Positions 1-64,000 of a stretch of DNA of 64,000 nt are shown here, piece by piece. This DNA comes from Methylophaga marina (lineage in GTDB: Bacteria > Pseudomonadota > Gammaproteobacteria > Nitrosococcales > Methylophagaceae): positions 2,843,001 to 2,907,000 of the forward strand of contig NZ_AP027741.1 in the NCBI RefSeq assembly GCF_030296755.1, in the 5' to 3' direction. The translations under genes were made by a program, and so were the position numbers. The number at the start of each line of letters is the position of its first letter. Position 1 is the first letter of the stretch. The notes under the pieces were generated by a model. That model did no database searches and was not told where the DNA came from. It saw nothing but the letters and a program-made list of their open reading frames with translations.

Positions 1-3
1 GCC

Positions 4-1002
4 ATGCCCACTCATCAAATTGCTGTGTTTAGTGCCAAGTCATACGATGAACGCTTTTTATTAAAAGCGACTGTGCCTACGATTGAGTTTATCTGTCATG
101 AAGTCACACTCAACCCATCAACCGCGGTGATGGCACAAGGTTATGAGATTGTCAGTGCCTTTGTGAATGATGATTTAAGCCGGGAAACCCTTCATATCTT
201 AGCGGCAGGTGGCACACGACTGATTGCTTTGCGCTGTGCTGGTTATAATCAGGTCGATCTCAGAGCTGCTAAAGAATTAGGGTTGAGTGTGGTCAACGTT
301 CCTGCCTACTCACCTTATGCAGTTGCTGAACATACTATTGCACTGATGCTGTCATTGAGCCGGAAAATTCCTCGTGCCTATAATCGTGTGCGTGATGGTA
401 ATTTCTCTCTGGATGGTTTACTTGGCTTTGATTTTTACCAGAAAAAAGTTGGGATCGTTGGCGGTGGCAAAATTGGTTTATTAGTCGCAGAGAGGATGCA
501 GGCATTTGGTTGTGAGGTGATGGTTTATGAACCTATTAATTCGCAACACTGTATTAAACAAGGCTTCCAAACGTCCGATTTAACCACACTTGTGAAACAA
601 TCAGATATTATCAGCCTGCATTGTCCGTTAACCAGTGACACTCGTTACATGATTAATCATGACAGCATTGCCAATATGAAAGCGGGTGTCATGTTAATTA
701 ACACCAGTCGCGGTGCGTTAATGGATACCCGGGCTGTGTTAGATGGGCTGAAATCTCAACAAATTGGCTATCTTGGTATTGATGTGTATGAACAAGAAGG
801 TAGTTTGTTTTTTGAAGACCATTCACTGGATATTATTCAAGATGACTTGTTTCAACGCTTGTTAACCTTTCCAAACGTGTTAGTGACGGGTCATCAAGGC
901 TATTTCACACAGGAAGCCGTTCAACATATTGCCGAAACGACAGTGACGAATGTGTTGGCTTATCTCAATGGTGAACGTTTACAAAATAGAGTAGGCGTGT
1001 GA
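4..1002 (+). CDS. ldhA: D-lactate dehydrogenase (LdhA type)
   Basis: Cytoplasmic NAD-dependent 2-hydroxyacid dehydrogenase that interconverts pyruvate and D-lactate. The 332 residues match the usual length of the LdhA family. An N-terminal substrate domain is interrupted by a Rossmann domain with the dinucleotide-binding motif VGIVGGGKIG at about residues 148-157. The catalytic Arg lies in NTSRGALMD (about 236), and the acid-base His in TGHQGYF (about 299). The segments FVNDDLSR, ALRCAGYN and PAYSPYAVAEH are typical of fermentative LdhA, not of phosphoglycerate dehydrogenase. Its end overlaps the GTG start of the next gene by 4 bases, so the two are probably co-transcribed. The ATG at position 4 leaves no upstream context visible. 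Confidence 0.88.
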   Translation: MPTHQIAVFSAKSYDERFLLKATVPTIEFICHEVTLNPSTAVMAQGYEIVSAFVNDDLSRETLHILAAGGTRLIALRCAGYNQVDLRAAKELGLSVVNVPAYSPYAVAEHTIALMLSLSRKIPRAYNRVRDGNFSLDGLLGFDFYQKKVGIVGGGKIGLLVAERMQAFGCEVMVYEPINSQHCIKQGFQTSDLTTLVKQSDIISLHCPLTSDTRYMINHDSIANMKAGVMLINTSRGALMDTRAVLDGLKSQQIGYLGIDVYEQEGSLFFEDHSLDIIQDDLFQRLLTFPNVLVTGHQGYFTQEAVQHIAETTVTNVLAYLNGERLQNRVGV

Positions 1003-3084
1003 CGGCAGTAACAACACTATTCGAGCGCATCGAAACGACGATGCCTGATTTTAAGGCGCGTCCACAACAGGTACAAATGAGCGAGTTTATTGCTCAGGCC
1101 ATGTTAAAACCACCACAGAAGCGCATTGCTGTCGTCGAGGCACCGACTGGCGTGGGGAAAACACTGGCTTATCTGACCGGCACGATTCAAACCGCATTGT
1201 TACAGAAGAAAATGCTGGTGATTAGTACGGCGACAGTTAACTTACAACAACAGCTTATTCAAAAGGATTTACCGCGCTTCTCTGCCGCGCTGGAAGAACC
1301 TATACGCTTTGTTCAGGTAAAAGGGCGTCGTCGTTACGTCTGTCCGAGTAAATTAAGTCAAACCGCTACGACTCCTGAACAACAATCCCTCAATATCCAT
1401 GTAGATGAAAAGTATCAGCAGGTGCTTCATCTCGCCCAGGCGAAACAGTTGATGAGCGAGTGGGAGCAGGAAAGCTGGGATGGCGATCGAGATAGCCGTC
1501 GCGATAAAATTGATGCAGAACTGTGGCAGCAGATATCGACAGACTCAGAAGGCTGTGCCGGAAAAAGCTGTTCCTTTTATATGCGGTGTCCCTACTATAA
1601 ATTACGTCGTGAAATGACGGCTGCTCAGGTTATCGTGGCAAACCATGATTTAATTTTAAGCGATGCCGATCTGGGGGCGGACTGGTATTGCCAAATCCGG
1701 AAGAAATCCTGTTTGTATTTGATGAAGCCCATAACTTGCCACGAAAAGCGTTGGATCATGCCGCCAAAGCATTAAATTTTATTCAGCTTTATCAAACTAC
1801 TGAAACAGCAGACAGTGTGCTGAAAAAATTCCATCCGCTTTAGCTTATCGACAACATGATTTTGGTTATATGCTGTCAGAATTACGACGGGACTTACCGG
1901 CAGTCATCAGCCATCTGCAACAGATTGAGACGATTTTGCACAGTGATGGCGTCGTGCAGGATTTATTAGAAAAGCATATCAGTGAGCCGCGTATTTTCTG
2001 GAATAGTCCCTTGGTGAATGCCTTATTAATCCCGTGTCAGGGGGTATTGCAGCGAGCCAATTCCATATACAAACATTACTCGGTATTAGCAAAATGGATC
2101 AAAGAGGGACTGGAAAAAACACAATTATCCAATAAAGTGGGTGAGGCCTTATTGCCACAAGTGGGCACCGTCCAGAATATATTCGGTTACCTGATTGATT
2201 TTATGGCTTTATTTCTCGAGCCAGATCAGGAGGACCGCCCGCCTAATGTGCGTTGGCTTTCGGTGGAATCGTTTTCTAAGCAGCAAACCTTGGTCATCCA
2301 TGCTGGCCCGATGACCGCTGCCTACTTTCTTGATCGAAGTTTATGGTCACGTTCCTATGGTGTGGTGCTGACCTCGGCGACTTTACGGGGTATGGGCTTG
2401 TTCCACCGTTTTAGACTTGACTGCGGTTTGCATCGCTTTGATGAACAGCATTTTCTCGCCGTGCCATCGCCGTTCAACTATCAAAAACAAGCGATCCTGC
2501 ATATTCCTGATATGCGCTTTCAGCCAAATGAACAACAGCAGCAATGGCAACAGGAAGTCGTTACAAAACTGACCGATATTATTGATACAAAAGAGGCAAC
2601 TCTGGTGCTGTTTACCTCAAAACTGGTCATGGAGGCGGTATACAGACAATGTCCAGCAGCAATTACAGCCATAACTATGGTGCAGGGCGATAGTTTGTCA
2701 CCTAAAAATATGGTGCATCGGCATATTCGTCAGATCGAATCAGGGAAAGGCAGTATTATTTTTGGTTTGGATCGGTTTGCAGAAGGCGTGGATCTCCCCG
2801 GTCATCTATGCACGCATGTGATCATCACTAAACTGCCATTTCCGGTATTTACCAGACCTATAGAACAGGCGAAACAAGAGTGGATAATCCGTAAAGGGGG
2901 CCAGCCTTTCACTGCGCTGTCATTGCCAGCCGTGAGCGTAAAACTCATTCAGGCATGTGGCAGGTTACTGAGAAAGGAAACCGATTCGGGAAGAATTACT
3001 ATTCTTGATAAACGTTTATTAACAAAAGGTTATGGTAAAAAACTGCTGGCACATCTACCCGATTATCAACTTGAACAGTCTTAA
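999..3084 (+). pseudogene. dinG: ATP-dependent DNA helicase DinG, two frameshifts
   Basis: DinG is an iron-sulphur, XPD-like 5'-3' superfamily 2 DNA helicase. The first frame (to 1775) has Walker A APTGVGKT at about residue 47 and the cluster cysteines in CPSKL, CAGKSC and CPYYKLRRE. The DEAH box FDEAHNLP is readable only in the +1-shifted frame at about 1685-1850. The C-terminal helicase domain follows in a third frame from about 1825 (TSATL, GLDRFAEGVDLPG, QACGRLLR). Adding one G to the 5-G run at 1673-1677 and one A to the 6-A run at 1823-1828 restores one product of about 695 residues, the normal length. The GTG start overlaps ldhA. Probable sequencing errors, otherwise an inactivated gene. 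Confidence 0.85.
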
Positions 3085-3119
3085 TTGCTAATCCTTCAGG
3101 TCATATCTTCCCGTAGAGC

Positions 3120-3133
3120 AGGAAGCGCTTCCT
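3120..3133. promoter_or_regulatory. 14-bp perfect palindrome, possible operator
   Basis: AGGAAGCGCTTCCT is a perfect inverted repeat with a central CG step, in the 185-base gap before the small exported protein gene at 3270. The central CG and dyad shape resemble operators of LacI-family repressors. No LacI-type regulator is encoded nearby, so the assignment is weak. Confidence 0.3.
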
Positions 3134-3269
3134 AAATCAAAAGGATTTTCTGTCATGGCGAATGGGAGGTTCTGCTGCATCTATTTCATTCTCATTATTC
3201 TATTCTATTTCCTAAGCTAGATAGTCCTAGAACAACTGAATTTTATTTAACCTGAGGAAGGAATCTGAA

Positions 3270-3560
3270 ATGAAAAAAACAACTCTTGCTGCTTTAACTG
3301 CATTGAGCCTTGTCGTAGCGCCTGCATTTGCTGATATTGAAAGCAGAACATTTTCTGAGCAATTACAGTTACAAAAAACACAGTTACGCCCACATGCTTT
3401 CAACTTTTTCTCTGACCGTTACATGCAAGTGCAAGCAAAAAAACAGCCTGTTGTTTTAAGTTTCAAAGAGCAGTTGGATAGCCAAAAATCACTGCTGCGC
3501 AAGCAACAGTTCAACCCTGTCAGTGATGCTTATTTACAGACGCACGCTCGTCAATCATAA
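3270..3560 (+). CDS. Small exported protein with two internal repeats
   Basis: No known family recognised. The 96-residue product has a clear Sec signal peptide: KK at the N-terminus, a hydrophobic core (LAALTALSLVVAPA) and an AFA cleavage site near residue 21. The mature part is two copies of a unit of about 33 residues with pattern F-x-EQL-x2-QK-x2-LR-x3-FN-x2-SD-x-Y-x-Q, at roughly residues 28-60 and 63-95. It has no cysteine and many Gln, Lys and Arg residues, suggesting a soluble helical periplasmic protein. GAGGAAGGAATCTGAA before the ATG is a strong ribosome-binding site. It is monocistronic, closed by an intrinsic terminator. Confidence 0.8.
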   Translation: MKKTTLAALTALSLVVAPAFADIESRTFSEQLQLQKTQLRPHAFNFFSDRYMQVQAKKQPVVLSFKEQLDSQKSLLRKQQFNPVSDAYLQTHARQS

Positions 3561-3580
3561 GCACGTTTCAGATTGAAATA

Positions 3581-3608
3581 AAAAACCCGGCGAAAGCCGG
3601 GTTTTTTT
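3581..3608. terminator. Bidirectional intrinsic terminator
   Basis: Stem AAAAACCCGGC / GCCGGGTTTTT with a GAAA tetraloop and a run of seven T. It lies between two convergent genes (ends at 3560 and 3614), and A- and T-runs flank both sides, so it can serve both strands. Confidence 0.92.
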
Positions 3609-3613
3609 ATGCC

Positions 3614-3895
3614 TTATTCAGTACGGCTGGTGACTTCTAATAAGTGATAACCAAACTGTGTTTTTACAGGGCCTTGTACAGTTTTGACTGGAGCAGAAAA
3701 AACCACTTTATCAAACTCAGGCACCATCATTCCGGGACCAAATTCCCCTAAGTCTCCACCTGAACGACCAGAAGGGCATGAAGAGTGTTCTTTAGCAATA
3801 TCAGCAAAATCGGCACCTTGTTCGATTTCACGTTTAAGTTCTAAACAGATTTCTTCACTATCAACCAGGATATGTCTTGCTGTTGCTTTTGCCAT
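3614..3895 (-). CDS. ppiC: Parvulin-type peptidyl-prolyl isomerase PpiC
   Basis: Single-domain rotamase that catalyses cis-trans isomerisation of peptidyl-prolyl bonds. At 93 residues it is the size of free-standing cytoplasmic parvulin, with no signal peptide. Family landmarks are the N-terminal [29 protein letters not shown] at residues 40-62, and the C-terminal [10 protein letters not shown]. The two His residues (ARHIL, GYHLL) and the Cys before PSG are the conserved active-site residues of the fold. It shares the terminator at 3581-3608 with the convergent gene. Confidence 0.92.
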
Positions 3896-3936
3896 GTTAT
3901 CTCTCTAATTTTTGATAAAAGCCGCATTATATCAGT

Positions 3937-4623
3937 TTAGGCAAATTTACGGAGGCGACTCAGTAAGGCTTGAGCTGTGACTTCTGATGATTGTGGGTTT
4001 TGTCCAGTGATTAATAAACCATCCTCACAGCAGAACGGAGCCCAGTCATCAGCTTTATGGTAGTAGCCACCAGCGTCTTTTAATTCATCCTCAAGTAAAA
4101 ATGGAACAACATCGGAAAGGCCCACAGCATCTTCTTCTGAATTTGAAAACCCAGTGACTGACAGGTTTTTAACCAATGGTTCTTCGGTGAGTGTTTTTAC
4201 ATTGAGTAACACGGCTGGTGCATGGCAGACTGCGGCCACTGGTTTATCTTGAAAGATGAATTGCTGAATGAGTTCAATCGATTTCTCAGAGACAGTCAGA
4301 TCCCATAAAGGACCATGGCCTCCTGGATAAAACACCGCATCATAATCATCTGCCTGAACACTCTCTAAGACCAGAGTATTGGCAAGTGCTGCTTGAGCTT
4401 CTTTATCTTGCTTGAAGCGTGTTGTTGATTCTGTTTGTGCGTCTGGATCGTCACTTTTGGGATCCAGTGGGGGCTGGCCACCCTTTGGGCTGGCCAGCGT
4501 GATGTCAACGCCAGCATCTTTGAATACATAATACGGAGAGGCAAACTCCTCTAACCAGAAACCGGTTTTTTTACCTGTATCACCTAAGGTATCGTGAGAT
4601 GTCAAAATCATTAAAATTCGCAT
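3937..4623 (-). CDS. DJ-1/PfpI family glutamine amidotransferase-like protein
   Basis: Member of the class I glutamine-amidotransferase-like (DJ-1/PfpI/Hsp31) superfamily, whose members act as glyoxalases, deglycases or holding chaperones. The nucleophile elbow AAVCHAPAVLL at about residues 130-140 supplies the catalytic Cys and adjacent His. YPGGHGPLWDL at about 97-107 carries a Glu/Asp-region motif typical of the HchA-like branch. LASPKGGQPPLDP near residue 42 is also characteristic of that branch. Length (228) fits. It is cytoplasmic, with no signal peptide. The exact substrate cannot be read from sequence. Confidence 0.85.
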   Translation of the reverse strand: MRILMILTSHDTLGDTGKKTGFWLEEFASPYYVFKDAGVDITLASPKGGQPPLDPKSDDPDAQTESTTRFKQDKEAQAALANTLVLESVQADDYDAVFYPGGHGPLWDLTVSEKSIELIQQFIFQDKPVAAVCHAPAVLLNVKTLTEEPLVKNLSVTGFSNSEEDAVGLSDVVPFLLEDELKDAGGYYHKADDWAPFCCEDGLLITGQNPQSSEVTAQALLSRLRKFA

Positions 4624-4647
4624 GTGTCTCCCTTTTTGTATGTTGTC

Positions 4648-5328
4648 TTATGGGGCTGTATTGACCACTAACATTTGTGTGGCGCCTTTTTGAAACTGGT
4701 AGTCGACTGTCTGTTGTTTTACCTCGTGCCCTTGTCGACTTAATTCTTTTACTATTAAGCCTAGATGAGGTGAGGGTGTATTGTCCAACCCAACAAGAGG
4801 GTAGACTCTGACTTGGCTCGCAACTCGACAAAGTTCATGCATCGAATCGAGATGAAATTGAGCATCGAAATGTTCACTATATAAAAACAAAAAATGTGAG
4901 CATAGCGCCAAGTCGAACTGCTTATTTGCAAAAGGTAATTCTGGTAGTTGAGCAGAAATGTAAAAGGGAGATGATGCCGGCATGGCATAGTCATCTAAAA
5001 ACAGTTGCATCGATCGCATTCTCTGCTGATACAAGGCCTCGGGATTAGCGAAAGCTGTCCAGAAAAAATCATCTTGATGTGCTTTTACCTGACCGATAAC
5101 TTCCTCTGCCACCACATTAATACGTGTTTTAATCTCCTCAGCAGTAAACTGATATAGGGGATCCACAGACGTGACCTTTGCCCCTTGTTTTCTTGCTTCA
5201 GTATTAAAACTGGCTGGTCCATCAGCACACGCCAATATAGACGATTGCAACTCACTTTCGCGAAGTAGAAACATGTCTTGATATTCCTGCAGACTTCGTC
5301 CCCAGGGCACGGTCGTATTCAGTTGCAT
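4648..5328 (-). CDS. Class I SAM-dependent methyltransferase-like protein
   Basis: The N-terminal half has a Rossmann-like start: SSILACADGPASFNTEARKQGAKVTSVDPLY resembles motif I and post-I of class I methyltransferases, with the acidic SVDPLY at the end of strand 2. LPFANKQFDLALCSHFLFLY is the motif IV region. LCRVASQVRVYPLVGLD resembles motif VI, where a methyltransferase would normally read EVXRVL-G. The substrate is unknown. The N-terminus is uncertain: a GTG at 5376 extends it by 16 residues, and neither start has a convincing ribosome-binding site. Confidence 0.65.
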   Translation of the reverse strand: MQLNTTVPWGRSLQEYQDMFLLRESELQSSILACADGPASFNTEARKQGAKVTSVDPLYQFTAEEIKTRINVVAEEVIGQVKAHQDDFFWTAFANPEALYQQRMRSMQLFLDDYAMPASSPFYISAQLPELPFANKQFDLALCSHFLFLYSEHFDAQFHLDSMHELCRVASQVRVYPLVGLDNTPSPHLGLIVKELSRQGHEVKQQTVDYQFQKGATQMLVVNTAP

Positions 5329-5403
5329 ATAAGATTGTAAGTATAGGTAGTGATTCTCAAGTAGCGTAATGACCACTATGAAGAATTATTTAATAATAAA
5401 TGG

Positions 5404-5622
5404 TTATTCAGTAATGACTAAGGTGATATCTTCAAAATCGATTTCATCACCTGGGATAATTTTTCTGCGCTTGCGTGTTTCTAATTCACCATTCACAGAA
5501 ACGAGGCCTTGTTCTATGAATAGCTTGGCCTCAGCACCACTGGCTGCAATACCTTCAAACTTAAGCACTTTATATAACTCTACGGGTGAGCTGGTCAGCT
5601 CCACTTCGATTGTCTGGGACAT
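5404..5622 (-). CDS. S4-domain RNA-binding protein (YbcJ-like)
   Basis: Small protein made almost entirely of one S4 RNA-binding fold. Key segments are ELYKVLKFEGIAASGAEAKLFIEQGLVSVNGE followed by TRKRRKIIPGDEI, the classic S4 signature in which a helix-turn presents basic residues to structured RNA. Free-standing S4 proteins of about 70 residues (YbcJ, YaaA) are linked to ribosome or rRNA handling. ATG at 5622 is chosen over an upstream in-frame codon at 5637 because it gives the standard family N-terminus. Confidence 0.85.
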   Translation of the reverse strand: MSQTIEVELTSSPVELYKVLKFEGIAASGAEAKLFIEQGLVSVNGELETRKRRKIIPGDEIDFEDITLVITE

Positions 5623-5784
5623 AGTCGCTTCTCTCAAAAAATACCCATCATAAAGGGTATCTATGACAGGGTGATAACGATTTGTGAGGTCAACACCACT
5701 AATTTATCTCGTACTGTGAATTAAGTCGCGCACTATTAACTCAGATACTTATATATTGGCTGAGTTAACACGGAGTGTTTGCGA

Positions 5785-6093
5785 ATGAAATTACTGGTAA
5801 ATCTAATACAAATTTTGGTGATTGGCGTGATCATTTATCCCATCTTTTATATATGGGAGACGGAGCATATTGATAATTTCTGCCGTGAAATCAAACCAGG
5901 CATGACAGATGTAAGACTGATGGAAGTTGCTGATGAATATCATCTCAAGCTGAGCGGTTTGGAAGAAGGATATGTAGAAAAAGGGCATTGGTTGGCCGAA
6001 GTTAGAGCCAAGTCGACCTTTTCTGATTACCGTTGTGCGATTAGCGGTATAGCCAATAAAGTCGCTAATGCCAGAATCATCGATGAAGAATAG
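5785..6093 (+). CDS. Hypothetical membrane-anchored protein
   Basis: Not recognised. The N-terminus (LLVNLIQILVIGVIIYPIFYIW, about residues 3-24) is one hydrophobic segment, so the protein is probably anchored with a small domain of about 75 residues outside. That domain contains two Cys (FCREIKPGM and YRCAISG) that could form a disulphide. The ATG at 5785 is preferred to TTG at 5779. The stop codon is part of a hairpin terminator. Confidence 0.6.
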   Translation: MKLLVNLIQILVIGVIIYPIFYIWETEHIDNFCREIKPGMTDVRLMEVADEYHLKLSGLEEGYVEKGHWLAEVRAKSTFSDYRCAISGIANKVANARIIDEE

Positions 6094-6121
6094 ACACCTT
6101 ATCAAAGAGATAAGGTGTCTA
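6091..6121. terminator. Hairpin terminator between convergent genes
   Basis: Perfect 13-bp stem TAGACACCTTATC / GATAAGGTGTCTA with a 5-base loop, followed on the plus strand by a weak T-rich stretch (ATTAGTCTTTTAT). It separates the small membrane protein from the 3' end of the oad operon and probably serves both. Confidence 0.7.
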
Positions 6122-6129
6122 TTAGTCTT

Positions 6130-7263
6130 TTATGCACCAACGTAATTAATCAGAATACCCGCAGCCACGGCTGAGCCGATGACACCGGCAACGTTCGGTC
6201 CCATCGCGTGCATTAACAAAAAGTTATGCGGATCAGATTCCAAGCCAAGCTTATTCGATACACGAGCTGCCATAGGTACAGCAGAAACACCCGCCGAACC
6301 AATCAGTGGGTTGATAGGTTCTTTAATCAGCTTGTTTAACACTTTAGCCATGATGACACCTGATGCCGTACCAATAGCAAATGCGCCCATACCCAGAACC
6401 AAAATCCCTAGAGTTTGTAAATCCAGGAATTTATCAGCACTTAATTTTGAGCCTACAGCTAATCCTAAAAAGATGGTGACTGTATTAATCAGCGAGTTTT
6501 GAGTCGTATTACTTAAACGATCCACTACCGCACATTCTTTCATTAAGTTACCAAAACAGAACATACCGAGTAATGGCGCTGCATCGGGTAGTAAAAAGGC
6601 GACAAGAATCAGTAATAACAATGGGAAGACGATTTTCTCACGTTGTGAAACGTGACGCTGTTGTACCATTTTTATTTTGCGCTCTGATTCGCTAGTCAGC
6701 GCACGCATGATAGGAGGTTGAATTAATGGCACTAATGCCATGTATGAATATGACGCTACAGCAATAGCACCCAATAAGTCTGGGGCAAGCTTACTCGCCA
6801 CATAAATAGATGTTGGTCCATCTGCACCACCGATAATACCAATCGCTGCTGCGTCAGCCAGACTAAAGTCAAAAATACCATAATGAGCTAAAACAACAGC
6901 GCCCATCAATGTCGCAAAAATACCAAACTGAGCGGCAGCTCCAAGAAACAGCGTTTTGGGGTTGGCAAGCAATGGACCAAAGTCCGTCATGGCACCGACA
7001 CCCATAAATATAATGAGTGGGAAGGCACCACTTTCAATACCGACACTGTAGAAAATATGCAAAATACCATTGGCTTCTGCCAAACCAGCACCTGGAATAT
7101 TGGCTAACACACCACCAAAACCGATAGGTACCAGCAATAACGGCTCGAAGTTTTTCTTGATGGCCAAATACAGCAGCAACATACCAATAAGAATCATGAC
7201 ACCTTGGCCTGGTGTCATTTGGTTAAAACCTGTTACTTGCCAGAGATGAAGTAGTTTATCCAT
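6130..7263 (-). CDS. oadB: Oxaloacetate decarboxylase, beta subunit (Na+ pump)
   Basis: Integral-membrane subunit of the biotin-dependent Na+-translocating decarboxylase. It removes CO2 from carboxybiotin and couples this to Na+ export. It is strongly hydrophobic with about nine membrane segments. The conserved functional regions are [20 protein letters not shown], with the Asp implicated in Na+ binding, and [19 protein letters not shown] near the C-terminus. NPLIGSAG and the final [18 protein letters not shown] are also family signatures. Length matches OadB/GcdB/MmdB. ATG 7263 gives the standard start (MDKLLHLW); a GTG/ATG at 7275 is also open. It is last in the oadGAB order. Confidence 0.9.
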
Positions 7264-7275
7264 GATATCCCCCAA

Positions 7276-9059
7276 TTAAGCGATAGTGGCCAGCTGATCA
7301 CCGACTTTGACGGAATCACCTTGTTTAACAAAAATGGACGATACCGTCCCGGACTTGGAAGCCACAATTTGTGTTTCCATTTTCATCGCTTCGAGAATTA
7401 ACAGGGTGTCACCTTCGTTGACTTGTTGACCTACGCTGACTTCGATTTTCCAGATATTGCCTGACAGCGGCGCTTCAACGGGGTCACCTTCGCCTGCTGG
7501 CGTGCTCTGAGTCGGTGCAGGTGATGAGGATTCAACATGACTGATATCACCTCCTTCATTCACCTGAACGACGTAACTTTGACCATTGACTTTAATGGTA
7601 TAAGTTTCATGTTCCTGACTTGCAGAACGGTTGGCTGATGGTGTGTTATCGATAACAGGAACAGGTTCAAATGCGTCTGGGTTGTGACGGTTTTTAAGAA
7701 ATTTAAGACCAATTTGTGGAAACAGGGCATACGTTAAAACATCATCGACTTGGTGTTCGCCTTCTGCCAGGTCAATTTGTTCTTCATCGGCGACAGCAAG
7801 GAGTTCGGTGGTGAGTTTTTCCATCTCTGCTTCAATGAGATCAGCAGGACGACAACTGATAGGCTCGGCGCCTTCCAGAACGCGATCTTGCAGCTCTTTA
7901 TTGAATGCCGCTGGCGCTGCACCATATTCACCTTTCAAAATGCCGGCGGTTTCTGCTGCAATGGTCTTGTAGCGTTCGCCAGTCAGCACATTGATAACGG
8001 CCTGTGTACCGACAATTTGTGAGGTAGGCGTGACTAGAGGAATAAAGCCTAAGTCTTCACGAACACGTGGAATTTCTTTTAAAACTGCATCCATTTTATC
8101 TAACGCATTTTGCTCACGCAGCTGACTTTCCATATTCGTCAGCATACCGCCAGGCACCTGTGCAACCAAAATACGTGAATCTACACCACGTAATGAACCT
8201 TCGAACTGGGCGTATTTTTTCTCACATCACGGAAGTAGGCGGCGACTTCTTCAAGGAGTTCGATATTAAGACCCGTATCGCGATCCGTATCCTCAAAAAT
8301 GGACACCACAGATTCTGTTGCCGAGTGACCGTAGGTCATCGACATCGATGAAATAGCCGAATCAACATTATCGATACCGGCTTCCACACACTTCATAATT
8401 GTGGCGGTTGATAAGCCAGTAGTGGCGTGAGACTGCATATGAATTGGGATATCAATCGTTTGCTTAAGGCTTTGAACTAATTCATAAGCCACATAAGGCT
8501 TAAGCAAACCAGCCATATCTTTAATACATAAAGAGTGGGCACCCATGTCTTCAATACGTTTAGCCATGTCTAACCACAAATTTAGATCATGAACCGGACT
8601 GATGGTGTAAGCGATAGTGCCTTGAGCATGACGGTCATTTTCCAGCACAGCTTTGATGGCTGTTTCCAGGTTACGCGGATCGTTCATCGCATCAAACACG
8701 CGGAAGACGTCAACGCCATTGATCGCCGCTCTTTCGACAAACTTTTTAACGACATCATCTGCATAGTGACGATAGCCTAATAAATTCTGACCACGTAGCA
8801 GCATTTGCTGACGAGTATTAGGCATGGCTTCTTTCAGTGAACGAATACGATGCCAAGGATCTTCACCAAGATAACGAATGCAGGCATCAAAAGTGGCACC
8901 ACCCCAGCTTTCTACTGACCAGAAGCCTATTTGGTCAAGCTTATCAGCGATGGGTAACATATCATCGAGTCTAAGACGTGTTGCAAAGAGTGATTGGTGT
9001 GCATCACGTAAAACGACATCTGTGATGCCTAGAGGTTTTTTTACTTCGGTCATATTCAT
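7276..9059 (-). pseudogene. oadA: Oxaloacetate decarboxylase, alpha subunit, one frameshift
   Basis: Soluble carboxyltransferase-biotin subunit that moves CO2 from oxaloacetate to biotin. The N-terminal part (9059 to about 8220) is the TIM-barrel transferase with [22 protein letters not shown] and the metal ligands in HMQSHATTG. The second part contains the conserved linker and a C-terminal biotinyl domain with the biotin Lys in [10 protein letters not shown] (about residue 561 of 595). The frames meet at the 6-T run at 8215-8220: one extra T (A on the coding strand) restores [19 protein letters not shown] and a full-length product. Between oadG and oadB. Confidence 0.9.
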
Positions 9060-9096
9060 GGCCTTTTAATTGGTTCGAAATAGCCTAAATCTGGGG

Positions 9097-9378
9097 TTAT
9101 TTGTGGCGTGAACGAAATTTGTGTACTGCCGCTGAGAGCACAGTAATAAGGTTTTTGTCATCATTAGCATGTTGGGATTGATTCATCGCCGGACTGATGA
9201 CGGCCGTAGGTGAAGAAATACCTTCTTCTGGTAAGACACCTACATTTTTTTCGTAACTGGTGATAATGCGTGACATGATGGTGGTGGCAAACACCAGCAA
9301 CGTCAGAAATATAAAGACGAAGCTCATGCCGATAAGCATCAGGTTTAAACCTTCTGTCATTAAGTTTGATGTTGTCAT
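9097..9378 (-). CDS. oadG: Oxaloacetate decarboxylase, gamma subunit
   Basis: Small assembly subunit of the Na+-pumping decarboxylase. One membrane helix (LNLMLIGMSFVFIFLTLLVFATTIMS, about residues 12-37) is followed by a hydrophilic tail ending DKNLITVLSAAVHKFRSRHK, which matches the conserved OadG C-terminus that contacts the alpha subunit and may bind Zn2+. Its position just upstream of oadA and oadB fixes the assignment. The roughly 250-base gap upstream to the divergent RNase J-type gene should hold both promoters. Confidence 0.88.
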   Translation of the reverse strand: MTTSNLMTEGLNLMLIGMSFVFIFLTLLVFATTIMSRIITSYEKNVGVLPEEGISSPTAVISPAMNQSQHANDDKNLITVLSAAVHKFRSRHK

Positions 9379-9629
9379 TATTATGGTCTCTCTCCATTGG
9401 TTTTCTTAGGTCATTAAATCAATGACTTACAAAAAAGCAGCCGGCAATTATACCATTGTTGAACCTCGAACGAATCACTGAGCCGGAACTCCTTATTTTT
9501 AAAAGAGTAATAGTAAAAAATACGGTTCTGTTGTAACCGTAATCGATTCAGAATGCGTATGATATTTTCCTATCTGACAAAACCCTGCCAAACTAACTGT
9601 AAACGATAGCAAGCTACAAAAGGACACGT

Positions 9630-11006
9630 ATGACACCTGATGAGTCTGACTTCTGGTTTTTGCCACTGGGAGGAACCGGCGAAATAGGCATGAACCTGAA
9701 TCTTTATGGCCATGATGGCCGTTGGTTAATGGTGGACTGTGGGGTGACGTTTGAGGCAAAAACAGATATTGACGGTGAACCAGTAGAAGGTGCTCAAGCC
9801 CATGTGCAGATGGCTGATCCACAATTTATTGTCGATCGAAAAGAACAACTGGATGGTCTGGTCATCACCCATGCTCATGAAGACCACATCGGTGCTGTTC
9901 CTTATTTGTGGGAACGGTTTCGTTGTCCTATCTACACCACAGCTTATACGGCAGAAATTCTGCGCAGAAAACTGGCTGAAGCCGGGTTAATCAAAAAAGT
10001 GAAAGTCCATGTGGTTGAGGCACATGCATCAAGACAAATAGGCGTCTTTAATGTGCAGTGGATCCAGCTAACACATTCCATTCCTGATCCGTTTGCTTTA
10101 TTGATCACCACCCCTGTTGGTAAAGCGTTTCATACCGCTGACTGGAAGCTTGATTCCGCACCGGTGGTGGGCGAACCCTATAAAGAAGAAGATTATGCGC
10201 GGCTGGGTGAGCTGGGCGTTGATGTGATGGTGTGTGATTCGACCAATGCCAATGTACCTGGTTGGTCAACATCTGAAGCAACGTTGTACAAAGGCCTGAA
10301 ACATCATGTAGAACAGGCAAAAGGGCGGGTTGTAGTCACCTGCTTTGGCAGCAATATTGCCCGTTTACGAACGGTAGCAGATATTGCTAAAGAAACGGGA
10401 AGACACCTCGGCTTATTAGGTCGCTCGCTATTAAACACGTATTCAGCAGCCAAACGTGTGGGTCTATGGAATGGCATTGAAACCTTTGTCGACCCGCATC
10501 ATTTAGGTTTTCTGCCGCGCGATACTGTTCTATTAGTTGCAACGGGAAGTCAGGGAGAACCCAGAACAGCGCTAAACCGACTCAGTCAGAACAGTTTCCG
10601 TGATATTGAACTAGAAGCTGGGGATACGGTTATTTTCAGTTCCAAAGTGATTCCTGGTAATGAATTACCGATTGAAGCATTAATTGAACGGCTCAAAGGC
10701 ATGCAGGTGGACGTGATTACGGTGGATAACAGCCGACTGGAAATTCATGCTTCTGGTCATCCGGCGATGGAAGAGTTGAAAGCCATGTATCGCTGGGTTA
10801 AACCCGCTTGTGCTATTCCTGTTCATGGTGAGTTTCAACACCTTAGAGCCAATGCCAGACTGGCAAAGTCAGTGGGGGTGCCCGAACAGCTTGAAGGGAA
10901 AAATGGTGATTTATACTACATAGCACCTGTCAAAGGAATACGACGTGGGGCTGTGAAAACTGGCCGCTTGGGTCTTGTTCAGGATAAACTGAAAAAATTG
11001 TTTTAA
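9630..11006 (+). CDS. RNase J-type metallo-beta-lactamase nuclease
   Basis: Beta-CASP metallo-beta-lactamase protein of the ribonuclease J class. The metal-binding signature THAHEDHIGAVP is at about residues 78-89, and LTHSIPDPFALLI and HTADWKLD supply further metal ligands. The beta-CASP part includes VVTCFGSNIARL, ATGSQGEPRTAL and FSSKVIPGNE, and a late HASGHPAMEEL plus IPVHGEFQHL complete the fold. At 458 residues it lacks the extra C-terminal domain of Firmicutes RNase J (about 555). It is an RNA or DNA phosphodiesterase by family; the substrate is unproven. A PilZ gene follows within about 35 bases. Confidence 0.85.
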   Translation: MTPDESDFWFLPLGGTGEIGMNLNLYGHDGRWLMVDCGVTFEAKTDIDGEPVEGAQAHVQMADPQFIVDRKEQLDGLVITHAHEDHIGAVPYLWERFRCPIYTTAYTAEILRRKLAEAGLIKKVKVHVVEAHASRQIGVFNVQWIQLTHSIPDPFALLITTPVGKAFHTADWKLDSAPVVGEPYKEEDYARLGELGVDVMVCDSTNANVPGWSTSEATLYKGLKHHVEQAKGRVVVTCFGSNIARLRTVADIAKETGRHLGLLGRSLLNTYSAAKRVGLWNGIETFVDPHHLGFLPRDTVLLVATGSQGEPRTALNRLSQNSFRDIELEAGDTVIFSSKVIPGNELPIEALIERLKGMQVDVITVDNSRLEIHASGHPAMEELKAMYRWVKPACAIPVHGEFQHLRANARLAKSVGVPEQLEGKNGDLYYIAPVKGIRRGAVKTGRLGLVQDKLKKLF

Positions 11007-11039
11007 AAATGTGCTGAAAAAGGATTGAAAGTTTTTGAA

Positions 11040-11462
11040 ATGATAGAAGAAATCAGACGGTTTATCCGTCACCCCAGTAGTGTGCCTATTCAGGTTAAGC
11101 GAGGCGAAGAGAAAAAACAGGTACCTTTGAAAGATGTCAGCAAGGGAGGTCTATGTTTTCGTTCACAAGTGACGCTTGCTACAGGCAATGTCGTTGAAGT
11201 AAATATTCTCACCTCAAAACCCACCTTTACTGCAAAAGGCATAGTGAGTTGGTGTAAACTGGAAGGAGATGAGTATCTGGTGGGTATTTCATTTCAGAAT
11301 AAAGCCGTCCGATATGCTCTCAGGATGGTCGAACAAATTTGTTATATAGAAGATTATAAAAAGCGCATCAAAGCTAAAACAGGACGTCAACTGACAAGTG
11401 ACGAGGCAGCACAGGAATGGATCCAAAAATATGCGGCGGATTTTCCACCTTTAGCTGATTAA
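11040..11462 (+). CDS. PilZ-domain protein, putative c-di-GMP receptor
   Basis: A PilZ domain is visible in the first 100 residues: the basic RRFIRHPSSVPIQV matches the RxxxR c-di-GMP motif, and DVSKGGLCFRS matches the [D/N]xSxxG motif about 30 residues later. Both binding motifs look intact. The remaining 45 residues are a charged helical tail. ATG at 11040 is chosen; an in-frame TTG at 11025 would extend it by five residues. Its closeness to the RNase J-type gene suggests co-transcription. Confidence 0.8.
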   Translation: MIEEIRRFIRHPSSVPIQVKRGEEKKQVPLKDVSKGGLCFRSQVTLATGNVVEVNILTSKPTFTAKGIVSWCKLEGDEYLVGISFQNKAVRYALRMVEQICYIEDYKKRIKAKTGRQLTSDEAAQEWIQKYAADFPPLAD

Positions 11463-11468
11463 ATGCTG

Positions 11469-11684
11469 CTAGGCTTTTGCTTCAAACCTTTGTGCTCTAC
11501 GGTCTGAAGAAACGCGGCGTTCTATGAAGGGTTTTTGATTACGTTTTCTACGGTCATAACGTTGGCGACGATCTGCATCGTTGGTCAGTTTCGCTTCCTG
11601 TGCAGCAGGGCGAGCAGGTTCGACCTGTGATGGCGGGCTAATGGTGATCATCGCATTGTGATAAAGCTTAGGTATTTCGTTCAT
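11469..11684 (-). CDS. Hypothetical basic protein
   Basis: Not recognised. The 71 residues are hydrophilic and strongly basic in the second half, with repeated Arg pairs (ADRRQRYDRRKR, ERRVSSDRRAQR) and a Pro/Ala-rich middle. No membrane segment or cysteine is seen. The DRR-rich tail could contact nucleic acid or an acidic partner. It is convergent with the PilZ gene, only 6 bases apart. Confidence 0.5.
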   Translation of the reverse strand: MNEIPKLYHNAMITISPPSQVEPARPAAQEAKLTNDADRRQRYDRRKRNQKPFIERRVSSDRRAQRFEAKA

Positions 11685-11745
11685 TGTCTTTGAAAAGTCA
11701 ATTTATATACATAACTATCGGAATACTTTGAAGAAGCTTTAGATA

Positions 11746-12171
11746 TTATTTGCCATCAGAAAAATGCATATTGAATTGTCCATCGCTAATTCGCTGTTTA
11801 TTCTCAACAGGGTATTGGTAAAGGTAAGCCCAAGCCGTCGATATTTTGAGAGTGCTATTTATGGTTTGAACCGTGACCTGCTGACGTTGATACTCATGTG
11901 GTTCAGGAAAAGCAGAAGAACATTCTTCATAATCATCGAGCTGATTCAGTAGCCAGCCAGTTGAAGACAACTTATATAAATCACCGTATACGATGTCGTG
12001 TTCATTATTAGATAAAATGGCACCAGGATAATAGTCAATGAGATAGAGTTGTGCTTGCAGAGTGGCACGACAGATGAACTCGCTGTGTTCTGCAAGTAAC
12101 TTTGCCATGGGATGATGTGTATCTTTCATCAATGTGCCGTATACGAATAACAGTTCACTTTGTTCGGTCAT
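11746..12171 (-). CDS. Gamma-glutamylcyclotransferase-fold protein (YtfP-like)
   Basis: GGCT/AIG2-fold protein. The N-terminal LLFVYGTLMKDTHHPMAKLL carries the diagnostic YGTL substrate loop at about residues 10-13. YLIDYYPGAILS and DIVYGDLYKLS follow the family layout, and LDDYEECSSAF supplies the acidic residue region expected at the active site. Such proteins act on gamma-glutamyl amines or remain of unknown substrate. Length (141) is normal for the bacterial branch. Confidence 0.8.
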   Translation of the reverse strand: MTEQSELLFVYGTLMKDTHHPMAKLLAEHSEFICRATLQAQLYLIDYYPGAILSNNEHDIVYGDLYKLSSTGWLLNQLDDYEECSSAFPEPHEYQRQQVTVQTINSTLKISTAWAYLYQYPVENKQRISDGQFNMHFSDGK

Positions 12172-12224
12172 TACTTTAAAAATACTCTTTATTTATATGA
12201 AAAATATAACAAATAGGTGTTAAG

Positions 12225-13157
12225 TTGAGCAGTAAGTTAAAGGTCGGTCTTGCTTTGGGTAGCGGCGCTGCACGTGGTTGGGCGCACATCGGTATTATCA
12301 AGCAACTGGACAAACTTGGCATCACTCCAGACATTGTAACGGGTACGTCAATAGGTGCTTTGGTTGGGGCTGCTTATGTCGCTAACAATCTCGGCAAACT
12401 GAATGACTGGGTGTTGCAATTGGATAAATTAAAAACGGCTCAATACTTTGCCATTAACCGGTCTCTGCAAGGTTTTGTAAACAAAAACCGTCTGCGTACA
12501 TTTCTTAATGAATATGTGGTGGAACAGGAGCTTGAGATAGAGAATATGCAGAGCCGTTTTGCTACTGTTGCAACAGATTTGTATAGTGGCCGCGAAATAT
12601 GGAATACACGTGGCAATATGATGGATGCAGTATGGTCTTCCATGTCTTTACCTGGCTTGTTTCCGGCAATAAAGCATAATAATCGATGGTTGATTGATGG
12701 AGGGCTCGTTAATCCTGTGCCGGTGTCTTTATGCCGAGCCATGGGCGCGGATGTGGTGATTGCTGTGAACCTCAATAGCGGCATTGTGGGCAAACACTTC
12801 AGAACAGATATTGATGATGTAGAGCCATCAATAGCATCAGAACCACCGAAAAGTTGGAGTGGAAAAGTCAGTCATATGGTGACGGACTACACCAATAATT
12901 TGTTTCCCAAACGTCGTGAACAAAAAGAAGAGGCGCCCGCTTTATTAGATGCCATTGCCGCATCGATTAATATTACACAGGACAGAATTACCCGCAGCCG
13001 AATGGCCGGTGATCCACCCGAAATTATTTTAAATCCTCGCCTTTCTCATATCGGTATTCTGGAGTTTTATCGTGCAGATGAAGCCATCAAAGAAGGGATC
13101 GCCTGTGTTAAGCGTCAGCAAACCGAGCTAAGTTATTATCTCTCGATGGATAAGTAA
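12225..13157 (+). CDS. Patatin-like phospholipase (RssA family)
   Basis: Serine-Asp dyad lipid acyl hydrolase. It shows the oxyanion-hole stretch LGSGAARGWAHIG (residues 11-23), nucleophile motif GTSIGAL (Ser at about 42) and catalytic Asp in IDGGLVNPVP (about 157). The order and spacing match the 300-residue RssA/YchK group. No signal peptide, so cytoplasmic or membrane-associated. The start is TTG; AGGTG lies a few bases upstream. It converges on the LysR gene with no gap. Natural substrate not known. Confidence 0.87.
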   Translation: MSSKLKVGLALGSGAARGWAHIGIIKQLDKLGITPDIVTGTSIGALVGAAYVANNLGKLNDWVLQLDKLKTAQYFAINRSLQGFVNKNRLRTFLNEYVVEQELEIENMQSRFATVATDLYSGREIWNTRGNMMDAVWSSMSLPGLFPAIKHNNRWLIDGGLVNPVPVSLCRAMGADVVIAVNLNSGIVGKHFRTDIDDVEPSIASEPPKSWSGKVSHMVTDYTNNLFPKRREQKEEAPALLDAIAASINITQDRITRSRMAGDPPEIILNPRLSHIGILEFYRADEAIKEGIACVKRQQTELSYYLSMDK

Positions 13158-14072
13158 TTACAGACTCGGACTATCCCAGTCTTTTAGCCGGCTAAAATAT
13201 TCTTGTAAAAATTCAATCAGAATCCTGACGCGGTGTGATAAAAAGCGTGTCTGTGGATAGATGGCATAAATACCAATATCTTTCTGAACCAGAGCCTTAT
13301 CGAGAACGGTTATCAATTTGCCCGATTTGAGCGCAGAAAATGCAATAAAATCAGGGCTCAAAATTAACCCTTTTCCATCTATACAGACATCCCGTAGATA
13401 TTCGCCATTATTTGAAGACAGCACTGTAGGCAAGTTAACAGACATCACCTCACCTTGATGGTCCAGTAATGACCAACTGCTACTGACATGTGAATATTGC
13501 AGCTTTACGTGCCCGTACAACAAGTCTTCAGTTTGTTCAGGTAAGCCATTTTGAGTAAAGTAATCAGGACTGCCGCAGATATAAAGGCGGGTAGAGGCCA
13601 GTTTACGGGCGATCATACTTGAGTCAGTAAGATTAGATATACGTATGGCCAAATCTAAACCTTCAGCGACTAAGTCCTGATGTCTGTCACTAAAATCAAT
13701 ATCAAAAATGATGTCTGGATGCATTTGATTAAACTCGCGTAAAGCCGGGCTCAAGTGCAGCAAACCAAAGCTAATGGGGGCAGACAATCTGATACGACCA
13801 GATAATGAGGTTTGCTCACTACCTAACGCATTTTCAACCTCATAAATATCATCGAGAATACGGACACAGTGTTGGTAATAACTTCGACCGGCATCAGTGA
13901 GCGTTTGTTTACGTGTTGTTCTTTTCAGCAAGCTGATACCCAGTCGTCTTTCTAAATCGGTTAACCGTTTGCTGATAGCCGACTTCACCGTATTCATTTG
14001 CTCAGCGGCTTTCGTAATACTGCCAGCTTCCACTACCCGCACAAAACACTGCATTTCTTCTAACTGACTCAT
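13158..14072 (-). CDS. LysR-family transcriptional regulator
   Basis: LTTR with N-terminal winged helix-turn-helix (residues 1-60: EEMQCFVRVVEAGSITKAAEQMNTVKSAISKRLTDLE region) and a C-terminal periplasmic-binding-like sensor domain. The helix-turn-helix and RRLGISLLKRTTR match the family consensus closely. Length 304 is standard. It is divergent from the DoxX-oxidoreductase-pirin cluster, and the roughly 110-base gap would hold the shared operator. LTTRs usually control such divergent neighbours, so it probably regulates that cluster in response to an aromatic or redox-active compound. Confidence 0.9.
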   Translation of the reverse strand: MSQLEEMQCFVRVVEAGSITKAAEQMNTVKSAISKRLTDLERRLGISLLKRTTRKQTLTDAGRSYYQHCVRILDDIYEVENALGSEQTSLSGRIRLSAPISFGLLHLSPALREFNQMHPDIIFDIDFSDRHQDLVAEGLDLAIRISNLTDSSMIARKLASTRLYICGSPDYFTQNGLPEQTEDLLYGHVKLQYSHVSSSWSLLDHQGEVMSVNLPTVLSSNNGEYLRDVCIDGKGLILSPDFIAFSALKSGKLITVLDKALVQKDIGIYAIYPQTRFLSHRVRILIEFLQEYFSRLKDWDSPSL

Positions 14073-14183
14073 CTCTATTGTTCTCTATCTGGTAACAATG
14101 AGTTCATTTATACACTGTTTTATAAAAATATGGAAACGATAAACTTTGAACCATCTTTACAACACAACAATAAGGAAAATCAC

Positions 14184-14567
14184 ATGAATGCAGTCACAGG
14201 ATTAGCAACAGTGACAGGTCGGTTTTTGTTAAGTCTGATGTTTATTTCAGCGGGTATAGGAAAACTCGGTGCAGGTTATGAAGCGACTCAAGGTTATATG
14301 AGCATGATGGGCGTCCCTACATCAATGCTACCAGTGGTGATTGCCACTGAAATTCTCGGTGGCTTGGCTATCTTAGTTGGTTTTAAAACACGAATTGCTG
14401 CGTTTTTGCTAGCAGGTTTCACGCTGATAGCGGCAGCTATTTTCCATAATAATTTTGCTGATCAAATGCAGAGTATTTTGTTTATGAAAGATTTAGCCAT
14501 TGCCGGTGGTTTGTTGTTACTGGTAGCCAATGGTGCGGGCAGTTTAGCGGTTGACAATATCAAGTAA
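14184..14567 (+). CDS. DoxX family membrane protein
   Basis: Four-helix DoxX/YqjF-type inner-membrane protein of 127 residues. The first helix (GRFLLSLMFISAGIGKLGAGYEATQGYM) carries the family motif FISAGIGKL, and later ILGGLAILVGFKTRIAAFLLAGFTL is the second signature. ATG at 14184 is preferred over the longer frame from 14130 because AAGGAAAA sits just upstream of it. It is first of three genes in a redox-type cluster divergent from LysR. Confidence 0.85.
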   Translation: MNAVTGLATVTGRFLLSLMFISAGIGKLGAGYEATQGYMSMMGVPTSMLPVVIATEILGGLAILVGFKTRIAAFLLAGFTLIAAAIFHNNFADQMQSILFMKDLAIAGGLLLLVANGAGSLAVDNIK

Positions 14568-14591
14568 TGCAAAGAAAACAGGAGAGTAGAC

Positions 14592-15170
14592 ATGAATAGC
14601 ACAATTTTACACATTAATAGTAGCGAACGGTTTCAGGATTCGGTCACGCGTCAGGTATCAGCTGAGCTGGTATCAGCATTACAAAAACAATCGGGCTTTG
14701 TCATCAAATCCCGTGATTTAGCGAAAGGTATTCCTTTTATCAATGAAGATTGGATTCATGCCAATTTTACCGACCCCGAGCAACGTACTGAACAAAACAA
14801 ACAGGCGTTAAAAACGTCGGATCAATTAGTAGAAGAGTTGCAGGCTGCTGAGATTCTGGTGATTGCATCGCCTATTTATAATTTTAGTGTGCCAGCCGTA
14901 TTAAAAGCCTGGATCGATCAAGTTGCCAGAGCAAGAGTGACGTTTCGTTACACAGAAAATGGTCCTGAAGGTTTGCTGAAGGCGAAACAAGCGTATCTGG
15001 TGATGGCTTCTGGCGGCGTGCCTCTGGGGAGTGAAGTGGATTACGCTTCTACTTACCTGAATCAGGTCATGAATTTTCTGGGTATTCATGATGTCACTGT
15101 GGTGGATGCTGGCAGTCTGATTCAAGACACAGAAACATTGACTCAAAAAGTTGCTGATCTTGTCAGCTAA
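14592..15170 (+). CDS. FMN-dependent NADH-azoreductase-like flavodoxin-fold oxidoreductase
   Basis: Flavodoxin-like NAD(P)H:quinone/azo reductase of the AzoR group. The early segment ILHINSSERFQDSVTRQV holds the FMN phosphate-binding Ser/Arg region, SPIYNFSVPAVLKAWIDQVARARVTFRY (about residues 97-125) is the AzoR signature, and MASGGVPLGSE is the second flavin loop. Length 192 fits. Obligate two-electron reduction of quinones or azo dyes is the known family activity. It sits 24 bases after doxX with an AGGAGAG ribosome-binding site, in the same operon. Confidence 0.87.
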   Translation: MNSTILHINSSERFQDSVTRQVSAELVSALQKQSGFVIKSRDLAKGIPFINEDWIHANFTDPEQRTEQNKQALKTSDQLVEELQAAEILVIASPIYNFSVPAVLKAWIDQVARARVTFRYTENGPEGLLKAKQAYLVMASGGVPLGSEVDYASTYLNQVMNFLGIHDVTVVDAGSLIQDTETLTQKVADLVS

Positions 15171-15189
15171 TATTTATCAGGAGAATGTG

Positions 15190-16032
15190 ATGACTCAGAC
15201 AAGGGAATTAAGACAAATCATCTATGGAGACAGGGTCTCAGATGGTGCAGGTGTACAGCTTACTCGTATTATCGGCTCACCACAGCTCAATATGCTTGAC
15301 CCTTTTCTGATGTTTGATGCCTTTGGTTCCGATAAACCTCAGGACTATATTGCTGGCTTTCCTCCACATCCTCACCGTGGCTTTGAGACGGTGACTTATA
15401 TGTTAGAAGGGCGTATGCGTCATGAAGATAGTGCGGGTAATGCCGGTGTTATTGAAACGGGTGGTGTGCAATGGATGACAGCAGGTAAAGGCATTATCCA
15501 CTCCGAAATGCCAGAGCAGAAAGAAGGACGTTTAGCTGGGTTTCAATTATGGGTGAACCTGCCGGCAACAGAAAAAATGAATGAACCGAAGTATCAGGAG
15601 TTTGATGCTGAGCAGATTCCAGTGGCCAGATTAGACAATGGTACCGCAATCAAGGTCATTGCTGGGCAGACAGATAGTGGCGTGAGTGGTGTGATTAATA
15701 ACCCGTTTGTTAATCCTCTGTACCTACATGTGTTTTTACCTGCAGGAGTCACGTTTGAGCAAACAGTGAAGGAAACGGACAACACGTTCCTGTATCTGAT
15801 GAAAGGTCAGATACAGGTCGGCGATAAACAGCGACCACTCAATGCTGAACAACTCGCCGTATTGGAGACCGGATCAAAAGTCCGCGTCAACAGTGAACGT
15901 GATACGGAGTTTGTGCTTGTATCAGGACAGCCTGTGAATGAACCTATTGCCAGAGGCGGTCCGTTTGTGATGAACACGCGCGAGCAGATTGAACAAGCTT
16001 TTGATGATTATCGTCACGGCCGGTTCGCTTAA
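15190..16032 (+). CDS. Pirin family protein
   Basis: Double-cupin pirin. The metal ligands are in FPPHPHRGFETVTYMLEGRMRHEDS (His pair, later His and Glu, residues 56-101) and the conserved GGVQWMTAGKGIIHSEMP follows. The C-terminal ARGGPFVMNTREQIEQAFDDYRHGRF is the pirin_C signature. Some bacterial pirins are quercetinases or bind regulatory partners; activity here is not decided. ATG at 15190 has AGGAGAATG upstream, which selects it over 15151. Third gene of the DoxX-oxidoreductase-pirin operon, followed by a terminator. Confidence 0.9.
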   Translation: MTQTRELRQIIYGDRVSDGAGVQLTRIIGSPQLNMLDPFLMFDAFGSDKPQDYIAGFPPHPHRGFETVTYMLEGRMRHEDSAGNAGVIETGGVQWMTAGKGIIHSEMPEQKEGRLAGFQLWVNLPATEKMNEPKYQEFDAEQIPVARLDNGTAIKVIAGQTDSGVSGVINNPFVNPLYLHVFLPAGVTFEQTVKETDNTFLYLMKGQIQVGDKQRPLNAEQLAVLETGSKVRVNSERDTEFVLVSGQPVNEPIARGGPFVMNTREQIEQAFDDYRHGRFA

Positions 16033-16053
16033 GGTTTGTTTGTTTGACTATGG

Positions 16054-16083
16054 AAAAGCCACTGATTCGTCAGTGGCTTTTTT
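16054..16083 (+). terminator. Intrinsic terminator after pirin operon
   Basis: Twelve-base perfect stem AAAAGCCACTGA / TCAGTGGCTTTT with a TTCG loop and T-run. It lies 22 bases after the pirin stop. Confidence 0.92.
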
Positions 16084-16147
16084 GTTTAAGTATTTTTTAA
16101 GTTGCAGGGATTAATCTTGGCCAAAATTAATTTGGTCGAGGTTTACC

Positions 16148-17770
16148 ATGCGTCGTGCAATTCCTTCTCAGAATTTAGTCTTATTGTTCTCAGTACTTCT
16201 GATGCTTGCTTATAACAATGGCTTGTGGGCAGGCATTGTTCAGGCGAATCAGTTAATCACTAAACATAATCTTTTGTTCTTAGGTTCTTGCGCCATCTTT
16301 ATGACGGCGTTGTTTAATCTGATATTCAATTTGGTGTCATCCCGATACCTGATAAAACCAGTATTGATTTTCATTGTGTTGTGTTCTGCTGCAGCCAGCT
16401 ATTTTATCGATAGCTATGGTGTACATATCGACAGCTCGATGATTCAAAACGTGTTAGAAACCGATACAGCAGAAACAAAGGAATTATTGAGTAAACGTTT
16501 TATTATTCATTTCTTGCTATGGGGTGTTTTGCCAGCATTTTTGATTGCTAAAGTGCGGATTGTTCATGTTCGTTGGACAAAGCAATTATTGATGAGCTCG
16601 TTTTCAATCACCATGAGTATTTTAGCCATGGGGTTGGTTGCTGCTTTTTTCTATCAGGATTACGCGTCAACATTCCGAAATCATCGTGATTTACGTTATT
16701 TAATTAATCCGACCAGTTATATTTATGCGGTCACTAAAATTGCCAAACAGCAATTTGCAGAAGCGGATAAACCATTAATCCCTATTTCACAAAATGCCGC
16801 ACTTGGCAGCTTAGCGCATGAGAAAAAGCATCGCACAGTGACCGTGATGGTCGTCGGTGAAACAGCGAGAGCAGAATCATTTCATCTGAATGGTTATGAA
16901 CGTGAGACAACACCAGAGTTAGAGAAAACTAACAGCCTGTATTTTAATAATGCCTCGTCTTGTGGCACAGCCACGGCGACGTCAGTGCCATGTATGTTCT
17001 CACAGTTTTCTCGTGATGATTATGACGATGAAAAAGGCCATGGTTATGAAAGTGTGCTGGACGTTATTTCCGCTGCAGGTGTCAAGGTAAGTTGGTTGGA
17101 TAATAACAGCGGCTGTAAAGGTGTGTGTGATCGTGTAGAACACCAGAAAGTAACTGACGTTAATCTGACAGATTTATGTCCTGATGGTGAGTGTTATGAC
17201 GAAGTATTACTGACTAATCTAAAAGCCTTGGTGGCTAAGTCAGATGATGATCAGTTGATTGTCTTACATCAGAAGGGTAGTCACGGACCTGCCTATTTCA
17301 AACGTGTGCCGTCTGCATTTGAGAAATTTAAACCAATCTGCGAAACCGCTGAACTACAGAAATGTTCAAATGAAGAACTGAGAAATGCCTATGATAATAC
17401 GATTTTATACACCGATCATGTGTTGGCTCAATTGATTCAGTATCTGGATAATTTATCTTCTCAATCGATTGATACCGCTATGATTTATGTCTCAGACCAT
17501 GGCGAGTCTTTAGGTGAACATAATCTGTATCTACATGGTACACCCTATTTCGCTGCTCCCAGCCAGCAAACCCATGTACCTATGGTGGTGTGGTTGTCAG
17601 ATAACTATAAACGTGACTATCACATCGACCCAGTATGTATGAAAAATGAAACCGGCAAAGCGGTCAGCCACGACAATATTTTCCATTCATTATTAGGGAT
17701 GAATAATGTCTTACTGCCAGGTAAATACGATCCAGATTTAGATATCTTTGCCAGCTGTCAGCATAGCTAA
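16148..17770 (+). CDS. eptA: Phosphoethanolamine transferase (EptA family)
   Basis: Inner-membrane enzyme with a periplasmic catalytic domain that adds phosphoethanolamine to lipid A phosphate, lowering envelope charge and cationic peptide binding. About five N-terminal membrane helices (residues 10-180) precede an alkaline-phosphatase-like domain. It shows GETARAESFHLNGYER (metal Glu), SCGTATATSVPCMFS with the nucleophile Thr at about 281, and SDHGESLGEHNLYLHG with metal Asp-His. Many Cys in the soluble part fit the disulphides of EptA/MCR enzymes. Length 540 is typical. A PAP2 phosphatase gene starts 5 bases later. PhoPQ-type control is common for the family and a PhoPQ-like pair lies at 59-61 kb. 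Confidence 0.9.
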   Translation: MRRAIPSQNLVLLFSVLLMLAYNNGLWAGIVQANQLITKHNLLFLGSCAIFMTALFNLIFNLVSSRYLIKPVLIFIVLCSAAASYFIDSYGVHIDSSMIQNVLETDTAETKELLSKRFIIHFLLWGVLPAFLIAKVRIVHVRWTKQLLMSSFSITMSILAMGLVAAFFYQDYASTFRNHRDLRYLINPTSYIYAVTKIAKQQFAEADKPLIPISQNAALGSLAHEKKHRTVTVMVVGETARAESFHLNGYERETTPELEKTNSLYFNNASSCGTATATSVPCMFSQFSRDDYDDEKGHGYESVLDVISAAGVKVSWLDNNSGCKGVCDRVEHQKVTDVNLTDLCPDGECYDEVLLTNLKALVAKSDDDQLIVLHQKGSHGPAYFKRVPSAFEKFKPICETAELQKCSNEELRNAYDNTILYTDHVLAQLIQYLDNLSSQSIDTAMIYVSDHGESLGEHNLYLHGTPYFAAPSQQTHVPMVVWLSDNYKRDYHIDPVCMKNETGKAVSHDNIFHSLLGMNNVLLPGKYDPDLDIFASCQHS

Positions 17771-17774
17771 ATCT

Positions 17775-18461
17775 ATGCTGAATCATTTAGTACGCTTATG
17801 GGGACTGTATTTTGTTCTGCTCAGTTTTATTGCCGTCACCGAGCTGGATCAATTAGTGGCCACCATCTGGTATCAGCTTGAAGGTGGTCAATGGCAACTA
17901 AAGCATTATTGGCTGACACAAACGTGGTTACATGATGGCGGCCACGACCTGGCAGTACTCCTGTTTATCACTGTATTACTAAGCTATGTCATCAGTGTTT
18001 TGACGCGATATTTATCACCATATCGCCATGCTTTAGCGTATCTAAGTATCAGTATTCCTGCATCAACACTGACGGTGAGTGCCATAAAAAGACTGACGCA
18101 GGTCGACTGTCCCTGGTCTGTGATGGAATTTGGTGGGGGACGACCCTATCAGTTTTGGTTGCATAGTGTATGGTCGCCAATGCAAGGTGCAGATCATTGC
18201 TTTCCTGCTGGGCATGCCAGTTCTGCCTATATGTTTTTTGGCCTGTATTTTGTCAGCACGCAGCTTTTTCCTCAGCATGCTAAAAAAGTGTTGTATGGCG
18301 TCATCTCTTTTGGCGTTATCTTCGGTCTCGCACAACAATTACGTGGCGCCCATTTCATCAGTCATGACATCACCTCGGCATTTATCTGCTGGACAGTATC
18401 CTGCTTGTTATGGAAGTTCTGGCCTGTTAAGCAACTGAAACTAGGTCATTTTGATAAATAG
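17775..18461 (+). CDS. PAP2-family membrane phosphatase
   Basis: Six-helix phosphatidic-acid-phosphatase type 2 protein. The three catalytic motifs are present: KRLTQVDCPWS with a downstream GGGRPY, PAGHASSAYMF, and RGAHFISHDITSA. The QVDCPW form of motif 1 is shared with LpxT/LpxE-like lipid A or undecaprenyl-pyrophosphate phosphatases. ATG 17775 is used; TTG at 17748 would overlap eptA. Direct coupling to eptA suggests that the pair remodels lipid A phosphates, one removing or transferring phosphate and the other adding phosphoethanolamine. The exact substrate is inferred. Confidence 0.85.
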   Translation: MLNHLVRLWGLYFVLLSFIAVTELDQLVATIWYQLEGGQWQLKHYWLTQTWLHDGGHDLAVLLFITVLLSYVISVLTRYLSPYRHALAYLSISIPASTLTVSAIKRLTQVDCPWSVMEFGGGRPYQFWLHSVWSPMQGADHCFPAGHASSAYMFFGLYFVSTQLFPQHAKKVLYGVISFGVIFGLAQQLRGAHFISHDITSAFICWTVSCLLWKFWPVKQLKLGHFDK

Positions 18462-18549
18462 ATTGATCTCTGTCATTTCAGTTATTTCGCTATTGTGTAT
18501 TATTGGGGTAATGTTTACACCAATCTCTCTTCAATAACAAAGACAACAC

Positions 18550-19530
18550 ATGCTGCGACTACGAAATTTGATTTTATTACTGATAGTGGTTGCCGTCGCT
18601 GCGGCCAGCTATTACTGGAAGTCTGAACAAGAGTTGAGTTTACCCACTGGCTTTGCTGCTGGAAATAGCCGAATTGAAGCGACCGAAGTTGATGTGGCGA
18701 CAAAAACGGCGGGTAAAGTTGAACAAATTGAGGTGAATGAAGGCGATTGGGTCACCCAAGGTCAAGTTCTGGCCGTGATGGATACCGAACAAGCTGAGGC
18801 GAATCTGGCAGTAGCTAATGCGAATCTGAATAAAGCGAATGAATCCAAAAAATACGCACAGGCTATTTTGGCGCAGCGACGCAGTGAAGTAACGCTAGCA
18901 AGAAAAGAACTTGAACGGACTCAGGTCTTGGTCAAAAAAGGTCACCTGAGTCAGGAAGTGATGGATCAGAAAGAAACACAAAAAGCGACGGCTCAAGCGA
19001 CCATGCAAGCTGCATCGGTACAAGTTGCCGAAGCTCAAGCAGCAATTGAAGCAGCTAAGGCCGAGGTGACAAAAGCACAAGTGGTGATTGCTGACAGCCA
19101 ACTCACCACACCTCGTAACGGTCGAGTGCTTTATCGCTTGGCTGAGCCGGGTGAAGTTCTGCCTGCTGGTGGTAAAGTCATTACGCTGATTGATGTCAGT
19201 GATGTTTATATGTATCTGTTTTTACCTACAGACCAAGCAGGACAAACCCGTGTAGGAGCAGAAGTAAGAATTGTCCTGGATGCCTATCCCAATGTATCTA
19301 TTCCGGCTCATGTGTCTTTTGTCGCACCACAAGCGCAGTTTACCCCCAAGTCTGTTGAGACAGAGGAAGAACGTGAAAAGCTGATGTTTCGGGTGAAAGT
19401 CAAAATTGAAGAAGACATTCTAAGGAAATATGCAGAGCAGGTGAAAACCGGGGTTCCCGGTGTGGCGTATATCAAGCTGGATGACAATGCACAGTGGCCA
19501 GAAAAAGTGCCACCTCTCGCCACTTACTAA
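18550..19530 (+). CDS. HlyD-family membrane fusion protein (YhiI-like)
   Basis: Periplasmic adaptor of an ABC exporter. One N-terminal membrane anchor (LILLLIVVAVAAASYYW), a split lipoyl-like domain (GKVEQIEVNEGDWVTQGQVLAVMD and TPRNGRVLYRLAEPGEVLPAGGKVI), and between them a long Ala/Glu/Gln-rich coiled-coil hairpin (about residues 80-185). Then beta-barrel segments FLPTDQAGQTRVGAEVRI. Size and order match E. coli YhiI. It is followed after 6 bases by an RbbA-type ATPase-permease and a YhhJ-type permease, so the three form an export unit. Confidence 0.87.
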   Translation: MLRLRNLILLLIVVAVAAASYYWKSEQELSLPTGFAAGNSRIEATEVDVATKTAGKVEQIEVNEGDWVTQGQVLAVMDTEQAEANLAVANANLNKANESKKYAQAILAQRRSEVTLARKELERTQVLVKKGHLSQEVMDQKETQKATAQATMQAASVQVAEAQAAIEAAKAEVTKAQVVIADSQLTTPRNGRVLYRLAEPGEVLPAGGKVITLIDVSDVYMYLFLPTDQAGQTRVGAEVRIVLDAYPNVSIPAHVSFVAPQAQFTPKSVETEEEREKLMFRVKVKIEEDILRKYAEQVKTGVPGVAYIKLDDNAQWPEKVPPLATY

Positions 19531-19536
19531 CACGTT

Positions 19537-22258
19537 ATGTCAGCCGATATAGTCGTTAGCCTTGATAATGTCAGTCATCGATATGGTGATACACAGGCAT
19601 TGGCATCGATGTCAGTTGATATCCCAGCTGGTCAACGCGTTGGGTTTATTGGGCCTGATGGTGTTGGCAAGTCCACATTACTAGGACTTATTGCGGGAGT
19701 AAAAAAGATACAAAGCGGGCAATGTCAGGTCTTAGCTGCTGATATGGCTGATAATCGCGAGCGTCATGCTATTTGCTCAAGAATTGCTTATATGCCACAA
19801 GGTCTGGGTAAAAATCTTTATATGACCTTGTCTGTGCATGAAAATCTGATTTTCTTTGCTCGTCTGTTTAATTTACCCCCTCATGAACGTGAGGCACGTA
19901 TCACGCTTTTATTGAAAAGCACGGGGTTGAATGAGTTTCGTGATCGACCTGCTGGTCAATTATCTGGCGGCATGAAACAGAAACTGGGTTTATGTTGCGC
20001 GTTGATTCATAACCCGGATTTATTAATTCTGGATGAGCCTACCACGGGTGTTGATCCGCTATCTCGCCGTCAATTCTGGACATTGATTGATCGTATTCGT
20101 GCCCAGCGACCACAGATGAGTGTCTTGATCGCCACAGCTTATATGGATGAAGCGGCTAATTTTGATTTTTTGGTTGCGATGGATGAGGGGCAAGTACTCG
20201 GTACTGGCAGTCCTGCCGAACTTATCAAACACACCGGACAAAGTAATCTCGACGAGGCATTCATCGCTCTGTTACCTGAGAATAAGCGGCAGGGCCATAA
20301 AACAATCACTGTTCCGCCACGACAACAGTCTGAGAAGATCGCGATTTCAGCCAAAGACTTATCAAAGACCTTTGGTGATTTTACGGCGGTTAATCAGGTC
20401 AGTTTTGAAATAGAGCGTGGTGAGATTTTCGGGTTCCTGGGTTCAAATGGTTGTGGTAAGACCACGACCATGAAAATGTTAACAGGCTTATTGCCGACCA
20501 GTGCTGGTGAAGCACGCTTGTTTGGTGAAGTTGTCGATGCTAAAGATATCGCTATACGCCAACGTGTTGGTTTTATGTCACAAGGCTTTTCTCTGTATGA
20601 AGAGCTGACGGTCAGACAAAACCTGGTATTACATGCCAGGTTGTTTGATTTGGCAAAAGCTTACCAACAACAACGTATTGATAAGTTGCTGAACGATTTT
20701 GACCTTAAACGTTATCAGGCTCATGTCGCTAAGGATCTACCATTAGGCATCCGTCAACGTTTATCACTGGCCGTTGCGATCATTCATGAACCCGAAATTC
20801 TCATTCTCGATGAGCCCACATCTGGTGTTGATCCGATTGCACGTGATGAGTTTTGGCAGATATTGATTAGCTTGTCACGAGAGCAGGGTGTGACCATCTT
20901 TGTCTCAACTCATTTTATGAATGAAGCCCAGCGCTGTGACCGAATATCGCTCATGCATGCGGGAACGGTACTTGCCACGGATTCACCCGACGCACTGTGT
21001 AAGAGCAAGGGGGCGATAATCTTGAAGATGCGTTTATTGCCTACTTGACAGAGCAGCAAGTTGAAGAGAGTGATGATAGCGAGTTGTTATCCGATAAAGC
21101 GATGTCTAGCCAACAAGATAAAATCCATCATGGTGGTTTTTCATTAACACGATTACTCGCCTATAGTCTGCGTGAGGCTTTAGAAATTACACGAGATCCG
21201 GTGCGTTTGGTCTTTGCTTTTTTAGGGACGGTGATTCTGCTTTTTGTGTTGGGATATGGAATCAGCCTTGATGTGGAAGATATTCCCTTTGCGGTGATGG
21301 ATCGGGATCAGTCTCCTGAGAGCCGAGATTACATTCAAAGCCTGGCGGGCTCGCGCTATTTTGAAGAAAAAAGCCACTCTATAGTGACACTGACATGGAT
21401 GAACGCATGCGAAGTGGTGAACTGGGTGTGGCTATCGAAATACCGCCTGACTATGGCAAAGATATGCGTCATGGTAAGCAGCCCAGTGTGGGTGTTTGGG
21501 TTGATGGTTCGATGCCATATCGTGCTGAAACGATCAAAGGCTATATGCAGGGCTTTCATCTCAGCTATTTGTCAGCACTCAGTATCAGAGAGTCAGGTAT
21601 TCAGGTAACCCCTAGCTATCAGTTAGTGTCGAGGTATCGCTACAACCCTCAGGTTGAGAGTCTGATTTCAATGGTGCCTGGAGTGATTCCCATTTTATTG
21701 TTGATGATTACCTCAATGCTCACCGCCTTGTCGATTGTCAGAGAAAAAGAATTGGGATCCATCACTAATTTCTACGCCACGCCGGTCAATAGACTTGAGT
21801 TTTTATTAGGTAAACAATTGCCATACATCATTATTGGCATGATGAATTTTCTGATGTTGATGTGGCTGGTCTATATGGTCTTTGATGTGCCCTTAACGGG
21901 TAGTTTTTGGGCCTTACTGGTGGGGACTTTTCTTTATATTATTGTGGCTACTTGCATGGGGCAGTTTATCTCTGCCTTTACCAAAACCCAGATAGCAGCC
22001 ATCTTTCTGGCCATGATTAGCAGTATTGTGCCTTGTGTGAATTACGCAGGACTTATCAATCCGATTAACTCTCTTGAAGGCGCTGGCTATGTCATAGGGC
22101 ATATGTATCCGGCCTCTTATTATTTGTTGATATGTCGTGGCGCGTTTACCAAAGGATTGGGTTTTGAGGAATTAACAGCTTTTTATTGGCCTATGATCAT
22201 GGCTATTGTCGTCATCATGTCTCTGAGTTTTGTATTACTCAAGAAACAGGATCGCTGA
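19537..22258 (+). pseudogene. rbbA: RbbA-type double-ATPase/permease fusion, two frameshifts
   Basis: When repaired this is one ABC protein of about 908 residues: two nucleotide-binding domains followed by an ABC2 membrane domain, the layout of E. coli RbbA. NBD1 has Walker [10 protein letters not shown], signature LSGGMKQ and [15 protein letters not shown]2 has GSNGCGKTT, signature-like LPLGIRQ (a degenerate LSGGxxQ) and [12 protein letters not shown]. The break at 21009-21013 needs one more G to read [14 protein letters not shown]. The break at 21367-21372 needs one more A to read FEEKKPLYSDTDMDER. The membrane part then runs to 22258 with about six helices. As sequenced it would be split into three pieces. 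In E. coli RbbA is described as ribosome-associated; here the operon context supports export. Confidence 0.85.
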
Positions 22259-23379
22259 ATGAGTAGTATGAAAAATATTGTCAATCTTGGCGTAAAAGAG
22301 TTACGGACATTGGTGCAGGACCCCGTGATGGTGATGGTCATTTTGATCGCTTTTACATTGATGGTCTACTCAGCAGGCAAAAGCGTCTCAACAGAACTCC
22401 AGAACACACCCATTGCCATCGTAGATGAGGATCAATCACCGATATCTATCAATATTGCAGAGGCGTTCTATGAACCGCATTTTAAACCGGCAGAACAGAT
22501 ATCGCTCGCACAGATGAATCAATCTCTTGATACAGGAATGTATACCTTTGTATTAGATATTCCCCCTGATTTTCAAAAAGATTTATTAGCTGGTCGCCAG
22601 CCTGAAATTCAGCTGGCTATAGATGCCACCATGATGAGTCAGGCGTTTATTGGCGCTGGTTATATTAGTGAAATCATTGATAGAGAAGTGCAACATTTGC
22701 TGAAAACTACTAACACAGCATCGTCAACAGCTGTGCAACAAATTATTCGCATGCGATTTAATCCCAATCTGAATAGTGCCTGGTTTAGTGGCGTGATGGA
22801 GCTGATCAATATGATCACTTTACTGTCAGTCATTCTGACAGGTGCCGCATTAATTCGTGAACGTGAACACGGCACGCTGGAGCATCTCTTAGTGATGCCT
22901 ATTACACCTTTTCAAATTATGATCGCCAAGATTTGGTCGATGGGACTGGTGGTGCTAATCACCAGTACCTTTTCACTATATGTGGTTATTCAGGGCTGGC
23001 TGAATATGACTATTGCGGGTTCTATTGCGTTATTTCAGCTGGGCACCGCTTGCTTTTTATTCTCGACCACATCGTTAGGGATTTTATTAGGCACACTGGC
23101 TCGTAGTATGCCCCAGCTCGGTCTCTTATTGCTGTTATTGATATTGCCTTTACAAATGTTATCGGGCGGCATGACACCTTTTGATAGTATGCCCGACATT
23201 GTTCAACATATTATGCAGTTCGCTCCGACCTCACATTTTGTCAGTACCAGTCAGGCTGTGCTTTACCGGGGCGCTGATTTTGCCATTATCTGGCCGGATT
23301 TATTGGCTAACTTAATGATAGGTAGTGTCTTTTTTTGATGGCACTGTTCTTATTCAGAAAAAGCCTGGCAACGGTATAA
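22259..23379 (+). pseudogene. yhhJ: YhhJ-type ABC-2 permease, frameshift at the 3' end
   Basis: ABC-2 membrane permease of about 373 residues: an N-terminal helix (VMVMVILIAFTLMVY), a large periplasmic loop up to residue 170, and five C-terminal helices. The hallmark LIREREHGTLEHLLVMPITPFQIM precedes the final membrane bundle. The visible frame stops at 23338; one more T in the 7-T run 23330-23336 lets it continue as VFFLMALFLFRKSLATV to a stop at 23377-23379, the normal family C-terminus. It abuts the RbbA-like gene (TGA overlaps ATG). Third gene of the operon. Confidence 0.85.
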
Positions 23380-23579
23380 GCCCTGCTGTTAGTGACATGT
23401 AATGGACAAGTTTTTCAAGGTACTTCAGTATGTGTAGGTAAAGCGCATTGAGTTTGAGTCAAGGCCATAAAATTAAGTCTTAAAAAGATAAGGTTATGAA
23501 GCTAAGTTGTTTTCTGTGGGGCGCAAATACTAACAGAACTCAGTAACAAGCCATAACCAAAGTAAGGAGGGGATAGACC

Positions 23580-24347
23580 ATGAATTTAGAAGAGAAAATC
23601 TGCCAAAGCTGTACAGAAGACAATAATTTGGATTTTGACTTTACCATGGCCTTTCAACCTATCATTAATTGCAGCAATGAGACGATTTATGGGTATGAGG
23701 CTCTAGTCCGAGGTATCAATAACGAGTCGGCATATTCTGTAATCTCTCGAGTCAATGATAGTAATCGTTATCTTTTTGACCAGCTCTGCCGGGTGAAAGC
23801 TATCTCGCTGGCATCAAAATTAAATATTACTTCCATGCTGAGCATTAATTTTCTGCCTAACGCGGTTTATGTACCAGAACGGTGTATTCGCACCACCTTC
23901 GAAGCGGCAAAACAATATGATTTTCCCACAGAGAGAATCATGTTTGAGTTTACAGAAGTGGAAAAAATAGATGATACAGAACATGTCAAACGTATCGTTG
24001 ATTATTATCAGTCGCTAGGGTTCAAGACTGCAGTGGATGATTTTGGTTCTGGCTACTCTGGTCTCAATCTGCTTGCTGACTTCCAGACAGATATCATTAA
24101 ACTCGACATGGCGCTCATCAGACATATTGATTCGAATAAGGTACGTCAAGCTATTATCAAGAACTGTATAACCATGTTCGATGAGTTGAATATTACAACC
24201 TTGGCGGAAGGCATTGAAACCTATGAAGAATATGCCTGGTTACGAGATGCCGGAATTGAACTCATGCAGGGATATTATTTTGCCAAACCTAGTTTTGAAA
24301 GCTTACCTGAAATAGATCATGGGCACTACCGACAGGCCAGCCAATGA
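23580..24347 (+). CDS. EAL-domain c-di-GMP phosphodiesterase
   Basis: Almost only an EAL domain (255 residues). Catalytic and metal residues look complete: YEALVRG near residue 40, Asn in SINFLP, FEFTE, DDFGSGYSGL, KLDMALIR, AEGIE, and QGYYFAKP at the end. This is expected to hydrolyse c-di-GMP to pGpG. The N-terminal 20 residues contain CQSC and may be a short regulatory extension. The ribosome-binding site AAGGAGGGG is unusually strong. About 200 bases of unassigned sequence precede it. Confidence 0.9.
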   Translation: MNLEEKICQSCTEDNNLDFDFTMAFQPIINCSNETIYGYEALVRGINNESAYSVISRVNDSNRYLFDQLCRVKAISLASKLNITSMLSINFLPNAVYVPERCIRTTFEAAKQYDFPTERIMFEFTEVEKIDDTEHVKRIVDYYQSLGFKTAVDDFGSGYSGLNLLADFQTDIIKLDMALIRHIDSNKVRQAIIKNCITMFDELNITTLAEGIETYEEYAWLRDAGIELMQGYYFAKPSFESLPEIDHGHYRQASQ

Positions 24348-24478
24348 TTCATGAGCGGGCTGTATTCAACAACAGTATATGTCCGCTAAACACAAGCATG
24401 AACGATAGCTTACATAGAGTACGGTCTCACATGCTCTCAACATAAAAAAACGCATGATAATTAAGAGAACACATTACG

Positions 24479-24886
24479 ATGATTAACTGGTTAGCCAATC
24501 TTGGTGATGTCACCCATGCTGTACAGTTGGCATTGACACCAGCTTTCCTTCTCACCGGCATGGCCGGTATTCTCAATGTAATGGCGAACCGGCTCGCGCG
24601 TATCATAGACCGAGCAAGAGTGTTAACCGATAAAATGACCTCAGGGAAGGAACTGTCTGAGCCTTGTCGAGAAGAAATAGCTGTATTGGGTTTACGCCGA
24701 CGAGCAGCCAGTAATGCCATTACCATGTGTGTGTTGTCTGCTTTGTTAATCTGCTCCGTTGTCTCTGTGATGTTTTTAGAAGCCCTGCTTGATTTCAATT
24801 TACGTTGGATGATAGGCGCGTTATTTATGGGCTCGACGATGGCCTTGGTTATTGGTCTGGCTTTTTTCTGCGAGAAGTGCATTTAG
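24479..24886 (+). CDS. DUF2721 family membrane protein
   Basis: A 135-residue membrane protein with three hydrophobic segments (residues 18-36, 80-103, 110-130). The family-specific motif follows the first helix: LTPAFLLTGMAGILNVMANRLARIIDRARVL. No biochemical function is known for DUF2721. An antisense frame of similar length is present but lacks family features. MscS and K+ channel genes follow on the same strand. Confidence 0.85.
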   Translation: MINWLANLGDVTHAVQLALTPAFLLTGMAGILNVMANRLARIIDRARVLTDKMTSGKELSEPCREEIAVLGLRRRAASNAITMCVLSALLICSVVSVMFLEALLDFNLRWMIGALFMGSTMALVIGLAFFCEKCI

Positions 24887-25047
24887 CCACACGCAATAGT
24901 TATAAGATGATTCCATCAATGCAAAATAAAAAGCATTGATAAAACTGGGGTAGTAACCAAGGTGGATATAGACAAGCAAAGTGTACTCCTTATGGTTTCA
25001 ACTCCACTCTAATTAACATTGATTTATTGATAAGACTTGGCATCACT

Positions 25048-26082
25048 ATGGAACAGGACGCAGTGGGATTAACGGACGCGATCAGTATATTGTCGGCACA
25101 GATGAATGAACTATGGGAGGCCACGATAAGGGTGATGCCTTCTTTTATTATTGGTCTACTGGTCTTTCTTATCTTCTTTTTACTGGCAAAGCCCTTTTCT
25201 ACTCTGCTGGTGCATCCCATTGCTTATATCAGTAGCAGTAATCTGGTTCAGAACGTGATCAGGCGCATTATCAGTCTATTTATTATCTTAGTCGGCTTGT
25301 ATATCTTTCTGAATATTGTTGGTTTAACGCAGGCCGCACTCGCCATTGTCAGTGGTACTGGTTTGCTGGGTATTATCATTGGTTTTGCGTTCAGAGATAT
25401 CGCCGAAAATTTCATTTCAAGTTTGCTGCTGAGTGTTCAACGACCCTTTTTAATTGGTGATGTCATCGAAGTGCAAGGGTTGAAAGGCGTTGTAAATAAG
25501 GTGACGGCCCGTGGCACAACCTTGGTTGATTTCGATGGCAATCATATTCAAATACCCAATGCGACCATCTATAAAAATGTGATTAAAAACTTCTCGGCGA
25601 ATCCCTGGGTAAGAGGCAGTTTTATTATAGGCATTGCCTATGATGCCAGCATCCAGCAATCCAGGCAGACCATTTTGTCGGTATTAAATGAACAAAATGA
25701 AGTGCTAAAAGATCCTGAACCACAGGTGCTGATTGACTCATTAGGCTCATCCACGATTAATATCGTGATTAATTTTTGGGTCGATGGCCACCAATATGCC
25801 TTAAATAAGGTGGCTTCAGTGCTGATGCACAAAACCGTACGAAAATTGGAAGCGGCAGGTATCAATATGCCGGATGATGCTAGAGAGGTCATCTTTCCTC
25901 AAGGATTGCCTGTTGTGCAAACGGGGCAGCCACAAGCAGTGATGTCAGAGTCGTCTAGTACAAAATCTCTACATACTGACAATGCTGATGTGAGCACACA
26001 AGAACTGGCCAGTGATACACAAGATATTATTGAGCAGGCAAAAAATGCACGTGATCCTGAGGAAGGAAAAAACATTATCTAA
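25048..26082 (+). CDS. MscS-type mechanosensitive channel
   Basis: Small-conductance mechanosensitive channel family. Three N-terminal membrane helices end in the pore-lining TM3, AALAIVSGTGLLGIIIGFAFRDIAENFISSLLLSVQRPFLIGDVIEV, the most conserved region of MscS with its Gly/Ala packing. The beta domain follows (KVTARGTTLVDFDGNHIQIPNATIY) and then the alpha-beta domain. A C-terminal tail of about 55 residues rich in Ser, Thr, Asp and Gln is beyond the usual end. Length is 344 against 286 for E. coli MscS. It releases solutes on hypo-osmotic shock. Confidence 0.9.
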   Translation: MEQDAVGLTDAISILSAQMNELWEATIRVMPSFIIGLLVFLIFFLLAKPFSTLLVHPIAYISSSNLVQNVIRRIISLFIILVGLYIFLNIVGLTQAALAIVSGTGLLGIIIGFAFRDIAENFISSLLLSVQRPFLIGDVIEVQGLKGVVNKVTARGTTLVDFDGNHIQIPNATIYKNVIKNFSANPWVRGSFIIGIAYDASIQQSRQTILSVLNEQNEVLKDPEPQVLIDSLGSSTINIVINFWVDGHQYALNKVASVLMHKTVRKLEAAGINMPDDAREVIFPQGLPVVQTGQPQAVMSESSSTKSLHTDNADVSTQELASDTQDIIEQAKNARDPEEGKNII

Positions 26083-26147
26083 ACAGAGTTATCTCTGAAC
26101 TCGTTATTGTTTTAGACTCAGGCAAACATTATTAACAGGAGCCCAGA

Positions 26148-26951
26148 ATGGGGCAGGCAACATCACCAGATTCAACTTTCTGGCAGCGATTACATCATAA
26201 AATTGACCATCTTTATCATGGCTCAAGCACCGGTGCCCGACGATTTCGTTGGGGCTTATTAGCATTTGATGCCATTACTATCCTGTATTTCTTATTAGCC
26301 TCTTTTTATCATCATATTGATGATTTTCATGTGCTTGAAGAGGCGATTGGTGTTATCTACTTGCTGGAGTTATTGGCCAGGTTATATATCTGTAAGTCAA
26401 AACTACGTTATCTCATTCACCCGGTTGGACTGGCCGATATTATTGTTATTATTTCCCTGCTGGCACCATCCTTGGCCGAGAATTTTAGTTTCTTACGAGT
26501 GATCCGTACGCTGCGATTACTACGCTCTTACCACATGCTGAAAAATCTTCGTAAGCAGTCACGTTTCGTGCGAATGCATGAAGATGTGTTGTTTAGTATC
26601 GTCAATCTATTTGTGTTTATCTTTGTGATTACTGCCGTTGTTTATGTGAGTCAGGTACACATAAACGACGATATTAATGATTATATCGATGCACTTTATT
26701 TCACTATAGCCACACTCACGACGACAGGGTTTGGTGATATAACGCTGGTGGGACATGATGGACATATTCTGGCGGTTCTTATCATGATCTTTGGTATCTC
26801 ATTATTTTTAAGGCTTATTCAAACTATTTTTCGTCCTGGCAAAGTACGTTATGAATGTCCATCATGCGGCTTAAACCGTCATGATCATGATGCGATTCAC
26901 TGTAAACATTGCGGTGAAGTCATCCATATCACCACAGAAGGCGAGTACTAA
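26148..26951 (+). CDS. Six-helix voltage-gated-type K+ channel with C-terminal zinc ribbon
   Basis: The architecture is S1-S6. The S4-like helix FSFLRVIRTLRLLRSYHMLKNLRK has Arg every third residue, as in a voltage sensor. The pore loop reads TIATLTTTGFGDITL, giving the selectivity filter TTGFGD in place of TVGYGD. After S6 (ILAVLIMIFGISLFLRLIQTIF) comes a compact C-terminal module with two CxxC pairs (YECPSCGLNRHDHDAIHCKHCGEV), which looks like a zinc ribbon. Length 267. GFGD filters also conduct K+ in known channels; gating by the Cys module is a guess. Confidence 0.85.
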   Translation: MGQATSPDSTFWQRLHHKIDHLYHGSSTGARRFRWGLLAFDAITILYFLLASFYHHIDDFHVLEEAIGVIYLLELLARLYICKSKLRYLIHPVGLADIIVIISLLAPSLAENFSFLRVIRTLRLLRSYHMLKNLRKQSRFVRMHEDVLFSIVNLFVFIFVITAVVYVSQVHINDDINDYIDALYFTIATLTTTGFGDITLVGHDGHILAVLIMIFGISLFLRLIQTIFRPGKVRYECPSCGLNRHDHDAIHCKHCGEVIHITTEGEY

Positions 26952-27112
26952 ACATCTCGGTTGTCATATGATTTGAGATGGCTACGAAGCGAAGTATATC
27001 GATACTTGACGACGTGGCTATTGGGCTCGGACATCGTTGTAGTGTTCTTGCCTGCTTGTAGATTAACTTCAATCTTGTCTTTCTCATTATGTTGCTGTCA
27101 TGATTTAATAGG

Positions 27113-27135
27113 ATTGCCCCAAGGATGTGGGCAAT
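27113..27135 (+). other. Hairpin in leader of lipoprotein gene
   Basis: ATTGCCC / GGGCAAT forms a perfect 7-bp stem with a 9-base loop, 23 bases before the lipoprotein start. No T-run follows, so it does not look like a terminator. It may shape the 5' end of the mRNA. Confidence 0.35.
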
Positions 27136-27158
27136 TGGAAATAATTAAGGAAAATAAA

Positions 27159-27410
27159 ATGAACAAATTTCTTCTAGGAAGCATTATTCTTCTCATGTCT
27201 GGCTGCCTGACCTTATCAGGTGAATACCAAGCCTTCGTTTTTGATGCCGATGGCAAGCAGCTCAATCAAAACTTGATTCTTAGAGCGAGTGGTTCTGGAA
27301 TTTATTCCCTACGAAATTCCGTCTGCAACGCTTATCCTGGGGCAACAATTACCATTATCGATGTAGAAACAGGGGAAGAGTTAGAAAGTGAAAGTCCCTA
27401 TCAATGTTAG
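27159..27410 (+). CDS. Small lipoprotein
   Basis: The 83-residue product begins MNKFLLGSIILLMSGCLTLSG, a lipoprotein signal with lipobox LMSGC (Cys 16). The mature part is about 67 residues with two further Cys (VCNAYPG and the C-terminal YQC), which could pair. Function unknown. TAAGGAAAA upstream of 27159 chooses this start; a longer open frame from 26961 has no signal peptide. Confidence 0.75.
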   Translation: MNKFLLGSIILLMSGCLTLSGEYQAFVFDADGKQLNQNLILRASGSGIYSLRNSVCNAYPGATITIIDVETGEELESESPYQC

Positions 27411-27446
27411 GTATCTGATCACCTACGCCAAATGGGGCATGCCATA

Positions 27447-28095
27447 ATGCAGGTGTTATTTGTACACGGTATGGGCCGCTCCCCCTTATCTGGCTGGCCA
27501 ATGCTGCGCCGCTTCAGACAGCATGGAATACGAACACAATCATTCAGTTACTGTGTGTCGAGACAATCCTTTGCGTCAATTCAGTTACTGTGTGTCGAGA
27601 CAATCCTTTGCGTCAATTCAGTCTCGCCTGGAAAAGCGTATCGAAGCTATAGCCAGTGACGGTGAATATATTCTGATCGGGCATTCATTAGGTGGTGTGT
27701 TACTTAGGGCTGCTCTGGCAAATATGGACGACTCAGTCAAAGCACCCAAACAGCTTTTTCTGCTCGGCTCGCCTGTTAAAAAATCCAGATTAGCCGTTTA
27801 TTTTCGCCGATATTGGATGTTTCGTTTCTTAACACAAGACTGCGGTGAGCTATTAGCCTCGAGTGAACGGATGCTGGATATTCCTGCGAGTGATTGCCCC
27901 GCAACGGCTGTTGTTGGCGTAAAAGGCATCAATGGGAAAAGCAGTCCGTTTAGAGATGAGTTAAATGATGGGGTGGTGTCTTTGTCTGAAGTCAGTGCGG
28001 ATTGGATTGAAGAACAAATTCAGTTGCCTGTGATCCATAGTTTCTTACCTTCCAGTAAGCGAGTATCCAGCGTTATCCTGTCCAGGATTGTTTGA
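27447..28095 (+). pseudogene. Alpha/beta-hydrolase, broken by a 37-bp tandem duplication
   Basis: Lipase/esterase-like alpha/beta hydrolase of about 200 residues. The N-terminus MQVLFVHGMGRSPLSGW is the oxyanion-hole HG motif, GEYILIGHSLGGVLLRAAL is the nucleophile elbow (GHSLG), and a late IHSFLPSSK gives the candidate catalytic His. The two halves lie in different frames because a 37-base unit occurs twice at 27542-27615. Removing one copy restores one frame reading SFSYCVSRQSFASIQSRLEKRIEAIA. Unlike the other broken genes here this is not a homopolymer slip. ATG 27447 fits the family; 27432 is also possible. Confidence 0.82.
27542..27622 (+). repeat. 37-bp perfect tandem duplication
   Basis: Two exact 37-base copies (27542-27578 and 27579-27615) followed by the first 7 bases of a third. 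The unit starts ATTCAGTTACTGTGTGTCGA. Since 37 is not a multiple of three, the copy shifts the reading frame of the hydrolase gene. Confidence 0.95.
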
Positions 28096-28110
28096 TTCTA
28101 TGCTTTAGCA

Positions 28111-28134
28111 AGGCTCTGGAGTTTATCCAGAGCC
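28111..28134. terminator. Hairpin between convergent genes
   Basis: AGGCTCTGGA / TCCAGAGCCT, a perfect 10-bp stem, between the hydrolase and rnk. The flanking T content is low (TATGTTG on plus, TGCTAAAGC on minus), so termination strength is uncertain. Confidence 0.55.
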
Positions 28135-28145
28135 TATGTTGTCAT

Positions 28146-28562
28146 TTAGCGATGGTATTCACCCGCACGTTCTGGCTGGTATAGGATTTCATCCACGTGC
28201 ACGCGAATGGTTTGACCATCACGACCTGGCCAATCAATTTCATCACCCTCAACTAAGCCCAGCATGGCACTGCCAGCAGGCGCCAGTATAGATATGGTCT
28301 TGCCATCTGTTGTCATATCTTTTGGATAGACCAGCGTCAGGCAAAAAGTTTGATCTGAGGAAGATACCGAAAATTTAACGGTGGAGTTCATCGTTACCAC
28401 ATTAGGTGGGATTGCCGTAGGTTCAACAATGTCGGCGCGATCCAGTTCTGCTTCCAGATAGGATGTTCGTTCAGCTTCGACAGGCGTTAACCCATCCAAA
28501 ATATGTTCTAAACGGTGTAAGTCTAGCTCTGAAACAATAATATTCGGTTGTGATACATTCAT
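28146..28562 (-). CDS. rnk: Rnk-type nucleoside diphosphate kinase regulator (GreA/B C-like)
   Basis: The 138-residue product has a short N-terminal helical part (IIVSELDLHRLEHILDGL) and a GreA/GreB C-terminal domain (VTMNSTVKFSVSSSDQTFCLTLVYP ... ISILAPAGSAMLGLVEGDEIDWPG). The closing VDEILYQPERAGEYHR is the Rnk signature. It lacks the Gre coiled coil, so transcript cleavage is not expected. Rnk binds RNA polymerase and influences nucleotide pools in E. coli. Confidence 0.88.
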   Translation of the reverse strand: MNVSQPNIIVSELDLHRLEHILDGLTPVEAERTSYLEAELDRADIVEPTAIPPNVVTMNSTVKFSVSSSDQTFCLTLVYPKDMTTDGKTISILAPAGSAMLGLVEGDEIDWPGRDGQTIRVHVDEILYQPERAGEYHR

Positions 28563-28857
28563 TTAATAACCTCTCAACATTAAGATGTAGCTGTACTGCG
28601 ACAACGTGTTATAAATAAAAAATGGAAAATAAAAAGGCGCGAACATCTCACTGTTCTGAACGTTATCATGCCACAAAGTCTGAGCACTGATAAGCCTTAT
28701 TCTGGCTTTATCTGGAGTATGAAAATCAGCCTAGAATACGCATTCTAACGTGCTGTTAATCAATGTTATTTCTGCCTGATTCGGACAGAGGTGAAAAGCA
28801 CTAATCCCTATTTATAGGTATGAAAAATGATTTTCTGCTGAAGTGGCGGCAAAGTGC

Positions 28858-29909
28858 TTAGTCATTCGATAAATCAGTAGCTAACTCACTGCGATTACGT
28901 CCATTCATTTTTCCTTGATAAAGTGCAAGATCGGCTGCTTTAATAATGTCGTCGATATGTTGATGTGGTAACTGGGTGGAAGCAATACCGATGGTGACGG
29001 TGAGTGGCTGATCAAGCTCATCCAAATTAAGATCTGATACAACATGTCTTAGTTTTTCTGCGAGAGTGAAAGCGGCTTTATGTGATGTGTCAGGTAATAA
29101 CAGGATAAATTCTTCACCGCCAAAACGAGCTAAAACATCTGTTTGACGAATATGGTGCTTTAAACAATCGGCGACATATTTCAAACAAGTGTCACCGATA
29201 TCATGGCCATAGCGGTCGTTGATGCTTTTAAAAAAATCAATATCAATGAGTAAGATACTGAGAACTGCATGCTGCCGTTTGGCCGCAGCAAGACTGGCTT
29301 TAAGCTTGATGTCGAAGCCGCGTCGATTAAGGAGTGAGGTTAAAGGATCCTGCTGAGCCAGTTGTTCAAGTTCGTTTGTCAGTGCTCGGTATCTGTTTTG
29401 AAAGAAAAGACCAAAGTAGGTACTGACAAGGACGCTCATTGCCAACCAAAAACCTCGAGAAATAGACTTAGTCTGGTTGTAGGCTTCACCAGTCAAATCC
29501 ACAAAGAATTTACCCAAAGCCGTACAAAGAATGATTGCTATCAGCAATCCCATTCCGATGATAATAGATTGTTTCTTGCTGCCGAATAATGTAGCCATGA
29601 TGGGATAGAGTGGAAGTAAAAAAGCAAACTGACTGTTCACGCCACCAGAAATGGCAATCAGGGGAATAATGGAAATAACAGCAACAAAAAAAGCGCCGCC
29701 ATTTCATAGGCAGGAAAACGATGACTGCGTATGAATAAATACACCGAAAATATAAGCACCGTATTGATAATGCCCATCACTGTAAAGTAGCTGGGTAGTT
29801 CTACAAAAAGAGGCCTGAAAATTGTACCTGAGGCCACAGCAATCAATGATATTAATGTAAATTGTAAAATCAGTTTATGGTTGAGATGGGCGTGCGATTG
29901 ACCTGACAT
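28858..29909 (-). pseudogene. Membrane diguanylate cyclase, one frameshift
   Basis: The repaired product is about 351 residues: an N-terminal membrane bank of about six helices, then a GGDEF domain with DPLTSLLNRRGFD, DIDFFKSINDRYGHDIGD and an intact GGEEF active site. RQTD five residues before GGEEF is a complete RxxD inhibitory site, so product feedback by c-di-GMP is expected. The break is at the 7-A run 29686-29692; one more base joins YEMAALFF to VAVISIIPLIAISGG. The downstream part alone keeps the cyclase domain but loses the first helices. Confidence 0.85.
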
Positions 29910-30049
29910 GGAGTGTCCCTGACCATGGTTTGTAAATTAGCAGTAAGTTAGCATACTTCATTCTAAACCGATCACGCTGCTGACGTATTCGTTAAAGATG
30001 TTGATTAATTGACATCGCTAGAACATGAATAGCTAACAAGGAAGACACA

Positions 30050-31024
30050 TTGAATAGTCAAAAACGACGTGCCGTTGCCACATTTTTTGCAGCAGGTGCC
30101 ATAGATAAACAGCAGATACCAATGGCACTAAGACGCTTAGGTTTAATGCCTGACAACCGCGTTTGGTTGCGGCTGTTTGACCAGATTTTACTGGCCTCTG
30201 GCATAGTGGCGATGGCTTTATCAATGATTTTCTTTATCGCTTATAACTGGTCTGATATGGGCCGGTTCAGCAAATTCTTGTTGCTGGAAGCTAGTATCAT
30301 TTTATCTGTCATGCTCTATTGCTATTTTGTGGCCAGAAAACTGGTCAGCAGAATGGCTTTATTGCTAGCCAGTTTATTGGTGGGGGCATTAATGGCCTTT
30401 TATGGTCAAACCTATCAAACGGGGGCAGATAGTTGGCAGTTGTTTTTCTACTGGGCCTTAGCTATTACACCGTGGGTAGTTATTTCGAGATTCTCCAGTT
30501 TATGGCTACTCTGGTTGATGTTATTGAATCTTGCTTTAGTGTTGTATTTTGATACTTTTCATTCAATTTTTGGTTTGGTTTTTGACGCTCAAAATACTTT
30601 ATTTTGGTGTTTGTTTGGCCTTAATAGTCTGGCATTGCTTATATGGGAGTGGTGCAGTAAGAAAATGGTGGCGCTGACTGAGCGTTGGCCACAACGGGTT
30701 ATTGCCATCATAAGTGGTTGGGCTATTACGGCATTAGCGATTTATGTCAGCCTGGATAAACCGGAAGAACAGCTGCTGCCCTTGCTTATCTGGGTAGCTT
30801 GGTTGGTCATTTTTATGGTCGCTTATCGTCAATTTCGGCTTGATATTTTTATGCTGGCTGGTGGTTGCTTGTCAGCCATTTTGGTCATCATGACACTGCT
30901 AGGCCAACATATTATTGAGTCAGGCGACGAGGCCGAACTATTACTGTTGTCGGTGTTGATCATGGCCATGGGGGCGGGTGCAGCCTACTGGTTGAAACAG
31001 GTGCACAGGGAGAGTGAGTCATGA
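30050..31024 (+). CDS. DUF2157 membrane protein
   Basis: First of three overlapping genes. A 45-residue N-terminal cytosolic part (GAIDKQQIPMALRRLGLMPDN) is followed by about nine membrane helices. The DUF2157 region includes FFIAYNWSDMGRFSKFLLLEASIIL and LVGALMAFYGQTYQTGADSWQLFFYWAL. The start is TTG with AAGGAAG eight bases upstream. The stop overlaps the start of the next gene (ATGA). Biochemical role unknown; the family travels with DUF4401 and GDYXXLXY partners. Confidence 0.87.
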   Translation: MNSQKRRAVATFFAAGAIDKQQIPMALRRLGLMPDNRVWLRLFDQILLASGIVAMALSMIFFIAYNWSDMGRFSKFLLLEASIILSVMLYCYFVARKLVSRMALLLASLLVGALMAFYGQTYQTGADSWQLFFYWALAITPWVVISRFSSLWLLWLMLLNLALVLYFDTFHSIFGLVFDAQNTLFWCLFGLNSLALLIWEWCSKKMVALTERWPQRVIAIISGWAITALAIYVSLDKPEEQLLPLLIWVAWLVIFMVAYRQFRLDIFMLAGGCLSAILVIMTLLGQHIIESGDEAELLLLSVLIMAMGAGAAYWLKQVHRESES

Positions 31025-32070
31025 GCACTGAGGATAAAGTCTGGCTTACATTAAGCCAATCTGGTCTTGTTTCTGGTGCTCGACCCGAAGGCCTGAGCAT
31101 ATCCACGCCTTGGTATATCAAAACATTACTGGCCGTATCAGCTTGGTTAGCGGCAGTATTTTTGTTTGCTTTTCTGGCCGTGCTGTTTAATGGACTATTA
31201 GATTCAGTATTGGCAGATACACTGATTGGTAGTGTTTTTATATTAATCGCATATCACGTGCTTAAGAGTGAGCAGTCGGACTTCGTCGAGCATCTGGGGC
31301 TAGCGTTCAGTATTGCTGGGCAGATTTTGTTAATTATGGCTATGTTGCAGTTGGGTAGTAATGCCGATCATATCAAGTGGCTTATTGCGCTTGGTTTAAA
31401 TGTATTTCTTATTTTTCTTATCCCCAATTTTGTGCATAGAGTGCTTTCTTCATTTCTTGCCTGTATTTGTCTAGCGGGTTGTTTGGCTCAATACGGTCTC
31501 TTTAGTATGTGTTTGCCACTGATCCTGTTTATTTGTGCCTGGTGCTGGATTCATGAGTTTAAAAATGCAAAGTGGTATCGATATGTGACGGCTTTAGGTT
31601 ATGGCTCTTTGTTTTCCTTACTGCTCATCGAAACAAACACATTTTTTCAGTCCGGTTTATTTTATTGGGGACATCAGGTAGCAGTTAAGCAGCTTGGCCA
31701 TTTTTACTATTTGAATGCAATGTTGACTGGCGCGGTTGTTATATATTCCTCAATAATGATTATTAATAAATATCAATCATTAATGATGAAAAGCTCTTGG
31801 TATATATTAGCTTTTGTGTTGGTGCTCTCAGGCATCACGTGGTCAATCAATGGTATGCACACAAGCATGGTTGTTTTGGCTCTGGGGCTGGCGACAACAC
31901 ATCGAATATTGATTGGACTTGGTAGCCTATGCCTTTTATTCAGTATTAGCCATTATTACTATTCACTTGATACAACATTGTTAATGAAAGCGTTAAGTCT
32001 AGCCATCTTAGGGGGAGTCTTGCTCGGCATACGTTGGTGTTTGCCCAAACTGTTTGGAGAATCAACATGA
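31021..32070 (+). CDS. DUF4401 membrane protein
   Basis: The 349-residue polytopic protein has about ten membrane helices after a short cytosolic start. PWYIKTLLAVSAWLAAVFLFAFLAVLF and GLAFSIAGQILLIMAMLQL are the DUF4401 landmarks. It overlaps both neighbours by 4 bases (ATGA), implying translational coupling and a three-protein membrane complex. No known catalytic motif. Function unknown. Confidence 0.87.
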   Translation: MSTEDKVWLTLSQSGLVSGARPEGLSISTPWYIKTLLAVSAWLAAVFLFAFLAVLFNGLLDSVLADTLIGSVFILIAYHVLKSEQSDFVEHLGLAFSIAGQILLIMAMLQLGSNADHIKWLIALGLNVFLIFLIPNFVHRVLSSFLACICLAGCLAQYGLFSMCLPLILFICAWCWIHEFKNAKWYRYVTALGYGSLFSLLLIETNTFFQSGLFYWGHQVAVKQLGHFYYLNAMLTGAVVIYSSIMIINKYQSLMMKSSWYILAFVLVLSGITWSINGMHTSMVVLALGLATTHRILIGLGSLCLLFSISHYYYSLDTTLLMKALSLAILGGVLLGIRWCLPKLFGEST

Positions 32071-32555
32071 AACTGCATAAAGTGATGGCTGTCACGACCT
32101 TGTTGTTGATTTTACTCACGGTGAATGCATTGGTGTATCAGCAGGAAAAGCTATTGTCTGATGGTGAAAAGATATTGTTGAAGTTGAGAGTGGTGGACCC
32201 TCGCTCGTTGATGCAGGGTGACTACATGGCCCTGGATTATGAACTTGCAGCACAGATTCGTATGAACTTGGCAGAACAGCGTCATGATGTGGACAGGCCA
32301 TTGCGCCCTCAAGATGCGTTTGTGGTCGTCAAAGTCGATAAAGACAACGTGGCAGAGTTTGTCCGAATCGATAATGATCAGCCATTAGCCGGCAACGAAC
32401 GCCGTCTCTTTTTTCGGGTACGTAACAACAGCATCAAATTTGGTACGAATGCTTTCTTTTTTGAGGAGGGCACGGCGTCAAACTATCAGGATGCACAGTT
32501 TGCTGAGTTTCGAGTCAATCAGGAAGGGGACTTATTACTGGTCAGTGTACAGTAA
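32067..32555 (+). CDS. GDYXXLXY-domain exported/membrane protein
   Basis: The 162-residue protein has one N-terminal membrane helix (VMAVTTLLLILLTVNALVYQQEKLL) and a periplasmic domain bearing the name-giving motif LMQGDYMALDYEL at about residues 51-63. The later VRIDNDQPLAGNERRLFFRVR is also family typical. ATG 32067 overlaps the previous stop. The constant pairing with DUF2157 and DUF4401 suggests one unit whose soluble subunit is this protein. Function unknown. Confidence 0.87.
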   Translation: MKLHKVMAVTTLLLILLTVNALVYQQEKLLSDGEKILLKLRVVDPRSLMQGDYMALDYELAAQIRMNLAEQRHDVDRPLRPQDAFVVVKVDKDNVAEFVRIDNDQPLAGNERRLFFRVRNNSIKFGTNAFFFEEGTASNYQDAQFAEFRVNQEGDLLLVSVQ

Positions 32556-32575
32556 TAAAATCACCCAACCCTTTA

Positions 32576-33632
32576 TTAAGCACGTCCTGACTTTAATTTT
32601 GTATGTAAGGATCCCAATAAATTCTCTGTGTCCTCCCAGCTAAGACATGGATCAGTAATAGATTGGCCAAATAGGGGGGATGACCATCTTCCTGCTTACC
32701 GTCCTCAATGTAACTCTCCAGCATTAGCCCCAACACATTGACATTGCCTGCTATTCGTTGGTCAATGACATCGTGTGAAATAGTCGCTTGTTTGCGATGT
32801 TGTCTGAGCGAGTTGTCATGGTTACAGTCAACTAAAACCTTGGGGCGACACTGATTGAATAAGAGCAAAGATATGGCTTGTTCTATCGACTCTTTATCGT
32901 AGTTTGTCAGTCCATTCCCCCGCGCAGAACGAGATGTGTGTCTATGTTTCCAGCTGTATTTTTCATACCAATTTGACCATCACCATTGACTGTCAACGTG
33001 TGGTGCTGACTTGAAGAAGCTCGCATAGCATTGATGGCATTGTGAATACGACCATCGGTACCATTTTTAATGCCGACTGGGCAGGGTAAGTCACTGACGA
33101 GTTCGCGATGAGGCTGTGATTCTGAAGTACGTGCTCCAATGGCTACCCAACTCACAAGATCATTAATGTAGTTCATGACAAGTGGATGAAGTGCTTCAGT
33201 AGCAATAGGCAAGCCAAGTTCAGCTAATTGCAGCAAAATACGTCTTGAGCTGTGTAAACCCAATGCCATATTACCTTGACCATTACGTAATGGATCATAG
33301 GCTAGCCCTTTCCAGCCAAGCGTTGTTCGGGGTTTTTCAACATACGCACGCATCACTATGAATAACTCGTCTTTAAGTTCAGCCGAGAGTTGTGCCAGTC
33401 GTCGACCATATTCCAGAGCGGCTTCCTCAGAGTCTATTGAGCAAGGACCCACAATGATCATCAGTCGATCGTCTGCATCGTTAAGTAGCCGCCGGATGGA
33501 TTGACGTTGTTCTGCTATCTGATGTTCCAGATTGTGTTTGATAGGAAGGGCCGCTTTGAGCTCAGCAGGTGTGGGTAGTCTGAGGCTCTCCGAATCGCAT
33601 TCATGTTGTAACGTATCGATAGAAGCGGTCAT
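32576..33632 (-). pseudogene. 3-deoxy-7-phosphoheptulonate (DAHP) synthase, two frameshifts
   Basis: Class I DAHP synthase of the E. coli AroF/G/H group: condenses phosphoenolpyruvate and erythrose-4-phosphate, the committed step to chorismate and all aromatic amino acids. The N-terminal frame shows IVGPCSIDS (metal Cys), MRAYVEKPRTTLGWKGL, and AIGARTSESQPHRE. The second shows VLVDCNHDNSLRQH. Adding one C at the 5-C run 32917-32921 restores LVLRGGNGLTNYDKESIEQA. Adding one G at the 6-G run 32674-32679 restores HPPLFGQSITDPCLSWEDTENLLG and a stop at 32576. Repaired length is 352 residues. Its 5' leader is an aromatic attenuator candidate (separate entries). Which of aroF, aroG or aroH it matches best I cannot tell. 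Confidence 0.88.
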
Positions 33633-33702
33633 GATAATGGTCCTTTTAAGCAGTCAGGACGAGACTGAGTCAAATGGTGCATCTGTTATTTCTCTACGCA
33701 TT

Positions 33703-33742
33703 AAAAAACCCCGTTGGCTGACTGACCATCCGGGGTTTTTTT
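33703..33742 (-). terminator. Attenuator terminator in DAHP synthase leader
   Basis: On the minus strand AAAAAACCCCG pairs with CGGGGTTTTTT around a 17-base spacer with an inner TGG/CCA pairing, giving an 11-bp stem and T-run. It lies about 70 bases before the DAHP synthase ATG and after the aromatic leader peptide, in the same transcript. On the plus strand there is no gene to end, so it is best read as a regulatory terminator. Confidence 0.85.
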
Positions 33743-33743
33743 A

Positions 33744-33803
33744 ATGGTAGTCAGCATGATGCCGGACTACCTTAACGATTTTAAGTGTTAGAGGTGAGCC
33801 GGC
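33744..33803 (-). promoter_or_regulatory. Competing attenuator/antiterminator segments
   Basis: On the minus strand four segments can pair in exclusive ways. A: GCCGGCT (33797-33803, inside the leader frame). B: GGTAGTCCGGC (33761-33771). C: GCTGACTACCAT (33744-33755). D: ATGGTCAGTCAGC (33717-33729, inside the terminator loop). A pairs with B (GCCGG/CCGGC). B pairs with C (GGTAGTC/GACTACC). C pairs with D over 12 bp with one bulge, which would disrupt the terminator. A candidate promoter precedes: TTTCCA (33945-33940), 17-base spacer, TAACAT (33922-33917). Confidence 0.65.
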
Positions 33804-33844
33804 TTTTGGCTATAAAAATAGCCATATGCAAACCACCAATACAT
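33788..33844 (-). CDS. Aromatic-rich leader peptide of the DAHP synthase gene
   Basis: An 18-codon frame encodes MYWWFAYGYFYSQKPAHL: eight of residues 2-11 are aromatic (four Tyr, two Trp, two Phe), a composition expected for a ribosome-stalling attenuator that monitors charged tRNA-Tyr, -Trp and -Phe. GAGAG lies 7 bases upstream as ribosome-binding site. The same frame is open from an ATG at 33910 (40 codons), but the likely transcription start falls near there, so the short form is preferred. A perfect hairpin (33808-33823: GGCTAT/ATAGCC) lies within the frame and could act as a pause hairpin. A terminator and the DAHP synthase gene follow. Confidence 0.78.
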   Translation of the reverse strand: MYWWFAYGYFYSQKPAHL

Positions 33845-33970
33845 CACAACACTCTCTGACAGCGTCAAGGAGAGTAGAACGGATTTTGCTGTTGTTGTTA
33901 ATGTATTCATAACGCTATGTTAATTCATCTGGTGAAATTTGGAAACCAACTGATTTCTTCGAAACAGTCA

Positions 33971-35044
33971 TTATTGACACCATGGGCAGGCAAGAGGTTC
34001 ACCGATAAAAATGCCTTCACCTGGCTGTTGAACTGATTTCCAATAGGCTTCAATAAGTGTGTCACCATCCATATAACTGGGAATTAGGATATAGGGATTA
34101 GGAAATTTTTGTGGGTAATTGCAGGGTTCAACTACCGTGCCATAACTCCCTGTTGCTCCAGCCTCAAGCCAACGATACGCTTTCATTTGCCCTTGTTTGT
34201 GGATGCCTGCACCACCGACAGAAGTTAAATGATCGGCAATCGCACCAGGTAAAAAGAGATTACTACTGATATCGGGTACCTGAACATAGCCCGTCATATA
34301 AAACATGACATCGCGTTTATTTCTTATGCTGGTGCCTTTTGTTCGTTTGCGGTCATCAACATAATGAATTTCTATGCCGTTTCTTTCTGGCCAGATATCG
34401 GCAATTTTTTTAAACATCCGCCAACGCGTGCTACGTTGATTATCCTGTGTACGGACAAGATAAGCATGACCTGAAGGCGCACTTTTATCAGCTCTGATGC
34501 CTCGTTCAATCAGTTTTTTGGCATCGATAAGATGACGTCCGCTCAACATCATACTCAAAGGTCTATCAGTGTTTTGCCAGAGATGTTCTGATTTAGCATT
34601 ATAAAAAGGGCTGTCTGCGGTAGGGTGACAACCCGATGGCCGCTGCTTGTTATGACTACAATAGCTTTCATCAAAGCCCAGACTCAATGCACTGGTTAGT
34701 GACATACAGCCGACGCGATAGGGGGCATGCCATGTCAGTAACAAAACCTTAATGTTCTCTGTCAAATGCGGTTTGATTTGAGACTCAATCACTGCAAATT
34801 GTTCGGGCGAAAGCGTCGATGAAGCTTCCTCAATAGATAGTCCGAGCATTTGTTCGGCTGGCACACTGCGTTTTTCAGTATAGAAGTCAGCAATCTTTTC
34901 AGATAAGGCATCCCCTTGTTTGTAGAGAATGAGGACATTTTTTCCTGATAGTGATGTGGCGGCATTAGCTAGAGATGCGGCGGTGAGCATCAAGCACAAG
35001 CCAGCAATTGTCAGTAAGTGTGATGGAGACAGCAACATATTCAC
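33971..35044 (-). CDS. TIGR03790-like exported protein
   Basis: The 357-residue protein has an N-terminal signal (LLTIAGLCLMLTAASLANA). The mature part begins GKNVLILYKQGDALSEKIADFYTEKRSVPAEQMLGL, the hallmark of the TIGR03790 family (Asn-x-x-Ile-x-Tyr with a later E-R-x-V-P). It has several Cys in the middle (YRVGCMSL, ESYCSHNKQRPSGC) and the C-terminal motif SYMDGDTLIEAYWKSV. No enzymatic role is known for the family. Monocistronic; its 3' end is upstream of the DAHP synthase promoter on the same strand. Confidence 0.75.
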   Translation of the reverse strand: MNMLLSPSHLLTIAGLCLMLTAASLANAATSLSGKNVLILYKQGDALSEKIADFYTEKRSVPAEQMLGLSIEEASSTLSPEQFAVIESQIKPHLTENIKVLLLTWHAPYRVGCMSLTSALSLGFDESYCSHNKQRPSGCHPTADSPFYNAKSEHLWQNTDRPLSMMLSGRHLIDAKKLIERGIRADKSAPSGHAYLVRTQDNQRSTRWRMFKKIADIWPERNGIEIHYVDDRKRTKGTSIRNKRDVMFYMTGYVQVPDISSNLFLPGAIADHLTSVGGAGIHKQGQMKAYRWLEAGATGSYGTVVEPCNYPQKFPNPYILIPSYMDGDTLIEAYWKSVQQPGEGIFIGEPLACPWCQ

Positions 35045-35278
35045 CTGTAAAAGTTCATAGTTAGTCTATGTCAGTGTTTTAGGGCAATCAATCAAAACTA
35101 TTGAGAGTGAGCATCATCGCTTTAGTCATGTTATTCATAAATTGTTTATGCCTGTTTAATGAATATAACCGCTGCCATATAAATGTTTATCTTTGGTATA
35201 TAAATGCTTGTGTGCATTCAATACCGTGTTTAGTATGTGAGAATAACCCGAAAAGCTGGAAAAGGTATTTCCAAGGAT

Positions 35279-36946
35279 ATGAAAACCAATCATAAAGATG
35301 CAGAAAAGTGGAAAGAAAAGTTCACGGAGTTAAGTCAGACTTTAGATAAGCAAAAAGCCTATGAACTCTTACTTGAGCGCGGTCTTTCCAGATTAGCACT
35401 GGTCTCACATGGTTTGGATATGGCGTTGGATGACCAGCTTGATAAGCTTAGAAAACATCTTCGCACCTCAGTCAGAGATAAGACGCTTGTTGAAAGCATC
35501 CTTGAAGAAATCGAATCGGCTATCAGTCGTATGGATGAGGATAAACTCTCTCAGTCGACATTAACGACCTTACTGATTAGTCTGATAGATAAGATTGACT
35601 GGCCAGAAAATAAGAAAAAGCATGTGCTGAAATTACGAAAGCGTGCTGTAAAAAAAGCTGACGATGCCTTACCTCAAATGCTTGATGAACTTACTGAACT
35701 GATTGATGAGTGCATGTCCTCAACACCAAAAGAGGATGAAGAACGAGGTCTGTTTTCCAGATTTTTCCAGAATAAACAAAGTCAGCATAATCTTAATAAA
35801 ACAACCATTACAGCGCGCGTTTCGCACGCCAATCTATCTACTACATCCGATGAGAAAGCAGATACTACACCGTCAGAAGCGATAGAGGATAAGGTTATCA
35901 CGCCTCAAGCGCTTCTGATCGAGCTACTGGAGCGTTTATCTTTACCAACAGAGTTTAGCTCAAAAGCCTCAGAGCTCAGATTGAGAATTCATGATGGTCT
36001 CAAAGCAGAGGATGTCCCGAAAACGATTTCATCCATAGCTGACATAGTCAGTCAGTTAAGTTCATCGGTGATGGCAGAGAAAAAAGAATATGAAAGCTTT
36101 CTTAGAGATTTAACAAAAAAAATTACCTCACTGGATAAATACCTATACGAAGTTGTACAAGAAGATCTCTCTGCCTACGAAGAGCGACACAAGTTAGCTG
36201 GTGATGTTGAACAGACCATGGTCGGACTGAGAACAGATGTTGAGAGTGCGGCAAACTTCGAAGACATCAAACATCTACTCAGCCAACGACTAGATCACCT
36301 CAATGAACAAATCACGCATTATCAACACGCTGACAATACCCGTTTTGCCAATTCACAAAAACAAATTGAAGCACTGACGCAACGATTACATGAAATGGAG
36401 TCTGAGGCTAACGAACTGCGATTGGCCACCAGTAAGGCTCGGGCATTGGCGATGAAGGATCCGCTGACAGGTATCTGGAACCGACAGGCGCTGACTGAGG
36501 TTCTACAGACAGAATACAGCCGCTGGACGCGTTACCAAAAATCACTAACCATGGTCATTTGGGACGTCGATTATTTTAAATCCGTTAATGATAAGTTTGG
36601 TCATAGTGCAGGTGATGTAGTGTTAAAGACCATCGCTCGTATCTTTAAGGATTCCACAAGACAAGCGGATTTTATAGCACGTTATGGCGGAGAAGAGTTT
36701 GTTGGTCTATTTCCTGAAATTGATTTAGAACAGGCTCTGGACATGGCGAATAAAATCCGTCAGACCATTGAAAAAACACAGTTCCAGCATAATGGTATCT
36801 CTGTACCGATTACTGCGTCAGCAGGGTTAGCTTGTTTTGAAAAAGGTGACACTATCGAGGATGTATTCAAGCGAGCAGATAAAGCGTTATACGAAGCCAA
36901 AGGTCAGGGAAGAAACAATTGTCAGGTAGAGCGTAGGTCAGTTTAG
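35279..36946 (+). CDS. Cytoplasmic diguanylate cyclase with long helical N-terminus
   Basis: The 555-residue protein has no membrane helix. The first 375 residues are Lys/Glu/Leu-rich and predicted mostly helical, with a coiled coil of about 35 residues (FANSQKQIEALTQRLHEMESEANELRLAT) directly before the GGDEF domain. The cyclase domain has MKDPLTGIWNRQAL, WDVDYFKSVNDKFGHSAGD and an intact GGEEF, and RQAD five residues before is an I-site. The N-terminal sensory part resembles other DUF-type input regions but I cannot name it. ATG 35279 is preceded by CCAAGGAT. It synthesises c-di-GMP. Confidence 0.85.
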   Translation: MKTNHKDAEKWKEKFTELSQTLDKQKAYELLLERGLSRLALVSHGLDMALDDQLDKLRKHLRTSVRDKTLVESILEEIESAISRMDEDKLSQSTLTTLLISLIDKIDWPENKKKHVLKLRKRAVKKADDALPQMLDELTELIDECMSSTPKEDEERGLFSRFFQNKQSQHNLNKTTITARVSHANLSTTSDEKADTTPSEAIEDKVITPQALLIELLERLSLPTEFSSKASELRLRIHDGLKAEDVPKTISSIADIVSQLSSSVMAEKKEYESFLRDLTKKITSLDKYLYEVVQEDLSAYEERHKLAGDVEQTMVGLRTDVESAANFEDIKHLLSQRLDHLNEQITHYQHADNTRFANSQKQIEALTQRLHEMESEANELRLATSKARALAMKDPLTGIWNRQALTEVLQTEYSRWTRYQKSLTMVIWDVDYFKSVNDKFGHSAGDVVLKTIARIFKDSTRQADFIARYGGEEFVGLFPEIDLEQALDMANKIRQTIEKTQFQHNGISVPITASAGLACFEKGDTIEDVFKRADKALYEAKGQGRNNCQVERRSV

Positions 36947-37063
36947 GAACTATTCCGGGTGTGATCACTGTCAACTTATACACTTGATGAAATAAATGTC
37001 GATTTGTCTTTGACAAGCGAGTGATTTGTTTATCAAGTTTTTTAATTCATATAAGGAGACAGT

Positions 37064-37498
37064 ATGAGTATTGTGAAAACGGGTTCAGCCATTTATAAAA
37101 GTTTAGGCAAAAAAGGTGAAGCCAGCGTTAGTACAGAAACGCCAGCACTGAATGAGCACCCTTATGGTTTCACCAGTCGCTTCGAAGGTGGCAAAGGGAC
37201 TAACCCGGAAGAACTCCTTGCTGCAGCCCATGCCGCCTGTTTTACCATGGCTCTCTCATTTGCCCTTGAAGGCGAAGGTTACAAAGAAGGCGATTTGCAT
37301 ACGGATGTTTCCATTTATCTCGACGAAGACGGTGATGGTTTTAAGATAAGCCGCTCAAAGCTTTCCTTAACAGCGAACGTGAAAGCGATTGATGAAAAAG
37401 ACTTTGACCGTATTGCCCATGAAACGAAATTGGGCTGTCCCGTCAGTAAATTATTCAATGCAGACATAGAGCTTGAATACACATTAAACGCCGCATAG
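37064..37498 (+). CDS. OsmC-family peroxiredoxin-like protein
   Basis: OsmC/Ohr fold thiol peroxidase, 144 residues. The two redox Cys are in AAAHAACFTMALSFALE (Cys about 58) and KLGCPVSKLFNADIELEY (Cys about 125). NPEELLAAAHAAC is the OsmC-type active-site region. It reduces organic hydroperoxides by family knowledge. The ribosome-binding site AAGGAGACAGT is strong. Terminated by the hairpin at 37518-37563. Confidence 0.9.
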   Translation: MSIVKTGSAIYKSLGKKGEASVSTETPALNEHPYGFTSRFEGGKGTNPEELLAAAHAACFTMALSFALEGEGYKEGDLHTDVSIYLDEDGDGFKISRSKLSLTANVKAIDEKDFDRIAHETKLGCPVSKLFNADIELEYTLNAA

Positions 37499-37517
37499 TC
37501 AGCTGACAAATACCATT

Positions 37518-37563
37518 TAAAGGCTCCATTTAATCCATAATCAACGGTTAATGGGGCCTTTTT
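37518..37563 (+). terminator. Intrinsic terminator after osmC-like gene
   Basis: Stem AAAGGCTCCATTTAA / TTAATGGGGCCTTT with one G-T wobble and a small bulge, then a run of six T. It lies 20 bases after the stop. Confidence 0.8.
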
Positions 37564-37777
37564 TATGCATGAACAGTTATGTGTTGTGACATAACTGCAG
37601 CTTCACATAATATGTGTTTAAGCTAGGTATTATCTAATGGTTTAACGCGCGTTATTGCACACTCAAGTGGCTGCAAGGTAGAACTTAATATCGGTAAGTT
37701 TAAGTGTCAGGTTTCAGGCTGGTTCTGAACAGAGAGACTTAATTGAATACCACTATTTAATGTGTCAGGAATTGTTA

Positions 37778-39439
37778 ATGATGAGTGAGTTTATGGAATC
37801 GAACCTAATCCCCAAATATAAGAATGATAAGAAAACACTGACCAAATCAGTTAACACAATATTCAGTCAGCTGATCGTTGGCTGTTCAATAGTCATTGGT
37901 CTCGCTGTTAGCCCAGCGGTTTTTGCCATGACGGATCCGGTATCTCCTCCCTCAGGAGAAAAATTCACCTATGCTTGGCTAAAAGGCTATGCAAGGGCCT
38001 TGTCAGAAAAAGCCTATGTTAGTCATAAAGGTGAGTTACCTGAGAGCATTAAAGGTATGAGCTGGGATGATTATCAGCAGCTACAGTTCAACAAAGATAA
38101 AGCTTTATGGCGTGATGATGACAGTGAGTTTCGTGCTGAGCTATTTCACTTAGGCTTATATTTTGATACACCGGTGCATATTTCAGAACTCAAAGATGGC
38201 GAGACGACACCTATCGAATACACATCAACGATGTTTGACTACGGTAAGACAAGCATTGATGGTAAAGCCTTGCCTGAGGATCTTGGTTATGCAGGCTTCA
38301 GAATGCAATTTCATACCGATTGGAAACGTGACGTCATTGCTTTTCTGGGGGCCAGCTATTTTCGTGCAGTAGGTAAAGAAATGCAGTACGGCTTATCTGC
38401 AAGGGGCTTAGCGGTTGATACAGCTTTGCCTAGAGACGAAGAGTTTCCGATGTTTACCCATTTCTGGCTAGAAGAGCCTAAACCTGGCAGTGATATCACG
38501 ACGGTATATGCCTTACTAGACTCTGAGAGTATTACTGGGGCTTATCGCTTCGATATTCAGCCGGGTGACCGATTGAAAGTGAAAGTCGATGCAGCGCTAT
38601 ACCCACGTAAAGCTATTGAACGTTTGGGCATCGCACCACTGACCAGTATGTATATGGTGGGTGAAAACGACAAACGTACTGCTTGGGATTGGCGGCCTGA
38701 AATTCATGATTCCGATGGTTTGTCAGTACATATGGGCAATGGAGAGTGGATCTGGCGACCACTGACCAACCCACGACATCTTAGATTTAATGCCTATGCT
38801 GATAACAATCCAAAAGGGTTCGGTCTGATGCAACGTGATCGTAATTTTGATCATTATCAGGATGATGGCGTATTTTATGACCGTCGTCCCAGCCTGTGGA
38901 TTGAGCCTGAAGGCAACTGGGGTAAAGGATCGATTCAACTGGTTGAAATTCCAACCATGGATGAAACCTTTGATAATATTGTTGCCTTCTGGAATCCAGA
39001 ACAACCTGTGAAAGCCGGTGAGGAATTACTTTACAGCTATAAAATGTATTGGGGAGGTGTGCCACCTGTTGAACAAGAACGTGCCAAAGTGGTGGACACA
39101 TTTACAGGCATTGGCGGTGTAATTGGTCAACGTCGTGAATATTATAGTAAACGTTTTGTGATTGACTTTGCTGGTGGCAGTTTATCTATGCTGGGCGATG
39201 ATATAAATGTTAAGCCCGTCATTACCACTTCTGCCGGTAAGGTCGAAATCACATCAGCTCGACCACAACATGCGATTGATGGTTATCGTGCTATGTTTGA
39301 TGTGGTTCCACCTGATAATACAACCGACCCTATCAATCTTCGTGTGTATTTAGAAGCCAATGGTCAACCATTGACGGAAACCTGGATTTATCAGTGGACA
39401 CCACCGCCACAAGATGAACGCGACTTGCGTAATCCATAA
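37778..39439 (+). CDS. opgG: Periplasmic glucan biosynthesis protein OpgG/MdoG
   Basis: OpgG/D family protein involved in osmoregulated periplasmic glucan backbone synthesis or modification. The signal sequence (LIVGCSIVIGLAVSPAVFA) follows a long 25-residue Lys-rich N-terminal region. The mature protein starts with FTYAWLKGYARALSEKAYVSHKGELPESIKGMSWDDYQQLQFNKDKALWR and includes PPVEQERAKVVDTFTGIGGV, all OpgG landmarks. Length 554 is typical (about 510-550). Of several possible starts, ATG 37778 is supported by AGGA seven bases upstream. No opgH glucosyltransferase follows; instead a convergent exported protein gene lies after a shared terminator. Confidence 0.88.
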   Translation: MMSEFMESNLIPKYKNDKKTLTKSVNTIFSQLIVGCSIVIGLAVSPAVFAMTDPVSPPSGEKFTYAWLKGYARALSEKAYVSHKGELPESIKGMSWDDYQQLQFNKDKALWRDDDSEFRAELFHLGLYFDTPVHISELKDGETTPIEYTSTMFDYGKTSIDGKALPEDLGYAGFRMQFHTDWKRDVIAFLGASYFRAVGKEMQYGLSARGLAVDTALPRDEEFPMFTHFWLEEPKPGSDITTVYALLDSESITGAYRFDIQPGDRLKVKVDAALYPRKAIERLGIAPLTSMYMVGENDKRTAWDWRPEIHDSDGLSVHMGNGEWIWRPLTNPRHLRFNAYADNNPKGFGLMQRDRNFDHYQDDGVFYDRRPSLWIEPEGNWGKGSIQLVEIPTMDETFDNIVAFWNPEQPVKAGEELLYSYKMYWGGVPPVEQERAKVVDTFTGIGGVIGQRREYYSKRFVIDFAGGSLSMLGDDINVKPVITTSAGKVEITSARPQHAIDGYRAMFDVVPPDNTTDPINLRVYLEANGQPLTETWIYQWTPPPQDERDLRNP

Positions 39440-39457
39440 ATAAAATTAAACGCATAG

Positions 39458-39486
39458 AAATAAGGCGGCCAATGGCCGCCTTATTT
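39458..39486. terminator. Bidirectional terminator between opgG and convergent gene
   Basis: Stem AAATAAGGCGGCC / GGCCGCCTTATTT (13 bp perfect) with a 3-base loop, flanked by A- and T-rich tracts on both sides, between two convergent genes. Confidence 0.88.
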
Positions 39487-39492
39487 ATTGGA

Positions 39493-41181
39493 TTAGTTAT
39501 TTTCACCTGCTCGAAGCAAGGGCATCAGTTCAGCCAGATCACGTTCTGGTAAATCAATGAAAACGTTTACGTCTTCGGGTTCATTTTCCAGCATACTCAG
39601 TAAGCTATTCAGACCATGGCTGACGGCATCTGTTCTGACTTTTTGTGTGGTGAAGTTATTAATGAAACCACCGATAGCCTGCTTGGGATTAGCAAGCGCA
39701 TAAGTATTATTTTCGTTATAGGTATTTTGTAATAACCAGCGACTGGTTTTACGAACTGCATCGCGATATTGGTCACAGTTGCCGAGGTTCTGCTGCTCAC
39801 AAAACGGTACCATTTCCCCCATAACTTCATTGATCCAGCCATTACCACTGGTGGTCATCGCATCAAGATAACGACCATGGTTATAAGCATCGTCTGCCTG
39901 GTTGATCTGGCGTTCCAATAACACATCACCAATTTGTAGAATGGTTTTTTTATAGACCGGTGTGGGGTCTACTTTGGCCAGATCGATTAATGCCATCATG
40001 ATCCAGCTTGATGAAACTGAGTTAGCGGGACGGTAGTCATCACCTACCAGTGCACCATGTAATCCGACATCACGTATTAAATGACCGGCTACGAGTTTGG
40101 CCGCATCGAGGTATTTTGTTTTGTTTGTAATGGCATAGAGCCGTGAGAGCGCTGAGACCACTTGGCCTGAATAGAGAATGGATTGTTTATCGGAGTAGGT
40201 CCACTCGTTATTTGTGCACTCTGCCACAGGGGTCACTTTGCCATCTTCCTGAATCATTTTTAATAGCCAATCACCAGCAGATTGAGCGGCTTTAAAGTAT
40301 TTTTCTTCCTCCGGTGTCATTTGATGTAACTGTAATAATGTAAAGAGCGTTTTTGATGTGGTGCCGACCACTACACGACAGGTTTCTTCGTTTGTTTGCG
40401 GATCGACACCATAATCAAAGCCGCCGGCATTGGGACCAGAAGTTAACTGTCTATCGAGTAAAAATTGTGCCATTCCATCAAAATATGACTGTAACTCAAT
40501 GTCTTTTTGAAATTGATTTAAACGAATGAGCGTATTGAGTGTCGTGGCTGAGTATGTGGTCCGCAGCAATTTCTCAGAAGTATCTTGATCGGCATCATAA
40601 AATTTATAAACGCCTGAGTAGTCTCTATTAATCGCGCGTAGCAAATACGCTTTACTCTGTTTTATTTGTGTCTTGACACGTTCTCTGTCGACATGGCGGA
40701 CAATGACGCGATCCCCCTGAATCTCATAGGCCTGCTCCTGATTATTGACCATGGCGTAGACGTGGTTAGGGTGATAGTAAAAACTGATTTTGAAAAAATA
40801 ATCATCTAGATCTGTTTTTGATGTAATCAGTGTGTCACCCAACGAAGACTTCGTGGCTTGTTGCAGTACATCCGTCAGCGATGGACCTTCTGCGTTGCCA
40901 GCTCCAATCTGCACGCCATTGTGGTAGCTGCTGATGTGAATTTGCCAGTGCGTTTGTTGATAATGATTACGCCACGCGTTTTCTATGTCGACCAGCGCTG
41001 TTTTTGTTGAGTTATCTTCCTTGTCTAAAGCAACACTTCTCACATAGTTAACGATTTCCGTTCGAAAAGTCTGATGATCAATGTGTAAAGCTTCATTCTC
41101 TAATTTTGTTTTAGCTTGGTCGGCGTGCACTAGTGGGATAAACAAAATAGTGAGCACCACACTCATAACAAATCTCATCAT
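39493..41181 (-). CDS. Exported protein with six-hairpin-like (alpha/alpha) domain
   Basis: The 562-residue protein has a Sec signal (FVMSVVLTILFIPLVHA). The first 180 residues are a mixed domain (QTFRTEIVNYVRS ... HWQIHISSYHNGVQIGAGNAEGPS) not recognised. The C-terminal two thirds show repeated helix pairs with aromatic/Gly turns, as in six-hairpin glycosidase-like proteins (LQSYFDGMAQFLLDRQLTSGPNAGGFDYG, FKAAQSAGDWLLKMIQEDGKVTP, LDAAKLVAGHLIRDVG). A carbohydrate-active or carbohydrate-binding role is inferred from the fold and from the convergent opgG. The family is not identified. Confidence 0.65.
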   Translation of the reverse strand: MMRFVMSVVLTILFIPLVHADQAKTKLENEALHIDHQTFRTEIVNYVRSVALDKEDNSTKTALVDIENAWRNHYQQTHWQIHISSYHNGVQIGAGNAEGPSLTDVLQQATKSSLGDTLITSKTDLDDYFFKISFYYHPNHVYAMVNNQEQAYEIQGDRVIVRHVDRERVKTQIKQSKAYLLRAINRDYSGVYKFYDADQDTSEKLLRTTYSATTLNTLIRLNQFQKDIELQSYFDGMAQFLLDRQLTSGPNAGGFDYGVDPQTNEETCRVVVGTTSKTLFTLLQLHQMTPEEEKYFKAAQSAGDWLLKMIQEDGKVTPVAECTNNEWTYSDKQSILYSGQVVSALSRLYAITNKTKYLDAAKLVAGHLIRDVGLHGALVGDDYRPANSVSSSWIMMALIDLAKVDPTPVYKKTILQIGDVLLERQINQADDAYNHGRYLDAMTTSGNGWINEVMGEMVPFCEQQNLGNCDQYRDAVRKTSRWLLQNTYNENNTYALANPKQAIGGFINNFTTQKVRTDAVSHGLNSLLSMLENEPEDVNVFIDLPERDLAELMPLLRAGENN

Positions 41182-41382
41182 ACCTATCTCCTTTTAAAGC
41201 CATAAATTGATCATCGTTGCGTACTTGGATGGGTAAAATCTGAAAACTATCCGTGAATAAAAAGAAATAATGGAAATCTTCAATTCAGAAAGAAAAGGGG
41301 ATGGTGTAAGCTAGGCTTTTATGAACGTCTACAGCGGATCACCGATATTCGCTGTGATTCAATTACTATCTAGAGGTTATTC

Positions 41383-41778
41383 ATGTTGCAAGGCAGCTGC
41401 CTGTGTCAGTCTGTACAGTATGAGATTGAAGCAGAACTTGGGCCCACAATGATATGTCATTGTGAAAATTGTCGAAAAGCCAGTGGCTCAGCTTACGCTA
41501 TCAATGCAGCAGTGGAGACTGAACATTTTAAACTCAAGAAAGGTCAGGCTGCTATAGCTGAATATGAATCTTCACCTGGTGTTTTTCGCGTTTTTTGTCA
41601 GCATTGTGGATCACAACTTTACAGCAAACGAGCCAGCATGCCTGAGCTCATACGCCTACGTTTGGGCACACTAGATACGGCGGTAGATATCCAAGTACAA
41701 GCACACATCTTTGTGAGTTCAAAAGCGCCATGGCATCAGATTTGTGATGACTTGCCTCAGTTTCCACAACGTCCGTAG
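41383..41778 (+). CDS. GFA family protein (CENP-V-type zinc fold)
   Basis: Zinc-binding GFA/CENP-V fold. The first zinc set is GSCLCQSVQYE with MICHCENCRKASGSAY, and the second is FCQHCGSQLY: CxC, CxxC and CxxC with the family spacing at residues 6-35 and 71-74. Members are annotated as glutathione-dependent formaldehyde-activating enzymes, although most have other or unknown roles. In a methylotroph a formaldehyde link is tempting but not shown. Length 131 is normal. Confidence 0.88.
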   Translation: MLQGSCLCQSVQYEIEAELGPTMICHCENCRKASGSAYAINAAVETEHFKLKKGQAAIAEYESSPGVFRVFCQHCGSQLYSKRASMPELIRLRLGTLDTAVDIQVQAHIFVSSKAPWHQICDDLPQFPQRP

Positions 41779-41786
41779 TTTTTTTG

Positions 41787-42985
41787 ATGATACTCAATAG
41801 CTCGATCATTATTATCGCTTTGGCGGTGGCGTTATATCTCGCTTTTTCTAAACGACTGAGAAGTTCTTCCTGTTGGAAAGCAACTGTCACACCGCTGGCA
41901 TCGATTATGGGCAGTGGTTTTCTGATTAGCGCACCATTGCTGGCGAATACTGTCGGTAATTTTGCTGTGTTCTGTATGGCTTTACTGTTGTTATTAGCGT
42001 ATGCCGTGGGTCATGCTATTCGCTTTAATATTCGTCATTTTGAGCCTATAGAACACGAAAAGGGTACTGTTCAAAATATTGCTTTCATATCACGAATTGT
42101 GTTAGCTGCCGCTTATTTCATTTCTGTCACCTATTATTTGCAATTACTCGCTGCCTTTGTTCTCAAAGCAATGGGGATTGATGATGAAATGTACGCTAAT
42201 GTCATCACAAGCAGTTTGCTCATCCTTATTGGTGGTATCGGTGTTTGGCGTGGACTGGGGGAATTGGAGAAAGTTGAAACCTATGCTGTCAGTTTGAACT
42301 TGGGCATGATTGTGGGATTGTTGTTTGCCTTGTTGGTTTACAACATTCATTTATTGAGCGGGGAGAGTGGCAGCTACCCGACATTTCATCTGCAATTAAT
42401 TTGGATGACTTTCGTGTCTTGCTGGGGTTATTGATTGTTGTGCAAGGCTTTGAAACCTCGTGCTATTTGCAGGCTGAGCATTCGGCTGATGAGCGTATTC
42501 AAACAATGCGAGTGGCGCAATTAGCTTCAGCCGTTATCTATCTATTGTTTATTGGCTTGTCCACCGTCTTATTCCATTCCGGATTAGATGCCGATGTTAC
42601 TGCGATTACCAATATTATGTTGCCGGTAGCGGTAGTCTTACCAATGCTGATATCGATTGCTGCTGTGGGGAGTCAGTTCAGTGCGGCTGTTGCTGACACC
42701 TCTGGTGCCGGTGGTTTGGTTCAGGATATTTTGCAACATAAACTATCCGTGCGGTACGTCTATATTGCTATTACCCTGGTGACTGTTTTGCTGACATGGG
42801 CTACAAATGTGAATGAGATTATCGCTTATGCCTCGCGTGCTTTTGCTCTGTTTTATTTCATCCAAAGCCTGGTGGCAGCGATACTGGCTTATCAAAAGAA
42901 AGTCATGTGGCATAGTGTGTTTTTTACATTGATCGCGCTGATTTGTTTTAGTGTTTTCATGTTTGGTATACCTTCTGGTGGCTAG
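41787..42985 (+). pseudogene. Amino-acid-permease-like membrane transporter, one frameshift
   Basis: The repaired product is about 399 residues with 11-12 hydrophobic segments. The start TPLASIMGSGFLISAPLLANTVG resembles the unwound TM1 (GSGFL) of APC-fold transporters; LAYAVGHAIRFNIRHFEPIE follows. The second half has QGFETSCYLQAEHS, also APC-like. The frames meet near 42398 at AATTTG; one more A gives HLQLNLDDFRVLLGLLIVVQ. The break is not in a long homopolymer, so error status is less certain here. Substrate unknown. Confidence 0.72.
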
Positions 42986-43036
42986 CCGTATCAGTCGTGT
43001 TGGCATAAAAAAATGAGTGATGGGAAGGAGAGGCGG

Positions 43037-43665
43037 ATGGAAGATATCTGGCTACAAGCTGTAAAACGTATACATGCCATTGCCGAGACAGGCCGTGAGT
43101 TTAGTCATAACGAATATGACCTGGAACGTTATCGGGATATTTCAGGCTTAGCTCAGCAATTGCTTGCTTCATTAGCCAATACCCCCTTGCTGCCATTGAA
43201 AATTTATTCCGCCCTGATGTGGATGATGGCGGTTACATTACGCCCAAAATTGATGTGCGAGGTGTGGTTTTCAAAGAGAAACAAGTCTTACTCGTGAAAG
43301 AGAAAATGGATGGTTTGTGGAGTTTACCTGGTGGTTATGCCGACTTGGGATTATCAGCGGCAGAAAATACTGAAAAAGAAGTGTATGAAGAAGCGGGTAT
43401 TTTGGTCAAAGCCTCACATTTATATGCAGTAAGACATAAAGCAAAAGGTGACTATAAGCCAGATATTCGGGATTTCTATAAGCTCTTTTTCTTGTGTGAG
43501 GCTATGCCAGAACAGGAGATCAAAGCAGGAATGGAAACGGATGATGTCGGCTATTTTGCTATCGATGATCTCCCACCCTTATCTCAAGGCAGGGTGATTG
43601 TCTCAGATATCGAACATGCCTGGGAGTTTCTATGTGACCCTTCAAGACCGACTTTGTTTGATTAA
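43037..43665 (+). pseudogene. NUDIX hydrolase with N-terminal DUF-type domain, one frameshift
   Basis: The repaired product of about 210 residues has an N-terminal helical domain (MEDIWLQAVKRIHAIAETGREFSHNEYDLERYRDIS) as in ADP-ribose pyrophosphatase-like NUDIX proteins, then a NUDIX box GGYADLGLSAAENTEKEVYEEAGI (GX5EX7REUXEEXGU with KEVYEE in place of REUXEE). Adding one C to the 5-C run 43182-43186 restores NTPLAAIENLFRPDVDDGGY. ATG 43037 has AAGGAGAGGCGG upstream. It hydrolyses a nucleoside diphosphate linked to X; substrate unknown. Confidence 0.82.
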
Positions 43666-43696
43666 TTAAACACCAATTTTTACCCATGGAGATAAA

Positions 43697-44161
43697 ATGA
43701 AATTTATACAAATATGCACATTGGCCTTATTGTTAGCCAGCACACAGATAACGCTTGCTGATACCGAGTCAGAAAAAGAAGCGGCGAAACTAATGGATGC
43801 CGTTGGTATGCAGTCGGCACTTGAGCAGTCAATGCAGCAAATGTTAGATGTGCAAATCAATAATAACCCTTCCTTGTCGCCATTTCGCTCTGTCATGAAG
43901 GAATTTTTCAGTAAATATATGAGTTATGAAAGCTTAAAACCGGACATTATTCGTATCTATGCCGATGCTTTTACTGCACAGGAATTAACAGATATTCGTG
44001 AGTTTTATGGCAGTAAAACCGGACAAAAAGCGATTAAATTGATGCCTCAACTTATGCGTCAGGGCGGAGAAATTGGTGCTAAGCGCGTTCAGGCGCATAT
44101 TGGTGAACTTGAATCGATGATTAAAGCGGAAGCTGAGCGCCTCAAAAAAGAAGCGAAGTAG
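43697..44161 (+). CDS. DUF2059 exported protein
   Basis: The 154-residue protein has a signal peptide (IQICTLALLLASTQITLA, cleavage near residue 21). The mature helical part contains KLMDAVGMQSALEQSMQQML and YADAFTAQELTDIREFYGSKTGQKAIKLMPQLMRQ, the DUF2059 signature. Function unknown; members are periplasmic and often envelope-associated. ATG preceded by TGGAGATAAA. Confidence 0.88.
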   Translation: MKFIQICTLALLLASTQITLADTESEKEAAKLMDAVGMQSALEQSMQQMLDVQINNNPSLSPFRSVMKEFFSKYMSYESLKPDIIRIYADAFTAQELTDIREFYGSKTGQKAIKLMPQLMRQGGEIGAKRVQAHIGELESMIKAEAERLKKEAK

Positions 44162-44353
44162 CTCCTGTTAGTGAGCCGGTTTGATATGAGTTAGTGGGTT
44201 TGATGTTAATGCACTGACCTTACATTTTTTTCAGTTTTAACCCAGCCTTAACTGGGTTTTAGCAATACTCTTGCGTAAAGATGAGGTTGACTGTGTTTCA
44301 GTAATACAGGAAATCTCATCAGCACTAAGCCGACACCTAAGGAGTCATTGCTG

Positions 44354-44665
44354 ATGAATAAACCAATGAAAGTCATGCTGCAGCCGAACATAAATGATCA
44401 AGCGACTATTTATAGTCTTTCACCACTGTCTTTTCACATTGATAATCAGGATGAGTTATTACAGATGGCAGCGTCTCTGCAAAAGAGAGGGGATTTCAAT
44501 ACCGAATCTGCTACCTCCTTGGCCTCAGCATTAACGCTCTTGAATGATGCTGTCACAGAAAGGAAACACGAAGCTATCTTCTCTGATTTCCGACCATTTC
44601 TCACCCACTTTATCGATTTGCTCAAACACGCTTCTGAACCTGATGTCCGTAGCCACTACGGTTAG
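44354..44665 (+). CDS. Hypothetical protein
   Basis: Not recognised. 103 residues, soluble, with no cysteine. A central predicted helix (DNQDELLQMAASLQKRGDFNTESATSLASALTLLNDAV) and a C-terminal SDFRPFLTHFIDLLKHASEPD. The ribosome-binding site AAGGAG lies about 10 bases before ATG 44354. Isolated between a DUF2059 gene and the antiporter. Confidence 0.5.
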   Translation: MNKPMKVMLQPNINDQATIYSLSPLSFHIDNQDELLQMAASLQKRGDFNTESATSLASALTLLNDAVTERKHEAIFSDFRPFLTHFIDLLKHASEPDVRSHYG

Positions 44666-44768
44666 GCTGAGACATACCATCTGAAAGCTGGAAAACTTAA
44701 CAGCTTATTCAGTAAATAATTCAATTAACGGATGCTAGCTTCTAAGCCAGAAGCTGGGTAGGTAAATC

Positions 44769-44798
44769 ACGGCACGACGGAGTCAAAGTCGTGCCGTG
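44769..44798. terminator. Hairpin at the antiporter 3' end
   Basis: CACGGCACGAC / GTCGTGCCGTG, 11-bp perfect stem, 7 bases past the antiporter stop (minus strand). T-run is poor on both strands, so it may be a weak terminator or mRNA 3' stabiliser. Confidence 0.5.
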
Positions 44799-44804
44799 TC
44801 ATAT

Positions 44805-46076
44805 CTAAGTTGATTTCTGCGCTTCTATACTACGTTTAATCAGTGGCGCAATTGTTGAGCCTTGTACAACGATAGAGAAAATCACGACCACATACGTCAT
44901 CATTAACAACAAAGTGTGATAATCAACGCCATTGATATATAGCACGTCTTTGGGTGTCGATGCGGCCATGGCCAGAGCAAGACCACCACGCAAACCACCC
45001 CAAGTCAGAATCTTGATGGCATGTGCGTCATAGCTGCGGAACCGTTTGAAGCCGATATATGGCAAGGCAACGCTGGCAAAACGGGCAAGTAGTACCAGTG
45101 GAATCATGACCAGTCCTAATCCAATCTCTGTCCAGCTGACTGGTAAAATCACCAGCATCAGACCGATTAACAGGAATAAAAGGGCATTTAGGAAAGCATC
45201 AACGGTATGCCAGAAATGAGATAGGGTGAACTGGCTGTGCTCAGAGAATCCAACTGTTCGTGTGATATTACCAATCACAATACCACTGACAACCATGGCC
45301 AAAGGACCGGATACATCAATCACATTCGCCAGAGCATAACCAGCGCTGGGAATACAGAGAGTAATGAGTAATTCGATACTGGAATCATTACTTCTACAGA
45401 TACACCAGTGAGCTAAAAAAGCCAGTACGGCACCGAACACAATACCGCCTACAGCATCCACTAAAAATAGTTCTGCAACGCCAGAAAAAGTCGGCTCAGC
45501 ACCAGAGAAAGCTAAGGCAAAAATAGTCGTGAAAACAACTAGGCCCACTCCGTCATTAAACAGGGATTCGCCTTCCACCTGCACCGATATTTTTTCTGGT
45601 GCATGCATTTTTTTGATAATGGCCAGCACAGCAATGGGATCTGTTGGGCTAATTAAGGCACCGAATAACATGCAGTAAATCAATGGCAAGTCCCAGCCCA
45701 AGAGTCCTAACACCCAAAAGCTGGCATAGCCAATCAACACCGTGGAGAGTAGCGTGGAAAATAACGCCATGATAGTGATTTCCCAGCGCTGCTGACGCAA
45801 CAGGTGGAGATCAATTTCCAAGGCACCTGCAAACAGCAGGAATCCTAACATCCCCTTCAATAATAAGAGGTTAAAGTTCAATCCCTCGAAGGCATCACTG
45901 ATAGACGTGGCAAGATCGTTGCCACCAAACTTAATCAAGGCGATTAAAAGCAGAGACATGGCCACAGAGCCTGTGGTGATAGCTATAGTGGTTTGCAACC
46001 TGAGCAAGTATTGATTAGCAAAAGCAATAAATACCGACACCGCCGATAAAAAGCAGAGGAAATACCAAGCGTTCAT
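44805..46076 (-). CDS. CPA1-type Na+/H+ antiporter (NhaP-like)
   Basis: Polytopic antiporter of 423 residues with about twelve helices. Core residues are in VEGESLFNDGVGLVVFTTIFAL (ND motif for cation binding), and LFGALISPTDPIAVLAII is the TDP signature of the first unwound helix. GGLRGGLALAMA is the late family motif. ATG 46076 is chosen over TTG 46088 because GGAG lies upstream. Exchanges cytoplasmic Na+ for H+, consistent with a salt habitat and with the Na+-pumping decarboxylase at 6-9 kb. Confidence 0.88.
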   Translation of the reverse strand: MNAWYFLCFLSAVSVFIAFANQYLLRLQTTIAITTGSVAMSLLLIALIKFGGNDLATSISDAFEGLNFNLLLLKGMLGFLLFAGALEIDLHLLRQQRWEITIMALFSTLLSTVLIGYASFWVLGLLGWDLPLIYCMLFGALISPTDPIAVLAIIKKMHAPEKISVQVEGESLFNDGVGLVVFTTIFALAFSGAEPTFSGVAELFLVDAVGGIVFGAVLAFLAHWCICRSNDSSIELLITLCIPSAGYALANVIDVSGPLAMVVSGIVIGNITRTVGFSEHSQFTLSHFWHTVDAFLNALLFLLIGLMLVILPVSWTEIGLGLVMIPLVLLARFASVALPYIGFKRFRSYDAHAIKILTWGGLRGGLALAMAASTPKDVLYINGVDYHTLLLMMTYVVVIFSIVVQGSTIAPLIKRSIEAQKST

Positions 46077-46429
46077 GGGTTGCTCCAAATTTTAAGATCT
46101 GTTTTCAGAGCAAACGACCCAACGCCACTGTGAGAACAGTACTTAAATAGTGATAAAACTGATGGTATGAAGAGCTGGCAATGACACAGATAGTCCTACT
46201 AACGATGTCAGCGCCATACTATGATAGAAGTGACGCCAATATTGGAATTTGCTAACAAACAAATTGAGACGTGGAACCATACTACTTCTGCTCTGAACTT
46301 CACCAGCCGTTCAGAAATCGCAGTAAGTTTAATCCTAATCAAGTGGCCTGTAAAAACTAATTTTGAAGATACATAAGGGCGTTAAAGAATAAGCCCTGAT
46401 TTCGAATTGCTCATCAAGTTAAGCCGTTT
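46077..46429. other. Intergenic region, no gene seen
   Basis: About 350 bases between two minus-strand genes. It contains the antiporter promoter region, but I find no coding frame with a ribosome-binding site, no strong hairpin with T-run, and no recognisable RNA motif. Confidence 0.5.
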
Positions 46430-47701
46430 TTATATGCGATAATACCGAATATCAAAATAGCCATAAGCTGCAACAACTAAAAAACAACCTGCTGGCACCA
46501 GATATGAGAGTGCCGTTGTAAAATTATCAACCAAACTGCCTTGCAGAAGAGGCACTATGGCTCCACCTAAAATAGCCATGACTAATCCTGCCGCGCCAAA
46601 TTTTGTATCTTCCCCCAGCTTTTGCAGTGCCACACCATAAATGGTTGGAAACATAAGCGATAAACTAGCGGATAACATCACCACAGCCCATATTCCTGTT
46701 ATGTCAGGCACACTAGCCGCATAGACGCACAAAATCGATCCTGTTAATGCCAGAATCAGCATTAACTTTGACGGGTTAAAGCGTGACATAATGCCTGTCA
46801 TGGTGAACCTGGCTATCAAAAAAACAAGCAAACTGTATTGTAAATAGCGACTTGCTTGAGTTTCAGTTCCACCAATGGCTTCCTGTACATACTGAATGGT
46901 ATAGGTCCAGATACAGACTTGTGCGGCCACATTAAAAAACTGGGCAATAACGCCATAGCGGTAATGTTTATTAGCATATAAGCGCCCGAAACAGCCCTGT
47001 ATATTGCTGCGTGTTTCCTGCGGGTTAACACTGTTCGCTGTCGGCATTTTTATCAGCAAGATAAGTAGCCAGATAATGAATAAAATGCACGCCATGGCGA
47101 CATAAGGAAACATGACCGCTGTTAGTTCTTCTGCTTGAACCTGCTGTAAGGTTTCCAGTGGCATCATGGCGCGTGCAGTCGCATCAGCGACATTAAGGTT
47201 GGGGAGGATCAGCGTCGTTGCAAGAAACACACCTATGTTGGTACCCACCGGGTTAAAAGCCTGAGCCAAATTCAGCCGTTGCGTGGCATTGTCTTCCGGG
47301 CCAAGCGACATCACAAATGGGTTGGCTGAAGTTTCCAATATTGACAGGCCGGCGGCTAGCATGAATAGGGCCATCAGAAAAAAGTGATAATCCATGACCT
47401 GGCTTGCTGGGTAAAAAGCAAAAGCCCCTAATGTGGCTAAACCTAACCCCGTCAGTACACCTGTCTTGTATGAGTAACGACGATTAATGAAAGCAGCTGG
47501 CAGGGCTAGGCAGAAATAGGCACCATAATAGGCAAACTGAACCAATGCTGCCTCCACCTGACTCATGACAAATACTTTGCTGAATACTTTCACCAGGGGA
47601 TCCGTCATATTGGCGGCTACACCCCAGGCAGCAAAACAAATTATCAATAACAAAAAGATATGGCGTTTATCACGATAAACAAAGGGTTTGAGTTCAGTCA
47701 T
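46430..47701 (-). CDS. FucP-family sugar:H+ symporter (MFS)
   Basis: Major facilitator of 423 residues and 12 helices. The FucP/GluP branch is marked by VQFAYYGAYFCLALPAAFINRRYSYKTGVLTGL and SILETSANPFVMSLGPEDNATQRLNLAQAFNPVGTNIG, the sugar-recognition region of helices 4-5. The typical last part is LSLMFPTIYGVALQKLGEDTKFGAAGLVMAILGGAIVP. The sugar cannot be read from sequence; fucose, glucose or galactose are known for the family. A palindrome resembling a LacI-type operator overlaps its ribosome-binding site. Confidence 0.88.
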   Translation of the reverse strand: MTELKPFVYRDKRHIFLLLIICFAAWGVAANMTDPLVKVFSKVFVMSQVEAALVQFAYYGAYFCLALPAAFINRRYSYKTGVLTGLGLATLGAFAFYPASQVMDYHFFLMALFMLAAGLSILETSANPFVMSLGPEDNATQRLNLAQAFNPVGTNIGVFLATTLILPNLNVADATARAMMPLETLQQVQAEELTAVMFPYVAMACILFIIWLLILLIKMPTANSVNPQETRSNIQGCFGRLYANKHYRYGVIAQFFNVAAQVCIWTYTIQYVQEAIGGTETQASRYLQYSLLVFLIARFTMTGIMSRFNPSKLMLILALTGSILCVYAASVPDITGIWAVVMLSASLSLMFPTIYGVALQKLGEDTKFGAAGLVMAILGGAIVPLLQGSLVDNFTTALSYLVPAGCFLVVAAYGYFDIRYYRI

Positions 47702-47709
47702 TGTGTCTC

Positions 47710-47721
47710 CGCAACGTTGCG
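47710..47721. promoter_or_regulatory. 12-bp palindrome at sugar transporter start, LacI-type operator candidate
   Basis: CGCAACGTTGCG is a perfect palindrome with central CG, 9 bases before the ATG of the minus-strand FucP-type transporter and overlapping its GCGGAGA ribosome-binding site. LacI/PurR-family operators have this CGnAA-CG-TTnCG shape. No repressor gene is in the window. Confidence 0.45.
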
Positions 47722-47867
47722 TAACTCATTAATAAAGTTATAGTCGATACTCGCCTAGATAACTGTCATTTGTCCAGTATCAGCAACAAGGGTACGACAC
47801 TTCCCTAATACTAAATAGCTGTTGTATTGTGTTGCCTGTCATTCATGATTTATCAAAAGGACTGTGC

Positions 47868-50800
47868 ATGCGAGCATTATTTGCTATTAAAGGATTTTTA
47901 TTATTCAGCCTGATTGCTTTTTTAAATGCCTTTGTTGATTTGGGGCATAAGATTCTGATTCAAAACACTATCTTTAAAACCTATGATGGTGATGTACAAA
48001 TCATGCTGTCAGCATTGGTTAATGCATTAATTTTATTACCGTTCATATTGATGATGACGCCATCATCTTTTCTTGCGGATAAATATCCGAAAAATAAAGT
48101 CATGCAATACAGTGCCTTATCTGCAGTTGTTGCGACGGTTCTAATTACGATTTTTTATTATATGGCTTGGTTCTGGGCCGCTTTTCTGATGACGCTGGCC
48201 TTATCGATTCAAAGTGCCATTTATTCTCCCGCCAAATATGGTTATATCAGGGAATTGGTCGGTGTTAAAAACCTAGCCTCGGGTAATGGTGTTATTCAAT
48301 CTGTGACCACCACCGCGATTTTGCTGGGGACGCTGGCTTTTAGTTTTGGTTTCGAGTCTTTACTCAGCAAACACTATTATTATCAAGCAGAAGATATCTT
48401 GCCATTGATTGCGCCTCTAGGTTGGGTCTTAGTGGCTCTTTCCCTAATCGAGTGGTTAGCAGCCTTAAAACTTGAGCCGAAGTCATCTGTACGCAAAGAG
48501 CAAGAGTTTGATACTAAAGCGTATCTGAGTGGTCGTTCAGCCGTGGGCATTATGAAGGATTTGACTAGCAACCAAGTAATCTTTCGGTCTGTTATTGGGC
48601 TTGCCGTGTTCTGGTCTCTTTGCCAGGTCATGCTGGCCACTTTTCCTGCTTTTGCTAAAGATATTGCTGGTATCGATAATACGGTCATTATTCAGGGTAC
48701 GATGGCCTTTGCCGGTATCGGCATCGTTATTGGGGCTTTTTTAGCGGGTAAGCTGTCGTCCAACTATATCGAAACCGGGCTTGTTCCTCTTGGCGCGATG
48801 GGCGTGGCATTGTGTGTAGCGTTTGTCAGTTTTGCCATTACACCTTTTTTACAAGCGGTTAATTTCTTTTTACTTGGCGTATTCGGTGGGCTTTATTTGG
48901 TTCCACTTAATGCATTGATTCAATATCACGCTAAGTCAGGGCAGATGGGTCGAATACTGGCGGGCAATAACTTTATTCAAAACATTGCCATGCTGTCTTT
49001 CTTGTTGCTAACGATTCTGGCTGCTTATGCAGGCATGAATAGCCTCGGGATTTTTTCGATTTTACTAGCGGTGGCCATAATCGGTGCCATTTATACCATC
49101 ACACAATTACCACAATCATTAGCGCGTCTAGTTGTTTCATTGGTGTTTTCGCTTCGTTACCGGCTCACTGTATTAAATATGGAAAGAATTCCAGCGAGTG
49201 GTGGCGTATTAATGCTGGGCAACCATATCAGTTGGATTGACTGGGCAATTGTACAAATGGCCAGTCCACGTCCGCTACGGTTTGTGATGGCAAAATCTAT
49301 ATATGAGCGTTGGTATCTGCGCTTTATCTTTGAGTTTTTTAACATTATTCCTGTAGGGACGGGCGCAAGTAAACAGGCCTTGGATGCGGTCAGAGAAAGT
49401 TTAAATAAAGGGGAAGTCGTCTGTTTATTTCCCGAAGGCGCCATTAGCCGTAACGGGCACTTAGGTGAGTTTCAACGTGGTTTTGAAGTGGCTGCTGCTG
49501 ATGCTGATGCGGTGATAGTACCGTTCTATCTTCGTGGTTTATGGGGGAGCCGTTTCTCACGCTCCAGTGATCGTTTGAAAACCTTACGTAGTAAGCAGTC
49601 GTTTTCGGACTTAATTGTGGCCTTTGGCGAACCTCTCGCGATCAATTCAGATCGCTTTGCTGTGAAACAAGCCGTTTTACAACTGTCGGTAGATGCCTGG
49701 ACAAACTATACTGAAAGCCTGGAAACGTTGCCTGAAGCCATCATTAAAGGTTTAAAGCGGCAGGGCAGTGAAATGGCTGCGGCGGATATTATTGGATCAA
49801 CCACCAGTGGTCACCGGATGTTAAGTGCCGCTATTCTATTTTCTAAGCAGCTACCTTCTGATTGCCATCAAAACATTGGCATTCTAATGCCAAGCTCCAG
49901 TGCCGGAGTGATAGCCAATATTGCGAGTTTATTGAGTGGCAAAACACTGGTGAACCTTAACTTCACTGCATCGGCTGAGGCACTAGCAGCAGCCGGCAAG
50001 AAAGCTGATATTAATACCATTATCACGTCTAGAAAATTTATTGAAAAACTGGCTAATAAAGGGTTTGACGCGAGTCTTTTGGATACGGCCAAACATGTAC
50101 TATATATGGAAGATTTGCGTCAGAACATTAAAAAGCGCGACTTCATTAGTATGATGGTTTTTGTTCGGTTAATGCCGATGGAAGTTATCAAAGCACGTTA
50201 TATGAAGGCCGTCAAAGCAGAAGACCCGGCTGTCATTTTATTTTCATCCGGCAGTGAAGGGGTGCCAAAAGGGGTATTACTTTCTCATCGAAATGTTATG
50301 AGTAATATCAGGCAGGTAGCTGATGTTCTTAATACTGAACGTGATGATGTCGTGATGTCTGTTTTGCCTTTATTTCACGCTTTCGGATTGACGGTCACGA
50401 CATTTTTGCCGCTGGTAGAGTCGCTACCCGTGATATGTCATCCCGACCCAACAGATGTCAGGAATATTGCTAAAGGGATTGCGACATTCCGTGGCACCAT
50501 ACTTTGTGGTACATCGACATTTTTGCGTATGTATGTCCGCAACCGTAAAGTCGAACCCTTGATGTTGGACTCTTTGCGGATTGTGGTTTCTGGCGCAGAA
50601 AAACTGAATCCGGAAGTACGTGATAGCTTCAAAATCAAATTCAATAAAACCATTTATGAAGGATATGGTGCAACGGAGACAACCCCGGTCGCTAGTGTCA
50701 ATATTCCAGATAAACTGGCTCCCGATACTCTAACCACACAGATTGGCAGCAAACTAGGTACCGTTGGTATGCCATTACCGGGCACACGTTTCAGAATTGT

Positions 50801-51317
50801 TAATCCAGACACATTCGAAGACTTACCCGCTGGTGAAGATGGTTTAATCTTGATTGGTGGTAATCAAGTGATGATTGCTTATCTTGATGATCCGGAAAAA
50901 ACGGAGTCTGTCATTACTGAACAAGATGGCGTGCGTTGGTATCACACAGGAGATAAAGGTCATCTTGATGAGGATGGGTTTCTGGTCATTGTTGACCGCT
51001 ATTCTCGTTTTGCCAAAGTCGGTGGTGAAATGATTAGTCTTGGTGCCATTGAGTCGGCTTTAAAACCTCACCTGAGTGAGGAGGTCGATATTCTGGCCAC
51101 GACAGTCGCTGATGAGAAAAAAGGCGAAAAAGTGGTGCTGCTATACACGCAAGAACAGGCGGAGGCTGATATAAAACAAACTATCAGCGAGCACTTATCA
51201 CCGCTGATGCAGCCTAGTAAACTGCTATATGTCGAAGACATTCCAAAACTGGGGACGGGCAAGACTGATTTGAATGCAGCAAAAAACTTGCTGCACAAGC
51301 TATTCAATAACGGGTAG
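47868..51317 (+). CDS. MFS-acyltransferase-AMP ligase fusion (LplT-Aas type)
   Basis: The 1149-residue protein has three parts: an MFS lysophospholipid transporter of 12 helices (residues 1-400, LplT-like), a PlsC acyltransferase (NHISWIDW with HX4D at about 460, and FPEGAISR), and an AMP-binding acyl-ACP synthetase (FSSGSEGVPKGVLLSHRN, YGATETTPVAS, WYHTGDKGHLD). It is expected to flip lysophospholipid inward and re-acylate it. In E. coli LplT and Aas are two proteins; the fusion is common in other gammaproteobacteria. ATG 47868 has AAAAGGAC before it. Confidence 0.9.
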   Translation: MRALFAIKGFLLFSLIAFLNAFVDLGHKILIQNTIFKTYDGDVQIMLSALVNALILLPFILMMTPSSFLADKYPKNKVMQYSALSAVVATVLITIFYYMAWFWAAFLMTLALSIQSAIYSPAKYGYIRELVGVKNLASGNGVIQSVTTTAILLGTLAFSFGFESLLSKHYYYQAEDILPLIAPLGWVLVALSLIEWLAALKLEPKSSVRKEQEFDTKAYLSGRSAVGIMKDLTSNQVIFRSVIGLAVFWSLCQVMLATFPAFAKDIAGIDNTVIIQGTMAFAGIGIVIGAFLAGKLSSNYIETGLVPLGAMGVALCVAFVSFAITPFLQAVNFFLLGVFGGLYLVPLNALIQYHAKSGQMGRILAGNNFIQNIAMLSFLLLTILAAYAGMNSLGIFSILLAVAIIGAIYTITQLPQSLARLVVSLVFSLRYRLTVLNMERIPASGGVLMLGNHISWIDWAIVQMASPRPLRFVMAKSIYERWYLRFIFEFFNIIPVGTGASKQALDAVRESLNKGEVVCLFPEGAISRNGHLGEFQRGFEVAAADADAVIVPFYLRGLWGSRFSRSSDRLKTLRSKQSFSDLIVAFGEPLAINSDRFAVKQAVLQLSVDAWTNYTESLETLPEAIIKGLKRQGSEMAAADIIGSTTSGHRMLSAAILFSKQLPSDCHQNIGILMPSSSAGVIANIASLLSGKTLVNLNFTASAEALAAAGKKADINTIITSRKFIEKLANKGFDASLLDTAKHVLYMEDLRQNIKKRDFISMMVFVRLMPMEVIKARYMKAVKAEDPAVILFSSGSEGVPKGVLLSHRNVMSNIRQVADVLNTERDDVVMSVLPLFHAFGLTVTTFLPLVESLPVICHPDPTDVRNIAKGIATFRGTILCGTSTFLRMYVRNRKVEPLMLDSLRIVVSGAEKLNPEVRDSFKIKFNKTIYEGYGATETTPVASVNIPDKLAPDTLTTQIGSKLGTVGMPLPGTRFRIVNPDTFEDLPAGEDGLILIGGNQVMIAYLDDPEKTESVITEQDGVRWYHTGDKGHLDEDGFLVIVDRYSRFAKVGGEMISLGAIESALKPHLSEEVDILATTVADEKKGEKVVLLYTQEQAEADIKQTISEHLSPLMQPSKLLYVEDIPKLGTGKTDLNAAKNLLHKLFNNG

Positions 51318-51321
51318 AGGG

Positions 51322-51926
51322 ATGATGGATATACATCAGGTAACCAACTTTTTCTGGAGTTGGATGCCTTAAAGCACATTCAACGTCGTAGCTATATTAC
51401 GGGTGGTGAGCGTTTAGAAAATTCTGCTGAGCACTCCTGGCATCTTGCAATGGCTTGCTGGAATATAGCGGCGTATTTTCAGTTTGATGTTGACATGGCT
51501 AAATTGCTGCAATACGCATTGGTGCATGACTTAGGTGAAGTTGATGCCGGTGATACTTTTCTATATTCAAAAGAAAGAAAAACGTCCAATGAAGCTGAGA
51601 GGCTGTGTGTACAACGTTTTTCAGAACATAGCGGTAATCATATTCAAGACTTGCTTACATTATGGGATGAGCAGGAGTTTGGTCACAGTACTGAAGCAAA
51701 ACTCATGAAAACAGTCGACAGACTACTGCCATTTTTATTGAATATCGCCGCTGAAGGTAAAACCTGGAAGTCACACCAGATTAGGGCTTCACAAGTTAAA
51801 AATGCGCATGCCTTTATTGCTGATGATTTTCCAGAACTACACCAATGGCTGAGTGAGAAGATTGATTATGCTACTCAACAGGGGTGGTTGTTAGCTGATG
51901 ATGCGGCGGAAGTTGCCACTGAATAA
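51322..51926 (+). pseudogene. HD-domain phosphohydrolase (YfbR/HDDC2-like), one frameshift
   Basis: The repaired product is about 202 residues. AEHSWHLAMACW and ALVHDLGEVDAGD carry the H...HD metal ligands, and a later KLMKTVDRLLPFLLN supplies the Asp. This is the 5'-deoxynucleotidase-type HD family. The first residues (MMDIHQVTNF) are in another frame; one more T in the 5-T run 51349-51353 gives NFFLELDALKHIQRRSYI. The downstream frame alone begins at a TTG after the active N-terminal helix. Confidence 0.82.
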
Positions 51927-51969
51927 CCTCACAGGCATACTCATTTGTTCCAATAACAAGGAGAGAGAA

Positions 51970-52119
51970 ATGACTTTAGCTTTAACCCCACTGATTTCAT
52001 TAATTGCCGGTATTTTAATTCTGATGGTACCGCGACTATTGAGTTACATTGTTGCGATTTATCTGATTATTATTGGTTTAGTTGGCTTATTTGGTACCAG
52101 TATTAATTTAACACCATGA
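51970..52119 (+). CDS. DUF3096 small membrane protein
   Basis: 49 residues, two hydrophobic helices split by MVPRLLSYIVAIYLIIIGLVGLFG, matching DUF3096. AGGAGAGAGAA is a strong ribosome-binding site directly before this ATG. A longer upstream frame from 51898 is only an extension. Function unknown. Confidence 0.82.
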   Translation: MTLALTPLISLIAGILILMVPRLLSYIVAIYLIIIGLVGLFGTSINLTP

Positions 52120-52141
52120 GATAAAACACATAATGCTGAAG

Positions 52142-52170
52142 AAGCCTCGACATTTCATCGGGGCTTTTTT
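52142..52170 (+). terminator. Intrinsic terminator after DUF3096 gene
   Basis: AAGCCTCGA / TCGGGGCTT stem with one G-T pair and seven-base loop, then a six-T run. Confidence 0.85.
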
Positions 52171-52193
52171 ATGTTTATCCCTATGACAGCGTT

Positions 52194-52812
52194 ATGACGA
52201 TATTAGATTGCATCGCCTTATTTTTTCTGCTTTCTGCAATGGCGGCTTTGCCAAGTATCAGTGTGATGCTGGTTGTATCACGTACCTTATCAGGCGGCGT
52301 ATCACAGGGTGTTATGGTCTGCTTGGGAATTGTAGCGGCAGACTTGCTGTATCTGTTACTAGCCATGTTTGGACTGACAATAGTGGCTATTTGGCTTGAG
52401 CAACACCGGTGGCTACTGCAAATAATGGCAATCATTATTTTAGTGCTATTCAGTTATCAGCTTTGGCACTCGCCTTATCGCCATGCTGCTATGGCAACTT
52501 CAGGAAAAAAACTAGCTTGGCTAGCTTTATGGCTGGTTTTACTTTGACCTTAGTCGATTATAAGGCGATATTTTTTACCTTGGCATCTTGCCTGTTTATC
52601 TCGGTAGCAGCGATATCACATTATCTTCATTGCTTATGTTGTTAAGTACTACTGCGATTGCCGTAGCTTGGGTAAAATTAGCTTATGTTTTGCTTGCCAA
52701 GCATGTTCAAAGTGCTGTCGTTTTGCAAAAAAGTTATCGATTTATGTCAGTCATCTTGTGTCTAATTGCATTTTGGCTAACCGTGGATATAGTTCTCAGT
52801 CAGTTTAATTAG
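52194..52812 (+). pseudogene. LysE/RhtB-family exporter, two frameshifts
   Basis: The repaired product is about 207 residues with six helices: LPSISVMLVVSRTLSGGVSQGVMVCLGIVAADLLYLLLAMFGL is the LysE signature. Adding one A at the 7-A run 52505-52511 restores SGKKTSLASFMAGFTLTLVDYKAIFF. Adding one T at the 6-T run 52571-52576 restores AIFFYLGILPVYLGSSDITL. The family exports amino acids such as Lys, Thr or homoserine; substrate not known. Confidence 0.82.
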
Positions 52813-52862
52813 TTAGCAACTCACATCGATATGAGTATCAAACAGAAGTGGAAGAGATAAAT

Positions 52863-53069
52863 ATGAGTGATGATTGCCAGACGCGTCTGGATGAAGTCAT
52901 TTGCGATTGTAGTGGCACAACCCGAGCCAAAATAGAAAGCCTGTTTGAACAGGGAATAGTTGATATTGATACTATCTCTCGTAAAACCGGTGCCGTGTCT
53001 GGCTGTGGTTCTTGCGAATGGGATATTGAAGCATTGTTGGATGAATTAGTTCAGGGCTTAGATGGTTAA
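52863..53069 (+). CDS. Bfd-like [2Fe-2S]-binding protein
   Basis: 68 residues with the four-cysteine BFD-like pattern: ICDCSGTT near the N-terminus and SGCGSCEW about 35 residues later (CxC...CxxC). The second half is helical (WDIEALLDELV). BFD proteins bind [2Fe-2S] and pass electrons to bacterioferritin or serve as modular domains of nitrite reductases. Start 52863 is preferred to 52848. Its end overlaps cysZ by 4 bases on the opposite strand. Confidence 0.85.
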   Translation: MSDDCQTRLDEVICDCSGTTRAKIESLFEQGIVDIDTISRKTGAVSGCGSCEWDIEALLDELVQGLDG

Positions 53070-53797
53070 GTTTTTAGGTTTTCTATGTAAAGCATCGTTG
53101 CCCCAGCGACTGCGGCTGGAATCACTAAAAAGTTAACGATAGGAATCATGGTGGCAAGCAACGTAGCAAAACCAAATCCCAGCGCCAGACTTCGGTGTTG
53201 GCGAAGTTTCTCACGTTGTTCTTTAAAACCTAATAAATGATTCCCCATGGGGTAATCATGATAATCAAGTGCAAGCGTCCAGCTTGAGAAGAAAAACCAT
53301 AAGACTGGCGCAATAAGGTTTAAACCGGGTATCCAGGATAACAGTAATAATGGCAGCATCCATCGTAATAAATAAGCGGTTTTACGCAGTTCATTCATCA
53401 CCATTTTTGGTGTGTCTTTGATGACTTGCGTCCATGGCATATCGGGTGGACTGGCTCCTGACATCTTGGTTTCAACCATTTCAGCGAGAATGCCATTAAA
53501 AGGTGCCGCTAGGATATTGGCGATTATGGAGAAGGTAAAAAACACAATTAATGCCAGTAGCACAACAAACAGCGGCCAGATGATCCAAGTCAGAGCACTT
53601 TCCAACCATGACGGTAACCAGTCGGGCATCAATGCCTCAAGCCAACCATCAAAATGAGATAAGCCAAACCAGATGGCACCACTAAACAGCAAGGTGTTAA
53701 TGAGCATCGGCAAATAGGCAAATCGTCTGATGCCAGGCTGATTAATTAAGCTAAACCCCTGAATCAAGTATCGTGCGCCCTGGATCATTTTTCGCAT
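53066..53797 (-). CDS. cysZ: CysZ sulfate permease
   Basis: Inner-membrane protein of 243 residues. The N-terminus MIQGARYLIQGFSLINQPGIRRFAYLPMLINTLLFS is the CysZ hallmark. The core includes FSIIANILAAPFNGILAEMVE and LALDYHDYPMGNHLLGFKEQREKLRQHRSLALGFG, conserved in the family. It transports sulfate for cysteine synthesis in E. coli. Lies alone on the minus strand. Confidence 0.9.
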   Translation of the reverse strand: MRKMIQGARYLIQGFSLINQPGIRRFAYLPMLINTLLFSGAIWFGLSHFDGWLEALMPDWLPSWLESALTWIIWPLFVVLLALIVFFTFSIIANILAAPFNGILAEMVETKMSGASPPDMPWTQVIKDTPKMVMNELRKTAYLLRWMLPLLLLSWIPGLNLIAPVLWFFFSSWTLALDYHDYPMGNHLLGFKEQREKLRQHRSLALGFGFATLLATMIPIVNFLVIPAAVAGATMLYIENLKT

Positions 53798-53841
53798 AAT
53801 GGCCTCATTCAGTGTTTAGATTTGATAACTAGCGTCATATA

Positions 53842-53875
53842 GAAAAAAGCGATACTGGCTGGAATCAGTATCGCT
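53842..53875 (-). terminator. Intrinsic terminator of queF
   Basis: On the minus strand AGCGATACTG / CAGTATCGCT (10 bp) with an 8-base loop is followed by a run of T. It begins 10 bases after the queF stop. Confidence 0.85.
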
Positions 53876-53885
53876 CATTATGCAT

Positions 53886-54275
53886 TTATGGAAGTGTGAC
53901 AGGTTCTGGTGCGACCCAGCCTTCTTTACGATATTCCGCTACGACTGTGGTGTAAACGCCGCCACGAACGTTAAATATCCCTGTGATGCGCATGAATCTT
54001 GGCTGACATGCCGCTACCAAATCATCCAGAATGGTATTGGTCACTTTTTCATGAAATGCGCCTTGATCGCGGTATGACCACATGTAAAGTTTAAAGGCCT
54101 TTAATTCAACGCATTTTTCATCTGGTACATAGTCCAGTTTGATGGTGGCAAAATCGGGTTGTCCGGTCTTGGGACACAGACAGGTAAATTCAGATGTTTC
54201 GATGTGAATGGTATAATCGCGCTCCGGTGTTGCATTATCGAAAGTTTCTAATTGTTTGCTTGGCTGTGTAGACAT
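53886..54275 (-). CDS. queF: NADPH-dependent 7-cyano-7-deazaguanine reductase QueF
   Basis: Short (unimodular) QueF of 129 residues, tunnel-fold family, reducing preQ0 to preQ1 in queuosine synthesis. The catalytic segment [18 protein letters not shown] has the nucleophilic Cys at about 35, and [22 protein letters not shown] carries the family QueF motif and the His-Glu. The ending [17 protein letters not shown] is typical. E. coli has the longer bimodular form. No preQ1 riboswitch is seen in the 60 bases upstream. Confidence 0.93.
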
Positions 54276-54337
54276 GGATGCTCTCTAAAGTAATAAAATA
54301 AAATGACTATTATCTCTTAAGTGAAAGATTATATTAA

Positions 54338-57159
<2,822 letters not shown>

Positions 57160-57160
<1 letters not shown>

Positions 57161-58203
57161 TGACAGCACTCGCAGACGCAATTAAAAAAGTTGCCACTGG
57201 ACCGCATCTCAGTAAAGATCTGACGGAGCAAGAAGCATTTGATGTCATGATGGAAATTCTGTCTGGTCAGGCTGACCCTGTTCGTGCAGCTATATTTTTT
57301 ATTGCCATGCGAATGAAACGGGAGACTAATGAAGAGAACTTAGGCATTCTCAGAGCCTGTCAGTCCATTACCGATAGCCAATCAGTCAATGTCGACCAGT
57401 TATTTATTTTTTCTGACCCATTCAATGGTTTTAATCGTCATTGTCCGATGACAGCCTTTTTACCGGCTGTTCTGGCAGCCTGTGGTTTACCTGCAATGTC
57501 ACAAGGCGTATTTGAAATGGGGCCAAAATTTGGTGTTACCCATGCTCAGGTTTTAAAGCTGGCTGGCTATAGTACTGAAAAGTCGACAGCTGAAGCAGCT
57601 GAAGCGGTAGTGAACAATCAGATTGGCTGGGCCTATTTAGATCAAGCTCAGGCAAGTCCTGCATTATTTGCATTAGAAACGCTACGGACACAAATGATTA
57701 AACGTCCGAGCTTGGCAACATTAGAAAAAATGATTATGCCACTCAAAGCAAAGCAAAAAACACATTTAGGTATCGGCTTTGTTCATAAAGAATATCCCGA
57801 TATTTTAGCTTGGTTAGCAAAAGCTTTTGGTTATGATTCTGCGTTTATTGCACGGGGTCTGGAAGGTGGTCTAGTCCCGACGCTGAGAGAAGCATCAAAT
57901 AATCATCGATTAGTGAATGGCGCAGTTGAGGCCTGCACACTGGAACCTGAAAACTTTGGCATCGAACAAGATACGCGTGGTGTTAAGACGGATGATACGG
58001 TCACAGCTCAACGAACATTGGATGAAGGGCTGCAAGCCCTAGCCGGTGAGAAAGGGGCGGCATACGACAGTTTAGTGTATGGTGCGGCGATCATACTTTG
58101 GCATTGTGGCCTGATTGAGTCACAGCGAAAAGCCGCTGATGTTGTCAGACAAGTCATTGATAGTGGTCAGGCCAAATCACACTTTGAGGCTGGACTCGTA
58201 TAA
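57160..58203 (+). CDS. Glycosyltransferase family 3, anthranilate phosphoribosyltransferase-like (YbiB/TrpD2)
   Basis: The 347-residue protein has an N-terminal helical domain (LTEQEAFDVMMEILSGQADPVRAAIFFIAMRMKRET, as in TrpD) and a phosphoribosyltransferase-like core. Unlike true TrpD, the GTGG loop is replaced (SDPFNGFNRH), so anthranilate chemistry is unlikely. YbiB/TrpD2-like proteins bind nucleic acid in E. coli. It is read through from ligA and overlaps yjbQ by one base. Confidence 0.78.
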
Positions 58204-58619
58204 TGGTTTTTCAACGTACATTAACATTCAAAACGCTAGGACGTGGCACCACCAATATCACCCGCGATATACAAGAATTGGTTGCAGAGTCCGCAATAAG
58301 CACAGGTACTTGCCATGTCTTTGTTCAACATACCAGTGCCTCATTAATGCTCTGTGAGAATGCCGATCCCGATGTTCGTCACGATCTTGAAACCTTTATG
58401 CAGCATTTAGTGCCGGATGGTGATCCCATGTTCAGACATCAAGACGAAGGACCTGACGATATGAGTGCTCACATTCGGACGGTATTAACCAATCCAGATC
58501 TGACCATGCCTGTGAGTGCTGCACAGTGTGATCTCGGTATTTGGCAAGGTATTTATTTATGGGAACATCGTGCCCATCAACAGAGGCGTCGCGTGATCGT
58601 GACCATTATAGGTGAGTAA
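58203..58619 (+). CDS. YjbQ family (UPF0047) protein
   Basis: Single YjbQ domain of 138 residues: CHVFVQHTSASLMLCENADPDVRHDLETFM is the family signature. Some members have weak thiamine-phosphate synthase activity; physiological function unknown. It overlaps the TrpD2-like gene by one base and is followed by darP, forming a four-gene string with ligA. Confidence 0.85.
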   Translation: MVFQRTLTFKTLGRGTTNITRDIQELVAESAISTGTCHVFVQHTSASLMLCENADPDVRHDLETFMQHLVPDGDPMFRHQDEGPDDMSAHIRTVLTNPDLTMPVSAAQCDLGIWQGIYLWEHRAHQQRRRVIVTIIGE

Positions 58620-58624
58620 AATTT

Positions 58625-59149
58625 ATGTCAGATTTTGAACATGATCAGGATGCAGATTGGCCGGCTGACTGGGAGTTTGAGAAAAGTAAAACGCAAGTAA
58701 AACAGGAGCTTAATGCGTTAAAAGAGCTGGGCCGTGCGTTAATCGCGTTACCTGTAAAAGATCTACAAAAGTTAGATTTATCTGAAGATCTTTATGATGC
58801 CATTCTGAGTGCACAATCAATGAGCAAAGGTGCATTAAAAAGACAAGTTGGTTATATCGGTGGCTTGATTGCAAACAGTGATCACGAAGCGATAAATACG
58901 AAGTTACAGCAATTAAAGCAACCTCATCAGGGCCAGGTAAAACAGTTTCATCAACTAGAACAATGGCGTGATCGTTTGCTGTCTGGTGAAAATGAAGTCT
59001 ATGCTGAACTTATTCATGCCTTTGATGACTTTGATGTTCAGCATGTCAGACAACTCGTCAGAAATGCACAGCGTGAAGCGAAACAGGACAAGCCTCCAAA
59101 GTCAGCGAGGCAGTTATTTCAGTACCTTCAGTCACAGCAGCAAGATTAA
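58625..59149 (+). CDS. darP: Ribosome biogenesis factor DarP (YjgA)
   Basis: Highly charged, helical, 174 residues, DUF615/YjgA. KSKTQVKQELNALKELGRALIALPVKDLQKLDLSEDLYDAI and RQVGYIGGLIAN are the family landmarks. E. coli YjgA/DarP acts in late 50S subunit assembly. It converges on the phoQ-like gene with 4 bases of overlap. Confidence 0.88.
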   Translation: MSDFEHDQDADWPADWEFEKSKTQVKQELNALKELGRALIALPVKDLQKLDLSEDLYDAILSAQSMSKGALKRQVGYIGGLIANSDHEAINTKLQQLKQPHQGQVKQFHQLEQWRDRLLSGENEVYAELIHAFDDFDVQHVRQLVRNAQREAKQDKPPKSARQLFQYLQSQQQD

Positions 59150-60498
59150 ATTCTCGGTAATTCGACAATAAAACTTGCCCCACCTAGGCGGCCACGTTCT
59201 AGGTGGATATTACCTTCATAGGCCATGATGATATCGCTGACGATGGCCAGGCCAATGCCTTGTCCCTCAGCCTGGGTATCGATACGATGTCCGCGTTTAA
59301 TAATATAGCTTTCTGCACGGGTCGGAATTCCAGACCCATCATCTTCGACACGGATTTTGACCATGTTCCCTGAACTGGTGGCAATGACATGCACTTCTTG
59401 CTTACCGTACTTGTAAGCATTTTCCAATAAGTTGCCTAATAACTCATACATATCACCTTCGTCTGCATGAATGTACGCATCACGCTCAATCTCACATTGT
59501 GCATGTATATTTTTGTTTTTGTAGACTTTATCAAGGCTACCTATGATTTTATGAATAATCTCACCGACAGAAACGGGAGCGAGCAGGCTGCTCTTACCTT
59601 CTGTTGATGCTCGTTGTAGTTGGTAATCAACCAGGGTACTGATTCTGTCAAGCTGCTCATAGCCTGTTTTCTTCAAGTTTTCCAGATCGTGGTTATTAGC
59701 CAGTTCGCCACGAAAAACAGATAAGGGCGTTTTTAAACTATGTGCAAGATCAGCTAGCGAATTCTTGTAGCGTTGACGGCGTGATTGTTCATGATCAAGC
59801 AGGGCATTAATATTGTTGGTGAGTTGCTTGAGTTCACGTGGGTACTCATCATTTAAACGATCATGCTCACCGGTTTCAATCGCATGCAAATCTTTGGCAA
59901 CGTCATGTAATGGGCGCAAACTCCACTTGAGGATTAACCATTGTGCTAATAACAGCATTAATCCCGTTCCTCCTAACCAATACCACAAACTGCGCTGAAA
60001 ACTGGCTGTGGTTTCTTTAATGGTAGACATGTCTTCAGCCACATTAATGGTATAGTCAAGCTCTTTACCGGTTTCAGTTTCCCAGACAATGCCGAAAGCC
60101 AGGTTTTGTAACTTCATTCCTGCATCTATTTCAACGACAGTGTAGTGTTCATTCGATGGCCCGGGTTGAAAAGGCAGAGATAAAAAATGACCGATTGCTG
60201 AAGGAGATTGCCATACAATCTTACCGTTACTGGTGATTTGTGCATAAAGACCGGAGTTAGGTATAGAAAATTTCGGTTCTGCCAAATCGTGAGTCATTTT
60301 TAACTCACCTTTATCATTGATCTCGGCGGCTGTGAGTAGAGTATAGACATAGTTTTTTAAACGTTTCTTTTGTTCCAGCTCTGCACTGGTTTTAAATGCA
60401 TTATTCAGACTGATGGCAGAGATACCCAGAAACGCTGTTAGTACGAGACTGACAGCAACAAGAACCCGGTTGGATAAAGAGAAATTAATGACTTTCAC
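59146..60498 (-). CDS. phoQ: PhoQ-like sensor histidine kinase
   Basis: Membrane sensor of about 450 residues: TM1 (LVAVSLVLTAFLGISAISL), a periplasmic sensor domain of about 130 residues, TM2 (YWLGGTGLMLLLAQWLIL), a HAMP linker, a dimerisation helix with the phospho-acceptor in LADLAHSLKTPLSV (H in the H-box), and a catalytic domain with NLLENAYKYGK (N box) and DDGSGIP (G1). GTG 60498 overlaps the preceding response regulator by 14 bases. The close partner is PhoP-like, hence the name; the ligand is not proven. Confidence 0.82.
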   Translation of the reverse strand: MKVINFSLSNRVLVAVSLVLTAFLGISAISLNNAFKTSAELEQKKRLKNYVYTLLTAAEINDKGELKMTHDLAEPKFSIPNSGLYAQITSNGKIVWQSPSAIGHFLSLPFQPGPSNEHYTVVEIDAGMKLQNLAFGIVWETETGKELDYTINVAEDMSTIKETTASFQRSLWYWLGGTGLMLLLAQWLILKWSLRPLHDVAKDLHAIETGEHDRLNDEYPRELKQLTNNINALLDHEQSRRQRYKNSLADLAHSLKTPLSVFRGELANNHDLENLKKTGYEQLDRISTLVDYQLQRASTEGKSSLLAPVSVGEIIHKIIGSLDKVYKNKNIHAQCEIERDAYIHADEGDMYELLGNLLENAYKYGKQEVHVIATSSGNMVKIRVEDDGSGIPTRAESYIIKRGHRIDTQAEGQGIGLAIVSDIIMAYEGNIHLERGRLGGASFIVELPRI

Positions 60499-61168
60499 GG
60501 GGCAGGTTAAGCCTGTAACCACGCCCACGTAATGTTTCTATTGGATTAAGTTGTTTATCTGGATCCAATTTACTACGTAAACGTTTTACAAATACCTCAA
60601 TGACATTACTATCACGATCTTGATCTTGTTCGTAGATATGGTCGGTGAGTTCTGTTTTTGAAATGACTTCGCCCGCATGCAGCAATAGATAATGAAGTAA
60701 ACGATATTCGTAAGCTGTTAGTTCAATTAGCTGACCGTTTTTGGTGACTTCTTGCGTGGCCGGGTTGAGTGTGATTGGACCACAGCTTAGTGTTGGATTT
60801 GACCAACCTGATGCGCGGCGGCTAAGTGCGTTGATACGTGCGATAAGCTCTTCAAAATGAAATGGTTTGACCAGGTAGTCGTCAGCACCAGATTCAAGGC
60901 CTTCAACTTTATCTTGCCAGCGACCACGTGCTGTTAATATCAGGATAGGGTAGTCAAATCCTTGTTTGCGTAATGACTGAATCAGTTCAATACCAGATAG
61001 TTTCGGCAGCCCCAAATCAATAATAGCCACATCGTAGGGATACTCTGCCCCCATGAAAAGGCCTTCTTCACCATCTGCCACAGCATCGACAGTGAGATTT
61101 TGTTGTTTTAATTGTTGGGTAATTTGTTCACGAAGATGTTTCTCATCTTCTACTAATAAAACGCGCAT
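60485..61168 (-). CDS. phoP: PhoP-like OmpR-family response regulator
   Basis: 227 residues. The receiver domain has the acidic pair in VLLVEDEKHL and the phospho-acceptor Asp 51 in IIDLGLPKLSG; then a winged-helix DNA-binding domain. The segment TARGRWQDKVEGLESGADDYLVKPFHFEELIARINALSRRASG is the closest shared feature with PhoP. It would regulate envelope genes such as eptA if the PhoPQ assignment holds. Precedes phoQ in the same operon. Confidence 0.82.
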   Translation of the reverse strand: MRVLLVEDEKHLREQITQQLKQQNLTVDAVADGEEGLFMGAEYPYDVAIIDLGLPKLSGIELIQSLRKQGFDYPILILTARGRWQDKVEGLESGADDYLVKPFHFEELIARINALSRRASGWSNPTLSCGPITLNPATQEVTKNGQLIELTAYEYRLLHYLLLHAGEVISKTELTDHIYEQDQDRDSNVIEVFVKRLRSKLDPDKQLNPIETLRGRGYRLNLPRESH

Positions 61169-61174
61169 GCAACC

Positions 61175-61465
61175 TCATGGAACTGAATGGCCGGAGTCAC
61201 GATCAAATCGGTGATTTTTTACTTTTCCATCGTTATGCAGCACTTTAACACGAAATACCGTTTTGCTACCGTAGTGCTCTTCTTCAACGGAAAGGATTTT
61301 TCCGCCTGTTTCAACTTTTGCCAGTTCAGCTGCTGTATGTGTCGTTAAGGGTAAAGCAATTTCATTAATGTTGTTGCCCGGCTCTTGTTCGTAAGGTCGA
61401 TGTTCATCCGCAAATGCAAGGAGTGGTGGACAGGTAAAAAGAAGTATTAATAAAACTCTATACAT
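61175..61465 (-). CDS. PepSY-domain exported protein
   Basis: A 96-residue protein with signal peptide (VLLILLFTCPPLLAFA) and a PepSY-like mature part: VETGGKILSVEEEHYGSKTVFRVKVLHNDGKVKNHRFD. PepSY proteins of this kind often lie just upstream of PhoPQ-type pairs and may modulate the sensor or a periplasmic protease. Ends 6 bases before the response regulator. Confidence 0.8.
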   Translation of the reverse strand: MYRVLLILLFTCPPLLAFADEHRPYEQEPGNNINEIALPLTTHTAAELAKVETGGKILSVEEEHYGSKTVFRVKVLHNDGKVKNHRFDRDSGHSVP

Positions 61466-61540
61466 GGCTTGGCCTTACTATTCCGTGAGTAAATATAAGC
61501 AGCTGAATTGAATGGTAAAGGTTCATCATAAACACTGACA

Positions 61541-61942
61541 TCAGTCGATCAACTCGGGTGTTACAGCCCCAAGCGCGCCATCAGCTCTGGCCCTTAAGTA
61601 ACTATAAATTCTATCTCTGTTTTTCATAACGCTATCATTCGATTGCCAAGCAGGCATTACCCCAATTCGGCCTTTTTTTCCTCTGGCAACAACAGTAAAA
61701 AACTCATCTCTATCCGTTGTTTTTAAGGTTTTTGTTAAGTCACTGGCTGCCAATCCTTGTCCGAAGGTGCCATGACATCTTGCACACCAGGTTCGATAGA
61801 CTTTGTAGCCAATGAAGGTATCAGAGTCTACTTTGTTATTTGCTTTCACTGTATATGGTCTACCATCCGCAAACAATGGACATGATGCTAATAGTGTACT
61901 GGCGAATGAAAACAAAATGGCAACTGATTTTATAGGGTTCAT
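61541..61942 (-). CDS. Exported c-type cytochrome (PedF/XoxG-like)
   Basis: 133 residues with Sec signal (VAILFSFASTLLASCPLFA), one haem motif CARCH at about residue 58, a distal Met in GVMPAW, and C-terminal YLRARADGALGAVTP. The ending RADGALG matches cytochrome c550 PedF/XoxG-type partners of PQQ alcohol dehydrogenases. An upstream ATG at 61984 gives a longer frame without improving the signal. Physiological donor not shown; no alcohol dehydrogenase is in the window. Confidence 0.75.
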   Translation of the reverse strand: MNPIKSVAILFSFASTLLASCPLFADGRPYTVKANNKVDSDTFIGYKVYRTWCARCHGTFGQGLAASDLTKTLKTTDRDEFFTVVARGKKGRIGVMPAWQSNDSVMKNRDRIYSYLRARADGALGAVTPELID

Positions 61943-62421
61943 AGCCGCTCTTAATATGGTTATTGAAGTGATAAAGAACATCAACAGCCTGTCTTATTTA
62001 TACGTTCAACTCAATGGCCATTACCATTAATGTGCATGGTATTGTTTCACTTGGCGTACGGTTTATTGACGCCATCTATCTTCGTTTAATGCGTATTTTC
62101 ATGCCATGACACAGGTCATGATTATTCTATTCTTTTCAATACTAAGTGTACCTGCTTAACTTCGGCTGCAGAATTGATACAATTGCTCATGCCTGATAGC
62201 AATAAGAAAGATATCATCCAAACGAATTCACCTCCGCTCAGTCATTAAGAGAACAATAGCAGACTTAAACTGAACTACTCCTGAATAAAGCTGGTGTTGA
62301 ATATCAATTTTTCGTATTCTCGTGAACTGTCTCACACGTAAATCATCAATAAGTATGATTAACTGTGTCATCGTGTGAATCAGTTCAAATAATTAAATAC
62401 ATTTACGATTCTGGAATAAAG
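61943..62421. other. Intergenic region with nested inverted repeats
   Basis: About 480 bases between divergent genes. TCACACG (62332-62338) and CGTGTGA (62372-62378) bracket an inner AATCAT/ATGATT stem (62341-62346, 62355-62360). No coding frame or known RNA motif is seen elsewhere. Confidence 0.45.
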
Positions 62422-64000
62422 TTGGAAACGGTTAGCCAAACTCACTTAGAGCGACATGCTCAGAAATTTAAAATTAACAAAATGCGAGTCGGCATTTTGT
62501 TACAGCAGGGCTTTATCGCCAGTATGACAAATATTGTCATCCTTATTCTGACTTTGCTTGCTTTACATTCATCAGAAAATGCAAGTTCGCTCTTCATTTG
62601 GGGAATGCTTACTTTTTTGGCCATCCTTTTTAGGATGTTGCTTATTCACTATCTCAAGAGTCATTTTACTGAACATGAACAAACGGCATCGACAGTTGCT
62701 CGTTACGAGAAAATATACGCCGCTGGTGTGCTGTTATCAGGACTGGCATGGGGCAGTCTGGGATTTGCTTTTGATGGTGATTCACAATTTAATCATCAAT
62801 TGATTATTCCTCTGGTCATTGCCGGTCTCTGTTCTGGTGCAATTTATTCAATGCTCAGTAGCCTCACCAGTTATGTCGCTTATGTCTATCCGATGCTAAT
62901 CTGCATCATAGGCGCTATGTTTTATGTCGATTTAGAAGTAGAAGCGCTGACATTAATCACCTATATGATCGCCTGCACAATGTTATTTAGAAATCTGCAT
63001 GCAAGGGTCATGGAAAGTCTGCAGTTGCGTCAAGAAAATGAACACCTAGTAGAACATTTAACTCAGATAAATGAAGCACAAACCCACCTTGTTGAAACGC
63101 TACAAAATAAAGAAGTATTTCTGACACAGACTTTTGAAAATGCTGGCGTTCCCGTTTTTGTCACCAATGCTGATTTAATTATTCTTGATGTGAATAAAGC
63201 GAGTTGCGATTTATTTGGTTATAGCAAGACAGAATTCAAAGGCATCAATATGCTGCAACTACTGCATGATGATGAACCTGATCAACCAGGAAATGATTTT
63301 TATAAATTAGTTGAAGGGGATGTTGAGCAATATCAGATCACCAAAAAATGCTTGGGTCGTGACAAAAAACCATTATGGTTATCAGGCACCGTCTCAGCAG
63401 TAAGAAATAATAAAAACGAAGTCGATTACATTGTCATTCATGCGCAAGATATTACGGAGCAGAAATTACTTTCAGAAGATCTTCAGTATCTTGCGCTACA
63501 TGACACATTGACAGGATTACCTAATCGATTTGCCATAGAGAAACACCTACAACTGCTACTTCAGGAGCAAACAGAACCTAATCATGTGTTTTGTTATATC
63601 GATGTTGACCAGTTTAAAGTTATCAACGATACCTGTGGTCATAAAGCAGGTGATAAATTACTGATACAAATCGCGCACCTAATCAAATGTGAACTTCAGC
63701 CTTCTGATGTGCTTTCCAGGCTGAGTGGGGATGAGTTTGCCATTCTTTTCATGGATACGTCTGCAACACAGGCACAAGCGAAGTTGAACAAAGTGATGGA
63801 TAAAATTCGTCATTTTGAATTTATCGATCATGATTTATCGTTTAACTCTTCTATCAGTGTTGGCATGGTCAACATCACGCCCACGAGCACGATGACTGAT
63901 ATCTTTAAACAAGCAGATAACGCCTGTTACGCCGCAAAAGAAGCAGGCAGAGATCGTATCCATGTGTTTAGCAGTCATGATCAGGAAATCGTACAACGTA
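62422..64000 (+). CDS. Membrane PAS-GGDEF protein, 3' end beyond the window
   Basis: Open frame from TTG 62422 (AAAG upstream) to the window end, at least 526 residues. About five N-terminal membrane helices (to residue 190), a coiled-coil, a PAS domain (FLTQTFENAGVPVFVTNADLIILDVNKASCDLFGY), then GGDEF with LHDTLTGLPNRFAIE, DVDQFKVINDTCGHKAGD and LSGDEF (SGDEF variant, likely still active). No RxxD I-site before it. The downstream end would normally carry an EAL domain. Partial. Confidence 0.85.
   Translation, partial: METVSQTHLERHAQKFKINKMRVGILLQQGFIASMTNIVILILTLLALHSSENASSLFIWGMLTFLAILFRMLLIHYLKSHFTEHEQTASTVARYEKIYAAGVLLSGLAWGSLGFAFDGDSQFNHQLIIPLVIAGLCSGAIYSMLSSLTSYVAYVYPMLICIIGAMFYVDLEVEALTLITYMIACTMLFRNLHARVMESLQLRQENEHLVEHLTQINEAQTHLVETLQNKEVFLTQTFENAGVPVFVTNADLIILDVNKASCDLFGYSKTEFKGINMLQLLHDDEPDQPGNDFYKLVEGDVEQYQITKKCLGRDKKPLWLSGTVSAVRNNKNEVDYIVIHAQDITEQKLLSEDLQYLALHDTLTGLPNRFAIEKHLQLLLQEQTEPNHVFCYIDVDQFKVINDTCGHKAGDKLLIQIAHLIKCELQPSDVLSRLSGDEFAILFMDTSATQAQAKLNKVMDKIRHFEFIDHDLSFNSSISVGMVNITPTSTMTDIFKQADNACYAAKEAGRDRIHVFSSHDQEIVQR

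Follow-up and report, generated by a model that had tools for sequence, protein, structure and literature searches.

A putative ribosome-mediated transcription attenuator with codons for all three aromatic amino acids, preceding a DAHP synthase gene in Methylophaga marina

INTRODUCTION

DAHP synthase is the gate to the biosynthesis of Trp, Tyr, and Phe, and the DAHP synthases of enteric bacteria are controlled by TyrR and TrpR. In the classical trp, pheA, and his attenuators, a stalled ribosome chooses between alternative helices and an intrinsic terminator. Leader-mediated control has also been reported or proposed for several DAHP synthase genes. The leader AroR of aroF in Corynebacterium glutamicum (Neshat et al. 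2014) contains Phe-Tyr-Phe and responds to Phe and not to Tyr, according to the available parts of PMC11802643 and PMC4046766. In Acholeplasma, a motif upstream of aroF, uORFC-13-1, is described in the excerpted text of PMC8632094 as proposed to respond to Phe incorporation. For aroF of Escherichia coli, an attenuation hypothesis (Camakaris 1980) is cited in passages of PMC2659441 and PMC8632094, and a table in PMC2659441 lists a predicted attenuator sensing tyr-tRNA for aroF of Shewanella.

Here we analyze a leader upstream of a DAHP synthase gene in a 64,000-nucleotide stretch of the genome of Methylophaga marina (hereafter, the window). As the sources portray them, AroR shares with this leader an aromatic leader peptide before DAHP synthase and read-through on ribosome stalling, and uORFC-13-1 shares a small upstream open reading frame (uORF) and a terminator. 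As to differences, AroR is actinobacterial and is described with Phe-Tyr-Phe only and as responding to Phe, and uORFC-13-1 belongs to a different lineage. The E. coli and Shewanella proposals have attenuation of DAHP synthase in common with the leader, but the available portion of PMC2659441 describes no leader of this kind. Since leader-peptide control of DAHP synthase has already been reported for AroR and proposed for uORFC-13-1, the general principle is not new. What is new here is the combination of codons for all three aromatic amino acids, one more helix in the switch, an antiterminator directed against the upper part of the terminator, and a probable connection with an RNA filed in Rfam as a small RNA (sRNA).

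RESULTS

An aromatic-rich frame precedes the DAHP synthase gene. The preliminary description of this DNA had reported a short minus-strand frame full of Tyr, Trp, and Phe codons, and the sequence bears this out: the frame encodes MYWWFAYGYFYSQKPAHL, with an ATG at 33844 and a stop codon at 33790-33788 (Table 1). Eight of the ten residues of YWWFAYGYFY are aromatic, which makes it the sole stretch with at least eight among the 76,218 stop-free 10-mers in the six frames of the window, against a chance expectation of 0.05 loci per 64 kb in 20 order-1 Markov simulations. The short form stands as described, but its frame continues upstream; since it is open to an ATG at 33910 that is conserved in relatives, the peptide may be longer than first thought. 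Among five Methylophaga genomes, the frame measures 40 or 41 codons with both ATGs kept, the Trp-Trp pair is invariant, and two other positions vary, between Tyr and Phe only. The aromatic frame is kept between two divergent Methylophaga clades where the surrounding RNA has diverged. None of six peptides compared with NCBIfam, from leaders and second ORFs, had a model there, and four leader peptides had none in Pfam.

A candidate promoter was read by eye from the alignment; Methylophaga relatives carry TTTTCA and TAGAAT at its two hexamers, and a consensus promoter scanner reported no promoter on the leader stretch. The ATG at 33910 lies only 7 to 8 nt after the -10-like hexamer, so that, if this promoter reading is right, the transcript would begin on this ATG or right beside it, and a leaderless start there, without a 5' untranslated region, is possible. 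The frame of the upstream gene ends 60 nt before the upstream leader ATG. That gene (33971-35044) ends in closely similar sequence beside the leader in Methylophaga relatives, by which the order of the locus looks conserved.

Table 1. Features of the leader and its surroundings (window coordinates unless a locus is named)
Feature	Position	Strand	Basis or remark
Candidate promoter: -35 TTTCCA (33945-33940), 17-nt spacer, -10 TAACAT (33922-33917)	33917..33945	-	Putative; by eye, from alignment
Leader ORF from upstream ATG, 40 codons, MNTLTTTAKSVLLSLTLSESVVMYWWFAYGYFYSQKPAHL and stop	33788..33910	-	Frame and both ATGs conserved
Short leader ORF, MYWWFAYGYFYSQKPAHL and stop	33788..33844	-	Control codons Y W W F A Y G Y F Y, 33841-33812
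Segment 0 (Trp-Trp-Phe codons), possible partner of A	33828..33837	-	RNAalifold consensus, Methylophaga alignment
Segment A (GCCGG..ACC), end of leader frame	33793..33803	-	Sequence; A:B duplex versus shuffles
Segment B (GGTAGTCCGGC), partner of A or C	33761..33771	-	Sequence, duplex energies, consensus fold, ribosome model
Segment C (GCTGACTACCAT), partner of B or D	33744..33755	-	Sequence, duplex energies, consensus fold, ribosome model
Segment D (ATGGTCAGTCAGC), terminator hairpin top	33717..33729	-	Sequence, duplex energies, ribosome model
Intrinsic terminator AAAAAACCCCG...CGGGGTTTTTT, 11 pairs	33703..33741	-	Sequence; consensus fold; conserved in 5 Methylophaga leaders
Second small ORF, 17 codons, MHHLTQSRPDCLKGPLS and stop; TGA overlaps DAHP synthase ATG (ATGA)	33629..33682	-	Same in 5 leaders
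Hairpin GTCCT (33660-33656) with AGGAC (33644-33640), would cover DAHP synthase Shine-Dalgarno	33640..33660	-	Consensus fold
Class I DAHP synthase (aroFGH type), 5' part	32907..33632	-	PF00793; TIGR00034
RF00627 matches in f157	L231:1065-1185, L232:1054-1174, L236:1095-1214, L230:1610-1730		Coincide with DAHP synthase leader

The pairing segments and the terminator can likewise be read from the sequence where they had been placed. In the pairings, GCCGG..ACC of A meets GGT..CCGGC of B, GGTAGTC of B meets GACTACC of C, and C (GCTGACTACCAT) meets ATGGTcAGTCAGC of D at the top of the terminator hairpin. The 11 bp claimed for the terminator stem can be counted directly, from A33741-T33703 to G33731-C33713 (an automatic finder gave 10 pairs), and the distance to the gene, put at about 70 bases, is 70 nt to the DAHP synthase ATG at 33632. 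A simple terminator scanner reported none on the leader stretch; its rule permits loops of 3 to 8 nt only, which the loop of this terminator exceeds. In all four distinct Methylophaga leaders, the C:D and A:B duplex energies beat those of dinucleotide shuffles, with at most 5 (C:D) and 1 (A:B) of 200 shuffles as good; for the window, the figures were 1/200 and 0/200, respectively.

The gene downstream scores 279.2 bits against TIGR00034 (cutoff, 173.2) and also matches PF00793. By protein identity, its closest named relatives are in Methylophaga sp. SAT92 (99%), M. sulfidovorans (69%), and M. aminisulfidivorans (67%). A DAHP synthase paralog of this leader-bearing type was found at an identity of at least 67% in 4 of 23 genomes of the genus, its own included (G000, G012, G014, and G022), and the leader peptide was found at E < 1e-10 in 5 of 24, namely, the same four and G075, which is of the same species. 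Leader and gene thus occur together in all five Methylophaga genomes where this second DAHP synthase was found, and the frame, helices, and terminator are kept in all five, which bears out the conservation on which the earlier proposal depended. The genome of the window encodes another DAHP synthase of the same family elsewhere (L031), upstream of which no aromatic leader was found.

The DAHP synthase frame of the window is interrupted after 241 codons compared with an intact relative. Against SAT92, there are six single-base indels in 8.7 kb, four of which alter the length of a one-base run, while another lies beside a run; the DAHP synthase frame is broken by two single-base deletions (near 32916 and 32673), of which one falls within a G run and the other beside a C run. 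The frame of L031 also seems to be lost near its start, at a C run, judging from a by-eye comparison with the start position in relatives. With two broken DAHP synthase copies in one strain, sequencing error is favored over decay, and the indels in the gene look to us like the former.

Similar leaders precede DAHP synthase genes in other families. Leaders of the ..YGYWFS.. or ..GYWYWF.. type were first seen in families f159 (G218), f157 (G209), and f168 (G314). A class-wide search with DAHP synthase covered 369 genomes and gave 29 new loci; when the sequences upstream of 124 loci were scanned, the remaining class-wide loci showed no such leader, and a simple aromatic scan showed none before most other DAHP synthases, with a few short frames listed there. 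We take f157 to be Pseudomonadaceae on account of the Rfam matches given below, and f168 is perhaps Halomonadaceae. Leaders were called by a loose motif rule in the 600 to 900 nt upstream, at the best-scoring paralog in 70 of 91 f168 genomes, at the best 20 loci of 39 f157 genomes, and at 20 f159 loci from 17 genomes; the leader was present upstream of DAHP synthase at 70/70, 20/20, and 14/20 of these loci, respectively. The six f159 loci where no leader was found (L216 to L221) are weaker matches (E values of 1e-104 to 1e-101) and are probably another DAHP synthase paralog. A side observation concerns likely Vibrio DAHP synthases (L038, L046, L047, and L084), where a conserved stretch that reads ..F.YLYRF.. 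in one frame lies within about 60 nt upstream of the start; an operator, a promoter, and a further leader are all conceivable readings of it.

Structural tests in f168 omitted 28 of the 70 leaders, for which the terminator finder failed; inspection of 17 of these by eye showed a G+C-rich hairpin in 16, for the most part followed by a tail poor in T, and for L179 the site displayed was a wrong one. The C:D duplex fell within the best 5% of shuffles for 10/14 leaders in f159, 5/20 in f157, and 22/39 in f168, and the A:B duplex for 4/14, 3/20, and 18/39, respectively. In an alignment of 25 f168 leaders (A3), chosen from the 42 with a terminator found, 98.5% of the A:B cells are paired and 17 cells are changed on both sides, a level reached in 0 of 500 shuffles and compared with 24 to 65% for slid partners; B:C shows wobble changes only, and C:D is invariant within A3. 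When partners were swapped between leaders, the own partner beat the mean of the swapped ones in f168 for both A:B (38/39) and C:D (34/39) and in f159 for C:D (11/14). No own-partner advantage was seen in f157 (C:D, 13/20; A:B, 11/20) or for A:B in f159 (5/14), and the outcome in Methylophaga was 2/4 for each helix, the helices being nearly invariant there. Examples of C/D pairs are GGGTTGCC/GGCAACCC in L148 and CGTGCTGCC/GGCAGCACG in L106. Covariation among DAHP synthase leaders, which had been named as a check, was thus found for A:B in f168, the swap test supports C:D in f168 and f159, and B:C has wobble changes only.

In a folding model of growing transcripts, the position of the ribosome decides which helix forms. 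In full-length equilibrium folding of 13 leaders from four families, the terminator forms at 0.95 to 1.00 whatever the ribosome does. Since the finished terminator wins at equilibrium, the switch must be kinetic, and since terminators form during transcription, full-length folding was replaced by truncated transcripts. Growing transcripts of three leaders (those of the window, M. sulfidovorans, and M. aminisulfidivorans) were folded with a ribosome hiding everything as far as 12 nt beyond the first base of the A-site codon. With the A site at Trp3, Trp4, Phe5, Tyr7, Tyr9, or Phe10, A:B pairs at 0.99 to 1.00 and C:D at 0.98 to 1.00 once D has been made. With the A site at the stop codon, B:C pairs at 0.93 after C has been made, and when the transcript is 9 nt short of the stem end, B:C stands at 0.87 to 0.90 and C:D at 0.03 to 0.06. 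In the three leaders, the A:B helix disappears as the A site moves from Tyr/Phe11, the final aromatic codon, to Ser12, the one right after it; at Ser12, C:D remains at 0.94 to 0.99. In the window leader, C:D is at 0.65 with the A site at the stop codon and D just complete, falling to 0.06 four bases later; with the A site at Phe5 or Tyr7 before D is made, A:B reaches just 0.55 to 0.56 and B:C 0.40 to 0.41. Segment 0 is not decisive in the model, as A:B still forms without a ribosome once D has been made. Without a ribosome, C:D pairs at 0.91 to 0.99 in the three leaders, so that untranslated RNA is predicted to read through, unlike in classical leaders. In silico, then, the helix choice depends on ribosome position and the helices are mutually exclusive.

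The comparison with shuffles used a footprint of 9 nt past the stop codon (this and the footprint above are single assumed values), and only the stretch between the stop codon and the terminator was shuffled. For 66 of the 76 distinct leaders from the four families (4/4 in Methylophaga, 19/20 in f157, 12/14 in f159, and 31/38 in f168), no more than 10% of 30 shuffles attained the stalled-minus-stop difference in D pairing. The switching logic proposed from the letters of the window, with A:B and C:D on stalling and B:C at the stop codon, is thus reproduced in the model, and shuffled sequences rarely do the same.

These data bear on a first alternative, in which the aromatic frame goes untranslated and the terminator and hairpins are either constitutive or the tail end of the upstream gene. 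Such a terminator would explain why equilibrium folding of the full-length RNA terminates regardless of the ribosome, and the upstream frame does end close by, 60 nt before the upstream ATG; against this, two divergent Methylophaga clades both keep the frame with its aromatic codons, the ribosome-dependent switch exceeds that of shuffles, and no such leader was seen before the weaker f159 matches or before L031. We regard this alternative as highly improbable.

A second and much more serious alternative, which concerns the preliminary proposal that one leader would sense all three aromatic amino acids, is that the attenuator answers chiefly to a single one, such as Trp, the other aromatic residues being incidental. 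The invariant Trp-Trp pair of the five Methylophaga leaders, beside two positions that vary between Tyr and Phe, would fit this alternative, as would a Trp-Phe pair in every aligned leader of the other families, a pair favored by the rule that picked them; and AroR, with Phe-Tyr-Phe, is reported in PMC11802643 to respond to Phe and not to Tyr. The leader of the window has, however, eight aromatic codons of three kinds in ten, and the model predicts read-through for each stall tried, from Trp3 to Phe10. We give sensing of a single amino acid a substantial chance, somewhat short of even.

The leaders of f157 correspond to an RNA named in Rfam as "Pseudomonas sRNA P15" (RF00627). At a gathering score of 70 bits, RF00627 matches the f157 leaders L230, L231, L232, and L236 at 88 to 104 bits and L114 at 104.7 bits, that is, at least 70 bits in the five f157 loci given, out of the 20 in the sample. 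The match takes in the last part of the aromatic frame as well as the B:C hairpin and the terminator. Subcutoff scores were obtained in f159 (L103, 69.8 bits; L205, 67.2 bits) and f168 (L106, L147, and L148, 28.8 to 47.0 bits); RF00627 gave no match in the window, and none at E up to 2 at the M. sulfidovorans and M. aminisulfidivorans loci. The preliminary view that the leader belongs to no named RNA class therefore holds for the window, which has no Rfam match at gathering scores, but not for the similar f157 leader, which is in Rfam under the misleading name P15. P15 resembles the leader of the window in lying upstream of DAHP synthase and differs from it in being filed as an sRNA gene, with the window lacking a match. 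Available passages of PMC2375449 and PMC2527527 place P15 among the RNAs detected or confirmed in Pseudomonas aeruginosa by Livny et al. (2006), and PMC2527527 suggested in 2008, in the part available, that P15 might be a riboswitch, from synteny shared with the TPP riboswitch. None of the open-access papers listed ties P15 to a leader peptide or to DAHP synthase in the text that was available.

Our proposal is that P15 represents the terminated transcript of this attenuator in f157, and RF00627 may deserve reannotation as a cis-regulatory leader. It could instead be argued that the short RNA acts chiefly in trans as an sRNA, or that the peptide does, with cis control secondary, since Rfam files the Pseudomonas relative as an sRNA gene and a role in trans is reported for the attenuator leader peptide peTrpL of Sinorhizobium meliloti (partial text of PMC7298713). 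The position before the same gene in four families, the aromatic frame, and the ribosome-dependent refolding argue against this, and we consider a primarily trans-acting role unlikely.

A further alternative assigns control of the gene to a protein regulator (TyrR or TrpR) or to an RNA that binds tRNA or a metabolite, the leader being a relic. The control of enteric DAHP synthases by TyrR and TrpR speaks for the former. The riboswitch suggestion for P15 (PMC2527527, in part) speaks for the latter; however, no Rfam family matched the window at its gathering score, and the aromatic frame has been retained amid diverged RNA sequence, and we attach very little probability to either form of this alternative. 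Two subthreshold candidates in the window, Thr_leader (21.9 bits) and GcvB (18.2 bits), were not accepted as members of those families.

Membership of the Methylophaga leader in the wider group was examined with a covariance model (R1) built from 35 leaders of f157, f159, and f168, with Methylophaga left out. The best match of R1 in the window is the leader, at 21.3 bits and a roughly estimated E value of about 0.015, and R1 ranks the five Methylophaga leaders, themselves closely related, as its top five. The next match in the window, at 52059-52173 on the plus strand (18.5 bits), lies in an aromatic-rich frame; it is weak and probably due to chance. Peptide profile HMMs of the other families failed to recover the Methylophaga peptide (rank 7; E value of 0.79 without bias correction), and for this reason homology of the peptides is not claimed. 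Gene family, layout, and logic are alike between the Methylophaga leader and the P15 group, and as judged from sequence their homology is likely, though not proven. In a plasmid collection, no leader-bearing relative appeared by name among the matches listed, all of which were below 60% identity, and L231 had no DNA match.

A second small ORF lies between the terminator and the gene. In the five Methylophaga leaders, it is identical in its length of 17 codons and in its ATGA overlap with DAHP synthase, and it is not aromatic. (A Pfam match of one second-ORF peptide to Cadherin_tail, at an E value of 0.11, was below the cutoff and was rejected.) Of the four consensus pairs of the hairpin over the Shine-Dalgarno sequence, two carry changes in both partners in two of the five sequences, one is invariant, and one is broken in two; the pairs that flank these are not the same from one Methylophaga clade to the other. 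The ORF and the hairpin hint at possible translational coupling or a second check. In the other families, a WRF-like small frame between terminator and gene was counted at 19/20 leader-bearing loci in f157, 56/70 in f168, and 6/14 in f159 by a loose motif rule with no chance control; a second aromatic ORF of the WRFS type after the terminator can be seen, for example, in L114, L106, and L205.

DISCUSSION

An aromatic-rich frame upstream of a biosynthetic gene, with an intrinsic terminator between the leader and the gene, is what marks an attenuator, and both are found here. On the sequence and the folding model, the leader is very probably a ribosome-mediated transcription attenuator of the DAHP synthase gene. 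Its operation would comprise the following steps: (i) when charged aromatic tRNA is short, the ribosome would stall on the Tyr, Trp, or Phe codons, upstream of A; (ii) the stalled ribosome would leave A exposed to pair with B, which would set C free; (iii) the free C would capture D, at the top of the terminator hairpin, while the 3' arm of the terminator is still unfinished; (iv) with C:D formed, RNA polymerase would read into the DAHP synthase gene; and (v) a ribosome reaching the stop codon would instead hide A, so that B:C would form and D would be left for the terminator. We infer that, in Methylophaga, the leader is transcribed, that the ribosome actually stalls, that read-through follows, and that aromatic amino acids are what is sensed.

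As in the classical attenuators, a stalled ribosome would pick between alternative helices and an intrinsic terminator. The leader of the window differs from those of trp and pheA in having one extra switching step between the control codons and the antiterminator, and from the classical attenuators in the target of its antiterminator, which is the upper part of the terminator hairpin.

A wider reading can be offered only tentatively, since we hold its chances to be clearly below even, namely, that a two-stage pan-aromatic control is widespread in gammaproteobacteria: a first uORF (..YGYWFS..) would govern termination, a second uORF (..WRFS.., or the coupled 17-codon ORF in Methylophaga) would govern translation of DAHP synthase, and P15 would be the product terminated at the first stage. 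The tandem second aromatic ORF in many loci hints at two such successive checks.

To conclude, if the attenuator reading is true, it would explain P15 of Pseudomonas, which is listed as an sRNA and for which a riboswitch was suggested in 2008, as an attenuator that can be tested directly in a laboratory strain. If the codons of all three aromatic amino acids take part in the control, the gate gene of their biosynthesis would be provided with one combined sensor at the RNA level.
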